64,000 nt of DNA from Hydrogenophaga sp. (GTDB taxonomy: Bacteria; Pseudomonadota; Gammaproteobacteria; Burkholderiales; Burkholderiaceae_C), in the NCBI RefSeq assembly GCF_014773545.1, contig NZ_SDDV01000002.1, forward strand, positions 1 to 64,000. The letters are read 5' to 3'. Shown here piece after piece: positions 1 to 64,000 of this stretch. The notes under the pieces are model-generated. The model did no database searches and was not told where the DNA came from. It worked only from the letters and a program-made list of their open reading frames with translations. The translations under genes and the position numbers were made by a program. Each line of letters starts with the position of its first letter. The first letter of the stretch is position 1.

Positions 1-9
1 TCTCAGGCT

Positions 10-132
10 AACGGGCATGACTTTGAAAGCCGCCCCAAAAAATGAAAGTCCTGCCCGTTCTCCCTCACCCCCAACCCCTCTCCCGCGCACGGGAGAGGGG
101 AGCGAAGTGAGTCGCGGTCCGACTTTCACGTT
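10..132 (-). repeat. Repeat family A, copy 1 (123 bp)
   Basis: One of three copies, all exactly 123 bp, in this window (others at 12239-12361 and 48079-48201). It starts with AACGGGCATGACTTT and ends with GACTTTCACGTT. It holds two dyads: a CTCTCCCGC/GGGAGAG hairpin in the middle and a 15-bp inverted repeat (AACGGGCATGACTTT and its complement, one mismatch here) at one end. No coding capacity and no obvious target-site duplication. It looks like a REP/MITE-type non-autonomous element. Positions 133-236 show nothing further. Confidence 0.85.
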
Positions 133-236
133 ACAAAGGACGTGAGCTTTCACGCTGTTTTGTGGGTTCATCATGTCCGGTAGTAATCCCCGGTTTTGGG
201 CGCCCCTCGAAACTCGATCAATCCGTTCGTCCATAC

Positions 237-380
237 CTACGCAAAGCTACCATATGGCGCACGCCCCCCAGTGAGCACTTCTCGCGCCTGCTCGATGATG
301 AAGGTGAGCGGGTTGGCCATGATCCAGGGGCGGAGTTCTTCGGGGATCGCGGTGATGGGGTAAAACACGGGCGCGCGCCG
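237..380 (-). pseudogene. Remnant 3' end of a second Wzm-type ABC-2 permease
   Basis: The frame encodes PVFYPITAIPEELRPWIMAN followed by PLTFIIEQAREVLTGG. This aligns with PVFFPMSAIPEQ...LANPLTLIIEQAREVLIWG at the C-terminus of the intact permease encoded at 806-1678. The two are clearly homologous but not identical, so this is not a recent duplication. Only the last 35-45 residues remain, joined to a truncated DUF1016 gene. It probably marks where an older polysaccharide exporter gene was replaced. Confidence 0.7.
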
Positions 381-816
381 CCAGACCGGCAGAAATGTCT
401 GCCAGCACGCTGGCCTGGTCAAGATCGCTCAATTCGTCACGAGGCTCGTGACGAATCTCGGGGCTGCGGTTCGCGTAGGCTTGGAAAAACAGTCGAAAAT
501 ATTTCAGGTTGGTGGCGGAGAAGCCCCGCCCGTAACGCCGCTTCAGCGACTCGGACAGTTCGGCAAGCAACCGGCTCCCGTAATCGGCGCGTTCCTCGCC
601 GCCTTGCAGCGCCTGAACAATCTCTCGCCCGATCAACCAGTAGGCGATGACCATGTTGCTGTTCACCGCCCGCAACACATTGGTACGAGCCTGATCGATA
701 ATCGTCACGACACGATCCATCAGTTCGCCATGCTGCGCCACGACAATGAGCGCGGCATCTTCCACGGCGAGTGTCGGCGGGGGCGAAGGGGAGTGGCGTG
801 TGGGTTTAGAGCACAT
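247..816 (-). pseudogene. Truncated DUF1016 (YhcG-like) gene fused to an ABC-permease remnant
   Basis: Residues 1 to about 135 resemble the N-terminal domain of DUF1016/YhcG proteins (key stretch NMVIAYWLIGREIVQ, then YGRGFSATNLKYFRLFFQAY). That family is normally about 350 residues with a C-terminal PDDEXK-type nuclease domain, which is missing here. From about position 375 downward the frame continues out of phase through DNA that, in another frame (237-422), encodes PVFYPITAIPEELRPW and IIEQAREVL. That is the C-terminus of an ABC-2 polysaccharide permease like the intact gene next door. The start codon overlaps the end of the intact permease by 11 bp. Function is probably lost. Confidence 0.7.
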
Positions 817-1678
817 CGGCAAACCCTTTTCTGGTCTTCTGGAACCAGGCGTAGCCGGCCCAGGCCACGGCGGTGGCCGCCAGGGTGTAGAGGCCCAGGG
901 CGGTCCAGTTCGGTTGGTTTCCCCAAATGAGTACTTCCCGTGCCTGCTCGATGATAAGGGTGAGCGGGTTGGCCAGAAACAAGCCATGGAATTGTTCGGG
1001 AATGGCTGACATGGGGAAAAAAACGGGAGACAGGAACAGCATCGCCATGGTGATTACGCCGATGGTTTGCCCGACGTCGCGCAGGAACACGCCCAGCGAG
1101 GCCAAAAACCAGGCCAGCCCCAGCGTCAGAATAAGCAGCGGCAGGAATATCAATGGGGTGTAGATAACCGTCCAGTGCAGGTAGCCATTGACGGCGACAA
1201 AGGCGAGCAACAGCACGGTCAGGCTGACCAGGCTGTGAAACAATGCCGCGGCCAGGCTGACCACTGGCAGTATTTCCAGCGGAAAGACGACCTTCTTGAC
1301 GTAGTTGACGTTGCCAAGGATCAGCCCGGGTGCGCGGTTGAGCACCTCGGCAAACAGGCCGTGTACGATTAAGCCGGCAAAGAGGATCACGGCAAACTGG
1401 GTTTTGCTTTGTTCGCCGCCCACCCCCCAGCGGGCCTGGAATATGACGGAAAAAACAAAGGTGAAGACCGCCAGCATGAACACAGGGGTTAAAAACGACC
1501 AGGCCAGCCCCATGATGGAGCCTTTGTAGCGGCCCACCACATCGCGCCGCGTCATCTGCGCGATGAGCGCGCGATTGCGCCACACACTGCGCGCCATGGC
1601 AAGCAGCGAGCTAGGCTGGGTGGCGTGGGGGTTGGTTCCCTGGTAAGTGCTTGGCGGGGCGTGATTGGTGGGGGTCAT
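806..1678 (-). CDS. ABC-2 type polysaccharide/O-antigen exporter permease
   Basis: A 290-residue inner-membrane permease of the Wzm/KpsM/RfbA family, which forms the channel that moves lipid-linked polysaccharide across the inner membrane with a Wzt-type ATPase. The N-terminal motif LIAQMTRRDVVGRYKGSIMG is typical of the amphipathic helix before TM1; about six hydrophobic segments follow, and the C-terminus carries the family signature ANPLTLIIEQAREVL. The ATG at 1678 overlaps the rfbC stop (ATGA), so translational coupling is likely. The partner ATPase is not seen downstream; instead a truncated DUF1016 gene follows. A longer open frame upstream (to 1933) was rejected because it runs through rfbC. 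Confidence 0.88.
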   Translation of the reverse strand: MTPTNHAPPSTYQGTNPHATQPSSLLAMARSVWRNRALIAQMTRRDVVGRYKGSIMGLAWSFLTPVFMLAVFTFVFSVIFQARWGVGGEQSKTQFAVILFAGLIVHGLFAEVLNRAPGLILGNVNYVKKVVFPLEILPVVSLAAALFHSLVSLTVLLLAFVAVNGYLHWTVIYTPLIFLPLLILTLGLAWFLASLGVFLRDVGQTIGVITMAMLFLSPVFFPMSAIPEQFHGLFLANPLTLIIEQAREVLIWGNQPNWTALGLYTLAATAVAWAGYAWFQKTRKGFADVL

Positions 1679-2220
1679 GCAAAGTGCTCCGCTTCGGCAA
1701 GGGGTTTGCCTTGCCGGTCTTTGGTGGACAGCGCGGGTTCGCCGGCCATGGGCCATTGGATGCCGATGGCGGGGTCGTCCCAGGCGATGCAGCGCTCGTG
1801 CTCCGGCGCGTAGTAGTCGGTGGTTTTGTAGAGAAACTCGGCCGTATCGCTGAGCACGACGAAGCCGTGCGCAAAGCCTGCCGGCACCCATAACTGGTGC
1901 TTGTTTTGCGCCGACAGCATTGCGCCGACCCATTGCCCGAAGGTGGGGGAGCTTTTGCGCAGATCGACCGCGACGTCGAACACCTCGCCCTGTACCACGC
2001 GCACCAACTTGCCTTGCGGTTGCTGGATTTGGTAATGCAGGCCGCGCAGCACGTTTTTGGCCGAACGCGAGTGGTTGTCCTGCACAAAGTCCACGTCGCG
2101 CCCGATCAGCTCGGTGAATTGGCGGCGGTTGAAGCTTTCAAAGAAGAAGCCGCGCTCGTCGCCGAACACTTTGGGTTCGATGAGGAGCACGTCGGCAAGG
2201 GCGGTGGGGGTGGCTTTCAC
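1675..2220 (-). CDS. rfbC: dTDP-4-dehydrorhamnose 3,5-epimerase
   Basis: RmlC converts dTDP-4-keto-6-deoxyglucose to the L-lyxo form, the third step of dTDP-L-rhamnose synthesis, in the cytoplasm. The protein has 181 residues, the usual family length. Visible motifs are FFFESFN, the substrate-binding QDNHSRS, the catalytic-histidine strand LRGLHYQ (His at about 62), the cupin core [16 protein letters not shown], and PAGFAHGF. The start is GTG and overlaps the stop of rfbA (GTGA at 2217-2220), so the two genes are translationally coupled. Confidence 0.95.
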
Positions 2221-3104
2221 GCTTGCACACTCTCTTTAAGCAGGCGCAACAGGTATTGCCCATAGCCGTTTTTGGCCAGCGGTTGCGCCAGTTTCGCCAG
2301 TTGCTCGGCGCTGATGAAGCCTTTGCGGTAGGCAACTTCTTCTGGGCAGGCGATTTTCAGACCCTGGCGGTGCTCGATGATCTGGATGAAATTGCTGGCT
2401 TCCATCAGGCTCTCGTGCGTGCCGGTGTCGAGCCAGGCATAGCCGCGGCCCATGATTTCCACCTTGAGTTGCTCGCGCTCGAGGTAGATGCGGTTCAGGT
2501 CGGTGATCTCCAATTCACCCCGCGCCGAGGGCTTGAGGTTCTTGGCCAGATCGACGACCTGGTGGTCGTAGAAATACAGGCCGGTGACGGCGTAGTTGCT
2601 TTTGGGGCTGGCGGGCTTTTCTTCCAGGCTGGTGGCGCGGCCTCGGGTGTCGAAGGCAACCACGCCGTAACGCTCGGGGTCTTGCACATGGTAGGCAAAA
2701 ACCGTTGCACCGTGTTCGCGCTGCATGCCTTGCTCAAGCAGGGTGTGCAAGTCATGGCCGTGGAAGATGTTGTCGCCCAGCACCAGGGCGCTGGGCGCGT
2801 TGCCAATAAAGTCTTTGCCGATGATGAAGGCCTGCGCCAGCCCGTCCGGGCTGGGTTGCACGGCGTAGCGCAGGTTAAGACCCCAGTCGCTGCCGTCGCC
2901 CAGCAGTTGCTCGAAGCGGGGCGTGTCTTGCGGGGTGGAGATGATGAGGATGTCGCGCATGCCCGCCAGCATCAGGGTGCTGAGCGGGTAGTAGATCATC
3001 GGCTTGTCGTAAACCGGCAGCAGTTGCTTGGAGACGGCCTTGGTCACCGGGTAGAGCCGGGTGCCGGAGCCGCCGGCGAGGATGATGCCTTTGCGTTGGG
3101 TCAT
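2217..3104 (-). CDS. rfbA: Glucose-1-phosphate thymidylyltransferase
   Basis: RmlA makes dTDP-glucose from dTTP and glucose-1-phosphate, the first step of dTDP-L-rhamnose synthesis. It has 295 residues. The nucleotidyltransferase signature [11 protein letters not shown] lies at residues 11-21, followed by [20 protein letters not shown]; further family motifs are [29 protein letters not shown] and [14 protein letters not shown]. It is the first gene of a tight rfbA-rfbC-permease run. rfbB and rfbD, usually adjacent, are absent upstream and must lie elsewhere if the pathway is complete. The 277 bp upstream hold no clear promoter. Confidence 0.96.
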
Positions 3105-3281
3105 GCTTGCTTCTCAAGGCTGTGTGGCCGTATGTATCACATCCCGGACGATCATAAGGACGCTTGTGGAACGGATGAGGATGAGAGCCGTGCCAGAGTT
3201 TCATGGCCTGAATCGGGGTTCGGCTTTTCATCGCGTATTGTGACAACTTTTCATTTTACATGGCCACGTACCGCATCAAGA

Positions 3282-3305
3282 GAAATCGGGGTCAGATTCC
3301 AATTT
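3282..3305 (+). repeat. Repeat family C, copy 1
   Basis: A 24-bp sequence beginning GAAATCGGGGTCAGATTC, identical to copies at 4258-4281 and 41848-41871. Copies 1 and 2 are direct repeats flanking the two-gene nucleotidyltransferase cassette. Sequences of this type often lie beside REP-associated transposase units in proteobacteria (general knowledge). No transposase is present here. Confidence 0.85.
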
Positions 3306-3381
3306 CCAAAGCTCGGAGCGAAAGAGAGTTGCAGCGCCGTGGCACGCCGTGTACATTGGGCAAGGACGAGTGACCCACAGC

Positions 3382-3708
3382 ATGCGCACCCACCAGCACT
3401 TAGACGCCAGAAGCCTGGCCTTGCACCGAGAGATTGCAGCCAAGCTTCGCCGCGACCGTGCACTCTTTGCGCGGGCCCGAGCCACGCTGCGCCGCTGGCG
3501 CTCTACCGTCAGTCCCGCGTCGCAGCCCTATTTGATGGAATGGGAGCGCTTGATGGACCGGGGGCTTGAAGCCACTCTCGCCGTGGCGCTGGACGACTCC
3601 GAGCACGCGGCCGCTTTGCGCCAGTCTTCACCGTTCACCGCTGTGCTCACGCCCAGGGAGCGGTTTGCTTTTCTCAAGGCCTGGAATCAAAGCCAGGGCA
3701 GCGCATGA
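3382..3708 (+). CDS. Hypothetical protein, putative partner of a DUF6036-like nucleotidyltransferase
   Basis: A 108-residue, Arg-rich, mostly helical protein with no recognised catalytic motif. Conserved-looking segments are LDARSLALHREIAAKL, WRSTVSPASQPYLMEWERLM and LTPRERFAFLKAW. It overlaps the downstream nucleotidyltransferase-like gene by the ATGA tetranucleotide, so the two proteins are probably made together, like a toxin-antitoxin or effector-neutraliser pair (inference). The ATG at 3382 was chosen because the similarity-rich part starts there; GTG at 3370 (AAGG upstream) and ATG at 3349 are alternatives. Confidence 0.7.
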   Translation: MRTHQHLDARSLALHREIAAKLRRDRALFARARATLRRWRSTVSPASQPYLMEWERLMDRGLEATLAVALDDSEHAAALRQSSPFTAVLTPRERFAFLKAWNQSQGSA

Positions 3709-4259
3709 GGCGCAGCGAACTGGAGCACCTGATCCGCGCAGCGGCGGCCATCACCGATCAGCATGAGATCGTGGTTATCGGCAGCCAGTCTATATTGGGC
3801 ACCGTACCCGACGCGCCCGCCGCCCTGCTGCAATCCATGGAGGCCGACCTGTACCCGCTGCACCGGCCCGATCTGGCCGATCTCATCGACGGTGCCATCG
3901 GCGAGCTGTCCCCCTTTGAAGACCGTTTTGGCTACTATGCGCAAGGCGTCGGGCCTGAAACGGCCATCCTTCCCGCAGGGTGGGAAACCCGTCTGGTCAA
4001 GATCCAGAACGCCAACACCGACTTGAAGATCGGCTACTGCCTGGAGCCGCACGACCTGGCGGCCGCCAAGCTCGTGGCGGGCCGGGACAAAGACCGTAAC
4101 TTTGTGCAAACGTTGCTGCAACACGGCATCGTCCTGACCCTGACGTTGATTCAGCGCCTCGGTGCTTTGCCCATCGCGCCCGAGCGCCAGATGTTGTTGC
4201 AACGCTGGGTGGAACGCGCTGCAACGGGCGCACAACCGAAAGCCCCTGGCTCAGGGTGA
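3705..4259 (+). CDS. DUF6036-like nucleotidyltransferase-fold protein
   Basis: A 184-residue protein. IVVIGSQSILGT (residues about 22-33) matches the G-S/G-x motif of minimal nucleotidyltransferases (AbiEii/DUF6036 type), and SMEADLYPL supplies the acidic residues. The C-terminal part, EPHDLAAAKLVAGRDKDRNFVQTLL, is typical of the same group, where R-x-K-D is conserved. Such proteins occur in two-gene accessory cassettes that behave like toxin-antitoxin modules; activity here is not proven. Its stop codon lies inside repeat C copy 2, so the cassette is bounded tightly by that repeat. Confidence 0.72.
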   Translation: MRRSELEHLIRAAAAITDQHEIVVIGSQSILGTVPDAPAALLQSMEADLYPLHRPDLADLIDGAIGELSPFEDRFGYYAQGVGPETAILPAGWETRLVKIQNANTDLKIGYCLEPHDLAAAKLVAGRDKDRNFVQTLLQHGIVLTLTLIQRLGALPIAPERQMLLQRWVERAATGAQPKAPGSG

Positions 4260-4450
4260 AATCGGGGTCAGATTCCAATTTGAACACTTCGGCAGGCTCA
4301 GGATAGGTTTGCCGTAGGAAGCCCTTCGACAGGCTTCCTTCGACAAGCTCAGGACAGGCCCTTCGACAGGCTCAGGACAGGCCCTTCGACAAGCTCAGGG
4401 CGAACGGAGATCAGGGCGAACGGTTGCTACTTCACTGGGCCGAAGCAATA
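4258..4450 (+). repeat. Composite of repeat families C and B
   Basis: Starts with repeat C copy 2 (4258-4281). Then follow ACTTCGGCAGGCTCAGGATA and several TTCGACAGGCTCAGGACAGG / TTCGACAAGCTCAGGGCGAA units in tandem, ending in a family B terminal segment, CTACTTCACTGGGCCGAAGC (about 4427-4446). The first 70 bp recur almost unchanged at 41848-41918. The whole 4260-4474 gap before dgt is repeat DNA with no gene. Confidence 0.8.
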
Positions 4451-4474
4451 GGGCGCTCAGAGTTGCGGCACGCG

Positions 4475-5647
4475 TCAGGCAAACGGGTGCGAGCCGAACA
4501 AGCGCTGGTGTTCGCGGATGGCAAAGCGGTCGGTCATGCCGGCTATGTAGTCGGCTACGCTGCGTGCGTGCGGCTGGCGCTGGCTGGGCGGCGGCAGTTC
4601 GCCGGGCTGGTTCAGGTAGCGCGCAAACAAGTCGCGCACCACTGAGCGCGCGCGTTCGGTGGTTTGCATGACCTGCGGGTGGCGGTACAGGTGCTGGTGC
4701 AAAAAGGTCTTGAGTTCTTGCGAGCGCGTCCGCATGGCGGGGGAGAACCCCAGCAGCGGCGCGCTGGCGCGCACGGCGGCCAGGTCGGCCGGGGCGGCGG
4801 CTTGCAGGCGCGCGCGGCTGGTGTCTATCACGTCGTAGACTTGCTGGCACAGCATGAGCCGTATGGTCTCGAACAGCAGCCGGCGCCCGCCCAGCGCGGG
4901 GTGTGCGGCCAGCGCCTGCGCCCGGTGCTCGTCGAGCAGCGGCACGACACGCAGTTGTTCCAAGCTTAGCAGGCCAGAGCGCACGCCGTCGTCGATGTCG
5001 TGCGCGTTGTAGGCGATTTCGTCTGCCAGATTGCACAATTGCGCCTCCAGCGAGGGCGCGCCGTTGTGCAAAAAACGCGCCGCCACGTCGTTCGGGCGCT
5101 GGCTGTGCAGCCGTTGCGCGTTGGCGCGCGAGCAGTGCTTCAAAATGCCTTCGCGGGTTTCAAAGCACAGGTTCAGGCCGTCGAACGCCGGGTAGCGCTC
5201 TTCCAGTTCGTCGACCACGCGCAGGCTTTGCAGGTTGTGCTCAAAGCCCCAGCCGTCGTGCTGCCCGGGCGCGGCGCGGGCGGCGTGCGCCGTCATGCAG
5301 GCGTTGAGTTCGTCTTGCCCGGCGTGGCCAAACGGGGTGTGTCCGAGGTCGTGCGCCAGCGCAATGGCTTCTACCAGGTCTTCGTTGAGCCGCAGTGAAC
5401 GCGCCATGCTGCGCCCGAGCTGGGCCACTTCGAGCGAGTGCGTCAGCCGGGTGCGAAACAAATCGCCTTCGTGGTTCAGGAATACCTGGGTTTTGTAGAC
5501 CAGGCGGCGAAACGCGGTGCTGTGGATCACGCGGTCGCGGTCGCGCTGGTAGGCGGTGCGGGTGGGGGCGTCGGGCTCGGGGTAGCGCCGGCCGCGGCTG
5601 TGCGCCGGGTCGCAGGCGTAGGGCGCCAGGGCGCCCGGGCCGTTCAT
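4475..5647 (-). CDS. dgt: Deoxyguanosinetriphosphate triphosphohydrolase-like protein (dNTPase)
   Basis: An HD-domain dNTP triphosphohydrolase, which cleaves dNTPs to deoxynucleosides and tripolyphosphate. It has 390 residues. Metal-ligand motifs are [12 protein letters not shown] (first His), [16 protein letters not shown] (HD pair) and [18 protein letters not shown]. The N-terminal [22 protein letters not shown] is the family fingerprint. The ATG at 5647 overlaps the aroB stop (ATGA), so it is coupled to aroB; the aroB-dgt order is common in betaproteobacteria. A longer frame starting at 5704 was not used because it runs through aroB. Confidence 0.93.
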
Positions 5648-6780
5648 GCGCGCGCGCCGTGCAGCGCCAGGGCGCGCGCCAGCAGTTCGTCGGGCACGCG
5701 GCACAGTTGCGCGCTGCCGGGGCGGTCGAGCAGGACGAACTTGATCGCCCCGGCCTCGGCCTTTTTATCGACCCGCATCAGCGCCAGATAGCGCCCCAGG
5801 TTGTCGTTTGCGTCGAGCAGCGGCGCCACGGTGGGCAGGCCGGCGCGGGCAATCAAGGCTATCAGGCGCTGCACGAAAGACTCATCGACGCCGCCTTGCA
5901 GTTGCGACAGGCGCGCAGCCAGCACCATGCCGCAACCCACCGCTTCGCCGTGCAGCCAGCGGCCGTAGCCCAGGCCGGCTTCGATGGCGTGGCCGAAGGT
6001 GTGGCCAAAGTTCAAGATGGCGCGCAGGCCGGATTCGCGCTCGTCTTGCCCCACCACCGCCGCCTTGATTTCGCAACTGCGCTGCACCGCGTGCGCCAGC
6101 GCCTGCGGCGCGCGTGCCAGCAGCGCGTCCAGGTGGGTCTCGACCCAGTCGAAAAACGCCATGTCGGCAATCGGCCCGTACTTGATGACTTCGGCCAGCC
6201 CGGCGCTGAGTTCGCGTGCCGGCAGCGTGCGCAGGCTGTCGAGGTCGCAAATGACGCGCTGCGGTTGGTAGAACGCACCAATCATGTTTTTTCCCAGCGG
6301 GTGGTTGATGCCGGTCTTGCCGCCGACCGAGGAATCAACCTGCGCCAGCAGCGTGGTGGGAATTTGCACGAAGGGCACGCCGCGCATGTAGCAGGCGGCG
6401 GCAAAGCCGCTCAGGTCGCCCACCACGCCGCCGCCGAGCGCAAACAGCACGGTCTGGCGGTCGCAGCCGCGTTCGAGCAGGGTGCTGAAAATCAGGTTCA
6501 GCGTGTCCCAGTTTTTGTAGGCTTCGCCGTCGGGCAGCGCCAGCGTGTGTAGCTGCGGGTAGTGCGGCGCCAGCGCCGCTGCCAGCCGCTGCGCGTACAG
6601 CGGGCCGACCGTGGTGTTGCTGACGATCAGGGCGGCGGCGGCGCGCGGCAGACCGGCGTAACTGGCCGGACTCTCCAGCAGGCCAGCGCCGATGTGGATG
6701 CCGTAGCTGCGCGCACCGAGCGCAATTTCAACTTGCGGCCGGGGCGCAAGGGAAGGGGTGGCGTTCATGGGGTCGTTCAT
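5644..6780 (-). CDS. aroB: 3-dehydroquinate synthase
   Basis: AroB converts DAHP to 3-dehydroquinate, the second step of the shikimate pathway, using NAD and a divalent metal. It has 378 residues. The dinucleotide-binding run [19 protein letters not shown] and the active-site stretch [32 protein letters not shown] are present; metal ligands include the His residues in [12 protein letters not shown]. It is upstream of and overlaps dgt. aroK, often next to it, is not in this window. It is divergent from lysS, with 158 bp between. Confidence 0.96.
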
Positions 6781-6938
6781 GAGGTGGAAGTTTAGGCGCA
6801 GATGCCTGCGGCGTGGGCCCAGGTCGGGCGCCCAGCCCTGCTTCAGACCTTAAAATGCCCGGTTCGGCGCAGCGTTTGCGTCGGCCTGCGCGCTTTTGTC
6901 TTGCCCGGTTTTCTTCGCCGGCCCCACCCGCATCTTTT

Positions 6939-8504
6939 ATGTCCCAAGCCAGCCCACACCCCAGCGCGCTTGAAAGCCACGCCGCGCACGACGACAACCA
7001 ATTGATGGCCGAGCGGCGCGACAAGCTCGCTGCGCTGCGCCTGGCGCAGCAGCGCGGCGAGGGGGTGGCGTTTCCGAACGACTTCAAGCCGAGCGACAAC
7101 GCCAGTTCGCTGCTGGCGCGGCACGGCCAGGCCAGCAAGGAAGAGCTGCAAGCCGCGCCGCAGCGCGCCAGCGTGGCCGGGCGCATGATGCTCAAGCGCG
7201 TCATGGGCAAGGCCAGTTTTGCCACCCTGCAAGACGGTTCGCTGGGCCCCAACGGCGGGCGGATTCAGATTTACCTGAACAACGACAGCGTGGGCGAGGC
7301 CGCGCACGTGGCCTTCAAGCACTGGGATTTGGGCGACTTCGTGGCCGCCGAAGGCGTGTTGTTCAAGACCCGCACCGGCGAGCTGACTCTGCACGCCGAC
7401 CGTCTGCGGCTGCTGACCAAGAGCCTGCGCCCGCTGCCCGACAAGTTTCACGGTGTGCACGATCAGGAGATCAAATACCGCCAGCGCTACGTCGATTTGA
7501 TGACCGATGAGGCGACGCGCCGGCGCTTTGTGCTGCGCAGCCAGGCGCTGGCTTGCATGCGCGAATTCATGCTCGGCCACGGCTTTTTGGAGGTGGAGAC
7601 GCCCATGCTGCAGCCGATTCCGGGCGGTGCCAATGCCAAGCCGTTCAAGACCCACCACAACGCGCTCGATCAGGAGATGTTTTTGCGCGTCGCGCCCGAG
7701 CTCTACCTCAAGCGCTTGTTGGTGGGCGGCTTTGAGCGGGTGTTCGAGATCAACCGCAACTTCCGCAACGAGGGCATCAGCGTTCGCCACAACCCCGAGT
7801 TCACCATGATGGAGTTCTACGCGGCGTACTGGAATTACCGCGACTTGATGGACTTCAACGAGCAACTGATTCGCCACCTGGTGCAGCAAGTGCACGGCGC
7901 AGCACCGCTGCACTACCAGGGTCGGCCGGTGGACGTGTACGCGCCGTTCGAGCGCCTGACGCTGGTGCAGGCGATTGGCCGCTACACCGACGCCGGGCAG
8001 CGCGTGCAGGACGCCGACTGGCTGCGCGCCGAGTTGCTGCGACTCGGCCTGTCGGAAAGCCGGCACCAGCTCAGCCAGCGCAGCCTGGCTGGCCTGCAGG
8101 TGCTGTACTTTGAAGAAACGGTCGAGCACCAGCTCTGGAACCCGACCTTCATCATGGAGCACCCGACCGAAATTTCACCGCTGGCGCGCGCCAACGACGA
8201 ACGCCCCGAGGTCAGCGAGCGCTTTGAGCTCTACATCACCGGACGCGAATTCGGCAACGCTTTTTCGGAGTTGAACGACGCCCAAGACCAGGCGGCGCGG
8301 TTTCAGGCCCAGGCCAGCGCCAAGGACGGCGGCGACGAGGAGGCGATGTACTTCGACGCCGACTTCATCCGCGCGCTCGAATACGGCATGCCGCCAGCGG
8401 GTGGCTGCGGCATTGGCATCGACCGCCTGATGATGCTGCTGAGCGACAGCCCGAGCATCCGCGACGTGATTTTGTTTCCCGCGCTGCGCCGCGAGCAGGC
8501 TTAA
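6939..8504 (+). CDS. lysS: Lysyl-tRNA synthetase, class II
   Basis: Charges tRNA-Lys. The protein has 521 residues. The N-terminal OB-fold domain includes [20 protein letters not shown]; class II motif 2 is [20 protein letters not shown] and motif 3 is [20 protein letters not shown]. The ATG at 6939 (start MSQASPH) was chosen because the family begins with a short variable tail; the open frame extends to 6813 but that part has no family similarity. It converges on rpoH with only 5 bp between the two stop codons. Confidence 0.96.
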
Positions 8505-8509
8505 ACCGC

Positions 8510-9439
8510 TCAGGCCGCAGCGCCCAGCGTGGCGCGCATTTTTTTCAGCGCTGCCTGCTCGATCTGGCGCACCCGCTCGGCGCTGATGCCGTACTCGTGC
8601 GCCAGTTGCTGCAGCGTCATGCCGCCCGTGCCTTCATCGTTGACCTTGAGCCAGCGTTCGTTGACGATGCGGCGCGAGCGCGCATCGAGCTGCTCGAGGG
8701 CGCGCGCTACGCCCGTGCTGGCCAAGGTGTCACGCTGCGCCGCCTCGAGCACCGCGGTGGGCTCAAAGCGGTTGTCGGCCAGGTAGGCGATCGGGCCGAA
8801 GCCGTCCTCGCCATCGTCGCCGGGGCCGGGGTCTAGCGCGACGTCGCCACCGGCGAGCCGGGTCTCCATCTCGCGCACTTCTTGCGCGCTGACCCGCAGC
8901 TCGCTGGCCACCTGACTCACCTGGGCCTCAGACAGCGCTTCGCGCTGGGTTTGGCCGTCGGCGGCGCTGGCACGAAAAGCCTGCTTCATCGAGCGCAGAT
9001 TGAAGAACAGCTTGCGCTGCCCCTTGGTGGTGGCAAGCTTGACCAGGCGCGAATTTTTCAAAATGTAGTCGTGAATTTCGGCCTTGATCCAGTGCAGCGC
9101 GTAGCTCACCAGGCGCACGCCCTGATCCGGGTCGAAGCGCTTGACGGCTTTCATCAGGCCGACGTTGCCCTCTTGAATCAGGTCGCCGTGCGGCAGGCCG
9201 TAGCCCAGGTACTGGCGCGCGACCGACACCACCAGCCGCAGGTGCGAGAGCACCAACTGCCCGGCGGCTTCCAGATCGTTGTGCTCGCGCAGGCGGCGCG
9301 CGGCGTGCTGCTCCTCTTCGAAGCTCAGCAGCGGAAACCGGTTGACGGCCGTGATGTAGGCGTCCAGGCTGCCCAGCGGCGGCAGGGTGAGTGAATGGCC
9401 GGCCCAGGCGCCGGGCATGCGTGCAAGCGATGTGGACAT
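8510..9439 (-). CDS. rpoH: RNA polymerase heat-shock sigma factor (sigma-32)
   Basis: A 309-residue sigma-70 family protein. The RpoH box QRKLFFNLR (about 150-158) separates it from other sigma factors. Region 2 contains DLIQEGNVGLMKAVKRFDPDQGVRLVSYALHWIKAEIHDYILKN in shortened form, and region 4 ends with the helix-turn-helix LAHEYGISAERVRQIE. It directs heat-shock transcription. A strong ribosome site, AAGGAGGG (9448-9455), lies 8 nt before the ATG. Its promoter is covered by a CIRCE operator (see below), so it is probably repressed by HrcA, whose gene is at 10737. Confidence 0.96.
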   Translation of the reverse strand: MSTSLARMPGAWAGHSLTLPPLGSLDAYITAVNRFPLLSFEEEQHAARRLREHNDLEAAGQLVLSHLRLVVSVARQYLGYGLPHGDLIQEGNVGLMKAVKRFDPDQGVRLVSYALHWIKAEIHDYILKNSRLVKLATTKGQRKLFFNLRSMKQAFRASAADGQTQREALSEAQVSQVASELRVSAQEVREMETRLAGGDVALDPGPGDDGEDGFGPIAYLADNRFEPTAVLEAAQRDTLASTGVARALEQLDARSRRIVNERWLKVNDEGTGGMTLQQLAHEYGISAERVRQIEQAALKKMRATLGAAA

Positions 9440-9457
9440 AAGCGAAACCCTCCTTGG

Positions 9458-9474
9458 TTGACCCCTGTGGTCAA
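9458..9474 (-). promoter_or_regulatory. Palindrome in the rpoH 5' leader
   Basis: TTGACC-ACAGG-GGTCAA on the minus strand, a perfect 6-5-6 dyad between the predicted rpoH transcription start and its ribosome site. It could be a protein operator or a small leader hairpin. No regulator can be named. Confidence 0.4.
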
Positions 9475-9503
9475 TGTTAGCACTCCCTTCGATTGAGTGC
9501 CAA
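9474..9503 (-). promoter_or_regulatory. rpoH promoter overlapped by a CIRCE (HrcA) operator
   Basis: On the plus strand, TTAGCACTC (9477-9485), 9 bp, then GAGTGCCAA (9495-9503). This matches the CIRCE consensus TTAGCACTC-N9-GAGTGCTAA with one mismatch. On the minus strand the same DNA holds a sigma-70 promoter: TTGGCA (9503-9498), 18 bp, TAACAT (9479-9474). The operator therefore covers both promoter hexamers, the arrangement expected for direct repression of rpoH by HrcA. Confidence 0.85.
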
Positions 9504-9560
9504 GGGCTGGGGTTCCATCGGATTTGGCCTCGTGCGCGGACGCCGAGGCGGCCGGGGCTA

Positions 9561-10478
9561 TCAGGCGCCTTCGTTCCAGTGCAGTTTTTTGCGCAGCGTG
9601 TCGTAATAGCTCCAGCCCACCGGGTGCAGCAGGCGCAGCGTGTGTGCGGAGCGGCGTACCACGATGCGGTCGCCGTGCAGCAAGCTGGTGAGCGACTGCA
9701 TGTCGAAGTTGGCGCTGGCGTCGTGGCCGGCGACGATGGTCACCGAGACTTCGCAGGTCGATGGCAGCACGATGGGGCGATTCGACAGGGTGTGCGGTGC
9801 GATCGGCACCATCACCCAGCCGCCGATGGCCGGGTGTAGCAGTGGGCCGCCGGCCGACAGGGCGTAGGCGGTCGATCCGGTCGGTGAGGCGATGATCAGG
9901 CCGTCGGCGCGCTGGTTGGCGACGAAATGGCCGTCGACTTCGACGCGCAGCTCGATCATGTGGGCGGCGCCGCCCCGATTGACCACCACGTCGTTGAGGG
10001 CGGTGGCCTGGAACACGACGCGGTCGTCGCGCCAGACGCTGGCGGCCATCAGGTCGCGCGCTTCTTCTTCGTAGTGCCCGTGCAGAATCGGGCCCAGCTT
10101 GGCGCGGTATTCGCCCAGCGCGATGTCGGTGATGAAGCCCAGCCGACCCTGGTTGATGCCAACCAGGGGCAGACCGCCTTGCGCCAGTTGGCGGCCGATG
10201 CCGAGCATGGTGCCGTCGCCACCGACCACCAGCGCCAGGTCGCAGGCGCTGGCCATGGCGTTCACGTTCAGCGCCGGGTACTGCGTCAGCCCGGTATTGG
10301 CCGCGGTTTCCTGCTCCAGCGAGACCGCGCAGCCCTGTTGTTGCAGAAAGTGGGCAATTTCGTCCACCGCCTGCTGAGCGCCTGCTGCCTGGTACTTGCC
10401 AATGACGGCCACGTGCGCAAAGTGCAGCAGGCCGGAGTCGCCGGGCGCTGCAGACGATTCAGGGTGTGGCAGGGTCAT
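9561..10478 (-). CDS. nadK: NAD kinase
   Basis: Phosphorylates NAD to NADP. The protein has 305 residues. Family motifs: [11 protein letters not shown] (catalytic Asp in GGDG), [43 protein letters not shown] and [13 protein letters not shown]. The ATG at 10478 (MTLPHPES) is preferred over an in-frame TTG six bases upstream. It is divergent from hrcA, a pairing seen in many betaproteobacteria, and lies upstream of rpoH on the same strand. Confidence 0.95.
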
Positions 10479-10570
10479 GGGCAAATTACAACACAGCCCG
10501 CCCCAGGGGCTGGCTGGGACGGTCCTCGCCCGGCGCGGCTGCGGGCGGCAGCGCCGCCGCCGGCGGCTTT

Positions 10571-10728
10571 TATCAATCGATCCGGCCCGGTGAAGCCTGT
10601 CCTGAGCTTGGCCTGTCCTGAGCTTGGCCTGTCCTGAGCCTGTCGAAGGGTCGAAGGGTCGAAGGGTCGAAGGGCAAGCTCAGGACGAACGCTTGATGCT
10701 TGATACTTCGCCAGGCCGAAGCAATAAA
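10571..10728 (+). repeat. Repeat family B element between nadK and hrcA, with two internal tandem arrays
   Basis: Left end TCAATCGATCCGGCCCGGTG, right end GCCAGGCCGAAGCAATA; these form imperfect terminal inverted repeats like those of the 31608-31732 copy. Inside are a 16-bp unit CCTGTCCTGAGCTTGG repeated about 2.8 times (10596-10640) and an 8-bp unit TCGAAGGG repeated four times exactly (10643-10674). The right end overlaps the probable hrcA promoter. Confidence 0.75.
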
Positions 10729-10730
10729 AT
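10700..10730 (+). promoter_or_regulatory. Possible hrcA promoter inside the repeat end
   Basis: TTGATA (10700-10705) and TAAAAT (10725-10730) with a 19-bp gap, longer than the ideal 17. The predicted start would fall at about 10737, the hrcA ATG itself, suggesting a leaderless transcript; no Shine-Dalgarno sequence is visible. No CIRCE was found upstream of hrcA. Confidence 0.4.
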
Positions 10731-10736
10731 GCACCC

Positions 10737-11756
10737 ATGTTGGATGACCGCGCCAAACTGCTGCTCAAAGCCCTGATCGAGCGTTACATCGCCGACGGTC
10801 AGCCGGTGGGTTCGCGCACGCTGGCGCGCGCCACGGGGCTGGAGCTTTCCGCCGCCACGATTCGCAATGTGATGAGCGATCTGGAGGAGTTGGGCCTGAT
10901 TGCCAGCCCGCACACCTCGGCCGGGCGCGTGCCCACCGCGCGCGGCTACCGCTTGTTCGTCGACAGCATGTTGACCGTGCAGCGCGATCGCTTGGGCGAC
11001 TGGAGCGATATGGGCGCTGCTGGCATAGAGGTTGGCCAACCGCAGCGCGTTATCAGCAACGCCGCCCAGATGCTGTCGAATCTGTCGCATTTCGTCGGGG
11101 TGGTGGTGACGCCGCGGCGCGCGTCGGTGTTTCGGCACATTGAGTTTTTGCGCTTGTCGCAACACCGGGTGCTGGTGATTCTGGTCTCGCCAGACGGCGA
11201 CGTGCAAAACCGCATCATCCACACCCAGGTCAGTTTCACCCAGACCCAGTTGCTGGAAGCGACCAATTTCCTGAATGCTCACTACGCCGGCCTGACGATA
11301 GAGGAGGTGCGCGCGCGGCTCAAAACCGAACTCGATAGTTTGCGCGGTGAAATTGCCGCGCTGATGCAGGCGGCGGTCGAGATCGGTGCCCAGGCGAATG
11401 CCGAGCAGGACGAGGTGGTGCTCGCGGGCGAGCGCAACCTGTTGTCGATCAATGAGTTCTCCAACGACATGGGTCAGTTGCGGCGGCTTTTCGATTTGTT
11501 TGAGCAAAAGGCACAGTTGATCCGTCTGCTCGATGTATCGGCCCAGGCCGACGGCGTGCGCATCTACATAGGCGGTGAAAGCCAGGTGCTGCCGCACGAG
11601 GACTTGTCGGTGGTGACGGCGCCGTACGAGGTCGATGGTCAGGTGGTCGGTACGCTGGGCGTGATCGGGCCGCAGCGCATGCCCTACGAGCGCATGATCC
11701 AGATCGTCAACATCACCGCCCGGCTGGTCAGCAACGCGCTCAGCCACGGCAGATAG
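10737..11756 (+). CDS. hrcA: Heat-inducible transcription repressor HrcA
   Basis: HrcA binds CIRCE operators and represses chaperone genes. It has 339 residues: an N-terminal winged helix ([19 protein letters not shown], then [34 protein letters not shown]), a central GAF-like region and a C-terminal segment ending in [16 protein letters not shown]. The start ATG gives [10 protein letters not shown], the normal family N-terminus. The only CIRCE seen in this window is at the rpoH promoter (9477-9503), so rpoH is its likely local target. Confidence 0.96.
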
Positions 11757-11806
11757 CGCCAGCGGCGCCTGCTTATCGCTCATGCGCCTACAATACACCC
11801 TGTGTG

Positions 11807-12134
11807 GGGCCGTTAGCTCAGTTGGTCAGAGCAGAGGACTCATCAAGCAAGGTGACCACGGGGCGAAATCCCCGTCGGAAAAACCGGGTGAACTCAAGGA
11901 ACCCTAAAGCGCAAGCCAAGGCAATCTTGAGCCAAGCCCGCCGAAGGCAGGTCGCAAGACCGGTAGGCGGGAAGGTGCAGAGACTAGGACGTGAGGAGCC
12001 ATTCCGATAAACGTCCCCCGAGCGCCCGGCACCCCAACAGCGCGGCTGTGGGTGATGAAATAGTCCAAGGAGTGGGGAAACTCACGCAAACTTGAATCCT
12101 TTGGTCGTTGGTTCAAGTCCAACACGGCCTACCA
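11807..12134 (+). tRNA. tRNA-Ile (CAU, lysidine-modified type) interrupted by a group I intron
   Basis: Exons are 11807-11843 and 12095-12134. Joined, they give a full cloverleaf: acceptor GGGCCGT/ACGGCCT, D-stem GCTC/GAGC, anticodon stem GAGGA/TCCTT with loop CTCATAA, T-stem GTTGG/CCAAC, and an encoded CCA end. The anticodon is CAT at 11841-11843. The variable and T-arm sequence (TGGTCGTTGG) resembles tRNA-Ile2 rather than elongator tRNA-Met, so C34 is probably converted to lysidine by TilS; tRNA-Met remains possible. A -10-like TACAAT lies at 11789-11794. Confidence 0.88.
11844..12094 (+). ncRNA. Group I self-splicing intron (251 nt) in the tRNA anticodon loop
   Basis: Inserted directly after the anticodon. 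The 5' exon ends in CAU and can pair with GUG in GGTGACC (11851-11857), giving the U-G wobble of P1. Core segments match group IC3 ribozymes: ACCCTAAAGC (11901-11910), GGCAATCTTGAGCCAAGC (11920-11937), GGTGCAGAGACTAG (11974-11987) and AATAGTCCAAGGAGTG (12059-12074), then GAAACTCACGCAAACTTG ending in the terminal G at 12094. The Azoarcus tRNA-Ile(CAU) intron has the same position and very similar core (established knowledge). There is no internal endonuclease gene. Confidence 0.92.
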
Positions 12135-12148
12135 ATTACTCTTTTTAC

Positions 12149-12187
12149 GAGGCCTCAAGGCATATCGCTTTGAGGCCTCTTTTCTTT
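12149..12187 (+). terminator. Intrinsic terminator after the split tRNA
   Basis: GAGGCCTCAA (12149-12158) pairs with TTGAGGCCTC (12170-12179) and is followed by TTTTCTTTCT. A ten-base-pair stem with a U-rich tail 15 nt after the tRNA end. Confidence 0.85.
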
Positions 12188-12238
12188 CTGGTCAATGACT
12201 TACGAGGTTTTTTGTCTTATGGCGTGTCAGTGAGCATT

Positions 12239-12361
12239 AACGTGAAAGTCGGGCCGCGACTCACTTCGCTCCCCTCTCCCGCGTGCGGGAGAGGGGTTGG
12301 GGGTGAGGGAGAACGGGCATGACTTTCATTTTTTGGGGCGCCTTTCAAAGTCATGCCCGTT
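12239..12361 (+). repeat. Repeat family A, copy 2 (123 bp)
   Basis: Same 123-bp element as at 10-132 (inverted) and 48079-48201. In this copy the 15-bp terminal inverted repeat AACGGGCATGACTTT / AAAGTCATGCCCGTT (12312-12326 and 12347-12361) is perfect. It lies between the tRNA terminator and the parDE promoter. Confidence 0.88.
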
Positions 12362-12412
12362 AGGGCATATCCATTTTCCTGCATCCGTGACATCATCCTC
12401 GGTACATGAATC

Positions 12413-12441
12413 TTGCCAAATTTTGCCAAACGGACTAAGCT
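12413..12441 (+). promoter_or_regulatory. parDE promoter with a direct-repeat operator
   Basis: TTGCCA (12413-12418), 17 bp, TAAGCT (12436-12441). TTGCCAAA is repeated at 12413 and 12423, ten bases apart, a plausible antitoxin-binding site between the promoter boxes. Transcription would begin at about 12448, the parD ATG, so the message may be leaderless. Confidence 0.55.
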
Positions 12442-12447
12442 TGAGCC

Positions 12448-12702
12448 ATGGGCACAATGAACATATCCCTACCCGACACGCTCAAGTCCTTCGTGGATGA
12501 GCAGGTCAACCAAGGCAGCTACGGCACCAGCAGCGAGTACGTGCGTGAGCTGATCCGCAAGGATCAGGATCGCCTGCACCTGCGTGGCCTCCTGCTCGCG
12601 GGCGCAGCGTCGGCCCCGACTGCTCCGGCCGATCCAGCCTACTTTGAAGGGCTGCGTGATCGGGTGCGCAAGGCGGCCAAGGTAGGCAGCGCTCGCGGGT
12701 GA
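12448..12702 (+). CDS. parD: ParD-type antitoxin
   Basis: An 84-residue ribbon-helix-helix protein. The N-terminal strand MNISLPDTLKSFVDEQV and helices NQGSYGTSSEYVRELIRKDQ are diagnostic for ParD; the C-terminal half (LRGLLLAGAAS onward) is the flexible part that wraps the toxin. It should neutralise the ParE toxin and repress its own operon. Its stop overlaps the GTG start of the toxin gene (GTGA). ATG at 12457 is an alternative start. Confidence 0.9.
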   Translation: MGTMNISLPDTLKSFVDEQVNQGSYGTSSEYVRELIRKDQDRLHLRGLLLAGAASAPTAPADPAYFEGLRDRVRKAAKVGSARG

Positions 12703-13028
12703 CGGCCAAGCCTGTCGTTCCGCGTGAGCTGGCCAACCGGGACATCGACGACGCGATTGCCTACTACCTGAGCGAGGCGGGCGAAGCCGTGGCTCTCGGT
12801 TTCATCGACGCGCTGGAGAAGGCTTACGGCCACATCGCTCGCCATCCTGCAACGGGCTCGCCGCGTTACGCCCACGAACTCAACTTGCCCGGCCTGCGTT
12901 TCTGGCCGCTGGCACACTATCCCCACCTCGTTTTTTACGTCGAGCGTCCAGAGCAAATTGATGTCTGGCGCGTGCTGCACGGCCAGCGCGACATCCCGGT
13001 GTGGATGCAGGAACCCGAAACCCTCTGA
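12699..13028 (+). CDS. parE: ParE-type toxin (RelE/ParE superfamily)
   Basis: A 109-residue protein with GTG start overlapping parD. The family layout is clear: RELANRDIDDAIAYYL helix, IDALEKAYGHIARHPATGSPRY, and the terminal strands FWPLAHYPHLVFYV and IDVWRVLHGQRDIP. ParE toxins inhibit DNA gyrase; the exact target here is inferred from the family and the ParD partner. Confidence 0.9.
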   Translation: MTAKPVVPRELANRDIDDAIAYYLSEAGEAVALGFIDALEKAYGHIARHPATGSPRYAHELNLPGLRFWPLAHYPHLVFYVERPEQIDVWRVLHGQRDIPVWMQEPETL

Positions 13029-13148
13029 GTCTCGTCCAGTTGACGGAGTGTGCCGCGCTGAGCTTACGTGTGAGTTTCGTAGCGTTATGTTTCAAGGCAG
13101 GATGGCACCCATCTGGAATCGTAACAGTATGTTGTGAACGGAGGCTCT

Positions 13149-13289
13149 ATGACTGCCCGAGAACGTGAAGCCGCGCTGCTGACCCGGTGCATCGTTGCCG
13201 CACGGGGAGTTGAGCCGACAGCCCAAGATCAGCGCGAGGCCAACGTGTTCCAGTTGGCCGCAATAAGAGGGCCTGAGAGAGCTTTTTAA
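13149..13289 (+). CDS. Small hypothetical protein (46 aa)
   Basis: ATG at 13149 with GGAGGC just upstream (13140-13145) opens a 46-residue frame: MTAREREAALLTRCIVAARG, then VEPTAQDQREANVFQLAAIR, GPERAF. No recognised domain. It runs into a truncated nucleotidyltransferase-like frame (13267-13413), so it may be the partner of a decayed two-gene cassette. Low confidence that it is expressed. Confidence 0.35.
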   Translation: MTAREREAALLTRCIVAARGVEPTAQDQREANVFQLAAIRGPERAF

Positions 13290-13413
13290 GCAACTTGAAG
13301 AGCGACTTTCACTACGCAGCCCCGTCAACGTGTATCTGGCAGGTGGGATGGCAGTTCATCTCTACATGGCGACTCGTGTCACGACCGACGTTGATGCTAC
13401 ACGCACAAGGTAA
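13267..13413 (+). pseudogene. 5' fragment of a DUF6036-like nucleotidyltransferase
   Basis: The frame LRELFKQLEERLSL, SPVNVYLAGGMAVHLYMATR, VTTDVDATRTR then stop matches the start of AbiEii/DUF6036-type proteins, where AGG-AVHLY and T-D-DA form the nucleotide and metal site. No start codon lies in frame upstream, and the remaining 100 or more residues are gone. This is the second such gene in the window (intact relative at 3705). Positions 13414-13483 hold nothing recognisable. Confidence 0.6.
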
Positions 13414-13483
13414 ACAACACCACACTAGGCAGCTTGCACCCGAACGAAAACCAGAACTTCATCGGGCCGCATCCCTAACGGGA

Positions 13484-13879
13484 TCAGGCCGACAGGTAGG
13501 TGCGCCCGGCGCCGCCGTTGGCTGCACCGGGCGCGCGGCCGTAGGTGGACGCAAGCGGCTGCGGCAACAAGCTGGCCACGGCGCGTTGGCTCTGGGCGCT
13601 GGCGCGCAGCAGCGCCTGGCGCAGTTGCGCGAAGCGGCGCGCGGCCGCCTCGATCTCGGCGCGCAGGGTGCTGCCGGGCAGCGCGCGCGCGGTGGCTTCG
13701 GGGTGCTGCTGCAAGCTCAGGTGCAGCGCCATGCTGGCTTTTTCCACTGCCAACGCGTCGCCTTGCAGCAAGGCCTGTTCGAGCGCGTCAAGACCGCCTT
13801 GCACCGCATGCAGCCAGCCTGCACAGGCGTGGGGTGCCGTTGGGGGCGTGGCCAAGGGATTGCTCGTGCGGGGTTTCAT
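13484..13879 (-). CDS. flgN: Flagellar export chaperone FlgN
   Basis: A 131-residue helical protein. FlgN escorts the hook-filament junction proteins FlgK and FlgL (encoded at 22567-25715) to the export gate. Sequence support is the helical stretch LDALEQALLQGDALAVEKAS and its place directly after flgM, which it overlaps (ATGA at 13876-13879). Sequence conservation in this family is weak, so the call relies partly on position. Confidence 0.78.
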   Translation of the reverse strand: MKPRTSNPLATPPTAPHACAGWLHAVQGGLDALEQALLQGDALAVEKASMALHLSLQQHPEATARALPGSTLRAEIEAAARRFAQLRQALLRASAQSQRAVASLLPQPLASTYGRAPGAANGGAGRTYLSA

Positions 13880-14208
13880 TGGCGTGCAGCGCTCAGCATT
13901 TCGGCCGCGTTGGCAAGCATTTTGTCGGCGATGGCCTGCGGGTTGACCTGGAAGCTGCCGTTGGCGATGGCGACTTGCATGGCCTGGACTTTCCCGGCGT
14001 TGAAGACCTCGCCGCCCGCTCCGGCCGACAGCGCCTGACTCGCGGGCGAGAGGGTCAGCGTGACGCCCGCCTGTGGTTTGGCCGATCCGGCGGGCGCCGC
14101 TGCTCCCGCGCCGACCGCCGCCGCCACAGCAGGCGCTGCAGTCGCCGCTTTATGAGGACCGCCAGCGACTGAACCAATATAGGAATCGGGCGTGGATTCG
14201 ACTTTCAT
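13876..14208 (-). CDS. flgM: Anti-sigma-28 factor FlgM
   Basis: A 110-residue protein with the low-complexity Ala-rich N-terminal half and conserved C-terminus (VFNAGKVQAMQVAIANGSFQ, VNPQAIADKMLANAAEML) that binds FliA. It holds sigma-28 inactive until it is exported through the finished hook. The ATG at 14208 (MKVESTPDSYIGS) is preceded by GGAGAG at good spacing; a start 12 bp upstream lacks this. A sigma-28-like promoter lies at 14249-14275. Confidence 0.9.
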   Translation of the reverse strand: MKVESTPDSYIGSVAGGPHKAATAAPAVAAAVGAGAAAPAGSAKPQAGVTLTLSPASQALSAGAGGEVFNAGKVQAMQVAIANGSFQVNPQAIADKMLANAAEMLSAARQ

Positions 14209-14220
14209 ATCACTCTCCAA

Positions 14221-14275
14221 ACCCCGATGTCGGGGTCTTGTGGAAAGAACATCGGTGGCACAGGTCGATACTTTA
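14221..14275 (-). promoter_or_regulatory. Sigma-28 (FliA) promoter and leader hairpin of flgM
   Basis: Minus strand: TAAAGTAT (14275-14268), 11 bp, ACCGATGT (14256-14249). This fits the FliA consensus TAAAGTTT-N11-GCCGATAA at most positions and at the exact spacing. Downstream in the leader, CCCCG-ACAT-CGGGG (14222-14235) forms a hairpin just before the GGAGAG ribosome site. Confidence 0.75.
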
Positions 14276-14334
14276 GGGCTTTTTAAAGAAGGCTGGTCAA
14301 GCAGCGCTGGCGCTGGCTGGTGGCACGGTCTGGT

Positions 14335-15108
14335 TCATAGCGACAGCTCGACGCTTTGGCCGTCGCGCACCACGCCGCTGACGACGCTCCCGTTGGGCAG
14401 ACGCACCCTGACGGGCTGGCCGACGTGGCCGACGCCGAGCGTCTGGCCGATCACCGTTACCTCAAAGCCGCTGCCGGACTGGCTCACCCGCACCTGCGCA
14501 CCGGCCGCAAACACCTGCTGCGGGCGCACCATGTGCTGGCGCAGCGCCATGCCGGGTTGCAGTGCAAACGCGGCGCGCTGGCCTACCCACAGCGCCGGGT
14601 TGGCCAGTACCTGGGCGTTTTGTTCCGCCCAGTCGATTTCGCTCAGTTCGGCGGCGTCTTGTGTCAAGGTCTCACCCGCTGCCACCGGGCGCTTGAGCAC
14701 CCAGGCTGGCCCCCAGGCTCTGACCGTCACGGGTAAGAACACGTTCCAGCGTGTGGGCCCGTCTACGCAGCGCAGGCCAATGCGGCTGCGTCCCCATAGG
14801 CGCATGCCGGGCGGCAGATGCGGCTCTATGCGTGCGCAAGGTGCCAGCCGCAAGCGCCGATCGAGGCTGCCGATCAGCACCTCGGGGCGCAACGCGGTTG
14901 CACCGGAACGGCTGAGCGAGGCGTCGAGCGAGGGTTGCAAAAAATCGCGCGCCAGTTGTTCCAGTCCGGCGGCGGAATCGGCCTGGGGCTGAGCTTGCGC
15001 CTGCACCAAACCGGCCCCGCCCAGTGCGGCCAGAACACACAGCCAAGCCCGTGCGCAGCGCAGCCAGGGCTGGCGGGTCGCAGGGCGGCGGTGTGGAGGA
15101 TGGGTCAT
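14335..15108 (-). CDS. flgA: Flagellar P-ring assembly chaperone FlgA
   Basis: A 257-residue periplasmic chaperone for P-ring protein FlgI. A signal peptide covers about residues 1-38 (CARAWLCVLAALGGAGLVQAQA). The SAF-type C-terminal domain includes VAAGETLTQDAAELSEIDW, ALQPGMALRQHMVRPQQVFAAG and the final LPNGSVVSGVVRDGQSVEL. Divergent from flgB, with 199 bp between; no convincing sigma-54 or class I promoter could be assigned there. Confidence 0.92.
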   Translation of the reverse strand: MTHPPHRRPATRQPWLRCARAWLCVLAALGGAGLVQAQAQPQADSAAGLEQLARDFLQPSLDASLSRSGATALRPEVLIGSLDRRLRLAPCARIEPHLPPGMRLWGRSRIGLRCVDGPTRWNVFLPVTVRAWGPAWVLKRPVAAGETLTQDAAELSEIDWAEQNAQVLANPALWVGQRAAFALQPGMALRQHMVRPQQVFAAGAQVRVSQSGSGFEVTVIGQTLGVGHVGQPVRVRLPNGSVVSGVVRDGQSVELSL

Positions 15109-15307
15109 GGCGGACGGGGTGCAAGCGCTGGGCAGACAGGATCAGGCCACCACTGTAAGACGCTGCGGGGCTGACAAAGGGGCGAAATGACGGTCAAAGC
15201 GGCGTTTGTTCGGGGTATTGCAGCGCCTTTAGTTTTCTCATACTTGCCCAAACCCCGGCGCCAGCTTGCCGCTGGCGCCGCCCCCGGCCCCACGCTCTGA
15301 GGTGAAC

Positions 15308-15709
15308 ATGCTTGAAAAGATGACCGCCCGGCTGGACTTTCATGCGCAGTCCCTGCTGCTGCGTTCGCAGCGCCAGCAGGTGATTGCGAGCAACATCGCC
15401 AACGCCGATACGCCGGGTTTCATTGCGCGCGACTTTGATTTTGCGCAGGCGCTGCAAAACGCCAGCGGCGGCGCAACGCGCATGGGCGCGAGCACGACCC
15501 ACACGCGGCACATGCCGCTGGCTGTGGCCCAGCGCGGCGCCGTCGAGATGGTCTACACGCAGCAGACGCAACCCAGTCTGGACGGCAACTCGGTCGATCT
15601 GGACCGCGAGCGCGCCAACTTCATCGATAACACCATTCGCTACGAGTCGACGCTGCGTTTCATCAACGGGCACGTGCGCACCATGCTCAGTGCCATTCAA
15701 GGCCAGTAA
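15308..15709 (+). CDS. flgB: Flagellar basal-body rod protein FlgB
   Basis: A 133-residue proximal rod subunit. The N-terminal signature RQQVIASNIANADTPGF and the C-terminal coiled helix (FIDNTIRYESTLRFINGHVR) are typical. Start chosen at ATG 15308, with GAGGTGA immediately upstream; the open frame extends 14 codons further without a ribosome site. First gene of flgBCDEFGHIJKL. Confidence 0.95.
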   Translation: MLEKMTARLDFHAQSLLLRSQRQQVIASNIANADTPGFIARDFDFAQALQNASGGATRMGASTTHTRHMPLAVAQRGAVEMVYTQQTQPSLDGNSVDLDRERANFIDNTIRYESTLRFINGHVRTMLSAIQGQ

Positions 15710-15730
15710 AGCCAGCCCAGGGAGTCCGTC

Positions 15731-16135
15731 ATGTCTATGTTTGCCATTTTCAGTGTTTCGGGCAGCGCAGTCAGTGCGCAGTCGCAGCGCCTCAACGTGG
15801 TCGCCAGCAATCTGGCCAACGCCGACGCCGTGGCCGGCCCGGACGGCCAGCCGTACCGGGCGCGCCAGGTGTTGTTCCAGACCGTTCCCATGGGTGGGGC
15901 CGGCAAGGCGGGCGTGCAGGTGCAAAGCATCACGGAGAGTGAGCTGCCGGGCCGGCGCGTACACAACCCGGCGCACCCCAGCGCCGACACGCAAGGCTAT
16001 GTGACGCACTCCAACGTGAACCCGGTGGAGGAAATGGTCAACATGATGTCGGCCTCGCGCGCTTTCCAGAACAACGTAGAGGTCATGAACACCGCCAAAT
16101 CGCTGCTCCTCAGAACGCTGCAGATGGGGCAATGA
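15731..16135 (+). CDS. flgC: Flagellar basal-body rod protein FlgC
   Basis: A 134-residue proximal rod subunit. N-terminal rod signature SQRLNVVASNLANADA and C-terminal VNPVEEMVNMMSASRAFQNN match FlgC. It begins 21 bp after flgB in the same operon. Confidence 0.96.
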   Translation: MSMFAIFSVSGSAVSAQSQRLNVVASNLANADAVAGPDGQPYRARQVLFQTVPMGGAGKAGVQVQSITESELPGRRVHNPAHPSADTQGYVTHSNVNPVEEMVNMMSASRAFQNNVEVMNTAKSLLLRTLQMGQ

Positions 16136-16189
16136 CCTCGCCTGCTGCTCCGTGGCCCCCTTGGTTCAACTGTTTGAAAGACGCGCATC

Positions 16190-16855
16190 ATGCTCACCCA
16201 GGCCCGTGATATCAGCCAGCTCGGCAGCGCCGTGGGCAGCTCGACGGCGGCGTCGGCGTCCAAAAATGTGACCGATCCGCAGGCGTCGCAAGACCGTTTT
16301 CTCAAGCTGCTGGTGGCGCAGATCAACAACCAAGACCCGCTCAACCCGATGGACAACGCCCAGATGACGACCCAGATGGCGCAGATCAACACCGTCAGCG
16401 GCATCCAGGAGCTCAACACCACCCTCAAAGGCATGGCGCAGCAGTACAGCGCCATGCAGGCGATGCAGGGTGCGGCGCTGATCGGGCGCCAGGCGTTGGT
16501 GGACGGCAATCAGCTCAGTTTTGACGCTGCTGTGGGCCGCGGCGCGCTGGCGCTGAACCAGCCCGCCAGCCAGGTGGTGGTTGACATCGTAGGTCATAAC
16601 GGCGCGCTGATCGACAGCCTCGACCTGGGCGCGCGCACGGCCGGTTCGCACGCCTTCGACTGGAACGCCGCCGGCGTCGACCCCGCCCGCGTGGCGGGTT
16701 TTCAGGTGCGCGCCAGCAGTGGCGGCCAGCCGGTCCAAGCCCTGCCGCTGATGCGGCTGGCGGTGACGGCGGTCAGCCTTGCAGACGGCGCCGTCAGTTT
16801 GCAGTTGCAAGACGGGCGCAGCCTGTTGCAGCACCAGGTGCGCGCCTTCATGTAG
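16190..16855 (+). CDS. flgD: Flagellar hook capping protein FlgD
   Basis: A 221-residue scaffold that caps the growing hook. The N-terminal conserved block QDRFLKLLVAQINNQDPLNP, MDNAQMTTQMAQI is the FlgD fingerprint; a C-terminal FlgD-Ig-like region (GSHAFDWNAAGVDPARVAGF) follows. Located between flgC and flgE. Confidence 0.96.
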   Translation: MLTQARDISQLGSAVGSSTAASASKNVTDPQASQDRFLKLLVAQINNQDPLNPMDNAQMTTQMAQINTVSGIQELNTTLKGMAQQYSAMQAMQGAALIGRQALVDGNQLSFDAAVGRGALALNQPASQVVVDIVGHNGALIDSLDLGARTAGSHAFDWNAAGVDPARVAGFQVRASSGGQPVQALPLMRLAVTAVSLADGAVSLQLQDGRSLLQHQVRAFM

Positions 16856-16897
16856 CGCCGCCGTTTCGCATCTTCCCCCTCCAGAAAGGACCACTCC

Positions 16898-18112
16898 ATG
16901 AGCTTCCAGCAAGGCCTCTCCGGCCTCAACAGCGCCAGCCGCAACCTCGACGTGATCGGCCACAACATTGCCAACGCCAATACCGTCGGCATGAAGGCCT
17001 CGCGGGCCGAATTCGCCGAGCTTTACGCCAGTTCGATCAACGCCTCCGGCGGCACCAACGTCGGCATCGGCGTCACCGTTGCCGCCACCACGCAGATGTT
17101 CACCCAGGGCAACATCACCGTCACCGGCAACGAGCTCGATGTGGCCATCAACGGCAACGGTTTTTTTGAGCTGACCATGCCCAACGGCGCCATGGCCTAC
17201 AGCCGCTCGGGCCTGTTCAAGCTCAACAACGAGGGGCAGGTGGTCACCAACCTGGGCGGCCAACTCATGGGCTACCCAACCGACGAGCAGGGCACGCGGC
17301 TGAGCTTCACCACCCAGCCGCTGGGCTTGCCCACTGGCGGGCCGATCCCGGCGCGCCAGACCAGCCGCATCGAGGCCGAATTCAACCTCGATGCGCGCGC
17401 GCCAGTGGCCGCCAGCGCGGTGCCACCGACGCCGCTGACCAAGTACGGCACCTCGGTGATTGCATACGACCCGCAGGGGCTGGAAATTCCGGTCGGGCTG
17501 GCGTTCGAGAAAATCGGCCTCAACCGCTGGAACGTGTACACCAGCGTCAACGGCAGCAGCCCGGGCGCATCCACCCCCTTTGTGCTGGAGTTCAACACCG
17601 ACGGCACCCTCAGCCCGGCCTCGGTGGTGCCGCCGCTGACGCTGAGCTCGCCCAACAACCCGGCGCTGACTTTTCCGGTCACGCTCGATCTGGGCCGTGT
17701 GACGCAGTTCGGTGTCGCTTTTGCCGTCAACAACCTGCAGCAAGACGGCTACCGTCCGGGCGAATTCACCGGCCTGAAGATCAACGAGGGCGGCATCATC
17801 ACGGCCAGCTATTCAAACGGCCAGACCCGCGCCGCCGGCCAGATCGCGCTGGTCAATTTCCGCAACGTACAAGGCCTGCAGCCAACCGGCAACGGCAACT
17901 GGGCCGCCACGCACGCCACCGGCGAACCCATGCACGGCGCGCCCGGCGAGGGCAAATTGGGCGTTCTGCGCTCAGGGGCGCTGGAAGACTCGAACGTTGA
18001 CATCACCAGCGAATTGGTCAACATGATGGTCGCGCAGCGCGCCTACCAGGCCAACGCGCAGTCGATCCGAACCCAGGATCAGGTGCTCAGCACGCTGCTG
18101 AACATGCGCTGA
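16898..18112 (+). CDS. flgE: Flagellar hook protein FlgE
   Basis: The 404-residue hook subunit. It starts MSFQQGLSGLNSASRNLDVI with the GHNIANANTVG rod/hook motif and ends DSNVDITSELVNMMVAQRAY, QANAQSIRTQDQVL. AGAAAGGA stands 9 nt upstream of the ATG. Confidence 0.97.
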   Translation: MSFQQGLSGLNSASRNLDVIGHNIANANTVGMKASRAEFAELYASSINASGGTNVGIGVTVAATTQMFTQGNITVTGNELDVAINGNGFFELTMPNGAMAYSRSGLFKLNNEGQVVTNLGGQLMGYPTDEQGTRLSFTTQPLGLPTGGPIPARQTSRIEAEFNLDARAPVAASAVPPTPLTKYGTSVIAYDPQGLEIPVGLAFEKIGLNRWNVYTSVNGSSPGASTPFVLEFNTDGTLSPASVVPPLTLSSPNNPALTFPVTLDLGRVTQFGVAFAVNNLQQDGYRPGEFTGLKINEGGIITASYSNGQTRAAGQIALVNFRNVQGLQPTGNGNWAATHATGEPMHGAPGEGKLGVLRSGALEDSNVDITSELVNMMVAQRAYQANAQSIRTQDQVLSTLLNMR

Positions 18113-18155
18113 TGGCGTTTCGCACCGAACGCGCAAAAACCTCTGGGAGCCTGCC

Positions 18156-18893
18156 ATGGACCGCCTGATCTACACCGCCATGACCGGCGCCAGCGCAGCG
18201 CAGCACCGCCAGCAGTTGCTGGCGAACAACCTGGCCAACGCCTCCACGCCGGGGTTTCGCGCCGAACTATCGACCTTTCGCGCCGTCCCCATGCGCGGCG
18301 ACGGCGCCAGCACGCGCGTGTTTGCGCTCGAAGCCACGGCCGGGCATTCGGACGCGGCCGGCCCGATCAGCCACACCGGGCGCAAGCTGGATGTGGCCGC
18401 GCGCGGGGGTGCCTTTTTGGCCGTGCAAGGGCTGGACGGCACCGAAGCCTACAGCCGTGCTGGCGCGCTCGAGGTCAACGCCGACGGCACGCTGGTCAAC
18501 GCCGTGGGTTTGCCGGTGCTGAGCGACGCCGGGCCGCTGGTGGCGCCGGTGGGCGCGCAGATCGAGATTGCCGAAGACGGCACCGTCAGCGCGAGCGTGG
18601 CGGGCCAGCCGCCCGAATTGATCGGGCGCATCAAGCTCGTCACGCCCGACGCCGACAACCGCTTGCAGCGCGGCGGCGACGGCCTGTTTCGCGGCCCGCA
18701 AGCTGAACCCTTGCCGACCGATGCGACGGCTCGGCTGCAAAGCGGCGCCCTCGAGGGCAGCAACGTCAATCCGATCGAGGCCATGATCGGCATGATTGCC
18801 GTGGCGCGCCAGTTCGAGGCGCAAATGCGGCTGCTGCAAAACGCCGAAACCAATGACAGAACCGCCAGCCAGTTGCTCGGACTGGGCTCTTGA
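18156..18893 (+). CDS. flgF: Flagellar basal-body rod protein FlgF
   Basis: A 245-residue rod protein. N-terminus [20 protein letters not shown] with [18 protein letters not shown]-terminus [20 protein letters not shown]. Lies between flgE and flgG in the usual order. Confidence 0.95.
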
Positions 18894-18918
18894 TTCCCCC
18901 TTTTTTTCGGAGCACGCC

Positions 18919-19701
18919 ATGATCAATTCACTGTGGATTTCCAAAACCGGCATGCAGGCCCAGCAGACCCAGTTGGACGTGATCGCCAACAACCTGGCCA
19001 ACACCTCGACCAACGGCTTCAAGCGCGCGCACGCGGTGTTCGAAGACCTGATGTACCAGAACCTGCGCCAGGTGGGCGCCAACAGCGCCGAGCAAAGCGA
19101 GCTGCCCACCGGGCTGCAACTGGGTCTGGGCGTGCGCACGGTGGCGACCTCGCGCTCGTTTGCCCAGGGCAGCTTGCAGCAGTCGGGCAATCACCTCGAT
19201 CTGGCGATCAACGGCAGCGGCTTCTTGCCCGTCACCATGCCCGACGGCAGCACCGGCTACACGCGCGACGGCAGCCTGCAACTCGACGCGCAGGGCCGCA
19301 TGGTCACCTCCAGCGGCTACCCGCTGACGGCGGGCATCACCATCCCGGCCGAGGCGCAAAGCATCACCGTCTCGACCGACGGCGTGGTCTCGGTCAAGCT
19401 GCCGGGCAATGCAGCGCCCTCGGTGGTGGGCAATATCGAGCTGGCCAACTTCATCAACCCGGCCGGCCTGGAGCCGCGCGGCCAGAACCTGTTTGCCGAG
19501 AGCCTGGCATCGGGCGCGCCGGTCAATGGCGCACCCGGCAGCGCCGGCATGGGCAATCTGATGCAGGGCTTTGTGGAAACGTCCAACGTCAACGTGGTGC
19601 AGGAGCTGGTGACCATGATCCAGACCCAGCGCGCCTACGAGATGAATTCAAAGGCGATCCAGACCTCCGACCAGATGCTGCAGCGCCTGGCGCAGCTTTG
19701 A
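18919..19701 (+). CDS. flgG: Flagellar distal rod protein FlgG
   Basis: A 260-residue distal rod subunit, the standard length. Starts [20 protein letters not shown] with [20 protein letters not shown] and ends [40 protein letters not shown]. The start ATG follows TTCGGAGCACGCC; the open frame upstream overlaps flgF and is not used. Confidence 0.97.
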
Positions 19702-19750
19702 TCGACGGCCTGAGCGCCGCGCGACCCATCGCACGAGCCGGGAGACACGC

Positions 19751-20434
19751 ATGAAACCACAACACCTTCGCCTTGTTCTGCTGCTGCCGCTGGCCTGGCT
19801 GCTAAGCGGCTGCGAGACCTTGCAGCGCACGCCCCAGGTCGATGTGCTGCCGGTTACGCCGGTGCAATTTGCCGCCGCGCCAGCGGCCGCGCCGGCCAAC
19901 GGCAGCCTGTTTCATGCGGCAAGCTTTCGACCCGCGTTTGAAGACCCGCGCGCGCGCTTGCCGGGCGATAGCCTGACGATCCAGATCACCGAGCGCATCA
20001 ACGCGCGCCAGAGCTCGTCGGCCTCGATCGAGCGCAGCGCCAACGCAGAGGCCAGCGTGGCGGGGCTGCCGTTTTTGCGCGCACCCTTGCTCGGCCGGCT
20101 CGACATTGGCGCCGATTCGTCCAACAGCTTTGAAGGCCAGGGCAGAACCGAGAGCGTCAACCGCTTCGAGGGCTCGATCACCGCCACCGTGCTCGAAGTG
20201 CTGCCCAACGGCCATCTGGTGGTGGCCGGCGAAAAGCAGATTGGTGTCAACCAGAACGTCGATGTGCTGCGTTTTTCCGGCACCGTCGATCCGCGCCAGA
20301 TCCGTCCCGGCAACGTGGTGTCATCGACCCAGGTCGCCCAAGCGCGCGTCGAGTCGCGCGGGCGCGGCGCCCAGGGCGAAGCGCTCGCCATGGGCTGGTT
20401 GGCGCGCTTCTTTTTGAGTGTGCTGCCGTTCTGA
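19751..20434 (+). CDS. flgH: Flagellar L-ring lipoprotein FlgH
   Basis: A 227-residue outer-membrane L-ring subunit. Lipoprotein signal LLLPLAWLLSGCETLQ with lipobox cysteine at about residue 21. Conserved blocks: LPGDSLTIQITERINA, ITATVLEVLPNGHLVVAGEK and FSGTVDPRQIRPGNVVSSTQ, VAQARVES. Confidence 0.96.
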   Translation: MKPQHLRLVLLLPLAWLLSGCETLQRTPQVDVLPVTPVQFAAAPAAAPANGSLFHAASFRPAFEDPRARLPGDSLTIQITERINARQSSSASIERSANAEASVAGLPFLRAPLLGRLDIGADSSNSFEGQGRTESVNRFEGSITATVLEVLPNGHLVVAGEKQIGVNQNVDVLRFSGTVDPRQIRPGNVVSSTQVAQARVESRGRGAQGEALAMGWLARFFLSVLPF

Positions 20435-20445
20435 GGCGCCGTAGC

Positions 20446-21624
20446 ATGAACGCCATGACTGCCATGACTGCAATGAACCCGAAACCCACATCTGGTGGAC
20501 CACTCGGCGCACGCCGGGCCCTGGCAGCAGTCTGGCTGTTGCTGCTTCTGCTGTCGGGCCTGGTGCAGACGGCCGCCGCGCAGACCATTCGCATCAAGGA
20601 CATTGCCGCCGTGCAGGGCGTGCGCAGCAACCAGTTGATTGGCTATGGGCTGGTGGTGGGCTTGGACGGCAGCGGCGACCAGAGCACCCAAATGCCCTAC
20701 ACCGCGCAGAGCATGAACAATTTTTTGCAGCAGTACGGTCTGACGCTGCCCGCCGGCGCCAGCATGCAGCTCAAAAACGTAGCGGCGGTGCTGGTGACGG
20801 CGCAACTGCCGGCCTTTGCGCAGCCGGGGCAGCACATCGACATTACCGTCTCTTCGATCGGCAACGCCAAGTCGCTGCGCGGCGGCACCTTGATCAAGAC
20901 GCCGCTGCGCGGGGCCGACGGTGAAATTTACGCGCTGGCCCAGGGCAGCTTGCTGGTGGGCGGCGCTGGCGCGGCGGCCGCCGGTGGCCGGGTGCAGATC
21001 AACCACCTGAGTGTGGGCCGCATTCCTGGCGGCGCGCAGGTCGAACGCGCGGTGCCGAACGCCTTTGCGCTGGGCCAGACGATAGACCTCGGGCTCAACG
21101 CGGCCGACTTCCAGACCGCCAGCCGCGTCACCGAAGCCATCAACCGCCAATTGGGCGCGGGCACGGCCAGTGCCGTCGATGGCCGCGTCGTGCGCCTGCG
21201 CGCACCGGCCGACCCGAACGCGCGCGTGGGTTTTCTGGCCGCGGTAGAAGACATCCGGCTCGAAGCCAGCGTGCCGGTGGCGCGCGTGATCGTCAACGCG
21301 CGCACCGGCTCCATTGTGCTCAACCAAGCGGTCGCGCTCGGCCCGGTGGCGGTGGCGCACGGCAACCTGACGGTGGTCATCACCGCGCGCCCGATCGTCG
21401 TTCAGCCGCCACCGTTTTCACCCGGCGAAACCGTGGTGGTTGAACAAGCCCACATCCAAGTCGGGCAGGAAGGCGGCGCGATGGTGCAACTGCCTGCCGC
21501 CGCCCAGTTGTCCGAAGTGGTGCGGGCGCTCAATTCGCTCGGTGCCACGCCGCAGGACTTGCTGGTCATTTTGCAAGCGATCAAGGCCTCGGGCGCCATG
21601 ACGGCCGAGCTGGAGATCATCTGA
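20446..21624 (+). CDS. flgI: Flagellar P-ring protein FlgI
   Basis: A 392-residue periplasmic ring protein. A signal peptide (residues about 24-45, ending QTAAAQTIRIKDIA) is followed by the family start VQGVRSNQLIGYGLVVGLDG; the C-terminus reads LSEVVRALNSLGATPQDLLV. The N-terminus MNAMTAMTAMNPKP comes from three near-identical ATGAC(T/C)GC(C/A) units, so ATG 20473 (MNPKPTS) may be the true start. Confidence 0.95.
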   Translation: MNAMTAMTAMNPKPTSGGPLGARRALAAVWLLLLLLSGLVQTAAAQTIRIKDIAAVQGVRSNQLIGYGLVVGLDGSGDQSTQMPYTAQSMNNFLQQYGLTLPAGASMQLKNVAAVLVTAQLPAFAQPGQHIDITVSSIGNAKSLRGGTLIKTPLRGADGEIYALAQGSLLVGGAGAAAAGGRVQINHLSVGRIPGGAQVERAVPNAFALGQTIDLGLNAADFQTASRVTEAINRQLGAGTASAVDGRVVRLRAPADPNARVGFLAAVEDIRLEASVPVARVIVNARTGSIVLNQAVALGPVAVAHGNLTVVITARPIVVQPPPFSPGETVVVEQAHIQVGQEGGAMVQLPAAAQLSEVVRALNSLGATPQDLLVILQAIKASGAMTAELEII

Positions 21625-21637
21625 GCTGAGCACGACC

Positions 21638-22522
21638 ATGAACCTAGCTGCACTGTCAACCCGCGGCCTGGCGGCCGACCCGAACTCGCTCAACGCGCTG
21701 CGCTTTGGCAGCGGCGCGGCGGGCGGCACCGACAAGGCCACGCTGAAAGAGGCGGCGCGCCAGTTCGAGTCGCTGTTCATGCGCGAGATCATCAAAAGCA
21801 TGCGCGAGGCGACACAAAAATCCGGCCTGATGGACGGCGCCGGCAGCGAACTCGGCACCGACTTGCTGGACCAGCAGTTCGCGCTGCAACTCTCGGGCCT
21901 GCCCGGCGGCCTGTCGGACGCCATCGTGCGCCAATTGAGTCGCCAGATTCAGCCCGAGGCAGCGCCTGCGGCCCAGCAGGCGGCGCTGGGCGCCGTCATC
22001 CCGAGTTTCGATGTCAGCACGGTCGCGCGCGCCGGCAGCGCCGGTGCACGCCAGGCCAGTTTCGTGGCGCAGCACAGTCAGGTGGCCGCTGCCGTGGCGC
22101 GCGAGTCTGGCATTCCGGCCAGCTTCATGATAGGCAAGGCCGGACACGAAACCGGCTGGGGCCGCAGCCAAATCCGTCATGCCGACGGCTCGCCCTCGTT
22201 CAATCTGTTCGGCATCAAGGCCACCGGAGGCTGGCGCGGCGCGGTGGCCGAGATCGTCACCACCGAATACATCGACGGTCAGCCGCGCAAGGTAGTCGAT
22301 CGTTTTCGCGCCTACGATTCCTATGCCGAGTCGTTTCGCGACTACGCGCGCCTGATCGGCAACAGCCCGCGCTACGAGCGGGTGATGGAGCAACTGGGGT
22401 CGGTGCAAGGGTTTTCCCACAGCGTGCAGCAGGCCGGTTACGCCACCGACCCGCGTTACGCGGAAAAACTCAGCCGCTCGATCAACCTGGTGCTCAACCT
22501 CAAGCGCGGTATGGCCTCATGA
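21638..22522 (+). CDS. flgJ: Peptidoglycan hydrolase / rod cap FlgJ
   Basis: A 294-residue two-domain protein. The N-terminal rod-capping domain contains LKEAARQFESLFMREIIKSM and LDQQFALQLSGLPGGLSDAI. The C-terminal glucosaminidase (GH73-type) domain starts at about residue 150 and holds the catalytic glutamate in GKAGHETGWGRSQ (about residue 172) plus FNLFGIKA. It digests peptidoglycan to let the rod pass. Confidence 0.96.
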   Translation: MNLAALSTRGLAADPNSLNALRFGSGAAGGTDKATLKEAARQFESLFMREIIKSMREATQKSGLMDGAGSELGTDLLDQQFALQLSGLPGGLSDAIVRQLSRQIQPEAAPAAQQAALGAVIPSFDVSTVARAGSAGARQASFVAQHSQVAAAVARESGIPASFMIGKAGHETGWGRSQIRHADGSPSFNLFGIKATGGWRGAVAEIVTTEYIDGQPRKVVDRFRAYDSYAESFRDYARLIGNSPRYERVMEQLGSVQGFSHSVQQAGYATDPRYAEKLSRSINLVLNLKRGMAS

Positions 22523-22566
22523 GTCGGGCCCTGCAACACGCGCGCATGCACTCTGGACGCTAGAAC

Positions 22567-24477
22567 ATGTCAACCGCCCTCAACATCGGCGCACGCGCGC
22601 TCAACGTCAACTTGAGCACGCTGCAAGTCATTGGTCACAACATCGCCAACGCCAACACGGCGGGCTATTCGCGCCAGTCGGTGCAATTGCAGAGCGCAGG
22701 CCATCACATGCAGGGTGGCAATTTCTTTGGCAAGGGGGTCGAGATCGGCAGCGTCACGCGCGCCCACGACAGCCATCTGACGCGCGAAGCGCAATTGGCG
22801 CGCTCGGTGGCGGCGGCCGACGCCGAGCGCCTGCAGCGGCTGCAGCAGCTCGAGCAGCTCTTTCCCACCGGCAGCCAGGGCCTGGGCGCGTCACTCAATG
22901 GCATGCTCAACGCCTGGGCTGACGTGGCTGCCGCGCCGGCCAACCTGTCCGCGCGCGTGGTCGCGCTCGGGCGCGGCCACGAACTGGCGGGCCGGTTGCG
23001 CGAGAGCGCATCCGGCATCGACCAACTGGCGCACAGCAGTCAGCAGCACATGCAAAACACGGTTCAGACGGTCAACCGGCTGGCGCAGGACATCGCCCGG
23101 GTGAACCAGCGGCTGATCGAAAACCAGGGCAACAGCGGTGCGCCGAACGACCTGCTCGACCAGCGCGAGCACCTGCTCGGCCAGCTCAGCCAGCAGGTGC
23201 AAATCAGCACCGTGGCGGCTGACGACGGCAGCCTGAGCGTGTTCGTGGCGGGCAGCCAGCCGCTGGTGCTGGGCCAGAGCGCCAGCAGCCTGGCCACCAC
23301 CCGCGACGGCAGCGACAGTTCGCGCCTGCGCATCTCCTTCGTCCAGGCCGGCAGTGCGCTGGAATTGGGCGATGACGCCATCGGCGGCCAGCTCGGCGGC
23401 CTGCTCGGTTTTTTGGGGCAAGACGTGCCGCAGATGCAAAACCAGTTGGGCCGCATGGCGCTGGCGCTCAGCAGCCAGGTCAATACCCAGCACCGGCTGG
23501 GCCTGGATGTGCGCGGCGGCGCCGGAGTCGATTTCTTCGTGCCGGCGCCAGCGGTGCAGGGCATGGCGGCGGCGGGCAACGGCGGCAGCGCGCAGATCAG
23601 CGCCAGCGTCGGCAACCCCAGCGCGCTTCAGGCCTCGGACTACCAGCTCCATTTTGAAGCCGCTGGCGTGCGCCTGACCCGCTTGTCCGACGGCAGCAGC
23701 CAGTCGTTTGCCGGCCTGCCGGCCGATTTCGACGGGTTGCGCTTCGAGTCGCCGACCGGGACTGCCGTCGTCGGCGACCGTTTCTTGGTCCGGCCGTACG
23801 TCGAGGTGGCGCGCAATCTGCAAGTCGCCCTGGGTGCGCCCGAGCAACTGGCCGCTGCCAGTCCGGTACACATCACGCCCGCTGGCGCCAACCGCGACGG
23901 GCTGGCGGTCGAGCGCTTGTACGCGGTAGCGCCGTCGCCCCATTTGACCGACCCGGTCACGCTGACTTTCTTGGCCGACGGCAGCTTCAGCGCCACGGGC
24001 CTGGGGCCAAACAACCCGGCGCCCGACAACCCCGGCCCGCCGCCCAGCTACAACTTCACGCCGGGCCAGCCCTTGTTGTTCAACGGCTGGAGCCTGACGC
24101 TGCGCGGCAGTCCCAACGCGGGCGACAGTTTCACCCTGGCCGCCAGCCCGGTCGGCAGCACGAAGCAAAATGCCGGCAACGCCGACGCCGTGCTGGCGCT
24201 GCGCGAGCGCGCCAGTTTTGACGGCGTGGCCCTGTCCGACGGCTACAGCAGCTTGCTTTCGGTGCTGGGCACCCAGGTGCAGAGCGCGCAGTTCGCCAGC
24301 GGCTTTTCGGCCCAGATCGCGCGCAGCAGCGAAAACGCGCGCGCCGCCGTTGCCGGCGTCAACCTGGACGAAGAAGCCGCCCGTTTGCTGCAATTTCAGC
24401 AGGCCTATCAGGCATCGGCCAAATTTTTGCAAATCGCACAAAGCACGTTTGACACCTTGCTGCAAACCATACGCTAA
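22567..24477 (+). CDS. flgK: Flagellar hook-associated protein 1 FlgK
   Basis: A 636-residue hook-filament junction protein. N-terminus LNVNLSTLQVIGHNIANANT, AGYSRQSVQL; C-terminus GVNLDEEAARLLQFQQAYQA, SAKFLQIAQSTFDTLLQTIR. It is secreted through the flagellar export apparatus with FlgN as chaperone. 44 bp after flgJ. Confidence 0.96.
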   Translation: MSTALNIGARALNVNLSTLQVIGHNIANANTAGYSRQSVQLQSAGHHMQGGNFFGKGVEIGSVTRAHDSHLTREAQLARSVAAADAERLQRLQQLEQLFPTGSQGLGASLNGMLNAWADVAAAPANLSARVVALGRGHELAGRLRESASGIDQLAHSSQQHMQNTVQTVNRLAQDIARVNQRLIENQGNSGAPNDLLDQREHLLGQLSQQVQISTVAADDGSLSVFVAGSQPLVLGQSASSLATTRDGSDSSRLRISFVQAGSALELGDDAIGGQLGGLLGFLGQDVPQMQNQLGRMALALSSQVNTQHRLGLDVRGGAGVDFFVPAPAVQGMAAAGNGGSAQISASVGNPSALQASDYQLHFEAAGVRLTRLSDGSSQSFAGLPADFDGLRFESPTGTAVVGDRFLVRPYVEVARNLQVALGAPEQLAAASPVHITPAGANRDGLAVERLYAVAPSPHLTDPVTLTFLADGSFSATGLGPNNPAPDNPGPPPSYNFTPGQPLLFNGWSLTLRGSPNAGDSFTLAASPVGSTKQNAGNADAVLALRERASFDGVALSDGYSSLLSVLGTQVQSAQFASGFSAQIARSSENARAAVAGVNLDEEAARLLQFQQAYQASAKFLQIAQSTFDTLLQTIR

Positions 24478-24497
24478 GTCCAGCCAGGAATCGCATC

Positions 24498-25715
24498 ATG
24501 AGAGTTGCCACCGCCAACAGCTACGACCAGACCATTGCCCACCTGATGCAGCGCCAGACCGAACTGGTCGCGCAGCAAGAACGCATCTCCAGCGGCAAGC
24601 GCGTGCAGCGCGCCAGCGACGACCCGGTGGCCGCCGTGTTGGCCGAGACGGCGCAAAACCGCATCGCGCGCGTGCAGGCCGATCTGCGCGCGCTCGAGGC
24701 CTCGCGCACCAGTCTGGCGCAGGCCGAGAGCGCGCTGGGCGAGTCGGGCGATCTGATCCAGCAGGCGCGCGAGCTGATGCTTTCGGCTGGCAACCCGACG
24801 CTGGGCGAGCGCGCGCGCGCAGACCTGGCGCTCAGTCTGAGCGGCCTGCGCGAGCAGATGCTGGCACTGGCGAACCGGCAAGACAGCGCCGGGCGCACCC
24901 TGTTTGGCGGCCTGGGCGGCTCGTCCACGCCCTTTGTCGAGGTGTTCGGACCGAGTGCCAGCGGCGTGCGTTTCGATGGCCTGCCCGGACAGGCGGCCGC
25001 TGGCAAGCACAGCTTGCCGCAGGCGCTCGACGGCCAAGCGATCTGGATGCGTCTGCCGCAGGGCAACGGCAGCTTCACCATCAGCCAGGCAGCCGGCAAC
25101 AGCGGCGGCGCGCGCACCGACATTGGCCGGGTCAGCAACCCCAGCGCCCTCAGCGGCCAGCACTACAGCCTGAGTTTTGCCGAGGTCGGTGGCGTCATGC
25201 AGTACAGCGTGCGCAACACCAGCACCGCCAGCCCGGTGGCGGGCCAGACCGATATGCCGTTCCGCGCTGGCAGCACGGTCGAGTTTGACGGCATGGCGTT
25301 CCAGTTGCACGGCAACCCGGCCGCTGGCGACCGCATCGAGATCGCCCCGGTGGGCGGGCCGACCGACATCTTTCAGGTGCTGCAAAACACCATGGATGCG
25401 CTGCGCTACACGGGGCCAGCCCAGGGCGCGCGCCTGAGCCACGAATTGGCGCGCGCCCTGACCGAGCTCGACGCCGGCCTCGACCGCGTGCTGCAGGCAC
25501 GCAGCCAGGCCGGCGACTGGCTCAATCGTGCCGATAGCTTGCAAGCGCTGCTGAGCGATCGATCGGTTGCGCACCAAACCGAGCAGGCCAGGCTGGAAGA
25601 CCTGGACATGGTGCAGGGCATCTCGGACTTCCAGCGCCAGCAAATCGGCCTCGACGCCGCGCTCAAGTCCTACGCCCAGGTGCAACGCCTGTCGCTGTTC
25701 CAGCATATTGGCTGA
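24498..25715 (+). CDS. flgL: Flagellar hook-associated protein 3 FlgL
   Basis: A 405-residue junction protein with flagellin-like ends. N-terminus MRVATANSYDQTIAHLMQRQ, with RISSGKRVQRASDDPVAAV; C-terminus LEDLDMVQGISDFQRQQIGL, DAALKSYAQVQRLSLFQHIG. Last gene of the flg operon, 20 bp after flgK. Confidence 0.96.
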   Translation: MRVATANSYDQTIAHLMQRQTELVAQQERISSGKRVQRASDDPVAAVLAETAQNRIARVQADLRALEASRTSLAQAESALGESGDLIQQARELMLSAGNPTLGERARADLALSLSGLREQMLALANRQDSAGRTLFGGLGGSSTPFVEVFGPSASGVRFDGLPGQAAAGKHSLPQALDGQAIWMRLPQGNGSFTISQAAGNSGGARTDIGRVSNPSALSGQHYSLSFAEVGGVMQYSVRNTSTASPVAGQTDMPFRAGSTVEFDGMAFQLHGNPAAGDRIEIAPVGGPTDIFQVLQNTMDALRYTGPAQGARLSHELARALTELDAGLDRVLQARSQAGDWLNRADSLQALLSDRSVAHQTEQARLEDLDMVQGISDFQRQQIGLDAALKSYAQVQRLSLFQHIG

Positions 25716-25744
25716 GGGGCAGACGCCCAGGGGAGGAAAAACAC

Positions 25745-26980
25745 ATGAACCACAGCGTACTCGCCAGCGTGCTGCTGAGTTACCAGCCGGTCTGGAGCGC
25801 GGCGCGTCAGCTTGCCGCCGTGCGGCTGCGGGTGCAGACGCTGCCGCAGGCGGCCATCAATGCCAGCCACCTGCTGGAATTGCTGGGGAACGACTGGCCG
25901 GCCGCCGCGCCGGTACTGATCGTCGCGCTGGATGCGCCAGCGCTGTTGCAGCAGGCGCTGGCCTGCGCGCCGGTGCACAACACCTGGCTCGAGGTGCCGC
26001 ACGCGCTGTTTCAAAATCCCGACACCCAGGCCCGGCTGGCGCTGGCTGCACGCAGCGGCCACCGCTTGCTGCGCCAGACCGACTTGGCCCATGCAGGCAG
26101 TGAAGACAGCTTGCCGGTGCCGGCACGCGGTCTGCTGCAATTGCGGCCGCAAGACGCAGATGAGTTGTTGCACGCCGCCGCAGTCGGCGCGCCGCCGCCG
26201 CACCCGGCCTGGCTGGCCGGGCACCTGCTGGCGGGCGTATCGACGCAGGCGCTGGCGGCACATTGTCTGGATCGGGCCGCTGCCTGGGGCTTGCTGGGCT
26301 GGCCAGAAAATGACGTGCTGCACGCGCACCGCCAGCAGACGATGGGTTGCGCTGCGGATGTGATCGCGCAGATTCGCCAGGCGATCGAGGCCGAGAGCTC
26401 GCTCGAACACCTGGAGCGGCTGGTGCGGCAAGACCCGGTGCTGGCCTACCGCCTGTTGCTGCTGGTCAACTCGGCCGCTTACGGTCTGCGCCATGAGGTC
26501 GGATCGCTGCGCCATGCGCTCATGATGCTGGGCTTTAGCGCACTCGAGCGCTGGCTGCAGGATCAATTGCCCGGCAGCGAGGCCAACCCCGACCTGCACC
26601 CGGTGCGCTACGCCATGGTCATGCGCGCGCGCCTGGCGCAGCACCTGCTCGAGCCCGGTTCGGAAGACAACTTGCGCGCCGAAGTCTTCCTCACCGCCTT
26701 GTTTTCCCAACTCGACCGCTTGCTGTGCCGGCCGCTGGCCGAACTGCTCGACCAACTGCCCCTGTCGAGCCGCGTATTCGATGCCTTGCTGCGCAACAGC
26801 GGGCCGTATGGCCGCTTGCTCGAAGTGGCGCGCTTGCAGGGCGATCCCGAGCAAGCCTACCGCCTGCCCGAGGTTTGCGAGCAACTCGGCATCGGCCTCG
26901 AACACGGCAACCGGGCGCTGCTGCGCATGCTCGCGACCAGCCGCGACTACGCCAGCCCGCGCTCGCAGCGCCTGCTCTGA
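25745..26980 (+). CDS. HDOD domain signalling protein with a degenerate EAL-like N-terminus
   Basis: A 411-residue cytoplasmic protein of the YuxH type. The N-terminal half starts [20 protein letters not shown], the beginning of an EAL-like fold, but lacks the EAL motif and metal residues, so it is unlikely to cut c-di-GMP. The C-terminal HDOD domain (about 205-400) includes [49 protein letters not shown]. It begins 29 bp after flgL with an AGGAAAA ribosome site, so it may be co-transcribed with the flg operon and linked to motility signalling (inference). Confidence 0.85.
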
Positions 26981-26999
26981 GCACCCGGGGCGCGCTAAC

Positions 27000-27767
27000 A
27001 TGGCGGCCATGACCGCTGCCGCAACCCGCACCCCACAGCACAGCAGCGCGCTGGTGCTGTTTTCTGGTGGACAAGACTCCACCACCTGCCTGGCACACGC
27101 GCTGGCGCGTTACCCACGGGTGGAAACGCTGGCCTTTGATTACGGCCAGCGCCACCGCATCGAATTGCAGGCGCGGCTGGAGGTGCTGCGCGCGCTGCGC
27201 CAGCACTTTGCGGCCTGGTCGGCGCGACTGGGCCAAGACCATGTGCTCGACCTGGCCGTGCTGGGCACAATCAGCGAAACCTCGCTCACGCGCGAGACGG
27301 CGTTTCAGGTCGAAGCCAGCGGCCTGCCCAATACCTTTGTGCCCGGGCGCAACCTCTTGTTTCTCACCCTGGCCGCCGCGCTGGCTTACCGGCGCGGCAT
27401 CCAGGTGATCGTCACCGGCGTGTGCGAAACCGATTATTCCGGCTACCCGGATTGCCGCGACGACAGCATGAAGGCCTTGCAAGTCGCCCTCACGCTCGGC
27501 ATGGACCGGCGTTTTTTGATCGAAACGCCGCTGATGTGGATCGACAAGGCCGACACCTGGCGCCTGGCCGAGCAACTCGGCGACGCCAGCGGCGTGGCCG
27601 GCGGAGGCGCTGCACTGGTCGAGCTGATTCAAGAGCACAGCCACAGTTGCTACCTCGGTGAGCGCGGACAGCGCCATGCCTGGGGCTACGGCTGCGGCGC
27701 TTGCCCGGCCTGCGAGCTGCGCGCGCGCGGCTGGGCCGCTTATGCGGCGGGTGGCGCCGGCGCCTGA
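27000..27767 (+). CDS. queC: 7-cyano-7-deazaguanine synthase
   Basis: QueC converts 7-carboxy-7-deazaguanine to preQ0 with ATP and ammonia, in queuosine biosynthesis. It has 255 residues. The PP-loop is [20 protein letters not shown]; other signatures are [34 protein letters not shown] and [13 protein letters not shown]; the C-terminal zinc site is [20 protein letters not shown] followed by AC. ATG 27000 is used; ATG 27009 is equally possible. Confidence 0.95.
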
Positions 27768-27799
27768 GGCCGACGCCGGGGTCGGGTGGCTTGCCGCCC

Positions 27800-28705
27800 T
27801 TATGCCGGCGGCTCGTTCGACACCCCGGCCACCACGTGGCCGGCGGGCACGTGCAACGCGGCCGCTTCGATGTGGCCGGTCTGGTCGTCGAAGAAAAAAT
27901 CGGGCTCGAACTCGCGCAGAAATTCGCCCTTGGGCAAGCCGCCCAGAAACATCGCTTCGTCGACCTCGATGTCCCAGTTCATCAGCGTGCGGATCGCGCG
28001 TTCGTGCGCCGGCGCGCTGCGCGCCGTTACCAGCGCGGTGCGAATGCGCATCTGCGTCGTGCCCTCGTTTTGCAAACGATGCAGCGCGTGCAGCAGCGGC
28101 TTGAACGGCCCACCGGGCAGCGGCAGCGCGGCCTTGCTGGTTTCGTGCCGTTGAAAGGCCGACAGGCCCTCGGTCTGAAACACGCGCTCGGCCTCGTCGG
28201 AAAACAGCACCGCGTCGCCGTCAAAGGCAATGCGCACCTCGTGCGGGTGCGCGTCGCTGGCGTGTACCGACTGCGGGTAGACCTGCGCAGCCGGCACGTC
28301 GGCAGCGAGCGCGGCGCGCACGTCGGCCAGGTGGGTGGACAAAAACAGGTTGGCGCGCAGCGGGCGCAGGTAGCGCCAGGGCGGGCGCCCGCGCGTGAAG
28401 CTGCCGCGCTGGATCGGCAAGCCGTAGTGCTGCGCCGAGCGAAATACCCGCATGCCAGAGACCGGGTCGTTGCGCGACAGAATCACCACCTCGACCCGCT
28501 GCGCGTGCGCGTCGTTGAAAGCCAGCAGCTTCTTCACCAGCGAAAACGCCACCCCCGGGCGAGCCGGCTGCTCCAGCCGCTGCAGTTGCAGTTGCATGTA
28601 GGCGCGGTCGTCGCTGCGCTCGAAGACGCGGTTTTCCTCCTCGAAGTCGAACAGCGCGCGCGACGAAATCGCCACCACCAGTTGACCGTCTAGCGTGGCA
28701 GCCAT
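27800..28705 (-). CDS. 5'-nucleotidase, cytosolic I (NT5C1) family
   Basis: A 301-residue protein of the cytosolic 5'-nucleotidase I family, dephosphorylating nucleoside monophosphates. Signature segments: ISSRALFDFEEENRVFE, VEVVILSRNDPVSGMRVF, and the second acidic motif AFDGDAVLFSDEAERVF. It begins at the base next to the gspF stop codon, so it is probably transcribed with gspF, though it has no known role in secretion. It converges with queC. Confidence 0.88.
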   Translation of the reverse strand: MAATLDGQLVVAISSRALFDFEEENRVFERSDDRAYMQLQLQRLEQPARPGVAFSLVKKLLAFNDAHAQRVEVVILSRNDPVSGMRVFRSAQHYGLPIQRGSFTRGRPPWRYLRPLRANLFLSTHLADVRAALAADVPAAQVYPQSVHASDAHPHEVRIAFDGDAVLFSDEAERVFQTEGLSAFQRHETSKAALPLPGGPFKPLLHALHRLQNEGTTQMRIRTALVTARSAPAHERAIRTLMNWDIEVDEAMFLGGLPKGEFLREFEPDFFFDDQTGHIEAAALHVPAGHVVAGVSNEPPA

Positions 28706-29935
28706 TCAAGTCGTGAGTTGATTGAGCTGAATGATCGGCAGCAGCACCGCCAGCACGATCAGCATCACCACCGCGCCCATGGCCACGATCAGCAGCGGCT
28801 CCAGAATGGTGGCCAGGTGCATGGCGCGGCGCTGCACCTCGGCGCTCAGTTGCGCGGCCGCGCGGCCCAGCATGGCCGGCAGTTGGCCGGTTTGTTCGCC
28901 CAGGCGCGCGAACATGCTGACCAGCGGCGGAAAACGCTTCTTGCTCGCCAGGGCCGAAGCCAGCGGCGCGCCTTCGCGCACCAGCACCAGCGCGTCCAGC
29001 GCGTCGGCGCGCATGGCCTGGTTGCTCAGGGTTTCGGCGGCGGTCTGCAGCGCGCGCAGGATCGGCACACCGGCCGCGGCCAGCATGGCCAGCGTGGCCG
29101 CAAAACGCGCCGCGTTGTAGCCGCGCGCCAGCCGGCCCACCAGCGGCAGGCGCAGCCAGGCGGCGTCCATCGTCAGGCGCAGCGCTGCGTTGCGCCGCGC
29201 CAGCACCAGCGCGCCGCTGCCCAGCGCCAGCAGCCCCAGCAGCAGCCAGCCGTGGCTGCGCACGAAGCTGCTCAGGCCCAGCATCAGTTGCGTCAGCAGC
29301 GGCAGCGCGCGTTCGCTGCCGGCGAACACGGCGGCCACCTGCGGCACCACGTAGCTGACCAGGAACACCACGATCACGATGGCGACCAGGGTGACGATGG
29401 CCGGGTACAGGGAGGCGCCAATGAGTTTGTTCTTCAGCGCCTCGCGTTCTTCCAGGTCGTCGGCCAGGCGCTCGAGCACCACACCGAGCTGGCCGCTCTG
29501 TTCGCCGGCGGCGATGACGGCGGTGTAGATCGGCGCGAACTCGCTCGGGTGTGTGCTCAGGGCGCGGGCAAACGGCGCGCCGGCGTTCACCTCCGAGCGC
29601 AGCGAGGCCACCAGGCGCTGCTGCTTTTCGTCTTCGGCCTCGTCGGCCAGGGCCGAGAGCGCACGCTCCAGCGGCAAGCCCGCAGCCACCAGGCCGGCGA
29701 GCTGGCGCGTCCACACCGCCAGGCCGGTGGCGTTGAACACCCGGCCACCCCAGAGCGTGATGTTGAGCCCGCTGGCGCCGCCCGCACCCGGCGCGTTCAC
29801 TGCCGGCTCCAGCGCAATCGGCACCAGCGCGCGCGCGCGCAACTGGCTGCGCGCGGCCTTGGCGGTGTCGGCGTCGATCAGGCCTTTGTGCGTGGCGCCC
29901 TGCGCGTCCAGGGCTTCGAAGGAATAGGCGGGCAT
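28706..29935 (-). CDS. gspF: Type II secretion inner-membrane protein GspF
   Basis: A 409-residue polytopic platform protein. N-terminus MPAYSFEALDAQGATHKGLI; duplicated GspF domains with LTRQL-type VWTRQLAGLVAAGLPLERAL and FAATLAMLAAAGVPILRALQ; hydrophobic segments near 170-195, 220-240 and at the C-terminus (LLIVAMGAVVMLIVLAVLLP). The start at 29935 gives the normal family N-terminus; the frame runs on upstream without support. It is separated from gspE by 1.8 kb of inserted genes, which is unusual. Confidence 0.95.
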   Translation of the reverse strand: MPAYSFEALDAQGATHKGLIDADTAKAARSQLRARALVPIALEPAVNAPGAGGASGLNITLWGGRVFNATGLAVWTRQLAGLVAAGLPLERALSALADEAEDEKQQRLVASLRSEVNAGAPFARALSTHPSEFAPIYTAVIAAGEQSGQLGVVLERLADDLEEREALKNKLIGASLYPAIVTLVAIVIVVFLVSYVVPQVAAVFAGSERALPLLTQLMLGLSSFVRSHGWLLLGLLALGSGALVLARRNAALRLTMDAAWLRLPLVGRLARGYNAARFAATLAMLAAAGVPILRALQTAAETLSNQAMRADALDALVLVREGAPLASALASKKRFPPLVSMFARLGEQTGQLPAMLGRAAAQLSAEVQRRAMHLATILEPLLIVAMGAVVMLIVLAVLLPIIQLNQLTT

Positions 29936-30050
29936 GGCGCGATGGTAGTGGATGGGCCAGGGCCCCGTTCGGGCGCGGTTCGTGGTGCTTGTGTTGTAGC
30001 CACCCGACAGCACCAGGGTCTGCGCGCTGGCCCGCTGCCCTCACGCACGC

Positions 30051-30077
30051 TTGACAAGCTTGCCCCCCCCCGACAAT
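30051..30077 (+). promoter_or_regulatory. Putative promoter with a C9 tract between -35 and -10
   Basis: TTGACA (30051-30056), AGCTTG, nine consecutive C (30063-30071), GACAAT (30072-30077). The gap is 15 bp; two more C would give the ideal 17. Homopolymer tracts at this position switch genes on and off in other bacteria (for example neisserial porA). Prediction only. Confidence 0.45.
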
Positions 30078-30143
30078 TGCCAAGGTTTTGTGACAAACCA
30101 TGCTTTTTATTTCTTTCTTCAAACCATGCAAGGAGTGTTTTTC

Positions 30144-30923
30144 ATGCTGTTTCACGAGAACAAGACGATGCGCCGCTGGGCCCATCTGTTGGGTGCCTGC
30201 GCCCTGGTCGCCACCCTGAGCGCCTGCGGGGGTGGTGGCGGTGATGCTCCGCCCGCAGCGCCCGCTCAGCCCGCAGTGGCAGCGCCCGCCACAAACCCCT
30301 CCACCGGCTTCACACAAACCGGCAACCTGAACTACCTGGTGACATCCGCCGATGGCAGCACCCGCACTGTGGCCGCCACCGTGGTTGCCAACGCCCCCCA
30401 GGGCACGCTGACGCTGCATGCGGACACGGCCAACCCCTTCCCCATTTCCACCACCAACAACTGGGCCAGCGTGACCTGGCCCGCCGGGTTCGCTGGTGCG
30501 CTGCGGGCCCAGGGCAATGCGATCCTGGTCTGCGCTACGGCCACTAACGCGAGTCAGGTGGGCGTGTCGCACAACATGACCCTGGTGCCCAACCCGGTGG
30601 CTGCTCTGAGTGGCGTTACCGTTCGAATTTCCGAGTGTTACCGTGGGAGAGTTAAATCCACTGATTTCATCAGGTTCAACGAAAATGGTACGGCCACATT
30701 CAACCCCGGTACGATCAACTCAGAGACCATGCCTGCAGCAATGGTCAACGCCTTATTCAGCCCCGAGGGTTTGGCCGAAGCAGACGGCAGCAGCTCCAAA
30801 GCGGGTCTGTATTCCATCGTGATCGATGGCCGGACCCAGTTCCACCTGGTGAGAAGCGGTCGCGATAATTTAGGGGACGGCACGTTCTTCAATTCTGTGA
30901 TGCTGGCTTCTTCGGTGAACTGA
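30144..30923 (+). CDS. Putative secreted lipoprotein of unknown function
   Basis: A 259-residue protein. The signal sequence MRRWAHLLGACALVATLSAC (from residue 9) ends in a lipobox with Cys at about 28, followed by a Gly-rich and Ala/Pro linker GGGGGDAPPAAPAQPAVAAP. The mature part is rich in Thr, Asn and Ala with beta-type composition (VTVRISECYRGRVKSTDFIR, FNENGTATFNPG) and has two Cys. No known domain. The ATG at 30144 has AAGGAG 8 nt upstream. It points opposite to gspF and gspE and interrupts the T2SS cluster; whether it is a T2SS substrate is unknown. Confidence 0.7.
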   Translation: MLFHENKTMRRWAHLLGACALVATLSACGGGGGDAPPAAPAQPAVAAPATNPSTGFTQTGNLNYLVTSADGSTRTVAATVVANAPQGTLTLHADTANPFPISTTNNWASVTWPAGFAGALRAQGNAILVCATATNASQVGVSHNMTLVPNPVAALSGVTVRISECYRGRVKSTDFIRFNENGTATFNPGTINSETMPAAMVNALFSPEGLAEADGSSSKAGLYSIVIDGRTQFHLVRSGRDNLGDGTFFNSVMLASSVN

Positions 30924-30952
30924 TCAGCCGCAGCCGCAGCCTTGCGGCCGCA

Positions 30953-30981
30953 CAAAAAAACCCGCCTCGGCGGGTTTTTTT
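30953..30981 (+). terminator. Bidirectional intrinsic terminator
   Basis: AAAAAAA, then CCCGC-CTCG-GCGGG, then TTTTTTT. Symmetrical, so it can end both the lipoprotein transcript (plus) and the RelBE transcript (minus). Confidence 0.9.
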
Positions 30982-31030
30982 GCGTTCGCAGGCGGGGGCG
31001 CGTGGCGCGCCTTGCCGTTCGCTCTGCTGC

Positions 31031-31300
31031 TCATCGGTGCACCTCGCGGCGGTTGCCGATGCTGACAACAAGGATGCGCAAAGCGCCGTCCTCGATGCTC
31101 GTGATAACCCGGCAATCCCCCACGCGGTAGTTCCAGAAAACCCCCAGGCGCGAACCCTTGAGGGCTTCGCCAATGCTGCGGGGGTCGTCCAGTGCGCAAA
31201 CACGTTCATGCAGGAACGCCAGGATGCGGCGGGCATGTTGCGGATCCAGTTCATCCAGGTTCTTGCGCGCCAGGCTCGACAGTTCAACCTGCCATGCCAT
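31031..31300 (-). CDS. RelE/ParE-superfamily toxin
   Basis: An 89-residue protein: MAWQVELSSLARKNLDELDP, helix HARRILAFLHERVCALDDPR, then strands LGVFWNYRVGDCRVITSIED, ILVVSIGNRREVHR. This is the standard RelE layout; RelE toxins cut mRNA on the ribosome. It overlaps its antitoxin gene by 17 bp. The toxin class is inferred from fold and partner. Confidence 0.88.
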   Translation of the reverse strand: MAWQVELSSLARKNLDELDPQHARRILAFLHERVCALDDPRSIGEALKGSRLGVFWNYRVGDCRVITSIEDGALRILVVSIGNRREVHR

Positions 31301-31511
31301 GGCGTTTCATCACTTCTTCCAGCGGCACGGTTTCGGACTTTCCCGCGCGCATCGCTTCAAGCTCACGCTCTGCCAGGTACAAATCTTCGAGGTCGTCGAG
31401 GTGTTCACAAATCGCCTCGGTGATGTAAAAGCTTTTGCTGCGCCCGGTCATCGCGGCCAGGTGCTTCAACCTGGCTTCCACGTCGACAGGCAGCCGGATC
31501 GAGAGGGCCAT
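31284..31511 (-). CDS. RelB/CopG-type antitoxin
   Basis: A 75-residue ribbon-helix-helix protein: MALSIRLPVDVEARLKHLAA, TGRSKSFYITEAICEHLDDL, then a charged C-terminus that should bind the toxin. The ATG at 31511 follows AGGAAAT; the open frame continues to 31553 without support. Upstream, GTGATACGGGTATCGC (about 31534-31549) contains GATAC/GTATC, a possible operator for autorepression. Confidence 0.87.
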   Translation of the reverse strand: MALSIRLPVDVEARLKHLAAMTGRSKSFYITEAICEHLDDLEDLYLAERELEAMRAGKSETVPLEEVMKRHGMAG

Positions 31512-31607
31512 GGCACTATTTCCTGAGGTTGATGTGATACGGGTATCGCGCAAGCCAAAAGGAGCGCAAGCCCGTTTGTCTGATTAACCCACGGGTTTGA
31601 ACGCCTT

Positions 31608-31732
31608 TATTGATCCGGCCCGGTGAAGTATCAACCGTTCGCCCTGAGCCCGTCCTTCGACCCTTCGACCAGCTCAGGACAGGCCAGGCTCAGGCCGAAC
31701 GGTACTCAAGACTTCGCCAGGCCGGATCAATA
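31608..31732 (+). repeat. Repeat family B element with perfect terminal inverted repeats
   Basis: A 125-bp element. TATTGATCCGGCC at 31608 and its exact complement GGCCGGATCAATA at 31720-31732 form 13-bp terminal inverted repeats. Inside are CGTTCGCCCTGAGCCCGTCC, TTCGACCAGCTCAGGACAGG and related units. It ends 4 bp before the gspE stop codon and is the boundary of the block inserted between gspE and gspF. Confidence 0.85.
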
Positions 31733-31736
31733 GGCA

Positions 31737-33179
31737 TCAATCCCGCGTCACGCTCATCACCTCTTGCACCGAGGTGACGCCCGCGTCGATCAGGTGCTGC
31801 CCGTCTTCGCGCATCGAGCGCAGGCCGGCCGCTTGCGCCGCCACGAGGAGCTCGCTCTCGGCCGCGCGGTTGTGGATCAGGGCGCGGATCTTGTCGTCGG
31901 TCACCAGCAGTTCGTAAATGCCGGTGCGGCCCTTGTAGCCGGTCTGGTTGCAGTGCGCGCAGCCCACCGGGTGCCAGTGGCCGCGTTCGTCTTGGCGGCG
32001 GCAGTGCAGGCAGAGCTTGCGCACCAGGCGCTGTGCCAGCACGCCGAGCAGGCTCGATGAGAGCAAAAACGGCTCCACGCCCATGTCGGTCAGGCGGGTT
32101 ACGGCGCTGGGCGCGTCGTTGGTGTGCAGCGTGGCCAGCACCAGGTGGCCGGTGAGCGAGGCCTGGATGGCGATCTGCGCGGTCTCGAAGTCGCGGATCT
32201 CGCCGATCATGATCACGTCCGGGTCTTGCCGCAGGATGGCGCGCAGCGCCTTGGCGAAGTCGAGGTCGATCTTGGCGTTGACCTGGGTCTGGCCCACGCC
32301 GGGCAGCTCGTACTCGATCGGGTCTTCCACCGTCATGATGTTGAGCGTGGCGGCGTCCAGCCGCTGCAGACCGGCGTAGAGCGTGGTGGTTTTGCCCGAG
32401 CCGGTGGGGCCGGTCACCAGGATGATGCCGTGCGGCTGCGTCAGCAGGTGTTTGAAGCGGCTCAGCACGTCGCCCTGCATGCCCACGGCTTCCAGGTTGA
32501 GCTTGCTCTCGCTTTTGTCGAGCAGGCGCAGCACGGCGCGCTCGCCGTGCGCGCTGGGCAGGGTGGAGACGCGCACGTCGACCGCGCGGGTGCCGATGCG
32601 CAGGCTGATGCGGCCGTCCTGCGGCAGGCGTTTCTCGGAAATGTCGAGCTCGGCCATGATTTTCAGGCGCGAGATCAGCGCGGCGTGCAGCGCGCGGTTG
32701 GGCTGCACCACCTCGCGCAGCGTGCCGTCGACGCGAAAGCGCACGCTGGAATGGCGCTCGTAGGGTTCGATGTGGATGTCGCTGGCGCCGTCGCGCGCGG
32801 CCTGCGTGAGCAAGGCGTTGAGCATGCGGATGATGGGCGCGTCGTCGGCGGCCTCCAGCAAGTCTTCGATGGCCGGCAGCTCCTGCATCATGCGGCTGAG
32901 GTCGGCGTCGCTCTGCACTTCGCTAACCACCGCGGCCGCACTCGACTCGCCCTGCGCGTAGGCGGTGCTGATGCGCTGGGCCAGGGCGTCGGCGGGCTCC
33001 CATTGCAGCTCAAGCACCTCGTGGCAGCGCATCAGCTCAGACAGCGCCGACAGGCGGCGCGTTTGTTCGGCAGCGTCGGCCGCCGGCGTGCTGCTGCCCA
33101 GCAGGGTCAGGGCCTGCCCGTCGTCTTGCAGCAGCCAGAGATGTTCGCGCGCGAACGCGTAGGGCAGGGGGTATCTCAC
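31737..33179 (-). CDS. gspE: Type II secretion ATPase GspE
   Basis: A 480-residue cytoplasmic ATPase that powers the pseudopilus. Walker A GPTGSGKTTTLYAG (about residues 257-270), Asp box IMTVEDPIEYELPGVGQTQV, Walker B DPDVIMIGEIRD, His box LATLHTNDA, and a four-cysteine zinc site (CLHC and CAHC near the C-terminus). No ATG fits: GTG at 33179 gives the usual RYPLPYAFAREHL N-terminus; TTG at 33197, overlapping the gspD stop as TTGA, is the alternative. Confidence 0.94.
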   Translation of the reverse strand: MRYPLPYAFAREHLWLLQDDGQALTLLGSSTPAADAAEQTRRLSALSELMRCHEVLELQWEPADALAQRISTAYAQGESSAAAVVSEVQSDADLSRMMQELPAIEDLLEAADDAPIIRMLNALLTQAARDGASDIHIEPYERHSSVRFRVDGTLREVVQPNRALHAALISRLKIMAELDISEKRLPQDGRISLRIGTRAVDVRVSTLPSAHGERAVLRLLDKSESKLNLEAVGMQGDVLSRFKHLLTQPHGIILVTGPTGSGKTTTLYAGLQRLDAATLNIMTVEDPIEYELPGVGQTQVNAKIDLDFAKALRAILRQDPDVIMIGEIRDFETAQIAIQASLTGHLVLATLHTNDAPSAVTRLTDMGVEPFLLSSSLLGVLAQRLVRKLCLHCRRQDERGHWHPVGCAHCNQTGYKGRTGIYELLVTDDKIRALIHNRAAESELLVAAQAAGLRSMREDGQHLIDAGVTSVQEVMSVTRD

Positions 33180-33193
33180 GATGGGCTGGCCGT

Positions 33194-35257
33194 TCAAGGC
33201 GTGGGCGCAGGCGCCGGTTGGGCTGGTGCGGGCACGGGCGGTGGCAGCACGGGCGCGGCGTCTATGCCATGCAGGCGGCTGGGCTGCGGCTGCGCGTCTT
33301 GTTGCAGCGCGCGCATGATGTCGTAGCGGTCCAGCGTCAGGCTGCTGGTGGCGCGGCTGTCGCGCAGCACCACTGGGCGCAAGAACACCATGAGGTTGGT
33401 TTTGTTGTGGTTGCGGTTTTCGCTTCTGAACAGGCTGCCCAGCAGCGGCAGGTCGCCCAGGCCGGGCACTTTGTCTTGCTGGCCCTGGAATTCGTCTTGC
33501 AGCAAGCCGCCGAGCACGACGATGGCGCCGTCGTCGACCAGCACCGTCGTTTCGATGACGCGCTTGTTGGTGATCGGTCCGTCCGGCGATGTCGCCTGCA
33601 CGCTGCTGACTTCCTGGAACACGGTCATTTTGATGCTGCCGTTTTCGCTGATCTGCGGCCGCACGCGCAGCGTCAGACCGACGTCTTTGCGCTCTATGGT
33701 CTGAAACGGGCTGACGGCGCCGTCGCGGGCGCCGGGATGGGTGAACTGGCCGGTGATGAAGGGCACGTTCTGGCCGATCACGATGCGCGCTTCTTCGTTG
33801 TCCAGCGTGAGCAGGTTGGGGGTGGACAAGATGTTGGCCTGGCCGCTTTGCTGCAAAAAGCGCGCCAGCACGCCCAGCACCGGGCCGTCGTTGTTGCTGC
33901 GGGCGATGCCGATGTTGAGGCCTGGCGGCGGCAGCGTCGGGGTGGCGCCGGCCTGCAGCGCCAGGTTGAAGATGTTGGCCCCGCCGGCGCCAAAGTTGGT
34001 CCCGAGCAGGCCGATCAGATTGCCGTCTTTGCCGCCCAACTGCCATTGCAGGCCGATCTCGGCCGCTTTGTCGGCGTTGACCTCGACGATCAGGCTCTCC
34101 ACGAAGACTTGGGCGCGGCGCGAGTCAAGCTGATCGATGACGGCGCGCAGTTGGCGAAACTGCGGCTCGGGCGCGCTGATGATGAGCGCGTTGGTGGCCG
34201 GGTCGGCCTGAATCTGGCCGCCGGTGGAGGGCGCGGCGCTGGCGGTCAGCGGCGCCGTGGCCGGGCTGGCTGCGGCGGCCCCAGCACGCGCTATGCCGCC
34301 GCCCGGCGCTGGCGCGCCAGCACCCGCACCCGTATCGGCCGCCAGCGCGGCGCGCAGCGTGGCCGCCAGCGCCACCGCGTTGGCGTTTTTCAGGTAGACC
34401 ACGTGGATGTTGCCGCTCATGTGTTCCGAGCTGGGCCGGTCCAGCCGCGCCACCAGTGAGCGCACCAGCGCCAGCCGCGCCGGGTTGGCCGCGCGCAGCA
34501 CCAGGCTGTTGCTGCGCGGCTCGGCCAGCAAGGTGGTGCGAAACGATTGGTCGGCCGCAGCCGCTGCGCCGCCACCGGCGCCGGGTTCGATCAGGCGAAC
34601 CAGCAGCGCCGCCAGGTCGCTGGCCACCGCGTATTGCAGCGCAATCACTTCCACGTCGGTGGCGCCGGCCACGTCGAGCGCGCTGATGATGCGCCCGAGG
34701 CGCTGCAGATTGCCGGCATAGTCGGTGATGACCAGCGAGTTGTTGCCGGGGTTGACGTTGATGGTGTTGTTGGGGCTGATCAGCGGACGCAGGATGGGCA
34801 CCAGATGGTTGGCGGCCTCGTGGTTGAGGCGGAAAATCTGCGTCACGATTTGGTTTGACGGCGGCTGCGCGGCGCCGTCGTCGATTCGAACCACCTGGCC
34901 TTGCAGCTTGGCGTCGGCCTCGGGGACGATTTTGTACAGGCCAGCGGTCTCGACCAGGGCAAAACCTTGCAGCCGCAGCGTGGCGGCGAACAGGTTGAGC
35001 GCGGCCGCGGGCGAGACCGGCCGCTCGGTCAAGAGGTTGATGTTGCCCTGGACGCGCGGGTCGACCACCACGTTGCGCCCGCTGATGGTGGCCATGGTGC
35101 GCGCCACGGCCTCGATGTTGGCGCCGACGAAGTTGAGCAGCACCGGTTCGCCGCTGCGGCTCTGGGCCCAGGCCATCTGTACCGGTGCAAGGGCAAAGGC
35201 CAGCGCAGCGCCCAGGGTCAGCGCCACTGCGCGGTGGCGGGGGAGTTTCCAATTCAT
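33194..35257 (-). CDS. gspD: Type II secretion outer-membrane secretin GspD
   Basis: A 687-residue secretin. Signal peptide to about residue 31 (LAPVQMAWAQ). The periplasmic N0-N3 domains contain VVDPRVQGNINLLTERPVSP and several NNSLVITD-type repeats; the C-terminal secretin domain holds VFVESLIVEVNADKAAEIGL, NILSTPNLLTLDNEEARIVI and VPGLGDLPLLGSLFR. A Gly/Ala-rich linker (about 325-355) and a Pro-rich tail are present. Overlaps or abuts gspE. Confidence 0.97.
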   Translation of the reverse strand: MNWKLPRHRAVALTLGAALAFALAPVQMAWAQSRSGEPVLLNFVGANIEAVARTMATISGRNVVVDPRVQGNINLLTERPVSPAAALNLFAATLRLQGFALVETAGLYKIVPEADAKLQGQVVRIDDGAAQPPSNQIVTQIFRLNHEAANHLVPILRPLISPNNTINVNPGNNSLVITDYAGNLQRLGRIISALDVAGATDVEVIALQYAVASDLAALLVRLIEPGAGGGAAAAADQSFRTTLLAEPRSNSLVLRAANPARLALVRSLVARLDRPSSEHMSGNIHVVYLKNANAVALAATLRAALAADTGAGAGAPAPGGGIARAGAAAASPATAPLTASAAPSTGGQIQADPATNALIISAPEPQFRQLRAVIDQLDSRRAQVFVESLIVEVNADKAAEIGLQWQLGGKDGNLIGLLGTNFGAGGANIFNLALQAGATPTLPPPGLNIGIARSNNDGPVLGVLARFLQQSGQANILSTPNLLTLDNEEARIVIGQNVPFITGQFTHPGARDGAVSPFQTIERKDVGLTLRVRPQISENGSIKMTVFQEVSSVQATSPDGPITNKRVIETTVLVDDGAIVVLGGLLQDEFQGQQDKVPGLGDLPLLGSLFRSENRNHNKTNLMVFLRPVVLRDSRATSSLTLDRYDIMRALQQDAQPQPSRLHGIDAAPVLPPPVPAPAQPAPAPTP

Positions 35258-35300
35258 AGGTCGTGCTTTCCCAGTGTGAGTGCGGTGGCAGGCGCTGTCG

Positions 35301-36098
35301 TCAGCCGATGGTCAGGACCGAGCGCGCACCTTCGCGCCGTCCCATGATGTTGAGCAGGTTTTCCAACGCGGCCTGTCGGCCCGGGGCGGCCTGCGCGGCG
35401 CCGGTAAAACGCAGCCGGCCGCCGACCCATTGGCCCGAGCCTTGCAGGTCCAGCTCGCCGCGCAAGGTGTGCAGCGCCAGCGTGGCGGTGTGGCCGTCGG
35501 CGGCGGCGCGCAAGTCCAGCCGGTAGCTGCCGAGCGGGCGCAGGGTGGACAGGCGCGAACTCAGGTCGATTGCCTGCAGCGCCAGCGCGCCTTGCAACTG
35601 GGGCCGGCCCTGGTCCCAGCGCAGCGTCAAGCCATCGGTTTGCAGTGTCAGCCAGCCCTCGATGCGCAAGGTGTTCCAGGGCGTGCCCAGGCCGCTGAGC
35701 AGTTCGGCCGGCCAGCGGCTGCTGGTGGCGCCCAGGCGCAGTTCGACGCCGCCCCAGTGCGGCCGCAGGCTCAAGTCCATCGGCGTGTGGGTGCAGCAGG
35801 GTGCGTGCAGACGCAGCCCCAGCGCAGGCGTGCGCGCCAGCCAGCGTGGCCTGAGTTGCCAGCGCAGGCCTTGTGGCAGCGCGGTCTGGCTGCGGCTGGC
35901 CGCGCCGCCGGTGAGCAGCAAGTCGGCCTGGCCAGACCAGACCGTGCCGCGCGCGTTGACCAATTGCACCTGATTGGCGCTGGCGCTGCTCAGGGCCAGC
36001 GCCAGCCAGCGCGCCGGTGCAAACAGCAGCAGCGCCAGCAACAGGCCCAGCGTGGCGCCGAGCCAGGCGGCACGCCGGGGCAATAAGCAGGTTTGCAT
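35301..36098 (-). CDS. gspN: Type II secretion protein GspN
   Basis: A 265-residue protein with one N-terminal transmembrane helix (LGATLGLLLALLLFAPARWL) and a beta-rich periplasmic part (NARGTVWSGQADLLLTGGAA). Called GspN by this pattern and by its place between gspM and gspD, as is usual in beta- and gammaproteobacterial clusters. Conservation in this family is low. Confidence 0.85.
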   Translation of the reverse strand: MQTCLLPRRAAWLGATLGLLLALLLFAPARWLALALSSASANQVQLVNARGTVWSGQADLLLTGGAASRSQTALPQGLRWQLRPRWLARTPALGLRLHAPCCTHTPMDLSLRPHWGGVELRLGATSSRWPAELLSGLGTPWNTLRIEGWLTLQTDGLTLRWDQGRPQLQGALALQAIDLSSRLSTLRPLGSYRLDLRAAADGHTATLALHTLRGELDLQGSGQWVGGRLRFTGAAQAAPGRQAALENLLNIMGRREGARSVLTIG

Positions 36099-36103
36099 TC
36101 GGG

Positions 36104-36628
36104 TCAGTCAGCACCGCGCAGGCCGGGGCCGCTCAGCACCAGGGTGCCGCTCCAGGCGGGCGGCTCGCCGCTGCGGCTGAGCTGGGCTTGCAGCGGCAGC
36201 AGCCGGGCGTTGACGCGCACCTGCAGCAGCCATTCGGCCAGTGCCTGGGGCGAGGCGTTGGTCAGCGTCACGCTGGCGCGCTCGCCCAGCACGCTGAGCT
36301 GGGCGCTCGCGCCCAGCGCTGCGCTGGCTTGTTCGAGTGCTTGCAGCACGGCGTTGCGGTCTGGCGCTTGCAGCGGCGGCTGCGCGCGCAGGGCGGCGGC
36401 AGCGGCGGCCATGGTGCTCATCTGGCTGAGCTGGACGTCGAGCCGGGCGTGGCGCTCGGGTGCTGCGCGCAGCGTGCTCAGGGCGGGCGCGAGTGCCAGC
36501 CACCACAGCAGGGCCAGGCCCAGCAGCGCGGCGGCTGCGAGTACGGCGCGCCGCTCGCGCGGGGCCAGTCGGGTCAGTGCTGCTGTCAGCGCTGTGCGCA
36601 GGTCAGAGAAGGATGTGCTGTCAGACAT
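36104..36628 (-). CDS. gspM: Type II secretion protein GspM
   Basis: A 174-residue bitopic protein: short cytoplasmic start, one helix (RRAVLAAAALLGLALLWWLA), a periplasmic coiled segment and a ferredoxin-like end with SVTLTNASPQALAEWLLQVR. It partners GspL. The 75 bp between gspM and gspL contain a G8 run and no gene. Confidence 0.88.
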   Translation of the reverse strand: MSDSTSFSDLRTALTAALTRLAPRERRAVLAAAALLGLALLWWLALAPALSTLRAAPERHARLDVQLSQMSTMAAAAAALRAQPPLQAPDRNAVLQALEQASAALGASAQLSVLGERASVTLTNASPQALAEWLLQVRVNARLLPLQAQLSRSGEPPAWSGTLVLSGPGLRGAD

Positions 36629-36703
36629 GGGCTGTATTCACCAGTGCCCCGGGTGGGCTGGGCTGGGGGGGGTGGGTGGGAAAGATTCGCTTCTCGCAGC
36701 CGC

Positions 36704-37924
36704 TCAAGGTGGGGGTGGCTGATCGGGACGCAACAAGAGTTGCTGACCGTCGAGGCGGGCGTCCCAGCCGTTTTGTTGCAGCGTGGCCACGAGCGCGTCC
36801 AATGCTGGCGCATGGGCTTGCCAGCCGCCAAAACGGCCTACGCCATTTTCGTAGTCTATGGTGCTGGGCGGCGTCAGCTCAACCGGCATGGCCCGCGCCA
36901 GCGCGCTTAGCAGGGTTTCGAGGTCGTCTGCCGCCAGGTGGCCGCCGGCTTGTTGCAGCCGGGCCAGTTCGCGCTGCATTTGCAGCGGCGCGTCTAGCAC
37001 CAGCGTGACGTGGGGAAAGCTGTCTTGCAGCGTTTGTTGCAGTGCCTGCTGCTTGGCTTGCAAGCTGGCGCGCTCGGTCCAGGCGGCGGCGTTGAGTCCG
37101 ACCAGTTGCAGCGCCAGCAGTGTGGCCAGGCCCCAGCGCGCGGGCCGCCAGGCCACTGCGTTGCGCCAGTGCCGCAGGTTTTGGCGCAACCGCTGGCCGC
37201 GCCGCGCCGCGGCCGAAAGGCTGAAGTTGAATTGCGCCAGGTTCCAGTCGGACTGGGCGCATTGCAGCAGCCGGGCATGGCGTGTGAGCAGCTCGAAGCG
37301 CTGCGGCAGCAGTTGTTCGGCCAGCTCCGCTTGCGCCGGGTCGGCCAGCCAGCGGGCTGGGCCGGGGTCGGCCGCACGCGCTGTGGCCACGCTGGGCGCG
37401 CGCAGTGGCGTGCAGCTCACGCCCAGCGGGCTGGCGCTGGCCAGCCAGGCGGTGGCGTCGGCGCTGTGCGCCCAGTGCAGGCTGGGGGGGTCGGCGTCTG
37501 GTTTGAGCGGCCAGATCGACGGGACGATGCGTGTGACTGGCCGCCCGGCGGCTTCCAGGGCCTGCAGCCAGCCGCGCAACCAGTCGCTGCGGCAGGCCGC
37601 CACCCACACCGGCTGGCCACTTTTGGCGCCCGTTTCGAGTGCAAAGTGCAGTTCGCCGCAGTCTTGCAGCAGGCGGTCTTCGAGCGCGCCTTCGAGCAGT
37701 GCGCGCAGCTTGGCCTGGGCCACCTTGGGCAGATGCAGGCGGTGCCAGGACAGTGCACGCGGCGGCAGCACCAGCACCACCTCGTCGTCGCGCGGCAGCA
37801 AAGCGGCGGCGCATTGGCCGTGTTCGTGTACCTGCCGGGCGTCGTTCGAGCGCGCCCAGTCGAGCACGGCGCCAGACACGGGTGCGTTGCTCAGGCAGAA
37901 GTCAGGTGGGGCGACAATCAGCAC
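36704..37924 (-). CDS. gspL: Type II secretion protein GspL
   Basis: A 406-residue protein linking GspE to the inner-membrane platform. The actin-like cytoplasmic domain (VLVLPPRALSWHRLHLPKVA, LRALLEGALEDRLL) is followed by a transmembrane helix (WGLATLLALQLVGLNAAAWT, about 258-277) and a periplasmic ferredoxin-like domain (VELTPPSTIDYENGVGRF). Ends with PPPP. Confidence 0.93.
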   Translation of the reverse strand: MLIVAPPDFCLSNAPVSGAVLDWARSNDARQVHEHGQCAAALLPRDDEVVLVLPPRALSWHRLHLPKVAQAKLRALLEGALEDRLLQDCGELHFALETGAKSGQPVWVAACRSDWLRGWLQALEAAGRPVTRIVPSIWPLKPDADPPSLHWAHSADATAWLASASPLGVSCTPLRAPSVATARAADPGPARWLADPAQAELAEQLLPQRFELLTRHARLLQCAQSDWNLAQFNFSLSAAARRGQRLRQNLRHWRNAVAWRPARWGLATLLALQLVGLNAAAWTERASLQAKQQALQQTLQDSFPHVTLVLDAPLQMQRELARLQQAGGHLAADDLETLLSALARAMPVELTPPSTIDYENGVGRFGGWQAHAPALDALVATLQQNGWDARLDGQQLLLRPDQPPPP

Positions 37925-38041
37925 GCTTGGGGCTCTTGGGGTGGTGGTGGCGGCAGGCGCCGCTTGGCTGGCATTTTATTGAACCCGCGTGACGCCGCTG
38001 CAAACCCGCTGCTGGCTGCCTCGCGCCAGGGTTTGGGCCAG

Positions 38042-39016
38042 TCACGAACCAGCCAGCCGTTCGCGCCAGAGCACCCGCACTTGCAGGCCGTCGCGCCGCA
38101 CCAGCGAGCGTTCTTCGATCACCGTATCGTCCAGCCGCAGGCGGCCGCGCACTTCAAAGTACTGGCTGCGTGTGCCGTGCAGTGGGTCGGAAAAGGGCGG
38201 CGGCTGGGTGCCCAGCAGCCGGTTGGCGTCGGCCACGCTCAGGAACGGTTCGCGTGCGCGCGCTTGTATCAGGCGCTGCGCCTGCGCCTGCTCCAGGCCA
38301 GGTGCGCTGGCCATGAGCGCCGTTGCGCTGGCGGTGTTGAGGTTGAGGCGGGTGGGCTCGGGCAGCAGCGTCACGTGCGCTTGCAGCGCGGCCAGGCTGG
38401 TCGCGCTGATGCCCAGCCAGCTCAGGTGCGCCAGTTTTCCGGGCGCCAGGGCATCGGGTCCGGGCACCAGGTCTTGCAGGCCGCGCTGGGTGCTGCGCTG
38501 CAGTTCGGCCACTGCGGCGTCGAGTTCGGTCTGCGGCAGATCGAGCTGCTCGTACAGCCGCGTAAAGGCTTGCAGATCGAGGGCGGAAATGGTGACCTTG
38601 GCGGCGGCGCCGCTGCCGCTGACGCGCACCAGGTTCAGGAAGTTCAGGCGCGCTTGCTGGTCGCTGATTTCACCCGACAAAAAGGCTTGCAGGGTGTCAT
38701 CGCTGCGCGCGCTGCGGTCGGCGGCCAGAAAGCTCGACAAGCGGGCTTCTTCCAGCGGCATGGCCCAGGGCTCGCCCAGGTGGTCGGCGTTGCCGCGCTG
38801 GTTGCCGCGTGCGTCTTCGATCAGGATCAGGCGCGCCCAGTCGAGCGCGCCGATCAGAACCCAGCCGGCCTGGGCGCGCTGGCGGTCGGCGGCTTCGATT
38901 TCGCCCGCGCGCCACTGCTGCCATTGGGCGGCGCTGGCCAAGGTGGCGACCAGCGTGAGCACCAGCATGGCCAGCAGCAGGGCGGCGCCGCGCTGGCGCG
39001 TGGAGGGCGTCGTCAT
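38042..39016 (-). CDS. gspK: Type II secretion minor pseudopilin GspK
   Basis: A 324-residue large minor pseudopilin at the tip of the pseudopilus. Class III prepilin start MTTPSTRQRGAALLLAMLVL, cleaved after Gly10; the family lacks Glu5, as here. The core includes a helix-hairpin-helix-like part (RLNLNTASATALMASAPGLE). ATG at 39016 overlaps the gspJ stop (ATGA). Confidence 0.93.
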   Translation of the reverse strand: MTTPSTRQRGAALLLAMLVLTLVATLASAAQWQQWRAGEIEAADRQRAQAGWVLIGALDWARLILIEDARGNQRGNADHLGEPWAMPLEEARLSSFLAADRSARSDDTLQAFLSGEISDQQARLNFLNLVRVSGSGAAAKVTISALDLQAFTRLYEQLDLPQTELDAAVAELQRSTQRGLQDLVPGPDALAPGKLAHLSWLGISATSLAALQAHVTLLPEPTRLNLNTASATALMASAPGLEQAQAQRLIQARAREPFLSVADANRLLGTQPPPFSDPLHGTRSQYFEVRGRLRLDDTVIEERSLVRRDGLQVRVLWRERLAGS

Positions 39017-39738
39017 GGCGCAGCTCCCAGCGTCGGACGTACCCAGTCGCGCACCAGCGAGCCGCTCAGGCGCTGGCCAGCGGGCAGCTCGAGCAACAGC
39101 CGCACGCCGTCGGGCGGCGCGGCCGGTCGCTGGCCAGGGCGGCGGACGTCGGTCGCTGCTGTGCCGGGGTCCAGGCCGACCGCCGACAGCGGGTGGGTCC
39201 AACTGTCGCCCCGGTGGTAAAACAACTGCCACTGCAGCAGGCCGATCAGCGCCACGCTGCTGTCGCCACCGCTCGGGGCCGGCACCGCTGCGCCGGCCTG
39301 GCTCCAGTGCGCGGCGCGCTGCCAGGCGTGGGCGAGTTGCTCGCGCTGGCGTATCGGCTCGGACTGCCAGCGCACCCATTGGCCAGCGTGGCCGGCCCGC
39401 GCGCCGCGCTGGCGCCAGGCGACCACGCGCAGGCCGGGACTGTGCAGGGCGGATTCGCTGCTGTCGCGGCGCGTCAGGCGCAGCAATTGGCCGTCGAAGT
39501 CGAGTGCTTGCACCTCGCCGGTTTCAATCAGCGCGTCCAGGTCGGCCGCCCACTGTCCCAGGGCCGCTTGCAGCCGCAGCAGGTCGTTGGCGTGCTGTTC
39601 GGTCTGTTGCTGGCTGCGTACCATGCCGTCGATCGAGCGCCAGCTCAGCAAGGCCAGCAGCGACATCAGCACCAGTGCCACCAACAACTCGATCAGTGTG
39701 AAGCCCAGGGCGGCTTTGGTGGTGGGGCGCGTTGGCAT
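39013..39738 (-). CDS. gspJ: Type II secretion minor pseudopilin GspJ
   Basis: A 241-residue pseudopilin. Prepilin signal MPTRPTTKAALGFTLIELLV with cleavage at G/F and Glu5. The family segment SWRSIDGMVRSQQQTEQHAN follows. The start at 39738 gives a 12-residue leader; the longer open frame upstream covers gspI and is rejected. Confidence 0.93.
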   Translation of the reverse strand: MPTRPTTKAALGFTLIELLVALVLMSLLALLSWRSIDGMVRSQQQTEQHANDLLRLQAALGQWAADLDALIETGEVQALDFDGQLLRLTRRDSSESALHSPGLRVVAWRQRGARAGHAGQWVRWQSEPIRQREQLAHAWQRAAHWSQAGAAVPAPSGGDSSVALIGLLQWQLFYHRGDSWTHPLSAVGLDPGTAATDVRRPGQRPAAPPDGVRLLLELPAGQRLSGSLVRDWVRPTLGAAP

Positions 39739-39761
39739 GGCAATCGAGACGCTTGGCGCTC

Positions 39762-40130
39762 TCAGTAGCGACCTTGCACGGTCGAGAGGGTTAGCAACAC
39801 CAGCTCCTGGCCGTCTACCTGGGCCTGCACCCGGGCGTCGATGCGGCGGAAATTCGGGTTCGGCGTGGCTTGCACCGACAGTCTGACGCTGAGCGTGCGC
39901 CCGGCCTGCTCGCAGGTGTTGCTGCTGTCGCCCACGCTGGGCAATTGGCGCGCCAGGCGCAGCCGGGTGAGCTCGTTTTCGGCGCAGAGCTGGGCCAGCC
40001 ACTGCTGGCTCTGGCGCTCGGTGGCGCGGGTGAGCGCGCCCATGGCCTGCAAACCGGTTGCCAGGGTGATGGCCACCACCGCCAGCGCTACCAGTACCTC
40101 GATCAGGGTGAAGCCAGACGAGCGGTTCAT
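39762..40130 (-). CDS. gspI: Type II secretion minor pseudopilin GspI
   Basis: A 122-residue pseudopilin with prepilin signal MNRSSGFTLIEVLVALAVVA. The segment WLAQLCAENELTRLRLARQL matches the conserved A-x-NxL region of GspI. The ATG overlaps the gspH stop (40127-40130). Confidence 0.94.
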   Translation of the reverse strand: MNRSSGFTLIEVLVALAVVAITLATGLQAMGALTRATERQSQQWLAQLCAENELTRLRLARQLPSVGDSSNTCEQAGRTLSVRLSVQATPNPNFRRIDARVQAQVDGQELVLLTLSTVQGRY

Positions 40131-40585
40131 GGCGCGTCTGTGTTGACGACGGCAAACGGCCCCAGGCCGTCGCTGGCCAGGCGCAGGCGGCGTTCGCCCA
40201 GGCGCAGCTCCAGGCTTTGGGCGCCGATCAGCGGCTCGGGCCCGAGCAGCAAGGTCTGGGCGCCGGTGGGCTGGACCACCTCGGCGCGGGTATCGGGGTC
40301 GAGCCAGGTGCGCGGCCCGCGCAGCGCGTCTGGCGCTTGCGCACGGGTCGGCAGGCCGACGAATTCAAACCCCTGCGGCAAGGCGCGCCAGATCACCGGG
40401 GCGCCGCTGGTGCGTGACTGCGCGCGCGCCGCCTCCAGCAGCGCGCTCAGGCGCAGCGCTTCGCGTTCGAGCCGGGTCGCGCTGGCGTCGCGCAGGCTTA
40501 GTGTGGCGCCGGCCGTTGCCAGCGCCACGATGCTCAGTACCAGCAGCAGTTCCAGCAGCGTAAAGCCGTGCGAGCGCCTGGGCAT
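40127..40585 (-). CDS. gspH: Type II secretion minor pseudopilin GspH
   Basis: A 152-residue pseudopilin, prepilin signal MPRRSHGFTLLELLLVLSIV. LEREALRLSALLEAARAQSR, TSGAPVIWR is the GspH signature. The start at 40585 gives the normal short basic leader; the frame opens 8 codons earlier. Confidence 0.93.
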   Translation of the reverse strand: MPRRSHGFTLLELLLVLSIVALATAGATLSLRDASATRLEREALRLSALLEAARAQSRTSGAPVIWRALPQGFEFVGLPTRAQAPDALRGPRTWLDPDTRAEVVQPTGAQTLLLGPEPLIGAQSLELRLGERRLRLASDGLGPFAVVNTDAP

Positions 40586-40592
40586 GGAAGAC

Positions 40593-41060
40593 TCACTGCC
40601 AACTGCCAATGTCGGCGTCGCGGCCTTCGCCGCCGGGTTGACCGTCGGCGCCGAGCGAAAGCACGTCTACCTCGCCGTGCAGGCCTGGGTTCAGATACTG
40701 GTAGGGGCGGCCCCAGGGATCGGTGGGCAGCTTTTCCAGGTAGCGGCGCCAGTTCGGCGGCACCGGGTTGGCCGTTGGCCGGCTGACCAGCGCCGCCAGC
40801 CCTTGCTCGGCGCTGGGAAAACGTTGATTGTCCAGCCGGTACAGCTTGAGTGCCTGTTGGATGTTGTTGACGTCGGTGCGGGCGGCGGTGCTGCGCGCGT
40901 CGTCGGCGCGGTCGAGCACGTTGGGCACGATCAGCGCGGCCAGCACGCCGATGATGACCAGCACCACCATCAGCTCGATCAGGGTGAAGCCGCGCGCGCG
41001 CATGGCGCTGCGGGCGGCTGCCAAGGTGTCAGGGCGGTCTGGGCGGTCGGGGCGTGGCAT
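40593..41060 (-). CDS. gspG: Type II secretion major pseudopilin GspG
   Basis: A 155-residue major pseudopilin. Prepilin cleavage site RARGFTLIELMVVLVIIGVL (G/F at about 23-24); the calcium-loop end includes LPTDPWGRPYQYLNPGLHGE, VDVLSLGADGQPGGEG. GGAG lies 8 nt before the ATG. The leader has the short repeat RPDRPDRPD; ATG at residue 20 (MRARG) would give a more typical leader length. First gene of the minus-strand gsp operon. Confidence 0.95.
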   Translation of the reverse strand: MPRPDRPDRPDTLAAARSAMRARGFTLIELMVVLVIIGVLAALIVPNVLDRADDARSTAARTDVNNIQQALKLYRLDNQRFPSAEQGLAALVSRPTANPVPPNWRRYLEKLPTDPWGRPYQYLNPGLHGEVDVLSLGADGQPGGEGRDADIGSWQ

Positions 41061-41216
41061 TGTTTTCTCCGGCGTGCGGCTACGTTGGCGGGTCCGGCAG
41101 ACCCGGGTGCGGCAGGCCTGATCTTAATCCGCGCCGCTGGCAGCCGTCTCGTGCCTGCTCGGCCCGGCACCGGGCTTGCGCCGGTCCGATGCCGGACAAT
41201 CTCAGATAATGGGGCG

Positions 41217-41711
41217 ATGAACAAGTCGGCATCTCTGGCGCATGCGGTCGCCCTGGGTAGCGCGCGCGCAGGCTGGACGCCTGCCTTGGCGGCGGCGCTG
41301 CTCTGGCTCGGCGCTGGTCTGAGCGCCGGGTACTGGTTGTTGTCGATCTGGGGCCAACCGGCGCTGACGCTGCAGCCGGCGCCCGCACCGGCCGCGCTCA
41401 GTGTCGATGTGGCCGAGCTGGCGCGTGTGCTGGGTGTTGCCGCAACGCCTGCGCCGGCCACCGCCGGCGTGCTGGCGCAGGCGGTGGCTGCGCGTTATGT
41501 GCTGTTTGGCGTGGTGGCCAGTGGCGGCGACCGGGGTGCAGCGCTGATAGCAGTCGATGCCCAGCCGCCGCGCCCTTACCGCGTGGGTGCCGTGCTCGAA
41601 GGCGGTCTGGTGCTGCAGGCGGTGCAGCCGCGCGTGGTGCGGCTGGGCCCAGCACTGAACGGACCCAGCACGGTCGAGCTGCGCCTGCCCGAACTGGCCG
41701 CGCCGGAGTGA
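41217..41711 (+). CDS. gspC: Type II secretion protein GspC
   Basis: A 164-residue inner-membrane clamp protein. One transmembrane helix (LAAALLWLGAGLSAGYWLLS, about 24-43) precedes the periplasmic homology region (YVLFGVVASGGDRGAALIAV, PYRVGAVLEGGLVLQAVQPR). It has no C-terminal PDZ domain, so it is the short form. Divergent from gspG with 156 bp between; the long open frame upstream is not coding. Confidence 0.9.
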   Translation: MNKSASLAHAVALGSARAGWTPALAAALLWLGAGLSAGYWLLSIWGQPALTLQPAPAPAALSVDVAELARVLGVAATPAPATAGVLAQAVAARYVLFGVVASGGDRGAALIAVDAQPPRPYRVGAVLEGGLVLQAVQPRVVRLGPALNGPSTVELRLPELAAPE

Positions 41712-41754
41712 TTCGGCCCTGCGCGGTCTTGAGTTCTGTACGTCTGTACGGACA

Positions 41755-41960
41755 GAGCCCTTCGACAGGCTTCCTTCGACAGGCTTCCTTCGACAGGCTC
41801 AGGACAGGCCCTTCGACAGGCTCAGGGCGAACGGTTGCTACTTCACAGAAATCGGGGTCAGATTCCAATTTCCCCACTTCGGCAGGCTCAGGATAGGCTT
41901 GCCGTAGGAAGCCCTTCGACAAGCTCAGGGCGAACGGTTGATGCTTCTTCTGCGACCGGA
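41755..41960 (+). repeat. Composite of repeat families B and C
   Basis: Tandem TTCGACAGGCTTCC and TTCGACAGGCTCAGGACAGG units (41761-41830), then CGAACGGTTGCTACTTCACA, repeat C copy 3 (41848-41871), the same ACTTCGGCAGGCTCAGGATA stretch as at 4287, another TTCGACAAGCTCAGGGCGAA unit, and an end GCGACCGGATCAGG. It fills the whole gspC-cobT gap (41712-41993); no gene there. Confidence 0.8.
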
Positions 41961-41993
41961 TCAGGACATTCGCTCAGGGTTTGCGCGCCGGGA

Positions 41994-43127
41994 TCATCCG
42001 GCCGGGGTCTGCTGCGCCAGCAGCCGCTGCGCCGCTTGCAGCAGCGGCCAAGCCAGCAACGCCCCTTCGCCCTGGCCCAGGTGCAGCTCCAGATCCAGCA
42101 GCGGTCGCGCCTGCAGGTGCAGCAGCAGCAGGCGGTGCCCCGGCGCGACCGAGCGCTGGGCAAATACCAGATAGTCGCACACGGCCGGGCACAGGCCGTG
42201 TGCGACCAGCGCGGCCGCACCGGCGACAAAACCGTCGACCAGCACCACGCGGCGTTCGGCGCCGGCTTGTAACATGGCGCCGGCCATCATGGCGATTTCG
42301 AAGCCACCCATGGCCGCCAGGGCATCGAAGGCTGTGACGGCGTGGTAGTGCCGACGCGCGACTTTGAGCAGTTGCTTGAGCTTGTGTTTGCGCTGCACCT
42401 CGGCGGCCAAAGCGTGAGCCGCCGGGGCGTCGGTGCAGTCGTTGCTGGCGTCGGCCAGCGGCACGCCACACAGCCGCGACAGCAGCAAGGCAGCGCACGA
42501 GCTGCCGCCGACGCCGATGCTGCCCAGCGCCAGCACCTGGCCCGGCAGGTGGCGCACCACGTCCATGCCGGCATGCAGTGCGGCGACGGCCTGTTGCGGC
42601 GACATGGCCGGACTCAGCAGCATGTTGCGGCTGCCGTGGCCGATTTTCCGGCTCAACAGCGACACCTGCGCCAGCGCGTCGTGCGGCCGGCTCAGTTGCG
42701 CGGCCAAGCCGGCGTCAACCAGCGTCAGATCAAAGCCGTGCAGGGCGGCCAGTGCATTCACCGCCGCCTGGCCGCGCAGCAGGTGCAGCACGCGCTGCAA
42801 GCTGTCGGCTTGCGTAAACGCCGATACGCCTGCATCGGCAATGCCGTGGTCGGCGGCAAACACCAGCAGTTGTGGCGCATCCAGCGCCAGCCGGTCGAAA
42901 GCCGGCGGCTTGGTGCTTTGAATCCGCACCAGTTGCAGCAGCAGCGTCTGCAGCCGGCCCAACGCCTGGGTTGGCTGCGTGGGCAGCGCCAGACGTTGCG
43001 CCAGCGCTGCACCGAGCCCGGCATCTGTCGTCGGCAGCAGCCTGGGCAGCGTCAAGCCCGCCGGCGGGCGGGCGCTGTCGGCGGGCTTGACGCTGGCCAT
43101 ACCTGGCTGGGCAGACATGATCGGCAT
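41994..43127 (-). CDS. CobT-like phosphoribosyltransferase family protein without the catalytic glutamates
   Basis: A 377-residue protein with clear similarity to nicotinate-nucleotide:dimethylbenzimidazole phosphoribosyltransferase, which activates the lower ligand of cobalamin. Conserved parts: LGRLQTLLLQLVRIQ, FAADHGIADAGVSAF, HGSRNMLLSPAMSPQQ, DALAAMGGFEIAMMAGAML, VDGFVAGAAALVA. In Salmonella CobT the key residues are Glu174 (GVGELG) and Glu317 (RLGEGSG); here the matching segments read ALGSIGVGGSS and HLGQGEG, so both glutamates are replaced. It may have a changed reaction or be inactive. No other cobalamin gene is nearby. The annotation cobT would be doubtful. Confidence 0.8.
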   Translation of the reverse strand: MPIMSAQPGMASVKPADSARPPAGLTLPRLLPTTDAGLGAALAQRLALPTQPTQALGRLQTLLLQLVRIQSTKPPAFDRLALDAPQLLVFAADHGIADAGVSAFTQADSLQRVLHLLRGQAAVNALAALHGFDLTLVDAGLAAQLSRPHDALAQVSLLSRKIGHGSRNMLLSPAMSPQQAVAALHAGMDVVRHLPGQVLALGSIGVGGSSCAALLLSRLCGVPLADASNDCTDAPAAHALAAEVQRKHKLKQLLKVARRHYHAVTAFDALAAMGGFEIAMMAGAMLQAGAERRVVLVDGFVAGAAALVAHGLCPAVCDYLVFAQRSVAPGHRLLLLHLQARPLLDLELHLGQGEGALLAWPLLQAAQRLLAQQTPAG

Positions 43128-43142
43128 CTGGGCTAAGCGATC

Positions 43143-44741
43143 TTAGCTCTTGAGAAACAGCCGATACACCGGGTTGTCGCTTTCTTCGATGAAAGGATAG
43201 CCCAGTGTGCTCAGGAATTCGTCAAATGCCAGACCGTCCTGTGGCGGCACCTGCAGGCCGACCAGAATGCGTCCGTAGTCGGCGCCCTGGTTGCGGTAGT
43301 GGAACAGGCTGATGTTCCAGCCCGGGCGCATCAGGCTGAGGAATTTCAGCAACGCGCCCGGGCGTTCGGGAAACACAAAGCGCAGCAGGCGTTCGTCGTG
43401 CGCCAGCGGCGAATGCCCGCCCACCAGGTGGCGCAGATGGTCTTGCGCCAGCTCGTCGTGCGTCAGCTCCAGCGTCTGGAAACCGTGCCGGCGCAAGAGG
43501 GCGGCCAGTTGGCTGGATTCGCCCTTGCCGTGTGTGCTCAGGCCCATGAATACATGCGCTTGCGTGCTGTCGTGAATGCGGTAGCTGAACTCGGTGACGT
43601 TGCGCGGCTCGCCCGGCAGTTGGCCCAGCAGCTCGCAAAAGCGGCGCAGGCTGCCGCGCTGCTCGGGAATCGTGACGGCAAACAAGGCCTCGCGCTCTTC
43701 GCCGAGTTCGGCTCGTTCGGCCACGAAGCGCAAGCGGTCGAAGTTCATGTTGGCACCGGACAAGATGGCGGCGTAGGTCTGGCCCTGGGGCTGATGCCGT
43801 TCCACGTATTGCTTGATACCCGCCACGGCCAGCGCGCCCGCGGGCTCGACGATGCTGCGCGTGTCGACAAAAATGTCCTTGATCGCCGCGCACACCGCGT
43901 CGGTGTCGACCAGCACGAATTCGTCCACCAGTTCGCGCGCGATGCGAAAGGTTTCCTCGCCCACCAGTTTCACCGCCGTGCCGTCGGAGAACAGACCGAC
44001 TTCGGACAGCGTGACGCGCCGGCCGGCGTCGACCGAGCGCTGCATGGCGTTCGAGTCGTTCATTTGCACCCCGATCACCTTGATCTGTGGGCGCACCGCT
44101 TTGATGTAATTGGCCACGCCGGCAATCAGGCCGCCGCCGCCGACGGCGACGAACACCGCGTCCAGACGGTCCGAGCTCAGGCTCTGCACCTGGCGCAGAA
44201 TTTCCATCGCAATCGTTCCCTGGCCGGCAATCACGTCCGGGTCGTCGAACGGGTGCACAAAGCACAGGTCTTGGCTTTGTTGCAAGGCCACGGCGTGACT
44301 GTAGGCGTCGGAGTAGCTGTCGCCGTGCAGCAGCACCGAGGCGCCGAGCGCGCGCACCGCGTCGACCTTGAGCTGCGGCGTGGTGGTCGGCATCACCACC
44401 ATCGCGCGCGTGCCTAGCTTGCGCGCGCCCAGCGCGACGCCTTGCGCGTGGTTGCCGGCCGAGGCGCAGATCACGCCTTTTTGCAGTTGCGCAGCGCTCA
44501 GATGCGCCATTTTGTTGTAGGCCCCGCGCAGCTTGAAGCTGAACACCGGCTGCTGGTCTTCGCGTTTGAGCAGCACCGTGTGGCCCAGCCGCTGGCTCAG
44601 GTTTTTGGCCGGCTCCAGCGCCGACTCGATCGCCACGTCATAGACGCGGGCGTTCAGAATTTTTTTCAGGTAGTCGGCTGGACTGAGGGCAGCAGGCGGC
44701 GCGGCGCTGCAAAAGGCGGTGTGGGCAGGGCGGTCAGGCAT
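43143..44741 (-). CDS. ilvA: Threonine ammonia-lyase, biosynthetic (threonine deaminase)
   Basis: A 532-residue PLP enzyme that makes 2-oxobutanoate from threonine, the first step of isoleucine synthesis. The PLP lysine is in QPVFSFKLRGAYNKM; ASAGNHAQGVALGAR and VAVGGGGLIAGVANYIKAV bind the cofactor phosphate. Two C-terminal ACT-like regulatory domains (about 340-532, with VTIPEQRGSLRRFCELL and FVFPERPGALLKFL) indicate feedback control by isoleucine and valine. The ATG at 44741 follows GCGAGGAAACACG. An upstream promoter and terminator (44781-44903) may control it. Confidence 0.95.
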   Translation of the reverse strand: MPDRPAHTAFCSAAPPAALSPADYLKKILNARVYDVAIESALEPAKNLSQRLGHTVLLKREDQQPVFSFKLRGAYNKMAHLSAAQLQKGVICASAGNHAQGVALGARKLGTRAMVVMPTTTPQLKVDAVRALGASVLLHGDSYSDAYSHAVALQQSQDLCFVHPFDDPDVIAGQGTIAMEILRQVQSLSSDRLDAVFVAVGGGGLIAGVANYIKAVRPQIKVIGVQMNDSNAMQRSVDAGRRVTLSEVGLFSDGTAVKLVGEETFRIARELVDEFVLVDTDAVCAAIKDIFVDTRSIVEPAGALAVAGIKQYVERHQPQGQTYAAILSGANMNFDRLRFVAERAELGEEREALFAVTIPEQRGSLRRFCELLGQLPGEPRNVTEFSYRIHDSTQAHVFMGLSTHGKGESSQLAALLRRHGFQTLELTHDELAQDHLRHLVGGHSPLAHDERLLRFVFPERPGALLKFLSLMRPGWNISLFHYRNQGADYGRILVGLQVPPQDGLAFDEFLSTLGYPFIEESDNPVYRLFLKS

Positions 44742-44780
44742 CGTGTTTCCTCGCTGCCGATGATAGCGAGGCGGGTGGCC

Positions 44781-44859
44781 AAAAAAAAACCCGGCTCGAC
44801 AGTGCCGAACCGGGTTTGAATCCACCCGTGAGGGCAGAGGAGACAACCTACAATGCGAT
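44781..44859 (-). ncRNA. Candidate small RNA or attenuated leader upstream of ilvA
   Basis: Minus strand. The transcript predicted from the promoter at 44866-44894 starts near 44859 and runs GTAGGTTGTCTCCTCTGCCC, then a hairpin CCCGGTTCGG...CGAGCCGGG (44814-44790) and nine T (44789-44781). It has no ATG and no run of Ile or Val codons, so it is not a classical leader-peptide attenuator. The CUCCUCU stretch could pair with ribosome sites of other mRNAs. It may be a free-standing sRNA of about 79 nt, or a conditional terminator for ilvA. Confidence 0.6.
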
Positions 44860-44865
44860 GGCGCC

Positions 44866-44903
44866 AGTGTAGCGCCCGCCATGCTGCATTGCAACATAGC
44901 GGG
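44866..44903 (-). promoter_or_regulatory. Sigma-70 promoter with an overlapping dyad, upstream of ilvA
   Basis: TTGCAA (44894-44889), 17 bp, TACACT (44871-44866). A 31-bp imperfect palindrome, GCCCGC..ATG...CAT.GCGGGC (44873-44903), covers the -35 box and reaches the -10, so an unidentified regulator may bind here. Confidence 0.7.
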
Positions 44904-44992
44904 CACTTTATTTTGCTTCTTTTTGTGAGCAAAGTTCAAAGATGGCGCCGCTTTGTCATTCTTAGAGCGTCGCTCACACCACTGGATTTAGC

Positions 44993-45448
44993 ATGGAATG
45001 CACCGTTTCCTGGACTGGCGCTGCCGGTACCCGCTCGAACATGGGCTTTATGGCTGAGACCGGCAGCGGCCATGTGCTGCACATGGACGGCGCGCCGCAC
45101 GCCGACAAACCCGACCAAGGGGGTGCCAATCTGGCGCCGCGCCCCATGGAGGCCGTGCTGGCGGGCGCGGGCGCTTGCAGCGCCTACGACGTGGTGCTGG
45201 TGCTCAAGCGCGGTCGCCACGATGTGCGCGGCTGCAGCGTCAAGCTCAGCGCCGAACGTGCCGCCACCGACCCGAAAGTCTTCACCCAAATCCATCTGCA
45301 CTTTCGCGTCAGCGGCCGCGCCATCCCGGCCCAGGCGGTCGAGCGCGCCATTGCCCTGAGCCAAGAAAAATACTGTTCTGCCAGCATCATGCTGGGCAAA
45401 ACCGCCACCATCAGCACCAGCTTCGAGTTGCACGACGTGGCGGCCTGA
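44993..45448 (+). CDS. OsmC family protein
   Basis: A 151-residue OsmC/Ohr-superfamily protein, usually a thiol peroxidase for organic hydroperoxides. APRPMEAVLAGAGACSAYDV holds the first conserved cysteine region and SQEKYCSASIMLGKTATIST the second, spaced as in OsmC. It is of the YhfA-like general group rather than Ohr. Divergent from ilvA. Positions 45449-45593 show nothing. Confidence 0.9.
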   Translation: MECTVSWTGAAGTRSNMGFMAETGSGHVLHMDGAPHADKPDQGGANLAPRPMEAVLAGAGACSAYDVVLVLKRGRHDVRGCSVKLSAERAATDPKVFTQIHLHFRVSGRAIPAQAVERAIALSQEKYCSASIMLGKTATISTSFELHDVAA

Positions 45449-45593
45449 GCGGCGCCCGTTCTTGGCCGACGGGGCTTGGCTTGGCCGCAGCTCGCCTATT
45501 GTTTTTGCGCGCGGGGCGCGCGTTCCCAGGCTGGCAGTGGTGCGGTGTTTTTTTGCATGGCTCATCCGGGGACAATGACGCTGCGCGCAGGTG

Positions 45594-46541
45594 TCAGCTC
45601 AGGTGATGCTTCTCCAGCAGGGCGCGGCGGGTGTTGGCGTGTTGTAGTTGGTCGAGCCACCAGCGCATGGCTTGGCCGGTCTCGGCTTCTGAGCGCGGGC
45701 GGCGCCAGGCGTAGGCCAGGCGGATCGGCGGGTTGTGCCTTTGTACCGCCTTGACCACCAGCCGCCCGGCGCTGATGTAGGGCTGGGCCATGGGAAGTGG
45801 CAGGAAGCCGCAGCCCAGGCCGCGCAACTGCGCCTCCAGCTTGTGCTGCATGGTGGGCACGGTGAACACGTCCTGCCCGGGCAGCAGGTTGTGCGTCTGG
45901 CCGTTGCCGCGGCGTGAGCTGTCGGCCACGGCCACGGCGCGGTGCTCGCGCAGCTCTTCGTCGCACAGGCTGTGGCTGGCCGCTGCCAGCGGGTGCTGTG
46001 GTGCCACGGCGTAGACGAAGCGCAGCTGGCCCAGCGGCTCGGTCTGGATTTCGGCCAGCGAGAGCTCGGCCGCGACACCGAGCGCCAGATCAGCCTGGCC
46101 ACTTTTCAGCGCTTCGAGCGTGCCGGATAGCGTCTCGGCGCGCAGCTTGAGCCGCGTGGGAGCGCCGGTGGCGTAAAAGGCCTCGCACAGCTCGAACAGG
46201 GTGGAACGGGCAATGGTGGCGTCGGCCGCGATGCTGAGCTGCGGCTCCCAGCCGGTGGCCACGCGCTTGACGCGCTGGGCCACGGCATCGATCTCGTCCA
46301 GCAGGTATTGGCCAGCACGCAGCAGCTCGGCGCCGGCGGGTGTGAGCTGGGCACGGCGCGCGCTGCGGTCGAACAGCAGCACATCGAGCGCGTCCTCGAT
46401 CTGGCGCACGCGGTAGGTCAGCGCACTGGGCACCAGGCCCAGCTCGCGCGCCGCTGCGGCCATGCTGCCTTGGCGCGCCACAGCTTCGATCAGGCCCAGA
46501 TTTTCGGGCGAGAGGGCGGCGCGCTGGTTGGGGATGGCCAT
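45594..46541 (-). CDS. LysR-family transcriptional regulator
   Basis: A 315-residue regulator. The N-terminal winged helix is NLGLIEAVARQGSMAAAARE, LGLVPSALTYRVRQIEDALD, LLFDRSARRAQLTPAG; a substrate-binding domain follows (about 92-300). It is divergent from the pirin-flavodoxin pair and probably controls it. ATG 46541 (MAIPNQRAAL) chosen; GTG 46553 is four codons earlier. Effector unknown. Confidence 0.92.
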   Translation of the reverse strand: MAIPNQRAALSPENLGLIEAVARQGSMAAAARELGLVPSALTYRVRQIEDALDVLLFDRSARRAQLTPAGAELLRAGQYLLDEIDAVAQRVKRVATGWEPQLSIAADATIARSTLFELCEAFYATGAPTRLKLRAETLSGTLEALKSGQADLALGVAAELSLAEIQTEPLGQLRFVYAVAPQHPLAAASHSLCDEELREHRAVAVADSSRRGNGQTHNLLPGQDVFTVPTMQHKLEAQLRGLGCGFLPLPMAQPYISAGRLVVKAVQRHNPPIRLAYAWRRPRSEAETGQAMRWWLDQLQHANTRRALLEKHHLS

Positions 46542-46579
46542 GTGGGATGTCACTCTAAGTTTGATTCGTCAGGCATTCA

Positions 46580-46597
46580 TCAATTCAATTGAATTGA
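46580..46597. promoter_or_regulatory. 18-bp palindrome between LysR gene and pirin gene
   Basis: TCAATTCAATTGAATTGA is perfectly symmetrical and includes T-N11-A, the LysR-type operator pattern. It is strikingly AT-rich against the background, and lies 39 bp from the LysR start and 97 bp from the pirin start. Confidence 0.65.
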
Positions 46598-46693
46598 ATG
46601 ATGCCATCAAATGGCTGGTGCCTGCCTGGGTCCCGCACGGGCCACAATGCAGGGCAGGCCAGCGACGTGTGCTGACCCTTACGGGGACCGACC

Positions 46694-47395
46694 ATGATGC
46701 AGATTCGACGCTCCCAGGAACGCGGTTACGCCGACCACGGCTGGATCAAGAGCTGGCACTCGTTTTCATTCGCGGGCTACTTCGACCCGGCCTGGATGGG
46801 CTGGGGCAATCTGCGTGTGATCAACGAGGACCGCATCGCGCCTGGCGCCGGCTTTGGCACGCACGGTCACCGCGACATGGAAATCATCAGCTATGTGTTG
46901 CAGGGCAACCTGGCGCACAAGGACAGCATGGGCAACGTGAAAGGCATTCCGCCCGGTGACGTGCAGCGCATGAGCGCGGGCACAGGCGTGACGCACAGCG
47001 AGTTCAACCATGCGCCAGACCAGACCACGCACTTCCTGCAGATATGGATCGAGCCCAAGCTGAAGGGCACCGAGCCCGGCTACGAACAGAGAACATTTGC
47101 CGCAGCCGACAAGCGCGGTCGGCTCAAGCTGGTGGCCGCGCCCGATGGCGCGCAAGGCTCGGTGAGCCTGCACGCCGACGCGGCGCTGTATGCTGGTCTG
47201 CTGGACGACAGCGAAACCGCCGAGCTGGCATTGGACCCCGCGCGCAAGGCCTACGTGCACCTGGTGCGCGGCACGCTGGACGTGAACGGCCAGGCCTTGC
47301 ACGCCGGCGATGCCGCCTTGCTCGAGGGTGAGGCGCTGCTTCAGTTGCGCCACGGCGAAGACGCCGAGGTGCTGGTTTTCGATCTCGCTGCCTGA
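46694..47395 (+). CDS. Pirin family protein (YhhW-like)
   Basis: A 233-residue bicupin. Metal ligands of the N-terminal cupin are in FGTHGHRDMEIISYVLQG (His-x-His) and TGVTHSEFNHAP. Some members open the ring of quercetin; others act as redox sensors. It is followed 45 bp later by a flavodoxin-like gene and is divergent from a LysR gene, a combination that often responds to quinone or electrophile stress (inference). A second pirin lies at 60292. Confidence 0.92.
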   Translation: MMQIRRSQERGYADHGWIKSWHSFSFAGYFDPAWMGWGNLRVINEDRIAPGAGFGTHGHRDMEIISYVLQGNLAHKDSMGNVKGIPPGDVQRMSAGTGVTHSEFNHAPDQTTHFLQIWIEPKLKGTEPGYEQRTFAAADKRGRLKLVAAPDGAQGSVSLHADAALYAGLLDDSETAELALDPARKAYVHLVRGTLDVNGQALHAGDAALLEGEALLQLRHGEDAEVLVFDLAA

Positions 47396-47440
47396 GCATT
47401 TTTTCTATCGCGCTTCGGCGTTTTACAACAGGAGTTTTTC

Positions 47441-47995
47441 ATGGTCAAAGTAGTTGTGGTGTATCACTCGGGTTACGGTCACACCCAGCGCATGGCGCAA
47501 TCGGTGGCCGATGGCGCGGGCGCGGAGTTGCTGGCGATCGACGCCGATGGCAACCTGCCCGCTGGCGGCTGGGAGGCGCTGGCCGCGGCCGACGCCATCG
47601 TCATGGGCTCGCCCACCTACATGGGCAGCGTGAGCTGGCAGTTCAAGAAGTTTGCCGATGCCAGCAGCAAGCCCTGGTTCAGTCAGCAATGGAAAGACAA
47701 GCTGTTCGCCGGCTTCACCAACAGCGCCACCATGAACGGCGACAAACTGTCCACGCTGCATTACCTGTTCACCCTGGCCATGCAGCACAGTGGCGTGTGG
47801 GTTGGCAGCGGCACGATGCCCAGCAACAGCAAGGCCGCGCAGCGCAACGACATCAATTACCTGGGCTCGTTCAGCGGCGCCATGGCCCAGAGCCCGTCAG
47901 ACGCCGGCGCCAACGAAATGTTGCCGGGCGACTTGGAGACCGCGCGTTTGTTTGGTGAGCGCGTGGCGGTTGTCGCGGCACGGTTTAGTCGCTGA
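47441..47995 (+). CDS. Flavodoxin-like NAD(P)H:quinone oxidoreductase (WrbA-like)
   Basis: A 184-residue FMN protein. The flavodoxin phosphate loop is VVVYHSGYGHTQRMAQ; the second FMN segment is MGSPTYMGSVSWQFKKFAD. It is shorter than WrbA proper (about 198) but of the same superfamily. Probably co-transcribed with the pirin gene (ACAGGAG 7 nt before the ATG). Confidence 0.88.
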   Translation: MVKVVVVYHSGYGHTQRMAQSVADGAGAELLAIDADGNLPAGGWEALAAADAIVMGSPTYMGSVSWQFKKFADASSKPWFSQQWKDKLFAGFTNSATMNGDKLSTLHYLFTLAMQHSGVWVGSGTMPSNSKAAQRNDINYLGSFSGAMAQSPSDAGANEMLPGDLETARLFGERVAVVAARFSR

Positions 47996-48053
47996 GGCTG
48001 CGCTTGCCCGTTCCTTGCTGAAATCGGCCCGAAGGGGCCATCCTCCGTGCTTG

Positions 48054-49322
48054 TCAAGCCCCGCTGAAGGCGCTGATTAACGTGAAAGTCGGGCCGCGAC
48101 TCACTTCGCTCCCCTGTCCCGCGTGCGGGAGAGGGGTTGGGGGTGAGGGAGAACGGGCAGGACTTTCATTTTTTAGGGCGCCTTTCAAAGTCATGCCCGT
48201 TTGGTTGTGAGAGAACGACCCAAGACGCGGCGCCGGCGCCGGCGCCGCACTGGCGCTGGCGCCGCGCGCAAACGTGACCACGTGCTCGACTTCGACACGT
48301 ATGCCTATCCACTCGCCCAGCTCGTGGTTGTGGTGCGAGGGCACGTGCGCGACCAGCGTTTCGCCGCTGCCCAGGCGCAGGGTGTAGAGGAATTCGGCGC
48401 CGCGAAACGCCTTGCGCACAATCTGTGCCTGCACGGGCGCCGAGTCGTCGTGCACGATGTCGTCGGCGCGCAGCAGCACGTCGCACAGACCGTCTGCGTA
48501 GGCGCTGGGCAGCGGGCATTCGTCAATGTCTTGCAGCGCGCCGAGCGGGGTCTGCACCACCACCTTTTGTTCTTGCTGTTGCAACTGCGCCGGCAGGAAG
48601 ACGCTGTGGCCGATGAATTCGGCCACGAAGCGCGTGGCCGGGCGGTGGTAGAGCGCGTACGCCTCGTCCCATTGGTGCAACTGGCCCTCGTGCATGACGC
48701 CGATCAGGTCGCCGACGGCAAAGGCTTCCAGTTGGTCGTGCGTGACGAACAGCGCGGTGGCACCGGCGCTTTTTAAAATGGCGCGCACCTCGTGCGCCAG
48801 CCGCTCGCGCAGTTCGACGTCGAGGTTGGAAAACGGTTCATCCAGCAGCAGCAGGCGCGGCTTGGGCGCGAGCGCGCGCGCCAGCGCCACGCGCTGTTGC
48901 TGTCCGCCCGAGAGTTCGTGCGCGTAGCGCGTCTGCATGTCTTCGAGCCCGACCAGCGCCAACACCTCGGCCACGCGCGCGGCGCGTGCGGCGCGCGGCA
49001 GCCGGGCCAGGCCAAACGCCACGTTGCGCCCTACGTCCAGGTGCGGGAACAAGGCATAGTCTTGGAACACCATGCCGATGCGGCGCTGCTCGGGCGGTAT
49101 GTGGTGCTGGCTGTCGCCGACGGTCTCGCCGTCGAGCTTGATGCTGCCGGCGCTGGCGCGCTCGAGCCCGGCGACGGCGCGCAGCAGCGTGGTCTTGCCG
49201 CAGCCCGAAGGCCCGATCAGCACGCCGATTTGCCCTGCGCTCAGGCCCAGGCTGACGCCGTTGACCGCCGCCTGCGTCTGGCCGGGGTAGCGCACGCTGA
49301 GTTGGGACAGGTTCAGGAACAT
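48054..49322 (-). CDS. Ferric-iron-type ABC transporter ATP-binding protein with a repeat-encoded tail
   Basis: A 422-residue FbpC/AfuC-type ATPase. Walker A GPSGCGKTTLLRAVAG (about 38-53), Q-loop MVFQDYALFPH, signature LSGGQQQRVALARALAP, Walker B LLLLDEPFSNLD, H-loop ALFVTHDQLEA; a C-terminal TOBE-like domain continues to about 360. From about residue 374 the sequence is encoded by repeat A and bears no relation to the family. The normal length would be about 350-375, so the element replaced or extended the natural end. Divergent from its permease. Confidence 0.92.
   Translation of the reverse strand: MFLNLSQLSVRYPGQTQAAVNGVSLGLSAGQIGVLIGPSGCGKTTLLRAVAGLERASAGSIKLDGETVGDSQHHIPPEQRRIGMVFQDYALFPHLDVGRNVAFGLARLPRAARAARVAEVLALVGLEDMQTRYAHELSGGQQQRVALARALAPKPRLLLLDEPFSNLDVELRERLAHEVRAILKSAGATALFVTHDQLEAFAVGDLIGVMHEGQLHQWDEAYALYHRPATRFVAEFIGHSVFLPAQLQQQEQKVVVQTPLGALQDIDECPLPSAYADGLCDVLLRADDIVHDDSAPVQAQIVRKAFRGAEFLYTLRLGSGETLVAHVPSHHNHELGEWIGIRVEVEHVVTFARGASASAAPAPAPRLGSFSHNQTGMTLKGALKNESPARSPSPPTPLPHAGQGSEVSRGPTFTLISAFSGA
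48079..48201 (+). repeat. Repeat family A, copy 3, inside the 3' end of an ABC transporter gene
   Basis: Same 123-bp element as copies 1 and 2. It lies within the coding frame of the ATPase at 48054-49322 and is read through on the minus strand, encoding the last 40-odd residues (for example MTLKGALKNESPARSPSPPT). Confidence 0.9.
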
Positions 49323-49330
49323 GGTGCGTG

Positions 49331-49355
49331 ATTGTAGATGACTACAATTCTCATT
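49331..49355. promoter_or_regulatory. Back-to-back promoter region of the iron transporter, possible Fur site
   Basis: ATTGTAG-ATGA-CTACAAT (49331-49348) is a perfect dyad whose arms give a TACAAT -10 box on each strand. AATTCTCATT (49346-49355) beside it resembles half of a Fur box. A start codon for the permease at 49338 would lie inside this region, which argues for the later ATG at 49407. Confidence 0.5.
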
Positions 49356-49406
49356 CGTGACGCCGTCGGGGCGCTCTTGTCTGCTCCACTTCCCATCGCT
49401 TTGCCC

Positions 49407-51014
49407 ATGCTGCGCCGCTTATTCTTGGCCCTTTTTATTCTGCTGGTACTGGCGCTGACGCTGCCGCTGCTGGCGCTGGGGGCCTCCTGGTTGCAGTTCG
49501 ACGCCGCCGCGCGCGACGTGCTGCTGCACATGGCGCAAACCGTGTTGCCAGGCTACGTGCTGACCACCTTCTTGCTCTGCCTGGCGGTGGCGCTGGGGGT
49601 GGCGCTGGTCGGCATAGTGACCGCCAGCGCGGTCACGCTGTTCGACTTTCCTGGCCGGCGCGTATTTGAGTGGGCGCTGCTGCTGCCGCTGGCGATGCCG
49701 GCTTACGTGGTGGCCTTTGCCTACACTGATTTTTTGCAGTTCGGTGGCCCGCTGCAGGTCTGGCTGCGCGAGACCTTCGAGCTGCGCGGCCGCTTGTTGC
49801 CCGAAATCCGCAGCACACCCGGGGCGGCCTGGGTGTTCATCTTCACCCTCTACCCCTACGTTTATCTGTTGGCGCGCACCGCATTGGCCGAGCGCGGCGC
49901 GCAACTGATGGAGGCGGCGCGGTTGCTGGGTGCGCCGCTGCGGCGGCGCATCGTCGAAGTGGCGCTGCCGCTGGCGCGCCCGGCGGTGGCCGCCGGCGTG
50001 GCGCTGGCCTTGATGGAAACCTTGGCCGACTACGGTGTCTCGAGTTACTTCGGCATCCACACCTTCAGCACCGGCATCCTCAAGGCCTGGCTGGTGATGG
50101 ACATGCCCACCGCCGCCGCCCAGCTCTCCACCATGCTGCTGGTCACGGTGGCCTTGCTGCTGTGGCTGGAGCAGCGCGCCCAGGCGCGCATGCGCTTTGC
50201 CGCCGCGCGCGGCCTGCACGGCGGCAGCGCCGATGCGCAGCCGGTGCGATTGCGCGGCCGGCGTGCCGCGCTGGCGGTGCTGGTGTGCGGCTTGCCGATT
50301 CTGTTCGGTTTCGTGCTGCCGGTGTTGTTCATGCTGCGCCCGCTGATTGGCGGCTGGGATGTCTTGCCCTGGGACCGGTTTTTGCTCTGGTCGCGCAACA
50401 GCTTCTGGCTGGCTGGCCTGAGCGCCGTGCTGGCCACCGCGCTGGCGCTGCTGCTGTCGTTTGCGCTGCGGGTGCGACCGGGCGGCGTCACCCGCAGCGC
50501 GGTGCAAATCACCAGTCTGGGCTACGCGGTGCCGGGGGCGGTGATCGTGGTCGGCATTTTGCTGCCGGTCGGCTGGGTGCAGCAACTGCACCCGCAAAGC
50601 GCGGTCGGTTATTGGATCACGGCCAGCGCGCTCGGCATTATCTGGGCCTACCTGGTGCGCTTCACGGCGGTCGCTTTGCAGTCAGTGCAAAGCGGTTATG
50701 CGCGCATTGCGCCCAGCCTGGACGAATCGGCCCGCATGTTGGGCAGCACCGGCCTGGCGCTGGCCTGGCGCGTGCATTGGCCGCTGTTGCTGCGCTCGAG
50801 CGCCGCCGCCGCGCTGCTGGTGTTTGTCGACGTGCTCAAAGAGCTGCCCGTCACCCTGGTGCTGCGCCCTTTCAACAGCGACACGCTGGCGGTGGTGACG
50901 TTTCAGCTCGCGCGCGACGAGCGTCTGGGCGAGGCCGCACTGCCCGCGCTGACGCTGGTTTTGGTCGGCCTGCTGCCGGTGATTTTGCTCAGCCGCACGC
51001 TGCGCCAGCGCTGA
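49407..51014 (+). CDS. Ferric-iron-type ABC transporter permease (fused FbpB-type)
   Basis: A 535-residue inner-membrane protein made of two BPD-type permease halves. The first EAA-like loop is MEAARLLGAPLRRRIVEVAL, PLARPAV; the second is DESARMLGSTGLALAWRVHW, PLL; about 12 hydrophobic segments. It matches FbpB/AfuB, which imports Fe3+ with a periplasmic binding protein (not found here). ATG 49407 (MLRRLFLALF) chosen; ATG 49338 is in frame but within the promoter. Neither has a clear ribosome site. Confidence 0.9.
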   Translation: MLRRLFLALFILLVLALTLPLLALGASWLQFDAAARDVLLHMAQTVLPGYVLTTFLLCLAVALGVALVGIVTASAVTLFDFPGRRVFEWALLLPLAMPAYVVAFAYTDFLQFGGPLQVWLRETFELRGRLLPEIRSTPGAAWVFIFTLYPYVYLLARTALAERGAQLMEAARLLGAPLRRRIVEVALPLARPAVAAGVALALMETLADYGVSSYFGIHTFSTGILKAWLVMDMPTAAAQLSTMLLVTVALLLWLEQRAQARMRFAAARGLHGGSADAQPVRLRGRRAALAVLVCGLPILFGFVLPVLFMLRPLIGGWDVLPWDRFLLWSRNSFWLAGLSAVLATALALLLSFALRVRPGGVTRSAVQITSLGYAVPGAVIVVGILLPVGWVQQLHPQSAVGYWITASALGIIWAYLVRFTAVALQSVQSGYARIAPSLDESARMLGSTGLALAWRVHWPLLLRSSAAAALLVFVDVLKELPVTLVLRPFNSDTLAVVTFQLARDERLGEAALPALTLVLVGLLPVILLSRTLRQR

Positions 51015-51058
51015 GAGGCTGAGCGCACAAACCCGTCCGCGTCTTTGACAAGCGGCGC

Positions 51059-51086
51059 TTGCCGCACCGCACAAATTCCCTAGAAT
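51059..51086 (+). promoter_or_regulatory. Promoter of the beta-oxidation operon
   Basis: TTGCCG (51059-51064), 16 bp, TAGAAT (51081-51086), 50 bp before the fadB start. A GCGGCGCTTGCCGC inverted repeat (51052-51065) overlaps the -35 and may be an operator. Confidence 0.55.
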
Positions 51087-51136
51087 CGCACGACCGTTCG
51101 TTTTTGTTTTTCCCCGCACCCCACAGAGGAGATTCC

Positions 51137-53245
51137 ATGACCGCTGGGTACCAGGTTCACGGCGATGTGGCCGTCATCACGCTGAACAACCCGCCGGTCA
51201 ATGGCCTGGGCTTGTCCACCCGCCAGGCCATCGTCCAGAGGCTGGAGCAGGCCGAGAACGATGCGGCGGTCAAGGCCATCGTGTTGACCGGCGCTGGCAA
51301 GGCGTTTTCGGGCGGCGCCGACATCCGCGAGTTCGGTTCACCCAAAGCCATTCAAGAGCCCCACCTGCTGTCGGTCATCAGCCGCGTGGAGAACAGCAGC
51401 AAGCCGGTGATCGCGGCGCTGCACAGCGTGTGCATGGGCGGCGGCCTGGAGCTGGCGCTGGGCGCGCATTACCGCATCGCCGCGCCGGGCTGCAGCGTGG
51501 CACTGCCTGAAGTGAAGCTGGGTCTGATCCCCGGCGCTGGCGGCACGCAGCGCCTGCCGCGCGTGCTGGGCGTGGAAGCCGCGCTGAACATGATCGTCAG
51601 CGGCGAACCGGTCAAGAGCGAGTTGCTGGCGCAGCTACCGGGCCAGAAGCTGTTCGACAGGCTGGCCGGATCAATCGAAACGCTGGCCGAAGAAGCCCTG
51701 GCCTTCGCCCGCGAGATGGCCGCCCAACACGCGGACGGCTCCGCCTTCCCGCTGGTGCGCAACCTGCCGTGCAAGCACAAGGACGGCGACGCCTACTTCC
51801 AGTTCGCCCGCAACATGGTCAAAGGCATGGCCAAGAACTTCCCGGCGCCGCCCAAGTGCGTGGACGCGGTGGAAGCCGCGACCCAGAAGAAATTTGCTGA
51901 CGGCATGGCCTTCGAACGCGAGATTTTCATTAACCTGATGTGGACGCCGCAGAGCAAGTCGCTGCGCCACCTGTTCACCGCCGAGCGTGCCGCCAGCAAA
52001 ATCCCCGACGTGCCCGAAGGCACGCCCAAACGCGCCATCGAATCGGTGGCCGTGATCGGCGCCGGCACCATGGGCGGCGGCATTGCCATGAACTTCCTCA
52101 ACGCCGGCATCCCGGTGAAGATGCTGGAGATGAAGCAGGAAGCGCTGGAGCGCGGCGTGGCCACCATCCGCAAGAACTACGAAGCCCAGGTCAAGAAGGG
52201 CAAGCTCAAAGCAGACAAGTACGAGCAGCGCATGGGCCTGCTGTCCACCACGCTGAGCTACGACGAGATCGGCTCGGCCGACCTGGTGATCGAAGCCGTG
52301 TTCGAAGAGATCGGCGTCAAGCAAGCGGTGTTCAAGGAACTCGACCGCGTGATGAAGCCCGGTGCCATCCTGGCATCCAACACCTCGACGCTGGACGTGA
52401 ACAGAATTGCGAACTTCACCCAGCGCCCGCAGGACGTGGTGGGCCTGCACTTCTTCAGCCCGGCCAACGTGATGAAACTGCTGGAAGTGGTGCGCGGTGA
52501 CGCCACCGCCCAGGACGTGCTGGCCACGGTGATGGCGGTGGCCAAAAAGATCGGGAAGACGGCGGTGGTGTCTGGCGTGTGCGACGGCTTCATTGGCAAC
52601 CGCATGATCGAGCAGTACGGCCGCCAGGCTGGCTTTTTGCTCGACGAAGGCTGCACGCCCGAGCAGGTGGACAAGGCGATGGAGACGTTCGGCATGGCCA
52701 TGGGGCCGTTCCGCATGGGCGACCTGGCCGGCAACGACATCGGCTGGGCGATCCGCAAGCGCCGCTACCAGGAAAAGCCGGACATGAAGTACAGCAAGAC
52801 CGCCGACCTGCTGTGCGAGCAGGGCCGCTTCGGCCAGAAGACCGGCGCCGGCTGGTACGACTACCTGCCGGGCAAGCGCGACGCCATCCCGAACGCGGAA
52901 GTGGTGCAGATGATTGAAGACCACCGCGCCGCTGCCGGCATCACGCCGCGCAAGATTTCGGACGAAGAAATCGTGCAGCGCCTGGTGTTCTCGCTGGTCA
53001 ACGAGGCCGCGCGCATTCTGGAAGAGGGCATCGCCAACAAGGCCAGCGACATCGACGTGGTCTACATCTTCGGTTACGGCTTCCCGGTGCACCGCGGCGG
53101 CCCGCTGAACTACGCCAACGAAGTGGGCCTGTTCAACGTGGTGCAGGCCATGAAGCGCTTCGCGAAGAACCCGCTGGACGATGCGAAGTTCTGGGAGCCG
53201 GCGCCTTTGCTGGCCAAGCTGGCCGCCGCCGGTGAAACCTTCTAA
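51137..53245 (+). CDS. 3-hydroxyacyl-CoA dehydrogenase / enoyl-CoA hydratase (FadB/FadJ-type)
   Basis: A 702-residue multifunctional beta-oxidation enzyme. The N-terminal crotonase domain has AFSGGADIREFG, SVCMGGGLELALG (oxyanion hole) and LPEVKLGLIPGAGGTQRLPR with the catalytic glutamates. The C-terminal dehydrogenase starts at about 300 with VAVIGAGTMGGGIAMNFLNA (NAD site) and has the catalytic His in VGLHFFSPANVMKLLEVV. The ATG has GAGGAG 8 nt upstream. First gene of the operon with the thiolase. Confidence 0.95.
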   Translation: MTAGYQVHGDVAVITLNNPPVNGLGLSTRQAIVQRLEQAENDAAVKAIVLTGAGKAFSGGADIREFGSPKAIQEPHLLSVISRVENSSKPVIAALHSVCMGGGLELALGAHYRIAAPGCSVALPEVKLGLIPGAGGTQRLPRVLGVEAALNMIVSGEPVKSELLAQLPGQKLFDRLAGSIETLAEEALAFAREMAAQHADGSAFPLVRNLPCKHKDGDAYFQFARNMVKGMAKNFPAPPKCVDAVEAATQKKFADGMAFEREIFINLMWTPQSKSLRHLFTAERAASKIPDVPEGTPKRAIESVAVIGAGTMGGGIAMNFLNAGIPVKMLEMKQEALERGVATIRKNYEAQVKKGKLKADKYEQRMGLLSTTLSYDEIGSADLVIEAVFEEIGVKQAVFKELDRVMKPGAILASNTSTLDVNRIANFTQRPQDVVGLHFFSPANVMKLLEVVRGDATAQDVLATVMAVAKKIGKTAVVSGVCDGFIGNRMIEQYGRQAGFLLDEGCTPEQVDKAMETFGMAMGPFRMGDLAGNDIGWAIRKRRYQEKPDMKYSKTADLLCEQGRFGQKTGAGWYDYLPGKRDAIPNAEVVQMIEDHRAAAGITPRKISDEEIVQRLVFSLVNEAARILEEGIANKASDIDVVYIFGYGFPVHRGGPLNYANEVGLFNVVQAMKRFAKNPLDDAKFWEPAPLLAKLAAAGETF

Positions 53246-53263
53246 AGCCACAAGGACACCCTC

Positions 53264-54448
53264 ATGACCAAGGCCGTCATCGTCTCCACCGCCCGCACGC
53301 CCCTGGCCAAGAGCTGGAAGGGCGCTTTCAACATGACCCACGGCGCCACGCTCGGCGGCCACGCCGTGCAGCACGCTGTTGCGCGCGCCGGTATCGAAGC
53401 CGCAGCAGTCGAAGACGTGATCATGGGCTGCGCCAACCCCGAGGGCGCGACCGGTGCCAACATCGCGCGCCAGATCGCGCTCAAGGCCGGCCTGCCCATC
53501 ACGGTCTCGGGCATGACCGTCAACCGTTTCTGTTCCTCGGGCCTGCAGACCATTGCCTTGGCCGCGCAACGCATCATCGCGGGCGAGGGCTCGGTGTACG
53601 TGGCCGGTGGCGTGGAAAGCATCTCCTGCGTGCAGCAGGAAATGAATGTGCACATGCTCAAGGACCTGGCGCTGGAGAAGATCAAGCCCGAGATTTACTG
53701 GAACATGCTGCAGACCGCCGAACAGGTGGCCAAGCGCTACAACATCAGCCGCGACGCCATGGACGAGTACGGCGCGGCCAGCCAGCAGCGTGCCACGGCC
53801 GCGCTGCAAGCCGGGTTGTTCAAGGCCGAGATCGCGCCCATCACCGTCACCGCCGGTGTCGTCGACTTGGGTCTGGGCCTGATGACCCAACAGGTCACGG
53901 TCGAAAACGACGAAGGCATCCGCGCCGGCACCACATTTGAAGGTATCCACGGCCTGCGCTCGGCGCTGCCGGGCGGACTCATTTCTGCCGGTAACGCCAG
54001 CCAGTTTTCAGACGGCGCAGGTGCCTGCGTGCTGATGGACGAAACCCTGGCGCAGAAGCGTGGCCTGCAGCCGCTCGGCCGTTTCCTGGGCTTTGCCGTC
54101 GCCGGTTGTGAGCCGGATGAGATGGGCATCGGCCCGGTGTTCGCCATCCCCAAGGTGCTCGCGCGCCTGGGTCTGAAGGTGAGCGACATCGACCTGTGGG
54201 AACTCAACGAGGCCTTCGCGGTGCAGGTGCTGTACTGCCGCGACAAGCTGGGCATTCCGCCCGAGCGGCTGAACGTCAACGGCGGCGCGATTGCGGTGGG
54301 CCACCCCTACGGCGTGTCGGGCCAGCGCCTGACCGGCCACGCGCTGATCGAAGGCCAGCGCCGTGGCGCCAAGCGGGTGTGCGTGACCATGTGCATTGGC
54401 GGCGGCATGGGCGCGGCGGGTGTGTTCGAGGTCTTGTCGAAGACCTGA
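53264..54448 (+). CDS. Acetyl-CoA acyltransferase (thiolase)
   Basis: A 394-residue thiolase that cleaves 3-ketoacyl-CoA. Active-site residues: Cys90 in [10 protein letters not shown], His347 in [16 protein letters not shown] and Cys377 in [12 protein letters not shown]. It follows the multifunctional enzyme by 18 bp, with AAGGA before the start; the pair corresponds to fadB-fadA. Confidence 0.96.
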
Positions 54449-54546
54449 AGGGCATCACCGTGCTGTACGCATCGGATGCGGGCAAACACATCACGGGGCA
54501 GTGGCTGGCGGTGGATGGTGGCGTGAGCGCGATCACTGGCGGCTGA
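54449..54546 (+). pseudogene. C-terminal fragment of a short-chain dehydrogenase (SDR)
   Basis: Directly after the thiolase stop, the frame from 54460 reads VLYASDAGKHITGQWLAVDG, GVSAITGG then stop. This is the end of an SDR enzyme (compare the usual YLASD-x5-TGQ-x-VDGG). The rest of the gene is missing, apparently deleted up to the thiolase stop codon. Confidence 0.75.
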
Positions 54547-54576
54547 ACGAGTCCTTTTCGTTGAGCGCATTCCACC

Positions 54577-54651
54577 CCGTTCGGGCTGAGCTTGTCGAAG
54601 CCCTCGTACACGAACACCTCGCAAGTCCTTCGACAGGCTCAGGACGAACGG
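54577..54651 (+). repeat. Repeat family B units in inverted orientation
   Basis: CCGTTCGGGCTGAGCTTGTC at 54577 and CCTTCGACAGGCTCAGGACG at 54627 are inverted copies separated by about 25 bp. Together they can form a long hairpin just after the SDR fragment and before the thioesterase gene. Confidence 0.7.
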
Positions 54652-54668
54652 ATATTTTGACAGGCCCC

Positions 54669-55094
54669 ATGGAGTTTTCTGTCCACATCCCTTTCGTCGA
54701 GCTGCTCGGCTTTAAACTGCAAAAGTTCGAAGGCGGCGAGGCAGAGATCGCCTTCGCGCCCAGGCGCGAACACGAGAACTCGTTCAACGTGGTGCACGGT
54801 GGCGCCAGCATGACGCTGCTCGATGTGGTGATGGCGCACGCGGCGCGTTCGGTGGAACCGGCCATGGGCTGCGTCACCATCGAGATGAAGACCAGCTTCA
54901 TGCGCGCCGCCCAAGGGCCGCTGCAGGCGAAGGGAAAACTGCTGCACCGCAGCGCCACCATGGCCTTCACCGAAGGCAGCATCTTCGATGCCACGGGCAA
55001 GCTTTGCGCCCACGCCACCGGCACCTTCAAGTTCGTGCCACGCCTGCCGGTGGGCACGTTCACCAACGCGCTCAATACCTTGAAGACCGACTGA
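54669..55094 (+). CDS. PaaI-type hotdog-fold thioesterase
   Basis: A 141-residue acyl-CoA thioesterase of the PaaI/YdiI group. The motif ENSFNVVHGGASMTLLDVVM contains the conserved HGG and the acidic Asp on the hotdog helix. It likely releases CoA from stalled intermediates of the beta-oxidation operon. Start at 54669 (MEFSVHIPFVE); the longer frame upstream runs through repeat DNA. No strong ribosome site is visible. Confidence 0.88.
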   Translation: MEFSVHIPFVELLGFKLQKFEGGEAEIAFAPRREHENSFNVVHGGASMTLLDVVMAHAARSVEPAMGCVTIEMKTSFMRAAQGPLQAKGKLLHRSATMAFTEGSIFDATGKLCAHATGTFKFVPRLPVGTFTNALNTLKTD

Positions 55095-55126
55095 GCTGTC
55101 GGTCGCCCTCAACCCGCAGACACAGC

Positions 55127-56140
55127 ATGCCCGCGAATCAACAGATCATTCTCGACAACCGCCCGCAGGGCGTTGCCACCGTCGGCAACTTCAAGCTGAT
55201 CACCACCGACACCCCGGCCCTGGCCGATGGCCAGGTGCTTGTGAAGCACCACTACCTGAGCCTGGATCCGTACATGCGTGGCCGCATGAACGACAGCAAG
55301 AGCTACGCGGCGGCGCAACCGCTGGGCGAGGTCATGATCGGCGGCACCGTGGGCGAGGTGGTCGAATCGAAACACCCCAGATTCAAGGTCGGCGACCCGG
55401 TGGTGGGCATGGGCGGCTGGCAGCAGTACAGCGTGGTGGACGCGACACAGCCCGCCGCGCTGCGCAAGGTGGACACCACCCACGTGCCGCTGTCCTATTA
55501 CCTGGGCGCGGTCGGCATGCCGGGCGTGACCGCCTGGTACGGTCTGGTGAAAATCATCAACCCCAAGGCGGGCGAGACGGTGGTCGTCAGCGCCGCCACC
55601 GGGGCCGTGGGCAGTGCCTTCGGTGCCCTGGCCAAAGCGCGCGGCTGCCGCGTGGTGGGCATCGCGGGCGGACCGGCGAAATGCACCTATGCGGTGGACG
55701 AACTGGGCTTTGACGCCTGCATCGACCACAGGCAACACCCAGACATGTATTCGCTGGCCAAGGCACTGAAACAGGCATGCCCGAACGGCATCGACGGTCA
55801 CTTCGAGAACGTGGGCGGCATGATCCTGGACGCCGTGCTGCTGCGCATGAACGCCTTCGGCCGCATCGCGGTCTGCGGCATGATCGCGGGCTACGACGGC
55901 GCGCCGCTGCCGCTGGCCAACCCGGCGCTGATTCTGATGAACCGGCTGAAGATCGAAGGCTTCATCGTCAGCGAACACATGGAAGTCTGGCCCGAAGCGC
56001 TGGCCGAGCTGGGCCTGCTGGTGGCCACTGGCAAGCTGCGCCCGCGCGAGACCGTGGCGCAGGGCCTGGAGAACGCGCCCGAGGCTTTTCTGGGTTTGCT
56101 CAAAGGCAAAAATGTCGGTAAACAGCTGGTGAGGATGTGA
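55127..56140 (+). CDS. NADP-dependent oxidoreductase, CurA-like (MDR family)
   Basis: A 337-residue zinc-free medium-chain reductase. Signature LSLDPYMRGRMNDSKSYAAA, then GMPGVTAWYGLVKIINPKAG, and the dinucleotide motif VSAATGAVGSAFGALAKARG. Relatives are curcumin or 2-alkenal reductases acting on alpha,beta-unsaturated carbonyls. Last gene of the fad-type operon. ATG at 55127; no strong ribosome site. Confidence 0.9.
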   Translation: MPANQQIILDNRPQGVATVGNFKLITTDTPALADGQVLVKHHYLSLDPYMRGRMNDSKSYAAAQPLGEVMIGGTVGEVVESKHPRFKVGDPVVGMGGWQQYSVVDATQPAALRKVDTTHVPLSYYLGAVGMPGVTAWYGLVKIINPKAGETVVVSAATGAVGSAFGALAKARGCRVVGIAGGPAKCTYAVDELGFDACIDHRQHPDMYSLAKALKQACPNGIDGHFENVGGMILDAVLLRMNAFGRIAVCGMIAGYDGAPLPLANPALILMNRLKIEGFIVSEHMEVWPEALAELGLLVATGKLRPRETVAQGLENAPEAFLGLLKGKNVGKQLVRM

Positions 56141-56215
56141 CCCACCCGAGCCGCCTGCGACGTCACCCTTCAGGGGAGCCGCGGGACTGCCACCGTTAGC
56201 GGCGCACGCGGGTCA

Positions 56216-59023
<2,808 letters not shown>

Positions 59024-59024
59024 G

Positions 59025-59153
59025 GGCTCACCAGGGGTTCAGGCTGAAACTGGTGAGCGCCGTTGGAGCCGGGCAAGCGGCAGGCACCTTATTGTCCGGT
59101 TGACTCAAGCCTGACGCCGACACGGGGGCCGGCGCTGCAGCGCTCCTTGAGAG
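59025..59153 (-). promoter_or_regulatory. S-adenosylhomocysteine (SAH) riboswitch of metH
   Basis: Minus strand 59153 to 59050. P1: CTCAAG (59151-59146) with CTTGAG (59109-59104). The conserved core GGAGCGCTGC (59146-59137) can pair as a pseudoknot with GGCGCTCAC (59061-59053), and AGGCTTGAG closes the domain, all as in Rfam SAH riboswitches (RF01057). Expression platform: CTCACCAG (59057-59050) can also pair perfectly with CTGGTGAG (59034-59027), which sits 3 nt before the metH ATG. SAH binding should lock CTCAC in the pseudoknot and free the start region, turning metH on. Confidence 0.87.
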
Positions 59154-59177
59154 GGTGGCATTTTAGTGGTTGCAGCG

Positions 59178-60206
59178 CTATGCAGTCCACACGCGCACCG
59201 GACGCGCCAAAGCGCTTGCACGCACGCGCAACTGGCCGCAGGCGCCGTCCACATCCTGCCCGGCGGACTGGCGCAGCTTGGTCAGAATGCCGCGCCGGTG
59301 CAGGCGGCGCGCCATGTCGGCGGCTTTTTCCCCACTCGGACGCGCAAACGGCAAGCCGGATACCGCGTTGTACGCAATCAGGTTCAAAACGGCGTGCTGG
59401 CCGCTTAGCAAGCGCACGATGCCTTCGATCTCGTCGTCGCCGTCATTGACGCCATCGAGCAGCGTCCACTGGTACTGAATCGGGTAGCCGGTGGCGCGGG
59501 CGTAGCGCTCGCCGGCCTGCACCAGCTCCTGCGGCGTCAGATGCGGCGCGCGCGGCAGCAGTTGGGCGCGCAGGTCGGCCTTGCTGGTGTGCAGCGACAG
59601 CGCCAGCGCGGGCTTGACCGGCCCCAGCGGCAACAGCTCGAATACGCGCCGGTCGCCCACAGTAGAAAAAACCAGGTTTTTGTGGCCGATGTTGCCCACC
59701 GTTCCCAGCAGCGCGATTGCTTGCAGCACGTTGTCCAGGTTGTGCGCGGGCTCGCCCATGCCCATGAACACCACTTTTTTCACCGGCCGCAGGGTGCGGG
59801 CCAGCACCACCTGCGCCACGATCTCGGCGCTGCCCAACTGGCGGATCAAGCCGCTGGTGCCGGTCATACAAAAGCGGCAGCCGACAGCACAGCCGACCTG
59901 GGTCGAGACGCACAAACCCTCGCGTGGCAGCAGCACGGCCTCGACCATTTGCCCGTCGGCCAGCCGCAGCAGCAGACGGGACGAACCGTCTGCGCCTGGG
60001 TGCTCCGATTCGAGCTGCGCCAGCGCAGCCAGCTCGGCCGCTATGGCCGGCAGCTCGGCGCGCAGGGCGGCGGGCAGAAAATGCTCGATCTTGCGCCGGC
60101 CCGCCGTCTGTGGCAACGCCAGGCTCCAGTGGCGCAACACGCGCTGCTCGTGTTTGGGGCGGGCGCCGAGCGCCTGCAGGCGCTCGCGCAGTTGTGCAAT
60201 GCGCAT
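59178..60206 (-). CDS. RlmN/Cfr-family radical SAM RNA methyltransferase
   Basis: A 342-residue radical SAM enzyme. The Fe-S motif is CAVGCRFCMTG (Cys at about 104, 108, 111); VKKVVFMGMGEPAHNLDNV is the SAM-binding GGE-like segment; the C-terminal catalytic cysteine is in GQDVDGACGQL. RlmN makes 2-methyladenosine at A2503 of 23S rRNA and A37 of some tRNAs. The N-terminus (MRIAQLRERLQALGARPKHE) differs from canonical RlmN, which suggests a paralogue rather than the housekeeping copy. Confidence 0.88.
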   Translation of the reverse strand: MRIAQLRERLQALGARPKHEQRVLRHWSLALPQTAGRRKIEHFLPAALRAELPAIAAELAALAQLESEHPGADGSSRLLLRLADGQMVEAVLLPREGLCVSTQVGCAVGCRFCMTGTSGLIRQLGSAEIVAQVVLARTLRPVKKVVFMGMGEPAHNLDNVLQAIALLGTVGNIGHKNLVFSTVGDRRVFELLPLGPVKPALALSLHTSKADLRAQLLPRAPHLTPQELVQAGERYARATGYPIQYQWTLLDGVNDGDDEIEGIVRLLSGQHAVLNLIAYNAVSGLPFARPSGEKAADMARRLHRRGILTKLRQSAGQDVDGACGQLRVRASALARPVRVWTA

Positions 60207-60291
60207 GGACAGGATTGTCCCTTACGGCGCAGCGTCGCGGCAACAGGTGGACAATGAGGACTCGAAATGCAGCACACGAAGGAATCCGGGC

Positions 60292-61155
60292 ATGAAATCC
60301 ACCTTTCACATTCAGCGCAACACCCAGACCCATTGGGTGGGTGACGGGTTTCCGGTGCGAACGCTGTTTTCTTACCAGGACGATCCCGCTTTGTTTTCGC
60401 CCTTTTTGATGCTTGAGCACGCAGGCCCCACCGCCTTTGAGCCGACAGCCGAGCGGCGTGGCGTAGGCGCGCACCCGCACCGTGGTTTCGAAACCGTCAC
60501 CATCGTCCTCGACGGCGAGGTGTCGCACCGCGACTCGACCGGCGCGCTCGGCAGCGTCGGCCCGGGTGACGTGCAGTGGATGACCGCCGGCGCTGGCATC
60601 GTGCACGAGGAGTTTCACAGTGAAGCCTTTGCCCGCAGCGGAGGGCCGTTTCATATGGTGCAGCTCTGGGTCAATTTGCCGGCGCGCGACAAAATGACAG
60701 CGCCCGGCTACCAGAGCATAGGCGTGGCGCAGATACCCACCGTGCCCTTGCCCGACGGCGCCGGCACGCTGCGTCTGATCGCCGGCTCATGGCTGGGCGC
60801 CCAAGGCCCGGCCAGGACTTTCACGCCGATACAGGTGGGGGATGTGCGCCTGCAAGCCGGGCACTCGGTGACGCTGCCCGTCCTTGACGGCCATACCGCG
60901 CTGGCCTTGGTGCTGCAGGGGCGGGTGAAAACGGCGGACGGCGCGCAGGCCGACGCGAGCGAACTGATTGGCTGGCGCCGTGAGGGCGCCGGCGTCATGC
61001 TCGGAGCCGTCACCGACGCCCGCGTGCTCTGGCTGGCTGGCGAACCGATAGACGAGCCGGTGCTGGGCCACGGCCCCTTCGTGATGAACAGCCAGGCGCA
61101 GATTCGCCAGGCGCTGGCCGATTACCAGAGCGGGCGCATGGGCCGGCTGGACTGA
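60292..61155 (+). CDS. Pirin family protein
   Basis: A 287-residue bicupin, a true-length pirin. Metal-binding residues in VGAHPHRGFETVTIVLDG, and GAGIVHEEFHSEAF; the RDSTG, GDVQWMTAG block is the family fingerprint. Start ATG 60292 with GGAATCCGG upstream; the longer open frame is antisense to the rlmN-like gene. It is only distantly similar to the pirin at 46694. Confidence 0.92.
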   Translation: MKSTFHIQRNTQTHWVGDGFPVRTLFSYQDDPALFSPFLMLEHAGPTAFEPTAERRGVGAHPHRGFETVTIVLDGEVSHRDSTGALGSVGPGDVQWMTAGAGIVHEEFHSEAFARSGGPFHMVQLWVNLPARDKMTAPGYQSIGVAQIPTVPLPDGAGTLRLIAGSWLGAQGPARTFTPIQVGDVRLQAGHSVTLPVLDGHTALALVLQGRVKTADGAQADASELIGWRREGAGVMLGAVTDARVLWLAGEPIDEPVLGHGPFVMNSQAQIRQALADYQSGRMGRLD

Positions 61156-61201
61156 GAGGCCAAGACCCACGGCGTGCGGGTGGGCCTCGGGCACGCGAGG
61201 A

Positions 61202-62641
61202 TTACTCCAGCGGCGGCGCTCGACCGGGGTCGGGCGCCGCCGCTGCGACTGTGTTTTCCATGCGCGTGGCCAGCCAGACCAGCAGCAGTACCGGCAGGCC
61301 CAGGCAGGCGGTCATGATGAAAAAAGTCTGGTAGTCAAAAGCGTCGACGAAGGCCCCGGAAAAACCAGCCAGCCACTTGGGCGCCAGCAACATCATGGAG
61401 CTGAACAGCGCGTACTGGGTGGCCGAATAACGCACATTGGTCAGGCTCGACAAGTAAGCAATGAAGGCGGCCGAGGCCAGACCCGAACTCAGGTTGTCGG
61501 CCGAAATGACGGCAATCAGCGCCGTCAGGTCGTGGCCGTGACCGGCCAGCCAAGCGAACAGCAGGTTGGTCAAGGCCGACAAAAAGGCGCCCAGCATAAG
61601 CACCCGCATCACGCCCAGGCGCATCGCCAGCGCGCCGCCTATGAAGGCCCCGAGCAGCGTCATGATGAGGCCGTAGACCTTGCTGACCGCGGCCACCTCG
61701 TCCTTGGTGTAGCCCATGTCGACGTAAAACGGGTTGGCCATCACGCCCATGACGATGTCGCTGATGCGGTAGACGCCGATCAGCGCCAGGATCAGCAGCG
61801 CATGTTTGCCGTAGCGGTGCAAAAAGTCGACAAAGGGTTCGATCAGCGCGCTGCGCAGCCAACTGCCGGCATTTCTTGCCACCGGCAGCAGCACCGCCAG
61901 CGGCTCGCGCGTGAACAACACGGTGCACACGCCCACCAGCATGGATGCCGCCATCACCAAGTAGGCGGTGCTCCAGGCGGCCTGCTGGTAGAGCACGCCG
62001 GGAGCGGCGTCCACGCCAGCGACGGCGGGCGCCACCTCGGCGCGGGCGGCAATCCATAGCACGCCGGCGCCGGCCCAGATCATGGCCAGCCGGTAGCCGC
62101 TTTGGTAGGTGGCGGCCAGCGCGCCCTGGCGCGTCGTATCGGCCGACTCGATGCGGTAGGCGTCGAGCGCAATGTCTTGCGTGGCCGAGGCAAAGGCCAC
62201 CAGCAGCGCAAACCAGACCACGGCGGTCAATTGGGTGCGCGGGTCGGCCAGCGCCATGCCGATCAGGCCGGCGATGATGGTCAGTTGCGCCAGCAACAGC
62301 CAGCTGCGGCGGCGCCCGAGCCAGCGCGTCAGTACGGGAATCGGCAGGCGGTCGACCAGCGGCGCCCAGCACCACTTGAAGCCGTAGGCCAGCCCGACCC
62401 AGGTCAGGTAGCCAATGGTGGTGCGGTCCAGTCCGGCTTCGCGCAAGCGAAAACTGAGCGTACCCAGCACCAGCAGCAGCGGCAGACCAGCGGAAAAACC
62501 CAGCGCCAGCATGCGCAGGCTGGCTGGCTCCAGGTACACGCGCAGCGCCTGCCCCCAACTGGGGCGTTGCGCGCTTGGGCTTGCCGGATGGTCATGCACC
62601 GTGGGGGTGATTGCAGCGGCAGGGGCAGGAGGCACGGACAT
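61202..62641 (-). CDS. ampG: AmpG-type muropeptide permease (MFS)
   Basis: A 479-residue polytopic membrane protein, about 12-14 helices. AmpG signatures: LGFSAGLPLLLVLGTLSFRL, GYLTWVGLAYGFKWCWAPLV, DRLPIPVLTRWLGRRRSWLL and FASATQDIALDAYRIE. AmpG imports GlcNAc-anhydro-muropeptides for cell-wall recycling and influences beta-lactamase induction. Divergent from the M48 protease, with 49 bp between. Confidence 0.93.
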   Translation of the reverse strand: MSVPPAPAAAITPTVHDHPASPSAQRPSWGQALRVYLEPASLRMLALGFSAGLPLLLVLGTLSFRLREAGLDRTTIGYLTWVGLAYGFKWCWAPLVDRLPIPVLTRWLGRRRSWLLLAQLTIIAGLIGMALADPRTQLTAVVWFALLVAFASATQDIALDAYRIESADTTRQGALAATYQSGYRLAMIWAGAGVLWIAARAEVAPAVAGVDAAPGVLYQQAAWSTAYLVMAASMLVGVCTVLFTREPLAVLLPVARNAGSWLRSALIEPFVDFLHRYGKHALLILALIGVYRISDIVMGVMANPFYVDMGYTKDEVAAVSKVYGLIMTLLGAFIGGALAMRLGVMRVLMLGAFLSALTNLLFAWLAGHGHDLTALIAVISADNLSSGLASAAFIAYLSSLTNVRYSATQYALFSSMMLLAPKWLAGFSGAFVDAFDYQTFFIMTACLGLPVLLLVWLATRMENTVAAAAPDPGRAPPLE

Positions 62642-62690
62642 CGGGGTGGGCGAGCAAGCAAAGACGCGAAGTTTTGTCTATTATCGGCAC

Positions 62691-63575
62691 ATGTGCTTGC
62701 TCTGCGATTTGAAGTCTTCCGTTGCGGCTGCGCCACGGCCCGAACATGTCTGGTCGGCGCGGCGTGCTTTTTTGCTCGCTGGCGCGGCCGGTGCGGCCGC
62801 GGCCGCGCTGCCAGCCGCCGCACAGGTGGCCGTGGGCGAGACTTCGGCGCTGCGCAATCTGGTGCCGGCCGAACAGCTCGAACGTGCCGCCAGCCAGCAG
62901 TACAGCGCCATGATGGCCGAGGCGCGTGCCAACCGGGTGCTGCTGCCCGACGGCCACGCCCAGGTACGGCGTCTGCGTGGCCTGGCGCGCCGCCTGATTC
63001 CGCATGCCACACCCTGGAACCGGCGCGCGCGCAACTGGAACTGGGAGGTCAACCTGATTCAAAGTCCGCAAATCAATGCTTTCGTCATGCCGGGCGGCAA
63101 AATTGCTTTTTTCAGCGGCATTCTGGAGCAGCTCAGGCTGAGCGATGACGAGGCCGCGATGATCATGGGCCATGAAATGGCGCACGCCGTGCGCGAGCAC
63201 GCGCGCGCACGGCTGGCCAAGACGCAGGCCACCGGCATGGGCTTGTCGCTGCTGTCGCAGATGCTGGGCCTGGGCGACGTGGGCAACGTGGCGGCCAATC
63301 TGGGCACCCAGTTGCTGAGCCTGCGCTTTAGCCGTGAGGATGAGACCGACGCCGACCTGGTCGGTCTGGAGATCGCCGCCCGATCGGCCTTTGCGCCGTC
63401 CGCCAGTGTGAGTCTGTGGGAGAAAATGATCGCGCACACCCGCAACGGCGGTCCGGCGTTTCTCTCCACCCACCCGGCGGGCCCAGAGCGGATTCGCGAG
63501 CTGCAGGCCAACCTGCCCAAGGTGCAGGGCCTGTTCGAGCAGGCGCGCCGGGGCGTTCAGCGATCGCCGACGTAG
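62691..63575 (+). CDS. M48-family metalloprotease, exported
   Basis: A 294-residue zinc metallopeptidase. The N-terminal signal has a twin-arginine-like pattern SARRAFLLAGAAGAAAAALP. HEMAH at about residue 163 (MIMGHEMAHAVREHA) is the zinc site, and EDETDADLVGL gives the third ligand. QINAFVMPGGKIAFFSGILE is typical of the LoiP/YcaL group, which degrade or assemble outer-membrane proteins. The start at 62691 (MCLLCDL) fits the signal; its 3' end overlaps the convergent hydrolase gene by 19 bp. Confidence 0.92.
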   Translation: MCLLCDLKSSVAAAPRPEHVWSARRAFLLAGAAGAAAAALPAAAQVAVGETSALRNLVPAEQLERAASQQYSAMMAEARANRVLLPDGHAQVRRLRGLARRLIPHATPWNRRARNWNWEVNLIQSPQINAFVMPGGKIAFFSGILEQLRLSDDEAAMIMGHEMAHAVREHARARLAKTQATGMGLSLLSQMLGLGDVGNVAANLGTQLLSLRFSREDETDADLVGLEIAARSAFAPSASVSLWEKMIAHTRNGGPAFLSTHPAGPERIRELQANLPKVQGLFEQARRGVQRSPT

Positions 63576-64000
63576 GGATTGCTGCGCCGTTCCTGTCCAA
63601 AGGTGCTCTGCGGCCCGTGGCCAGGAACGAACACCGTGTCGTCGCCCATAGGCCATAAGCGTTCTTTGATGCTGCGAACCAATTGCGCATGGTCGCCTTG
63701 CGGAAAATCGGTCCGGCCGATGCTGCCAGCAAACAGCACGTCGCCCACGAAGGCGCGCTTGGCCTGCGCCGAGTGAAACACCACGTGTCCCGGCGTGTGG
63801 CCGGGGCAGTGGCGCACGCTTAGCACACAGTGGCCGATTTGCACCGAGTCGCCGTCGCTCAGCCAGCGCGTGGGCGTGAAGGCCTCGCTGCGCGGCAGAC
63901 CGAACATGCTGCCCTGTTGCGGCAGAGCGTCGATCCAGAACTGGTCACCCGGATGCGGGCCGATGATGGGCAAGCTCAGGCGTCGCGCCAGTTCGGCACT
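63557..64000 (-). CDS. Metallo-beta-lactamase-fold hydrolase (glyoxalase II-like), 5' end beyond the window
   Basis: The last 147 residues of an MBL-fold protein. Visible metal ligands: HCPGHTPGHVVFH, FVGDVLFAGSIGRTDFPQGD and the C-terminal VPGHGPQSTFGQERRSNPY. This is the single-domain YcbL/GloB2-like group. The N-terminal HxHxDH motif is outside the window, as the frame stays open to 64000. Convergent with the M48 gene. Confidence 0.92.
   Translation of the reverse strand, partial: SAELARRLSLPIIGPHPGDQFWIDALPQQGSMFGLPRSEAFTPTRWLSDGDSVQIGHCVLSVRHCPGHTPGHVVFHSAQAKRAFVGDVLFAGSIGRTDFPQGDHAQLVRSIKERLWPMGDDTVFVPGHGPQSTFGQERRSNPYVGDR

Follow-up and report, generated by a model that had tools for sequence, protein, structure and literature searches.

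A tRNA-Ile(CAU) gene of Hydrogenophaga sp. interrupted by a long-class group I intron, and its proposed origin from integrative elements found in relatives

The DNA analysed here (the window) comprises the first 64,000 nucleotides of contig NZ_SDDV01000002.1 of Hydrogenophaga sp. It is practically certain that positions 11807-12134 (+) are a tRNA-Ile(CAU) gene interrupted by a group I intron (Table 1), as had been proposed by a sequence-only reading of the window. The insertion point is directly 3′ of the anticodon base U36. In an Infernal search, the group I covariance model RF00028 matched positions 11831-12087 with 63.7 bits (cut-off 50, E 8e-14), and the insert, whose exact boundaries agree with the reading, is missing as a block from congeneric loci. 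Exon 1 begins with GGGCCGTTAGCTCAG and ends with ...GGACTCAT, and exon 2 reads AATCC...ACGGCCTACCA. When the exons were joined, ARAGORN called a CAU tRNA, labelled 'Met' (the program has no Ile2 label of its own), which matches the tRNA of congeners without gaps. TilS recognizes tRNA-Ile2 by the determinants C4-G69 and C5-G68, and the acceptor GGGCCGT/ACGGCCT fits this rule. The CAU anticodon, the cloverleaf and a TilS gene in the same genome (C4:46434-46976, 137.8 bits, cut-off 93.6) together assign the gene to tRNA-Ile2(CAU). The intron contains no ORF of at least 80 aa, in agreement with the description of it as ORF-less; the longest stop-free run in any frame is 79 codons. The expectation that tRNA finders miss or mis-size such genes came true with ARAGORN, which called no tRNA in the whole window in default mode and in intron mode detected the gene, misplaced the junction and labelled it tRNA-Gln(UUG). 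The label, which would make the locus a tRNA-Gln(UUG) gene carrying a 251-nt intron, is practically out of the question and was rejected, since the junction so read lacks the group I terminal G, the tRNA body matches the tRNA-Ile(CAU) of congeners and an intact tRNA-Gln(UUG) exists in the genome (L028).

Table 1 Features of the split tRNA-Ile(CAU) locus (positions in the window)
Feature	Position	Strand	Basis or remark
hrcA, frequent upstream neighbour	10737-11756	+	Pfam HrcA
TACAAT, probable −10 box	11789-11794	+	Kept in congeners
tRNA-Ile(CAU) exon 1, acceptor 5′ strand to anticodon CAT	11807-11843	+	37 nt; sequence, congener match
P1: UCAU↓C 11840-11844 with GGUGA 11851-11855 (arrow, 5′ splice site)	11840-11855	+	U-G at 5′ splice site; 5 pairs in 29/29
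Group I intron	11844-12094	+	251 nt, C...G; RF00028, one-block absence in 15/16 congeneric loci
P3: 11884-11890 with 12023-12029	11884-12029	+	98.5% of cells paired
P4: 11894-11899 with 11925-11930	11894-11930	+	99.4% of cells paired
P5	11903-11905/11919-11921	+	93.1% of cells paired
P7 pseudoknot: GACUA 11982-11986 with UAGUC 12061-12065	11982-12065	+	Unchanged in 29/29
Extra hairpin, P7 5′ strand to P3 3′ strand	11987-12016	+	95.4% paired; two-sided changes in 3/6 pairs
P9 hairpin, GAAA loop	12072-12085	+	Two-sided changes in 5/5 pairs, 100% of cells paired
tRNA-Ile(CAU) exon 2 including encoded CCA	12095-12134	+	Sequence, congener match
Terminator-like hairpin and T tail, 3′ of tRNA	12149-12189	+	13 pairs, loop 5, TTTTCTTTCT

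The motif CTACAAT lies 8-13 nt 5′ of the uninterrupted tRNA in 15/15 congeneric loci and is also found 5′ of the split gene in the window, where a consensus promoter scan returned nothing. Among the matches listed, hrcA was the same-strand neighbour at 22/34 places of the long class and 30/83 of the short class (the classes are defined below), L061 being entered in both classes and 11 places having a short flank. Shuffling gave an expectation of 0.8 for sites like the terminator-like hairpin, so this site is weak evidence alone. A parD/parE-like toxin-antitoxin pair lies behind the split tRNA (12448-13028), and a SAH riboswitch was found at 59048-59154 (−; 49 bits, cut-off 37).

Introns for comparison were sampled in two ways. 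The RF00028 search of 299 genomes of the family yielded at least 36 with a match under strict filters, by which the second intron of the genome studied here was lost. A search for the 3′ splice-junction pattern in named genomes gave at least 119 stretches, a sample biased to that pattern. Among at least 151 pattern places, exon 1 was recognised at 117 and not at the other 34, several of them near a contig start. Four of the latter (L116, L139, L155 and L184) are apparent chance matches; L171, with exon 1 present and its intron masked, was placed in neither class, and some genomes were counted twice, with one entry per collection. Among the matches listed, the long class comprises 34 introns (29 distinct) of 240-279 nt with the guide GGUGACC, and the short class 82 introns (79 distinct) of 199-255 nt with the guide GUGC. 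The window intron is a member of the long class. Its terminal G and its U-G pair at the 5′ splice site, both noticed in the sequence-only reading, are kept in 29/29 distinct long-class introns.

The conserved core claimed for the intron was supported from P3 to P9 by a 73-pair structure, including the P7 pseudoknot, in which 96.0% of the cells of the 29 distinct long introns are paired, 31 pairs show two-sided changes and the covariation score is 0.285. With partners slid, the same measures were 33-41%, 8-11 pairs and 0.05-0.07; with columns shuffled they were 87.7%, 19.3 pairs and 0.130, and the real values were reached in 0 of 500 shuffles. Both P1 and P7 are invariant in the long class and so provide no covariation information. 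The fold of the window intron as a single sequence (z −1.78 against shuffles) is weak evidence alone. The P3/P7 pseudoknot is accompanied by P4-P6 and P8, while P10 appears weak or absent in the window copy. The intron had been described as IC3-like and placed at the same site as the Azoarcus intron, which lies at the same position after CAU and contains no ORF. The site is indeed the same, but the window intron belongs to a longer class, marked by an additional P7-P3 hairpin. Among the matches listed, P7 runs straight into P3 in 82/82 short introns and in 0/34 long ones including that of the window, which thus lacks the Azoarcus-like succession of the P7 and P3 strands; in this contrast the 82 short-class introns at the site stand in for the Azoarcus sequence.

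By analogy with the known family, the transcript would fold and UCAU↓C would pair with the guide strand GGUGA. A P7-bound guanosine would attack after U36, and the exon thus freed would then attack after the terminal G. The joined tRNA would be matured, and TilS would convert its C34 to lysidine, allowing AUA to be read. A dead intron, which would make the gene a pseudogene and leave AUA to a copy that the assembly lacks, is very improbable: two other essential tRNAs are indeed missing from the assembly, but the window intron retains the pairs and invariant columns of the 28 other distinct long-class introns and the exons are undamaged.

The assembly spans 2.21 Mb in 19 contigs, with a marker-based completeness of 99.98%, and contains 40 intact tRNA genes. 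Two intact CAU tRNAs occur besides the split gene (L003 and L025); their sequences read as those of the elongator and initiator Met tRNAs. The search for another tRNA-Ile(CAU) in the assembly found none, nor any tRNA-Ile2 pieces apart from the split gene. The suggestion that it might be the only tRNA reading AUA thus holds for the assembly; a second copy may lie in a gap, because tRNA-Asn(GUU) and tRNA-Arg(ACG), which the cell needs, were not found in the assembly either. AUA accounts for 5 of 93 Ile codons in eleven window genes (2,576 codons). Since the assembly has this sole tRNA-Ile(CAU), a TilS gene and AUA codons in use, the cell seems to need splicing of the split tRNA for the reading of AUA. 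Such dependence is predicted to be usual across the intron genomes of the family. An Ile intron after the anticodon was found in 29/299 genomes (G029 with a divergent tRNA body). The exact intact-gene pattern, present in 230/299 genomes overall, was missing in 28 of these 29, although it also misses 41 of the other 270 genomes; G173 has both an intron-split tRNA-Ile and the exact intact pattern.

The HrcA search covered 30 genomes, namely the one studied here, 17 congeners and 12 that represent other families of the order. It was positive in 29 of them, the exception being a congener. A tRNA-Ile(CAU) body lies downstream of hrcA in 16/16 hrcA-bearing congeners and beside hrcA in none of the 12 loci from the other families. 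In 15 of the 16 the tRNA is uninterrupted and shorter by exactly the 251-nt block. Over 72 gap-free nt, the joined window exons differ from these intact genes by one mismatch in seven cases and by 2-8 in eight. The remaining congener (L208, the same genome as L090) carries a long-class intron at the same site. Behind tRNA-Ile, tRNA-Arg(ACG) follows in 12/15 intact congeneric loci and is absent in the window.

The window, L090 and the 15 intact loci fall into one starred clade of the HrcA tree, and the introns of the window and L090 belong to different subtypes. A clade joining the two introns was rejected (p-AU 3.5e-49, log-likelihood difference 89), the group tested having been named after the subtypes had been noticed in the alignment; the position of the window intron itself has a support of 80/81. 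The 59-row HrcA tree shows 8 changes of the long label and 7 of the short label, of which starred branches force at least 5 and at least 4, respectively, and two changes of the intact label. The intron tree is in conflict with this host tree. The intron very likely reached the genome horizontally, and separate arrivals within one genus are well supported. An old intron inherited by plain vertical descent with many losses is improbable. It would suit the finding that many genera carry the intron at one and the same hrcA-linked locus, but the intact congeneric loci, the separation of the window and L090 introns in the intron tree and the number of class changes all stand against it.

In many relatives, a tRNA-Ile 5′ half ending at the anticodon lies 152-265 nt 5′ of the split gene; among the matches listed with at least 440 nt upstream, it was found at 6/28 distinct long-class and 32/72 short-class loci. 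A reading of these halves as a tandem intact tRNA, which used the AAT-after-CAT test only, was ruled out, as a 5′ half is really followed by other DNA. An exact match to the IHF consensus WATCAANNNNTTR occurs between half and split gene at 14/38 loci and at 3/62 loci without a half, about 0.4 being expected by shuffling; the IHF site is supportive, not general. Repeats such as TTGCTAC are present between half and split gene in several loci. In G120 and G268, TTGCTAC sites occur in the attL-like arm as well as in the attR-like arm. IHF-like sites (AATCAACAGCTTG and AATCAATGACTTA) also lie directly behind intact tRNA-Ile genes (L221 and L223), where they perhaps mark classical 3′-end integration.

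Fragments of the native gene were sought with the tRNA sequence in 13 chosen genomes, nine with a known or decayed half and four without, at an E cut-off that hides diverged 3′ halves such as L058. In G120, G268, G169 and G189 the native tRNA-Ile is present as two fragments, bases 1-41 and 33-77, which have the 9-bp core CTCATAATC in common, and the split tRNA begins 211-262 nt after the 5′ fragment. In these four genomes the host tRNA is split at the core and not rebuilt, and a spare of the same isotype is present. The native pieces are 21 kb apart in G120 (on one chromosome), 26 kb in G268 and 79 kb in G189, and are on different contigs in G169; an additional 3′ fragment lies on contig C4 of G268, and a second complete split tRNA lies between the native pieces of G189. 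Only the 5′ fragment was matched in G271, G123, G260 and G184, the last of which has an intron with a 3′ half (L058) 32 kb away, below the search cut-off. Neither fragment was matched in G305, whose half is decayed, and none in the four genomes of the long class that have no half upstream (G213, G283, G294 and G132). The acceptor stems in G120, G268 and G169 pair 7/7 between the native pieces, 7/7 between the exons of the split tRNA and 6/7 between native piece and split tRNA; those in G189 do not tell native from spare. The displaced 3′ piece of G169 is followed by tRNA-Arg(ACG), just as in most intact congeneric loci.

Tyrosine integrases (PF00589) are encoded within the G120 element and next to the G189 split tRNA, which is of the short class. 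Further short-class loci have homologues on the same strand, downstream of the split tRNA, namely L067, L093, L094 (4 kb away), L105, L109, L114, L115, L127, L133, L136 (a fragment) and L181; the short-class integrase had no match in long-class loci, and none of the three ORFs scanned in the G268 element is an integrase. The G189 cargo includes a CBASS-type cyclase and type I restriction genes, and that of G268 a type III methyltransferase. A Gabija-like GajA/GajB pair is present in the G120 element (L299:10628-14991). The split tRNA of long-class elements is followed by a protein of about 370-410 aa (L254:6716-7942, L177:4315-5490, L052:1836-2957 and L089), with a weak PF20109 match in the three scanned. 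L208 is arranged as in the elements, its 5′ half being decayed. The split gene of relatives would often be, judging from these arrangements, the spare tRNA of an integrative element.

The window copy itself shows neither displaced pieces nor element genes. No displaced tRNA half lies upstream of the gene, no stray tRNA-Ile half was found elsewhere in the genome and the long-class element protein had no match there in a search run without a positive control. The upstream flank is native-like and the downstream flank is unlike those of elements. Two solitary long-class copies of genus g120 (L054 and L060) have the same flanks, TGGTATGAAT before and CCATTCATYCACCATC after the tRNA, as the element-borne copy L052 of the same genus, which suggests that solitary copies may derive from elements. 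The window copy is probably such a solitary survivor. A tyrosine-recombinase element would insert at the 9-bp core in the tRNA-Ile anticodon loop and break the gene, bringing its own tRNA-Ile split by an intron of this kind. The native 5′ half would then recombine with exon 1 of the element and the rest would be lost, leaving, as in the window, the split tRNA alone behind the native promoter. This route is documented in relatives, and for the window we infer it with moderate confidence. The explanation as a whole, which combines the splicing mechanism, horizontal arrival of a long-class intron and the element route, is the best available and is likely to be right.

The main competitor, which we consider unlikely, is that the intron moved alone, by reverse splicing or gene conversion, into a native tRNA and that elements later took intron-bearing tRNAs as spares, the window having remained free of elements. 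The native-type promoter and clean upstream flank of the window and the failure to find any element remnant in its genome agree with this, as does the presence of group I introns in other tRNAs within the family (Leu, Arg and Thr). However, the intron has no room for a homing endonuclease (at most 79 codons), one genus holds two intron subtypes, one of them in the element arrangement, and the solitary copies L054 and L060 share the flanks of an element-borne copy, although the direction of this sharing is inferred.

The genome contains a second RF00028 match (C17:97160-97349), which at 38.2 bits is below the cut-off. ARAGORN in intron mode placed this intron in a tRNA-Leu(UAA) gene (G000:C17:97135-97446, equal to L002:1476-1787); no intact tRNA-Leu(UAA) is among the 40 intact tRNAs of the assembly, and an apparent decayed tRNA-Leu 5′ half lies about 200 nt upstream (L002 near 1257-1300). 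Similarly, group I introns were seen in an apparent tRNA-Thr(UGU), after U34 (L071), and in apparent tRNA-Arg(CCU) genes, after U36 (L079, L080, L082 and L083). L055 and L074 have a long-class-like intron near position 31/32 of tRNA-Leu(UAA); no junction was found in these two that keeps a normal 7-nt loop and satisfies the U rule as well as that of the terminal G.

The intron falls within the 9-bp core (CTCAT↓AATC). As the core is cut, the integrase by which the native gene was broken would be expected to act poorly on a split spare, and the intron may hide the spare tRNA from it. In its general form, this hypothesis says that betaproteobacterial anticodon-loop introns are kept for cutting CTCAT↓AATC in an essential spare and that solitary split tRNAs are the remains of decayed elements; we hold it only tentatively and would sooner doubt it than rely on it. 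A different-looking intron between U33 and C34 of tRNA-Ile-like CAU genes (L078, L081 and L085) also cuts the core. In an intron-independent search, 7 of 8 displaced 5′ halves with zero mismatches, among the matches listed, were followed by a split tRNA (G268, G123, G260, G184, G189, G169 and G120), and the eighth (G019) runs off the contig end; the zero-mismatch rows alone were used, as the one-mismatch version matched 220/299 genomes, intact genes included. Against the idea, L058 looks like the insertion of an element into a tRNA that was split beforehand, which is feasible because short-class introns beginning with AA leave CTCATAA. If the intron does hide the spare, tRNA introns have a function and are not neutral passengers.

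These results bear on the question of why ribozymes without homing enzymes persist in essential bacterial tRNA genes and how they spread. An essential tRNA-Ile(CAU), and tRNA-Leu(UAA) in the same assembly, appear from our predictions to depend on RNA self-splicing, and the relatives suggest a concrete vehicle, namely elements that break a tRNA and make up for it with a split spare, at times with phage-defence genes as cargo. In practice, ARAGORN misses or misnames such genes, and displaced tRNA pieces flag the ends of islands.

The group I intron of Azoarcus sp. BH72 comes from a pre-tRNA-Ile and is known as a crystallised ribozyme (PMC3984707; PMC6274277). It shares the pre-tRNA-Ile host and a G-U pair at the 5′ splice site with the window intron, but it is about 200 nt long with a 3-nt guide, in contrast to the 251 nt, five-pair P1 and extra P7-P3 hairpin found here. 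Acidovorax and Burkholderia have been reported, in the account of tRNAscan-SE 2.0, to carry group I introns in tRNA-Ile2 (Chan et al. 2021, PMC8450103); these concern the same kind of gene in related bacteria, and we found a long-class intron in Paenacidovorax caeni (L205). The accessible part of that account names no element, core or structural class.

The closest parallel to the elements is tRNA-dependent lysogeny of actinobacterial phages (Guerrero-Bustamante and Hatfull 2024, PMC10865867). There too, the target is a tRNA gene, including tRNA-Ile2-CAT with cores of 9 and 10 bp for two phages, the target is not rebuilt and the element supplies a tRNA; the word 'intron' occurs in one reference title only, whereas here the spare is intron-split at the core and the cargo consists partly of defence genes. 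In Sinorhizobium meliloti, prophage integration swaps the host tRNA gene for one like those of unrelated bacteria (PMC11476347), so that a foreign tRNA is supplied as would be the case here, but the word intron is absent from that text. IStrons (PMC4227781) ally a group I ribozyme with a DNA mobility system, which is an IS element there and an integrase with a tRNA here. No paper tying tRNA group I introns to integrase cores was found among the titles and abstract openings listed by searches of an open-licence library, which misses most subscription journals. Introns of this kind at this tRNA are already known, and what appears to be new is the long class and its link to integrative elements.
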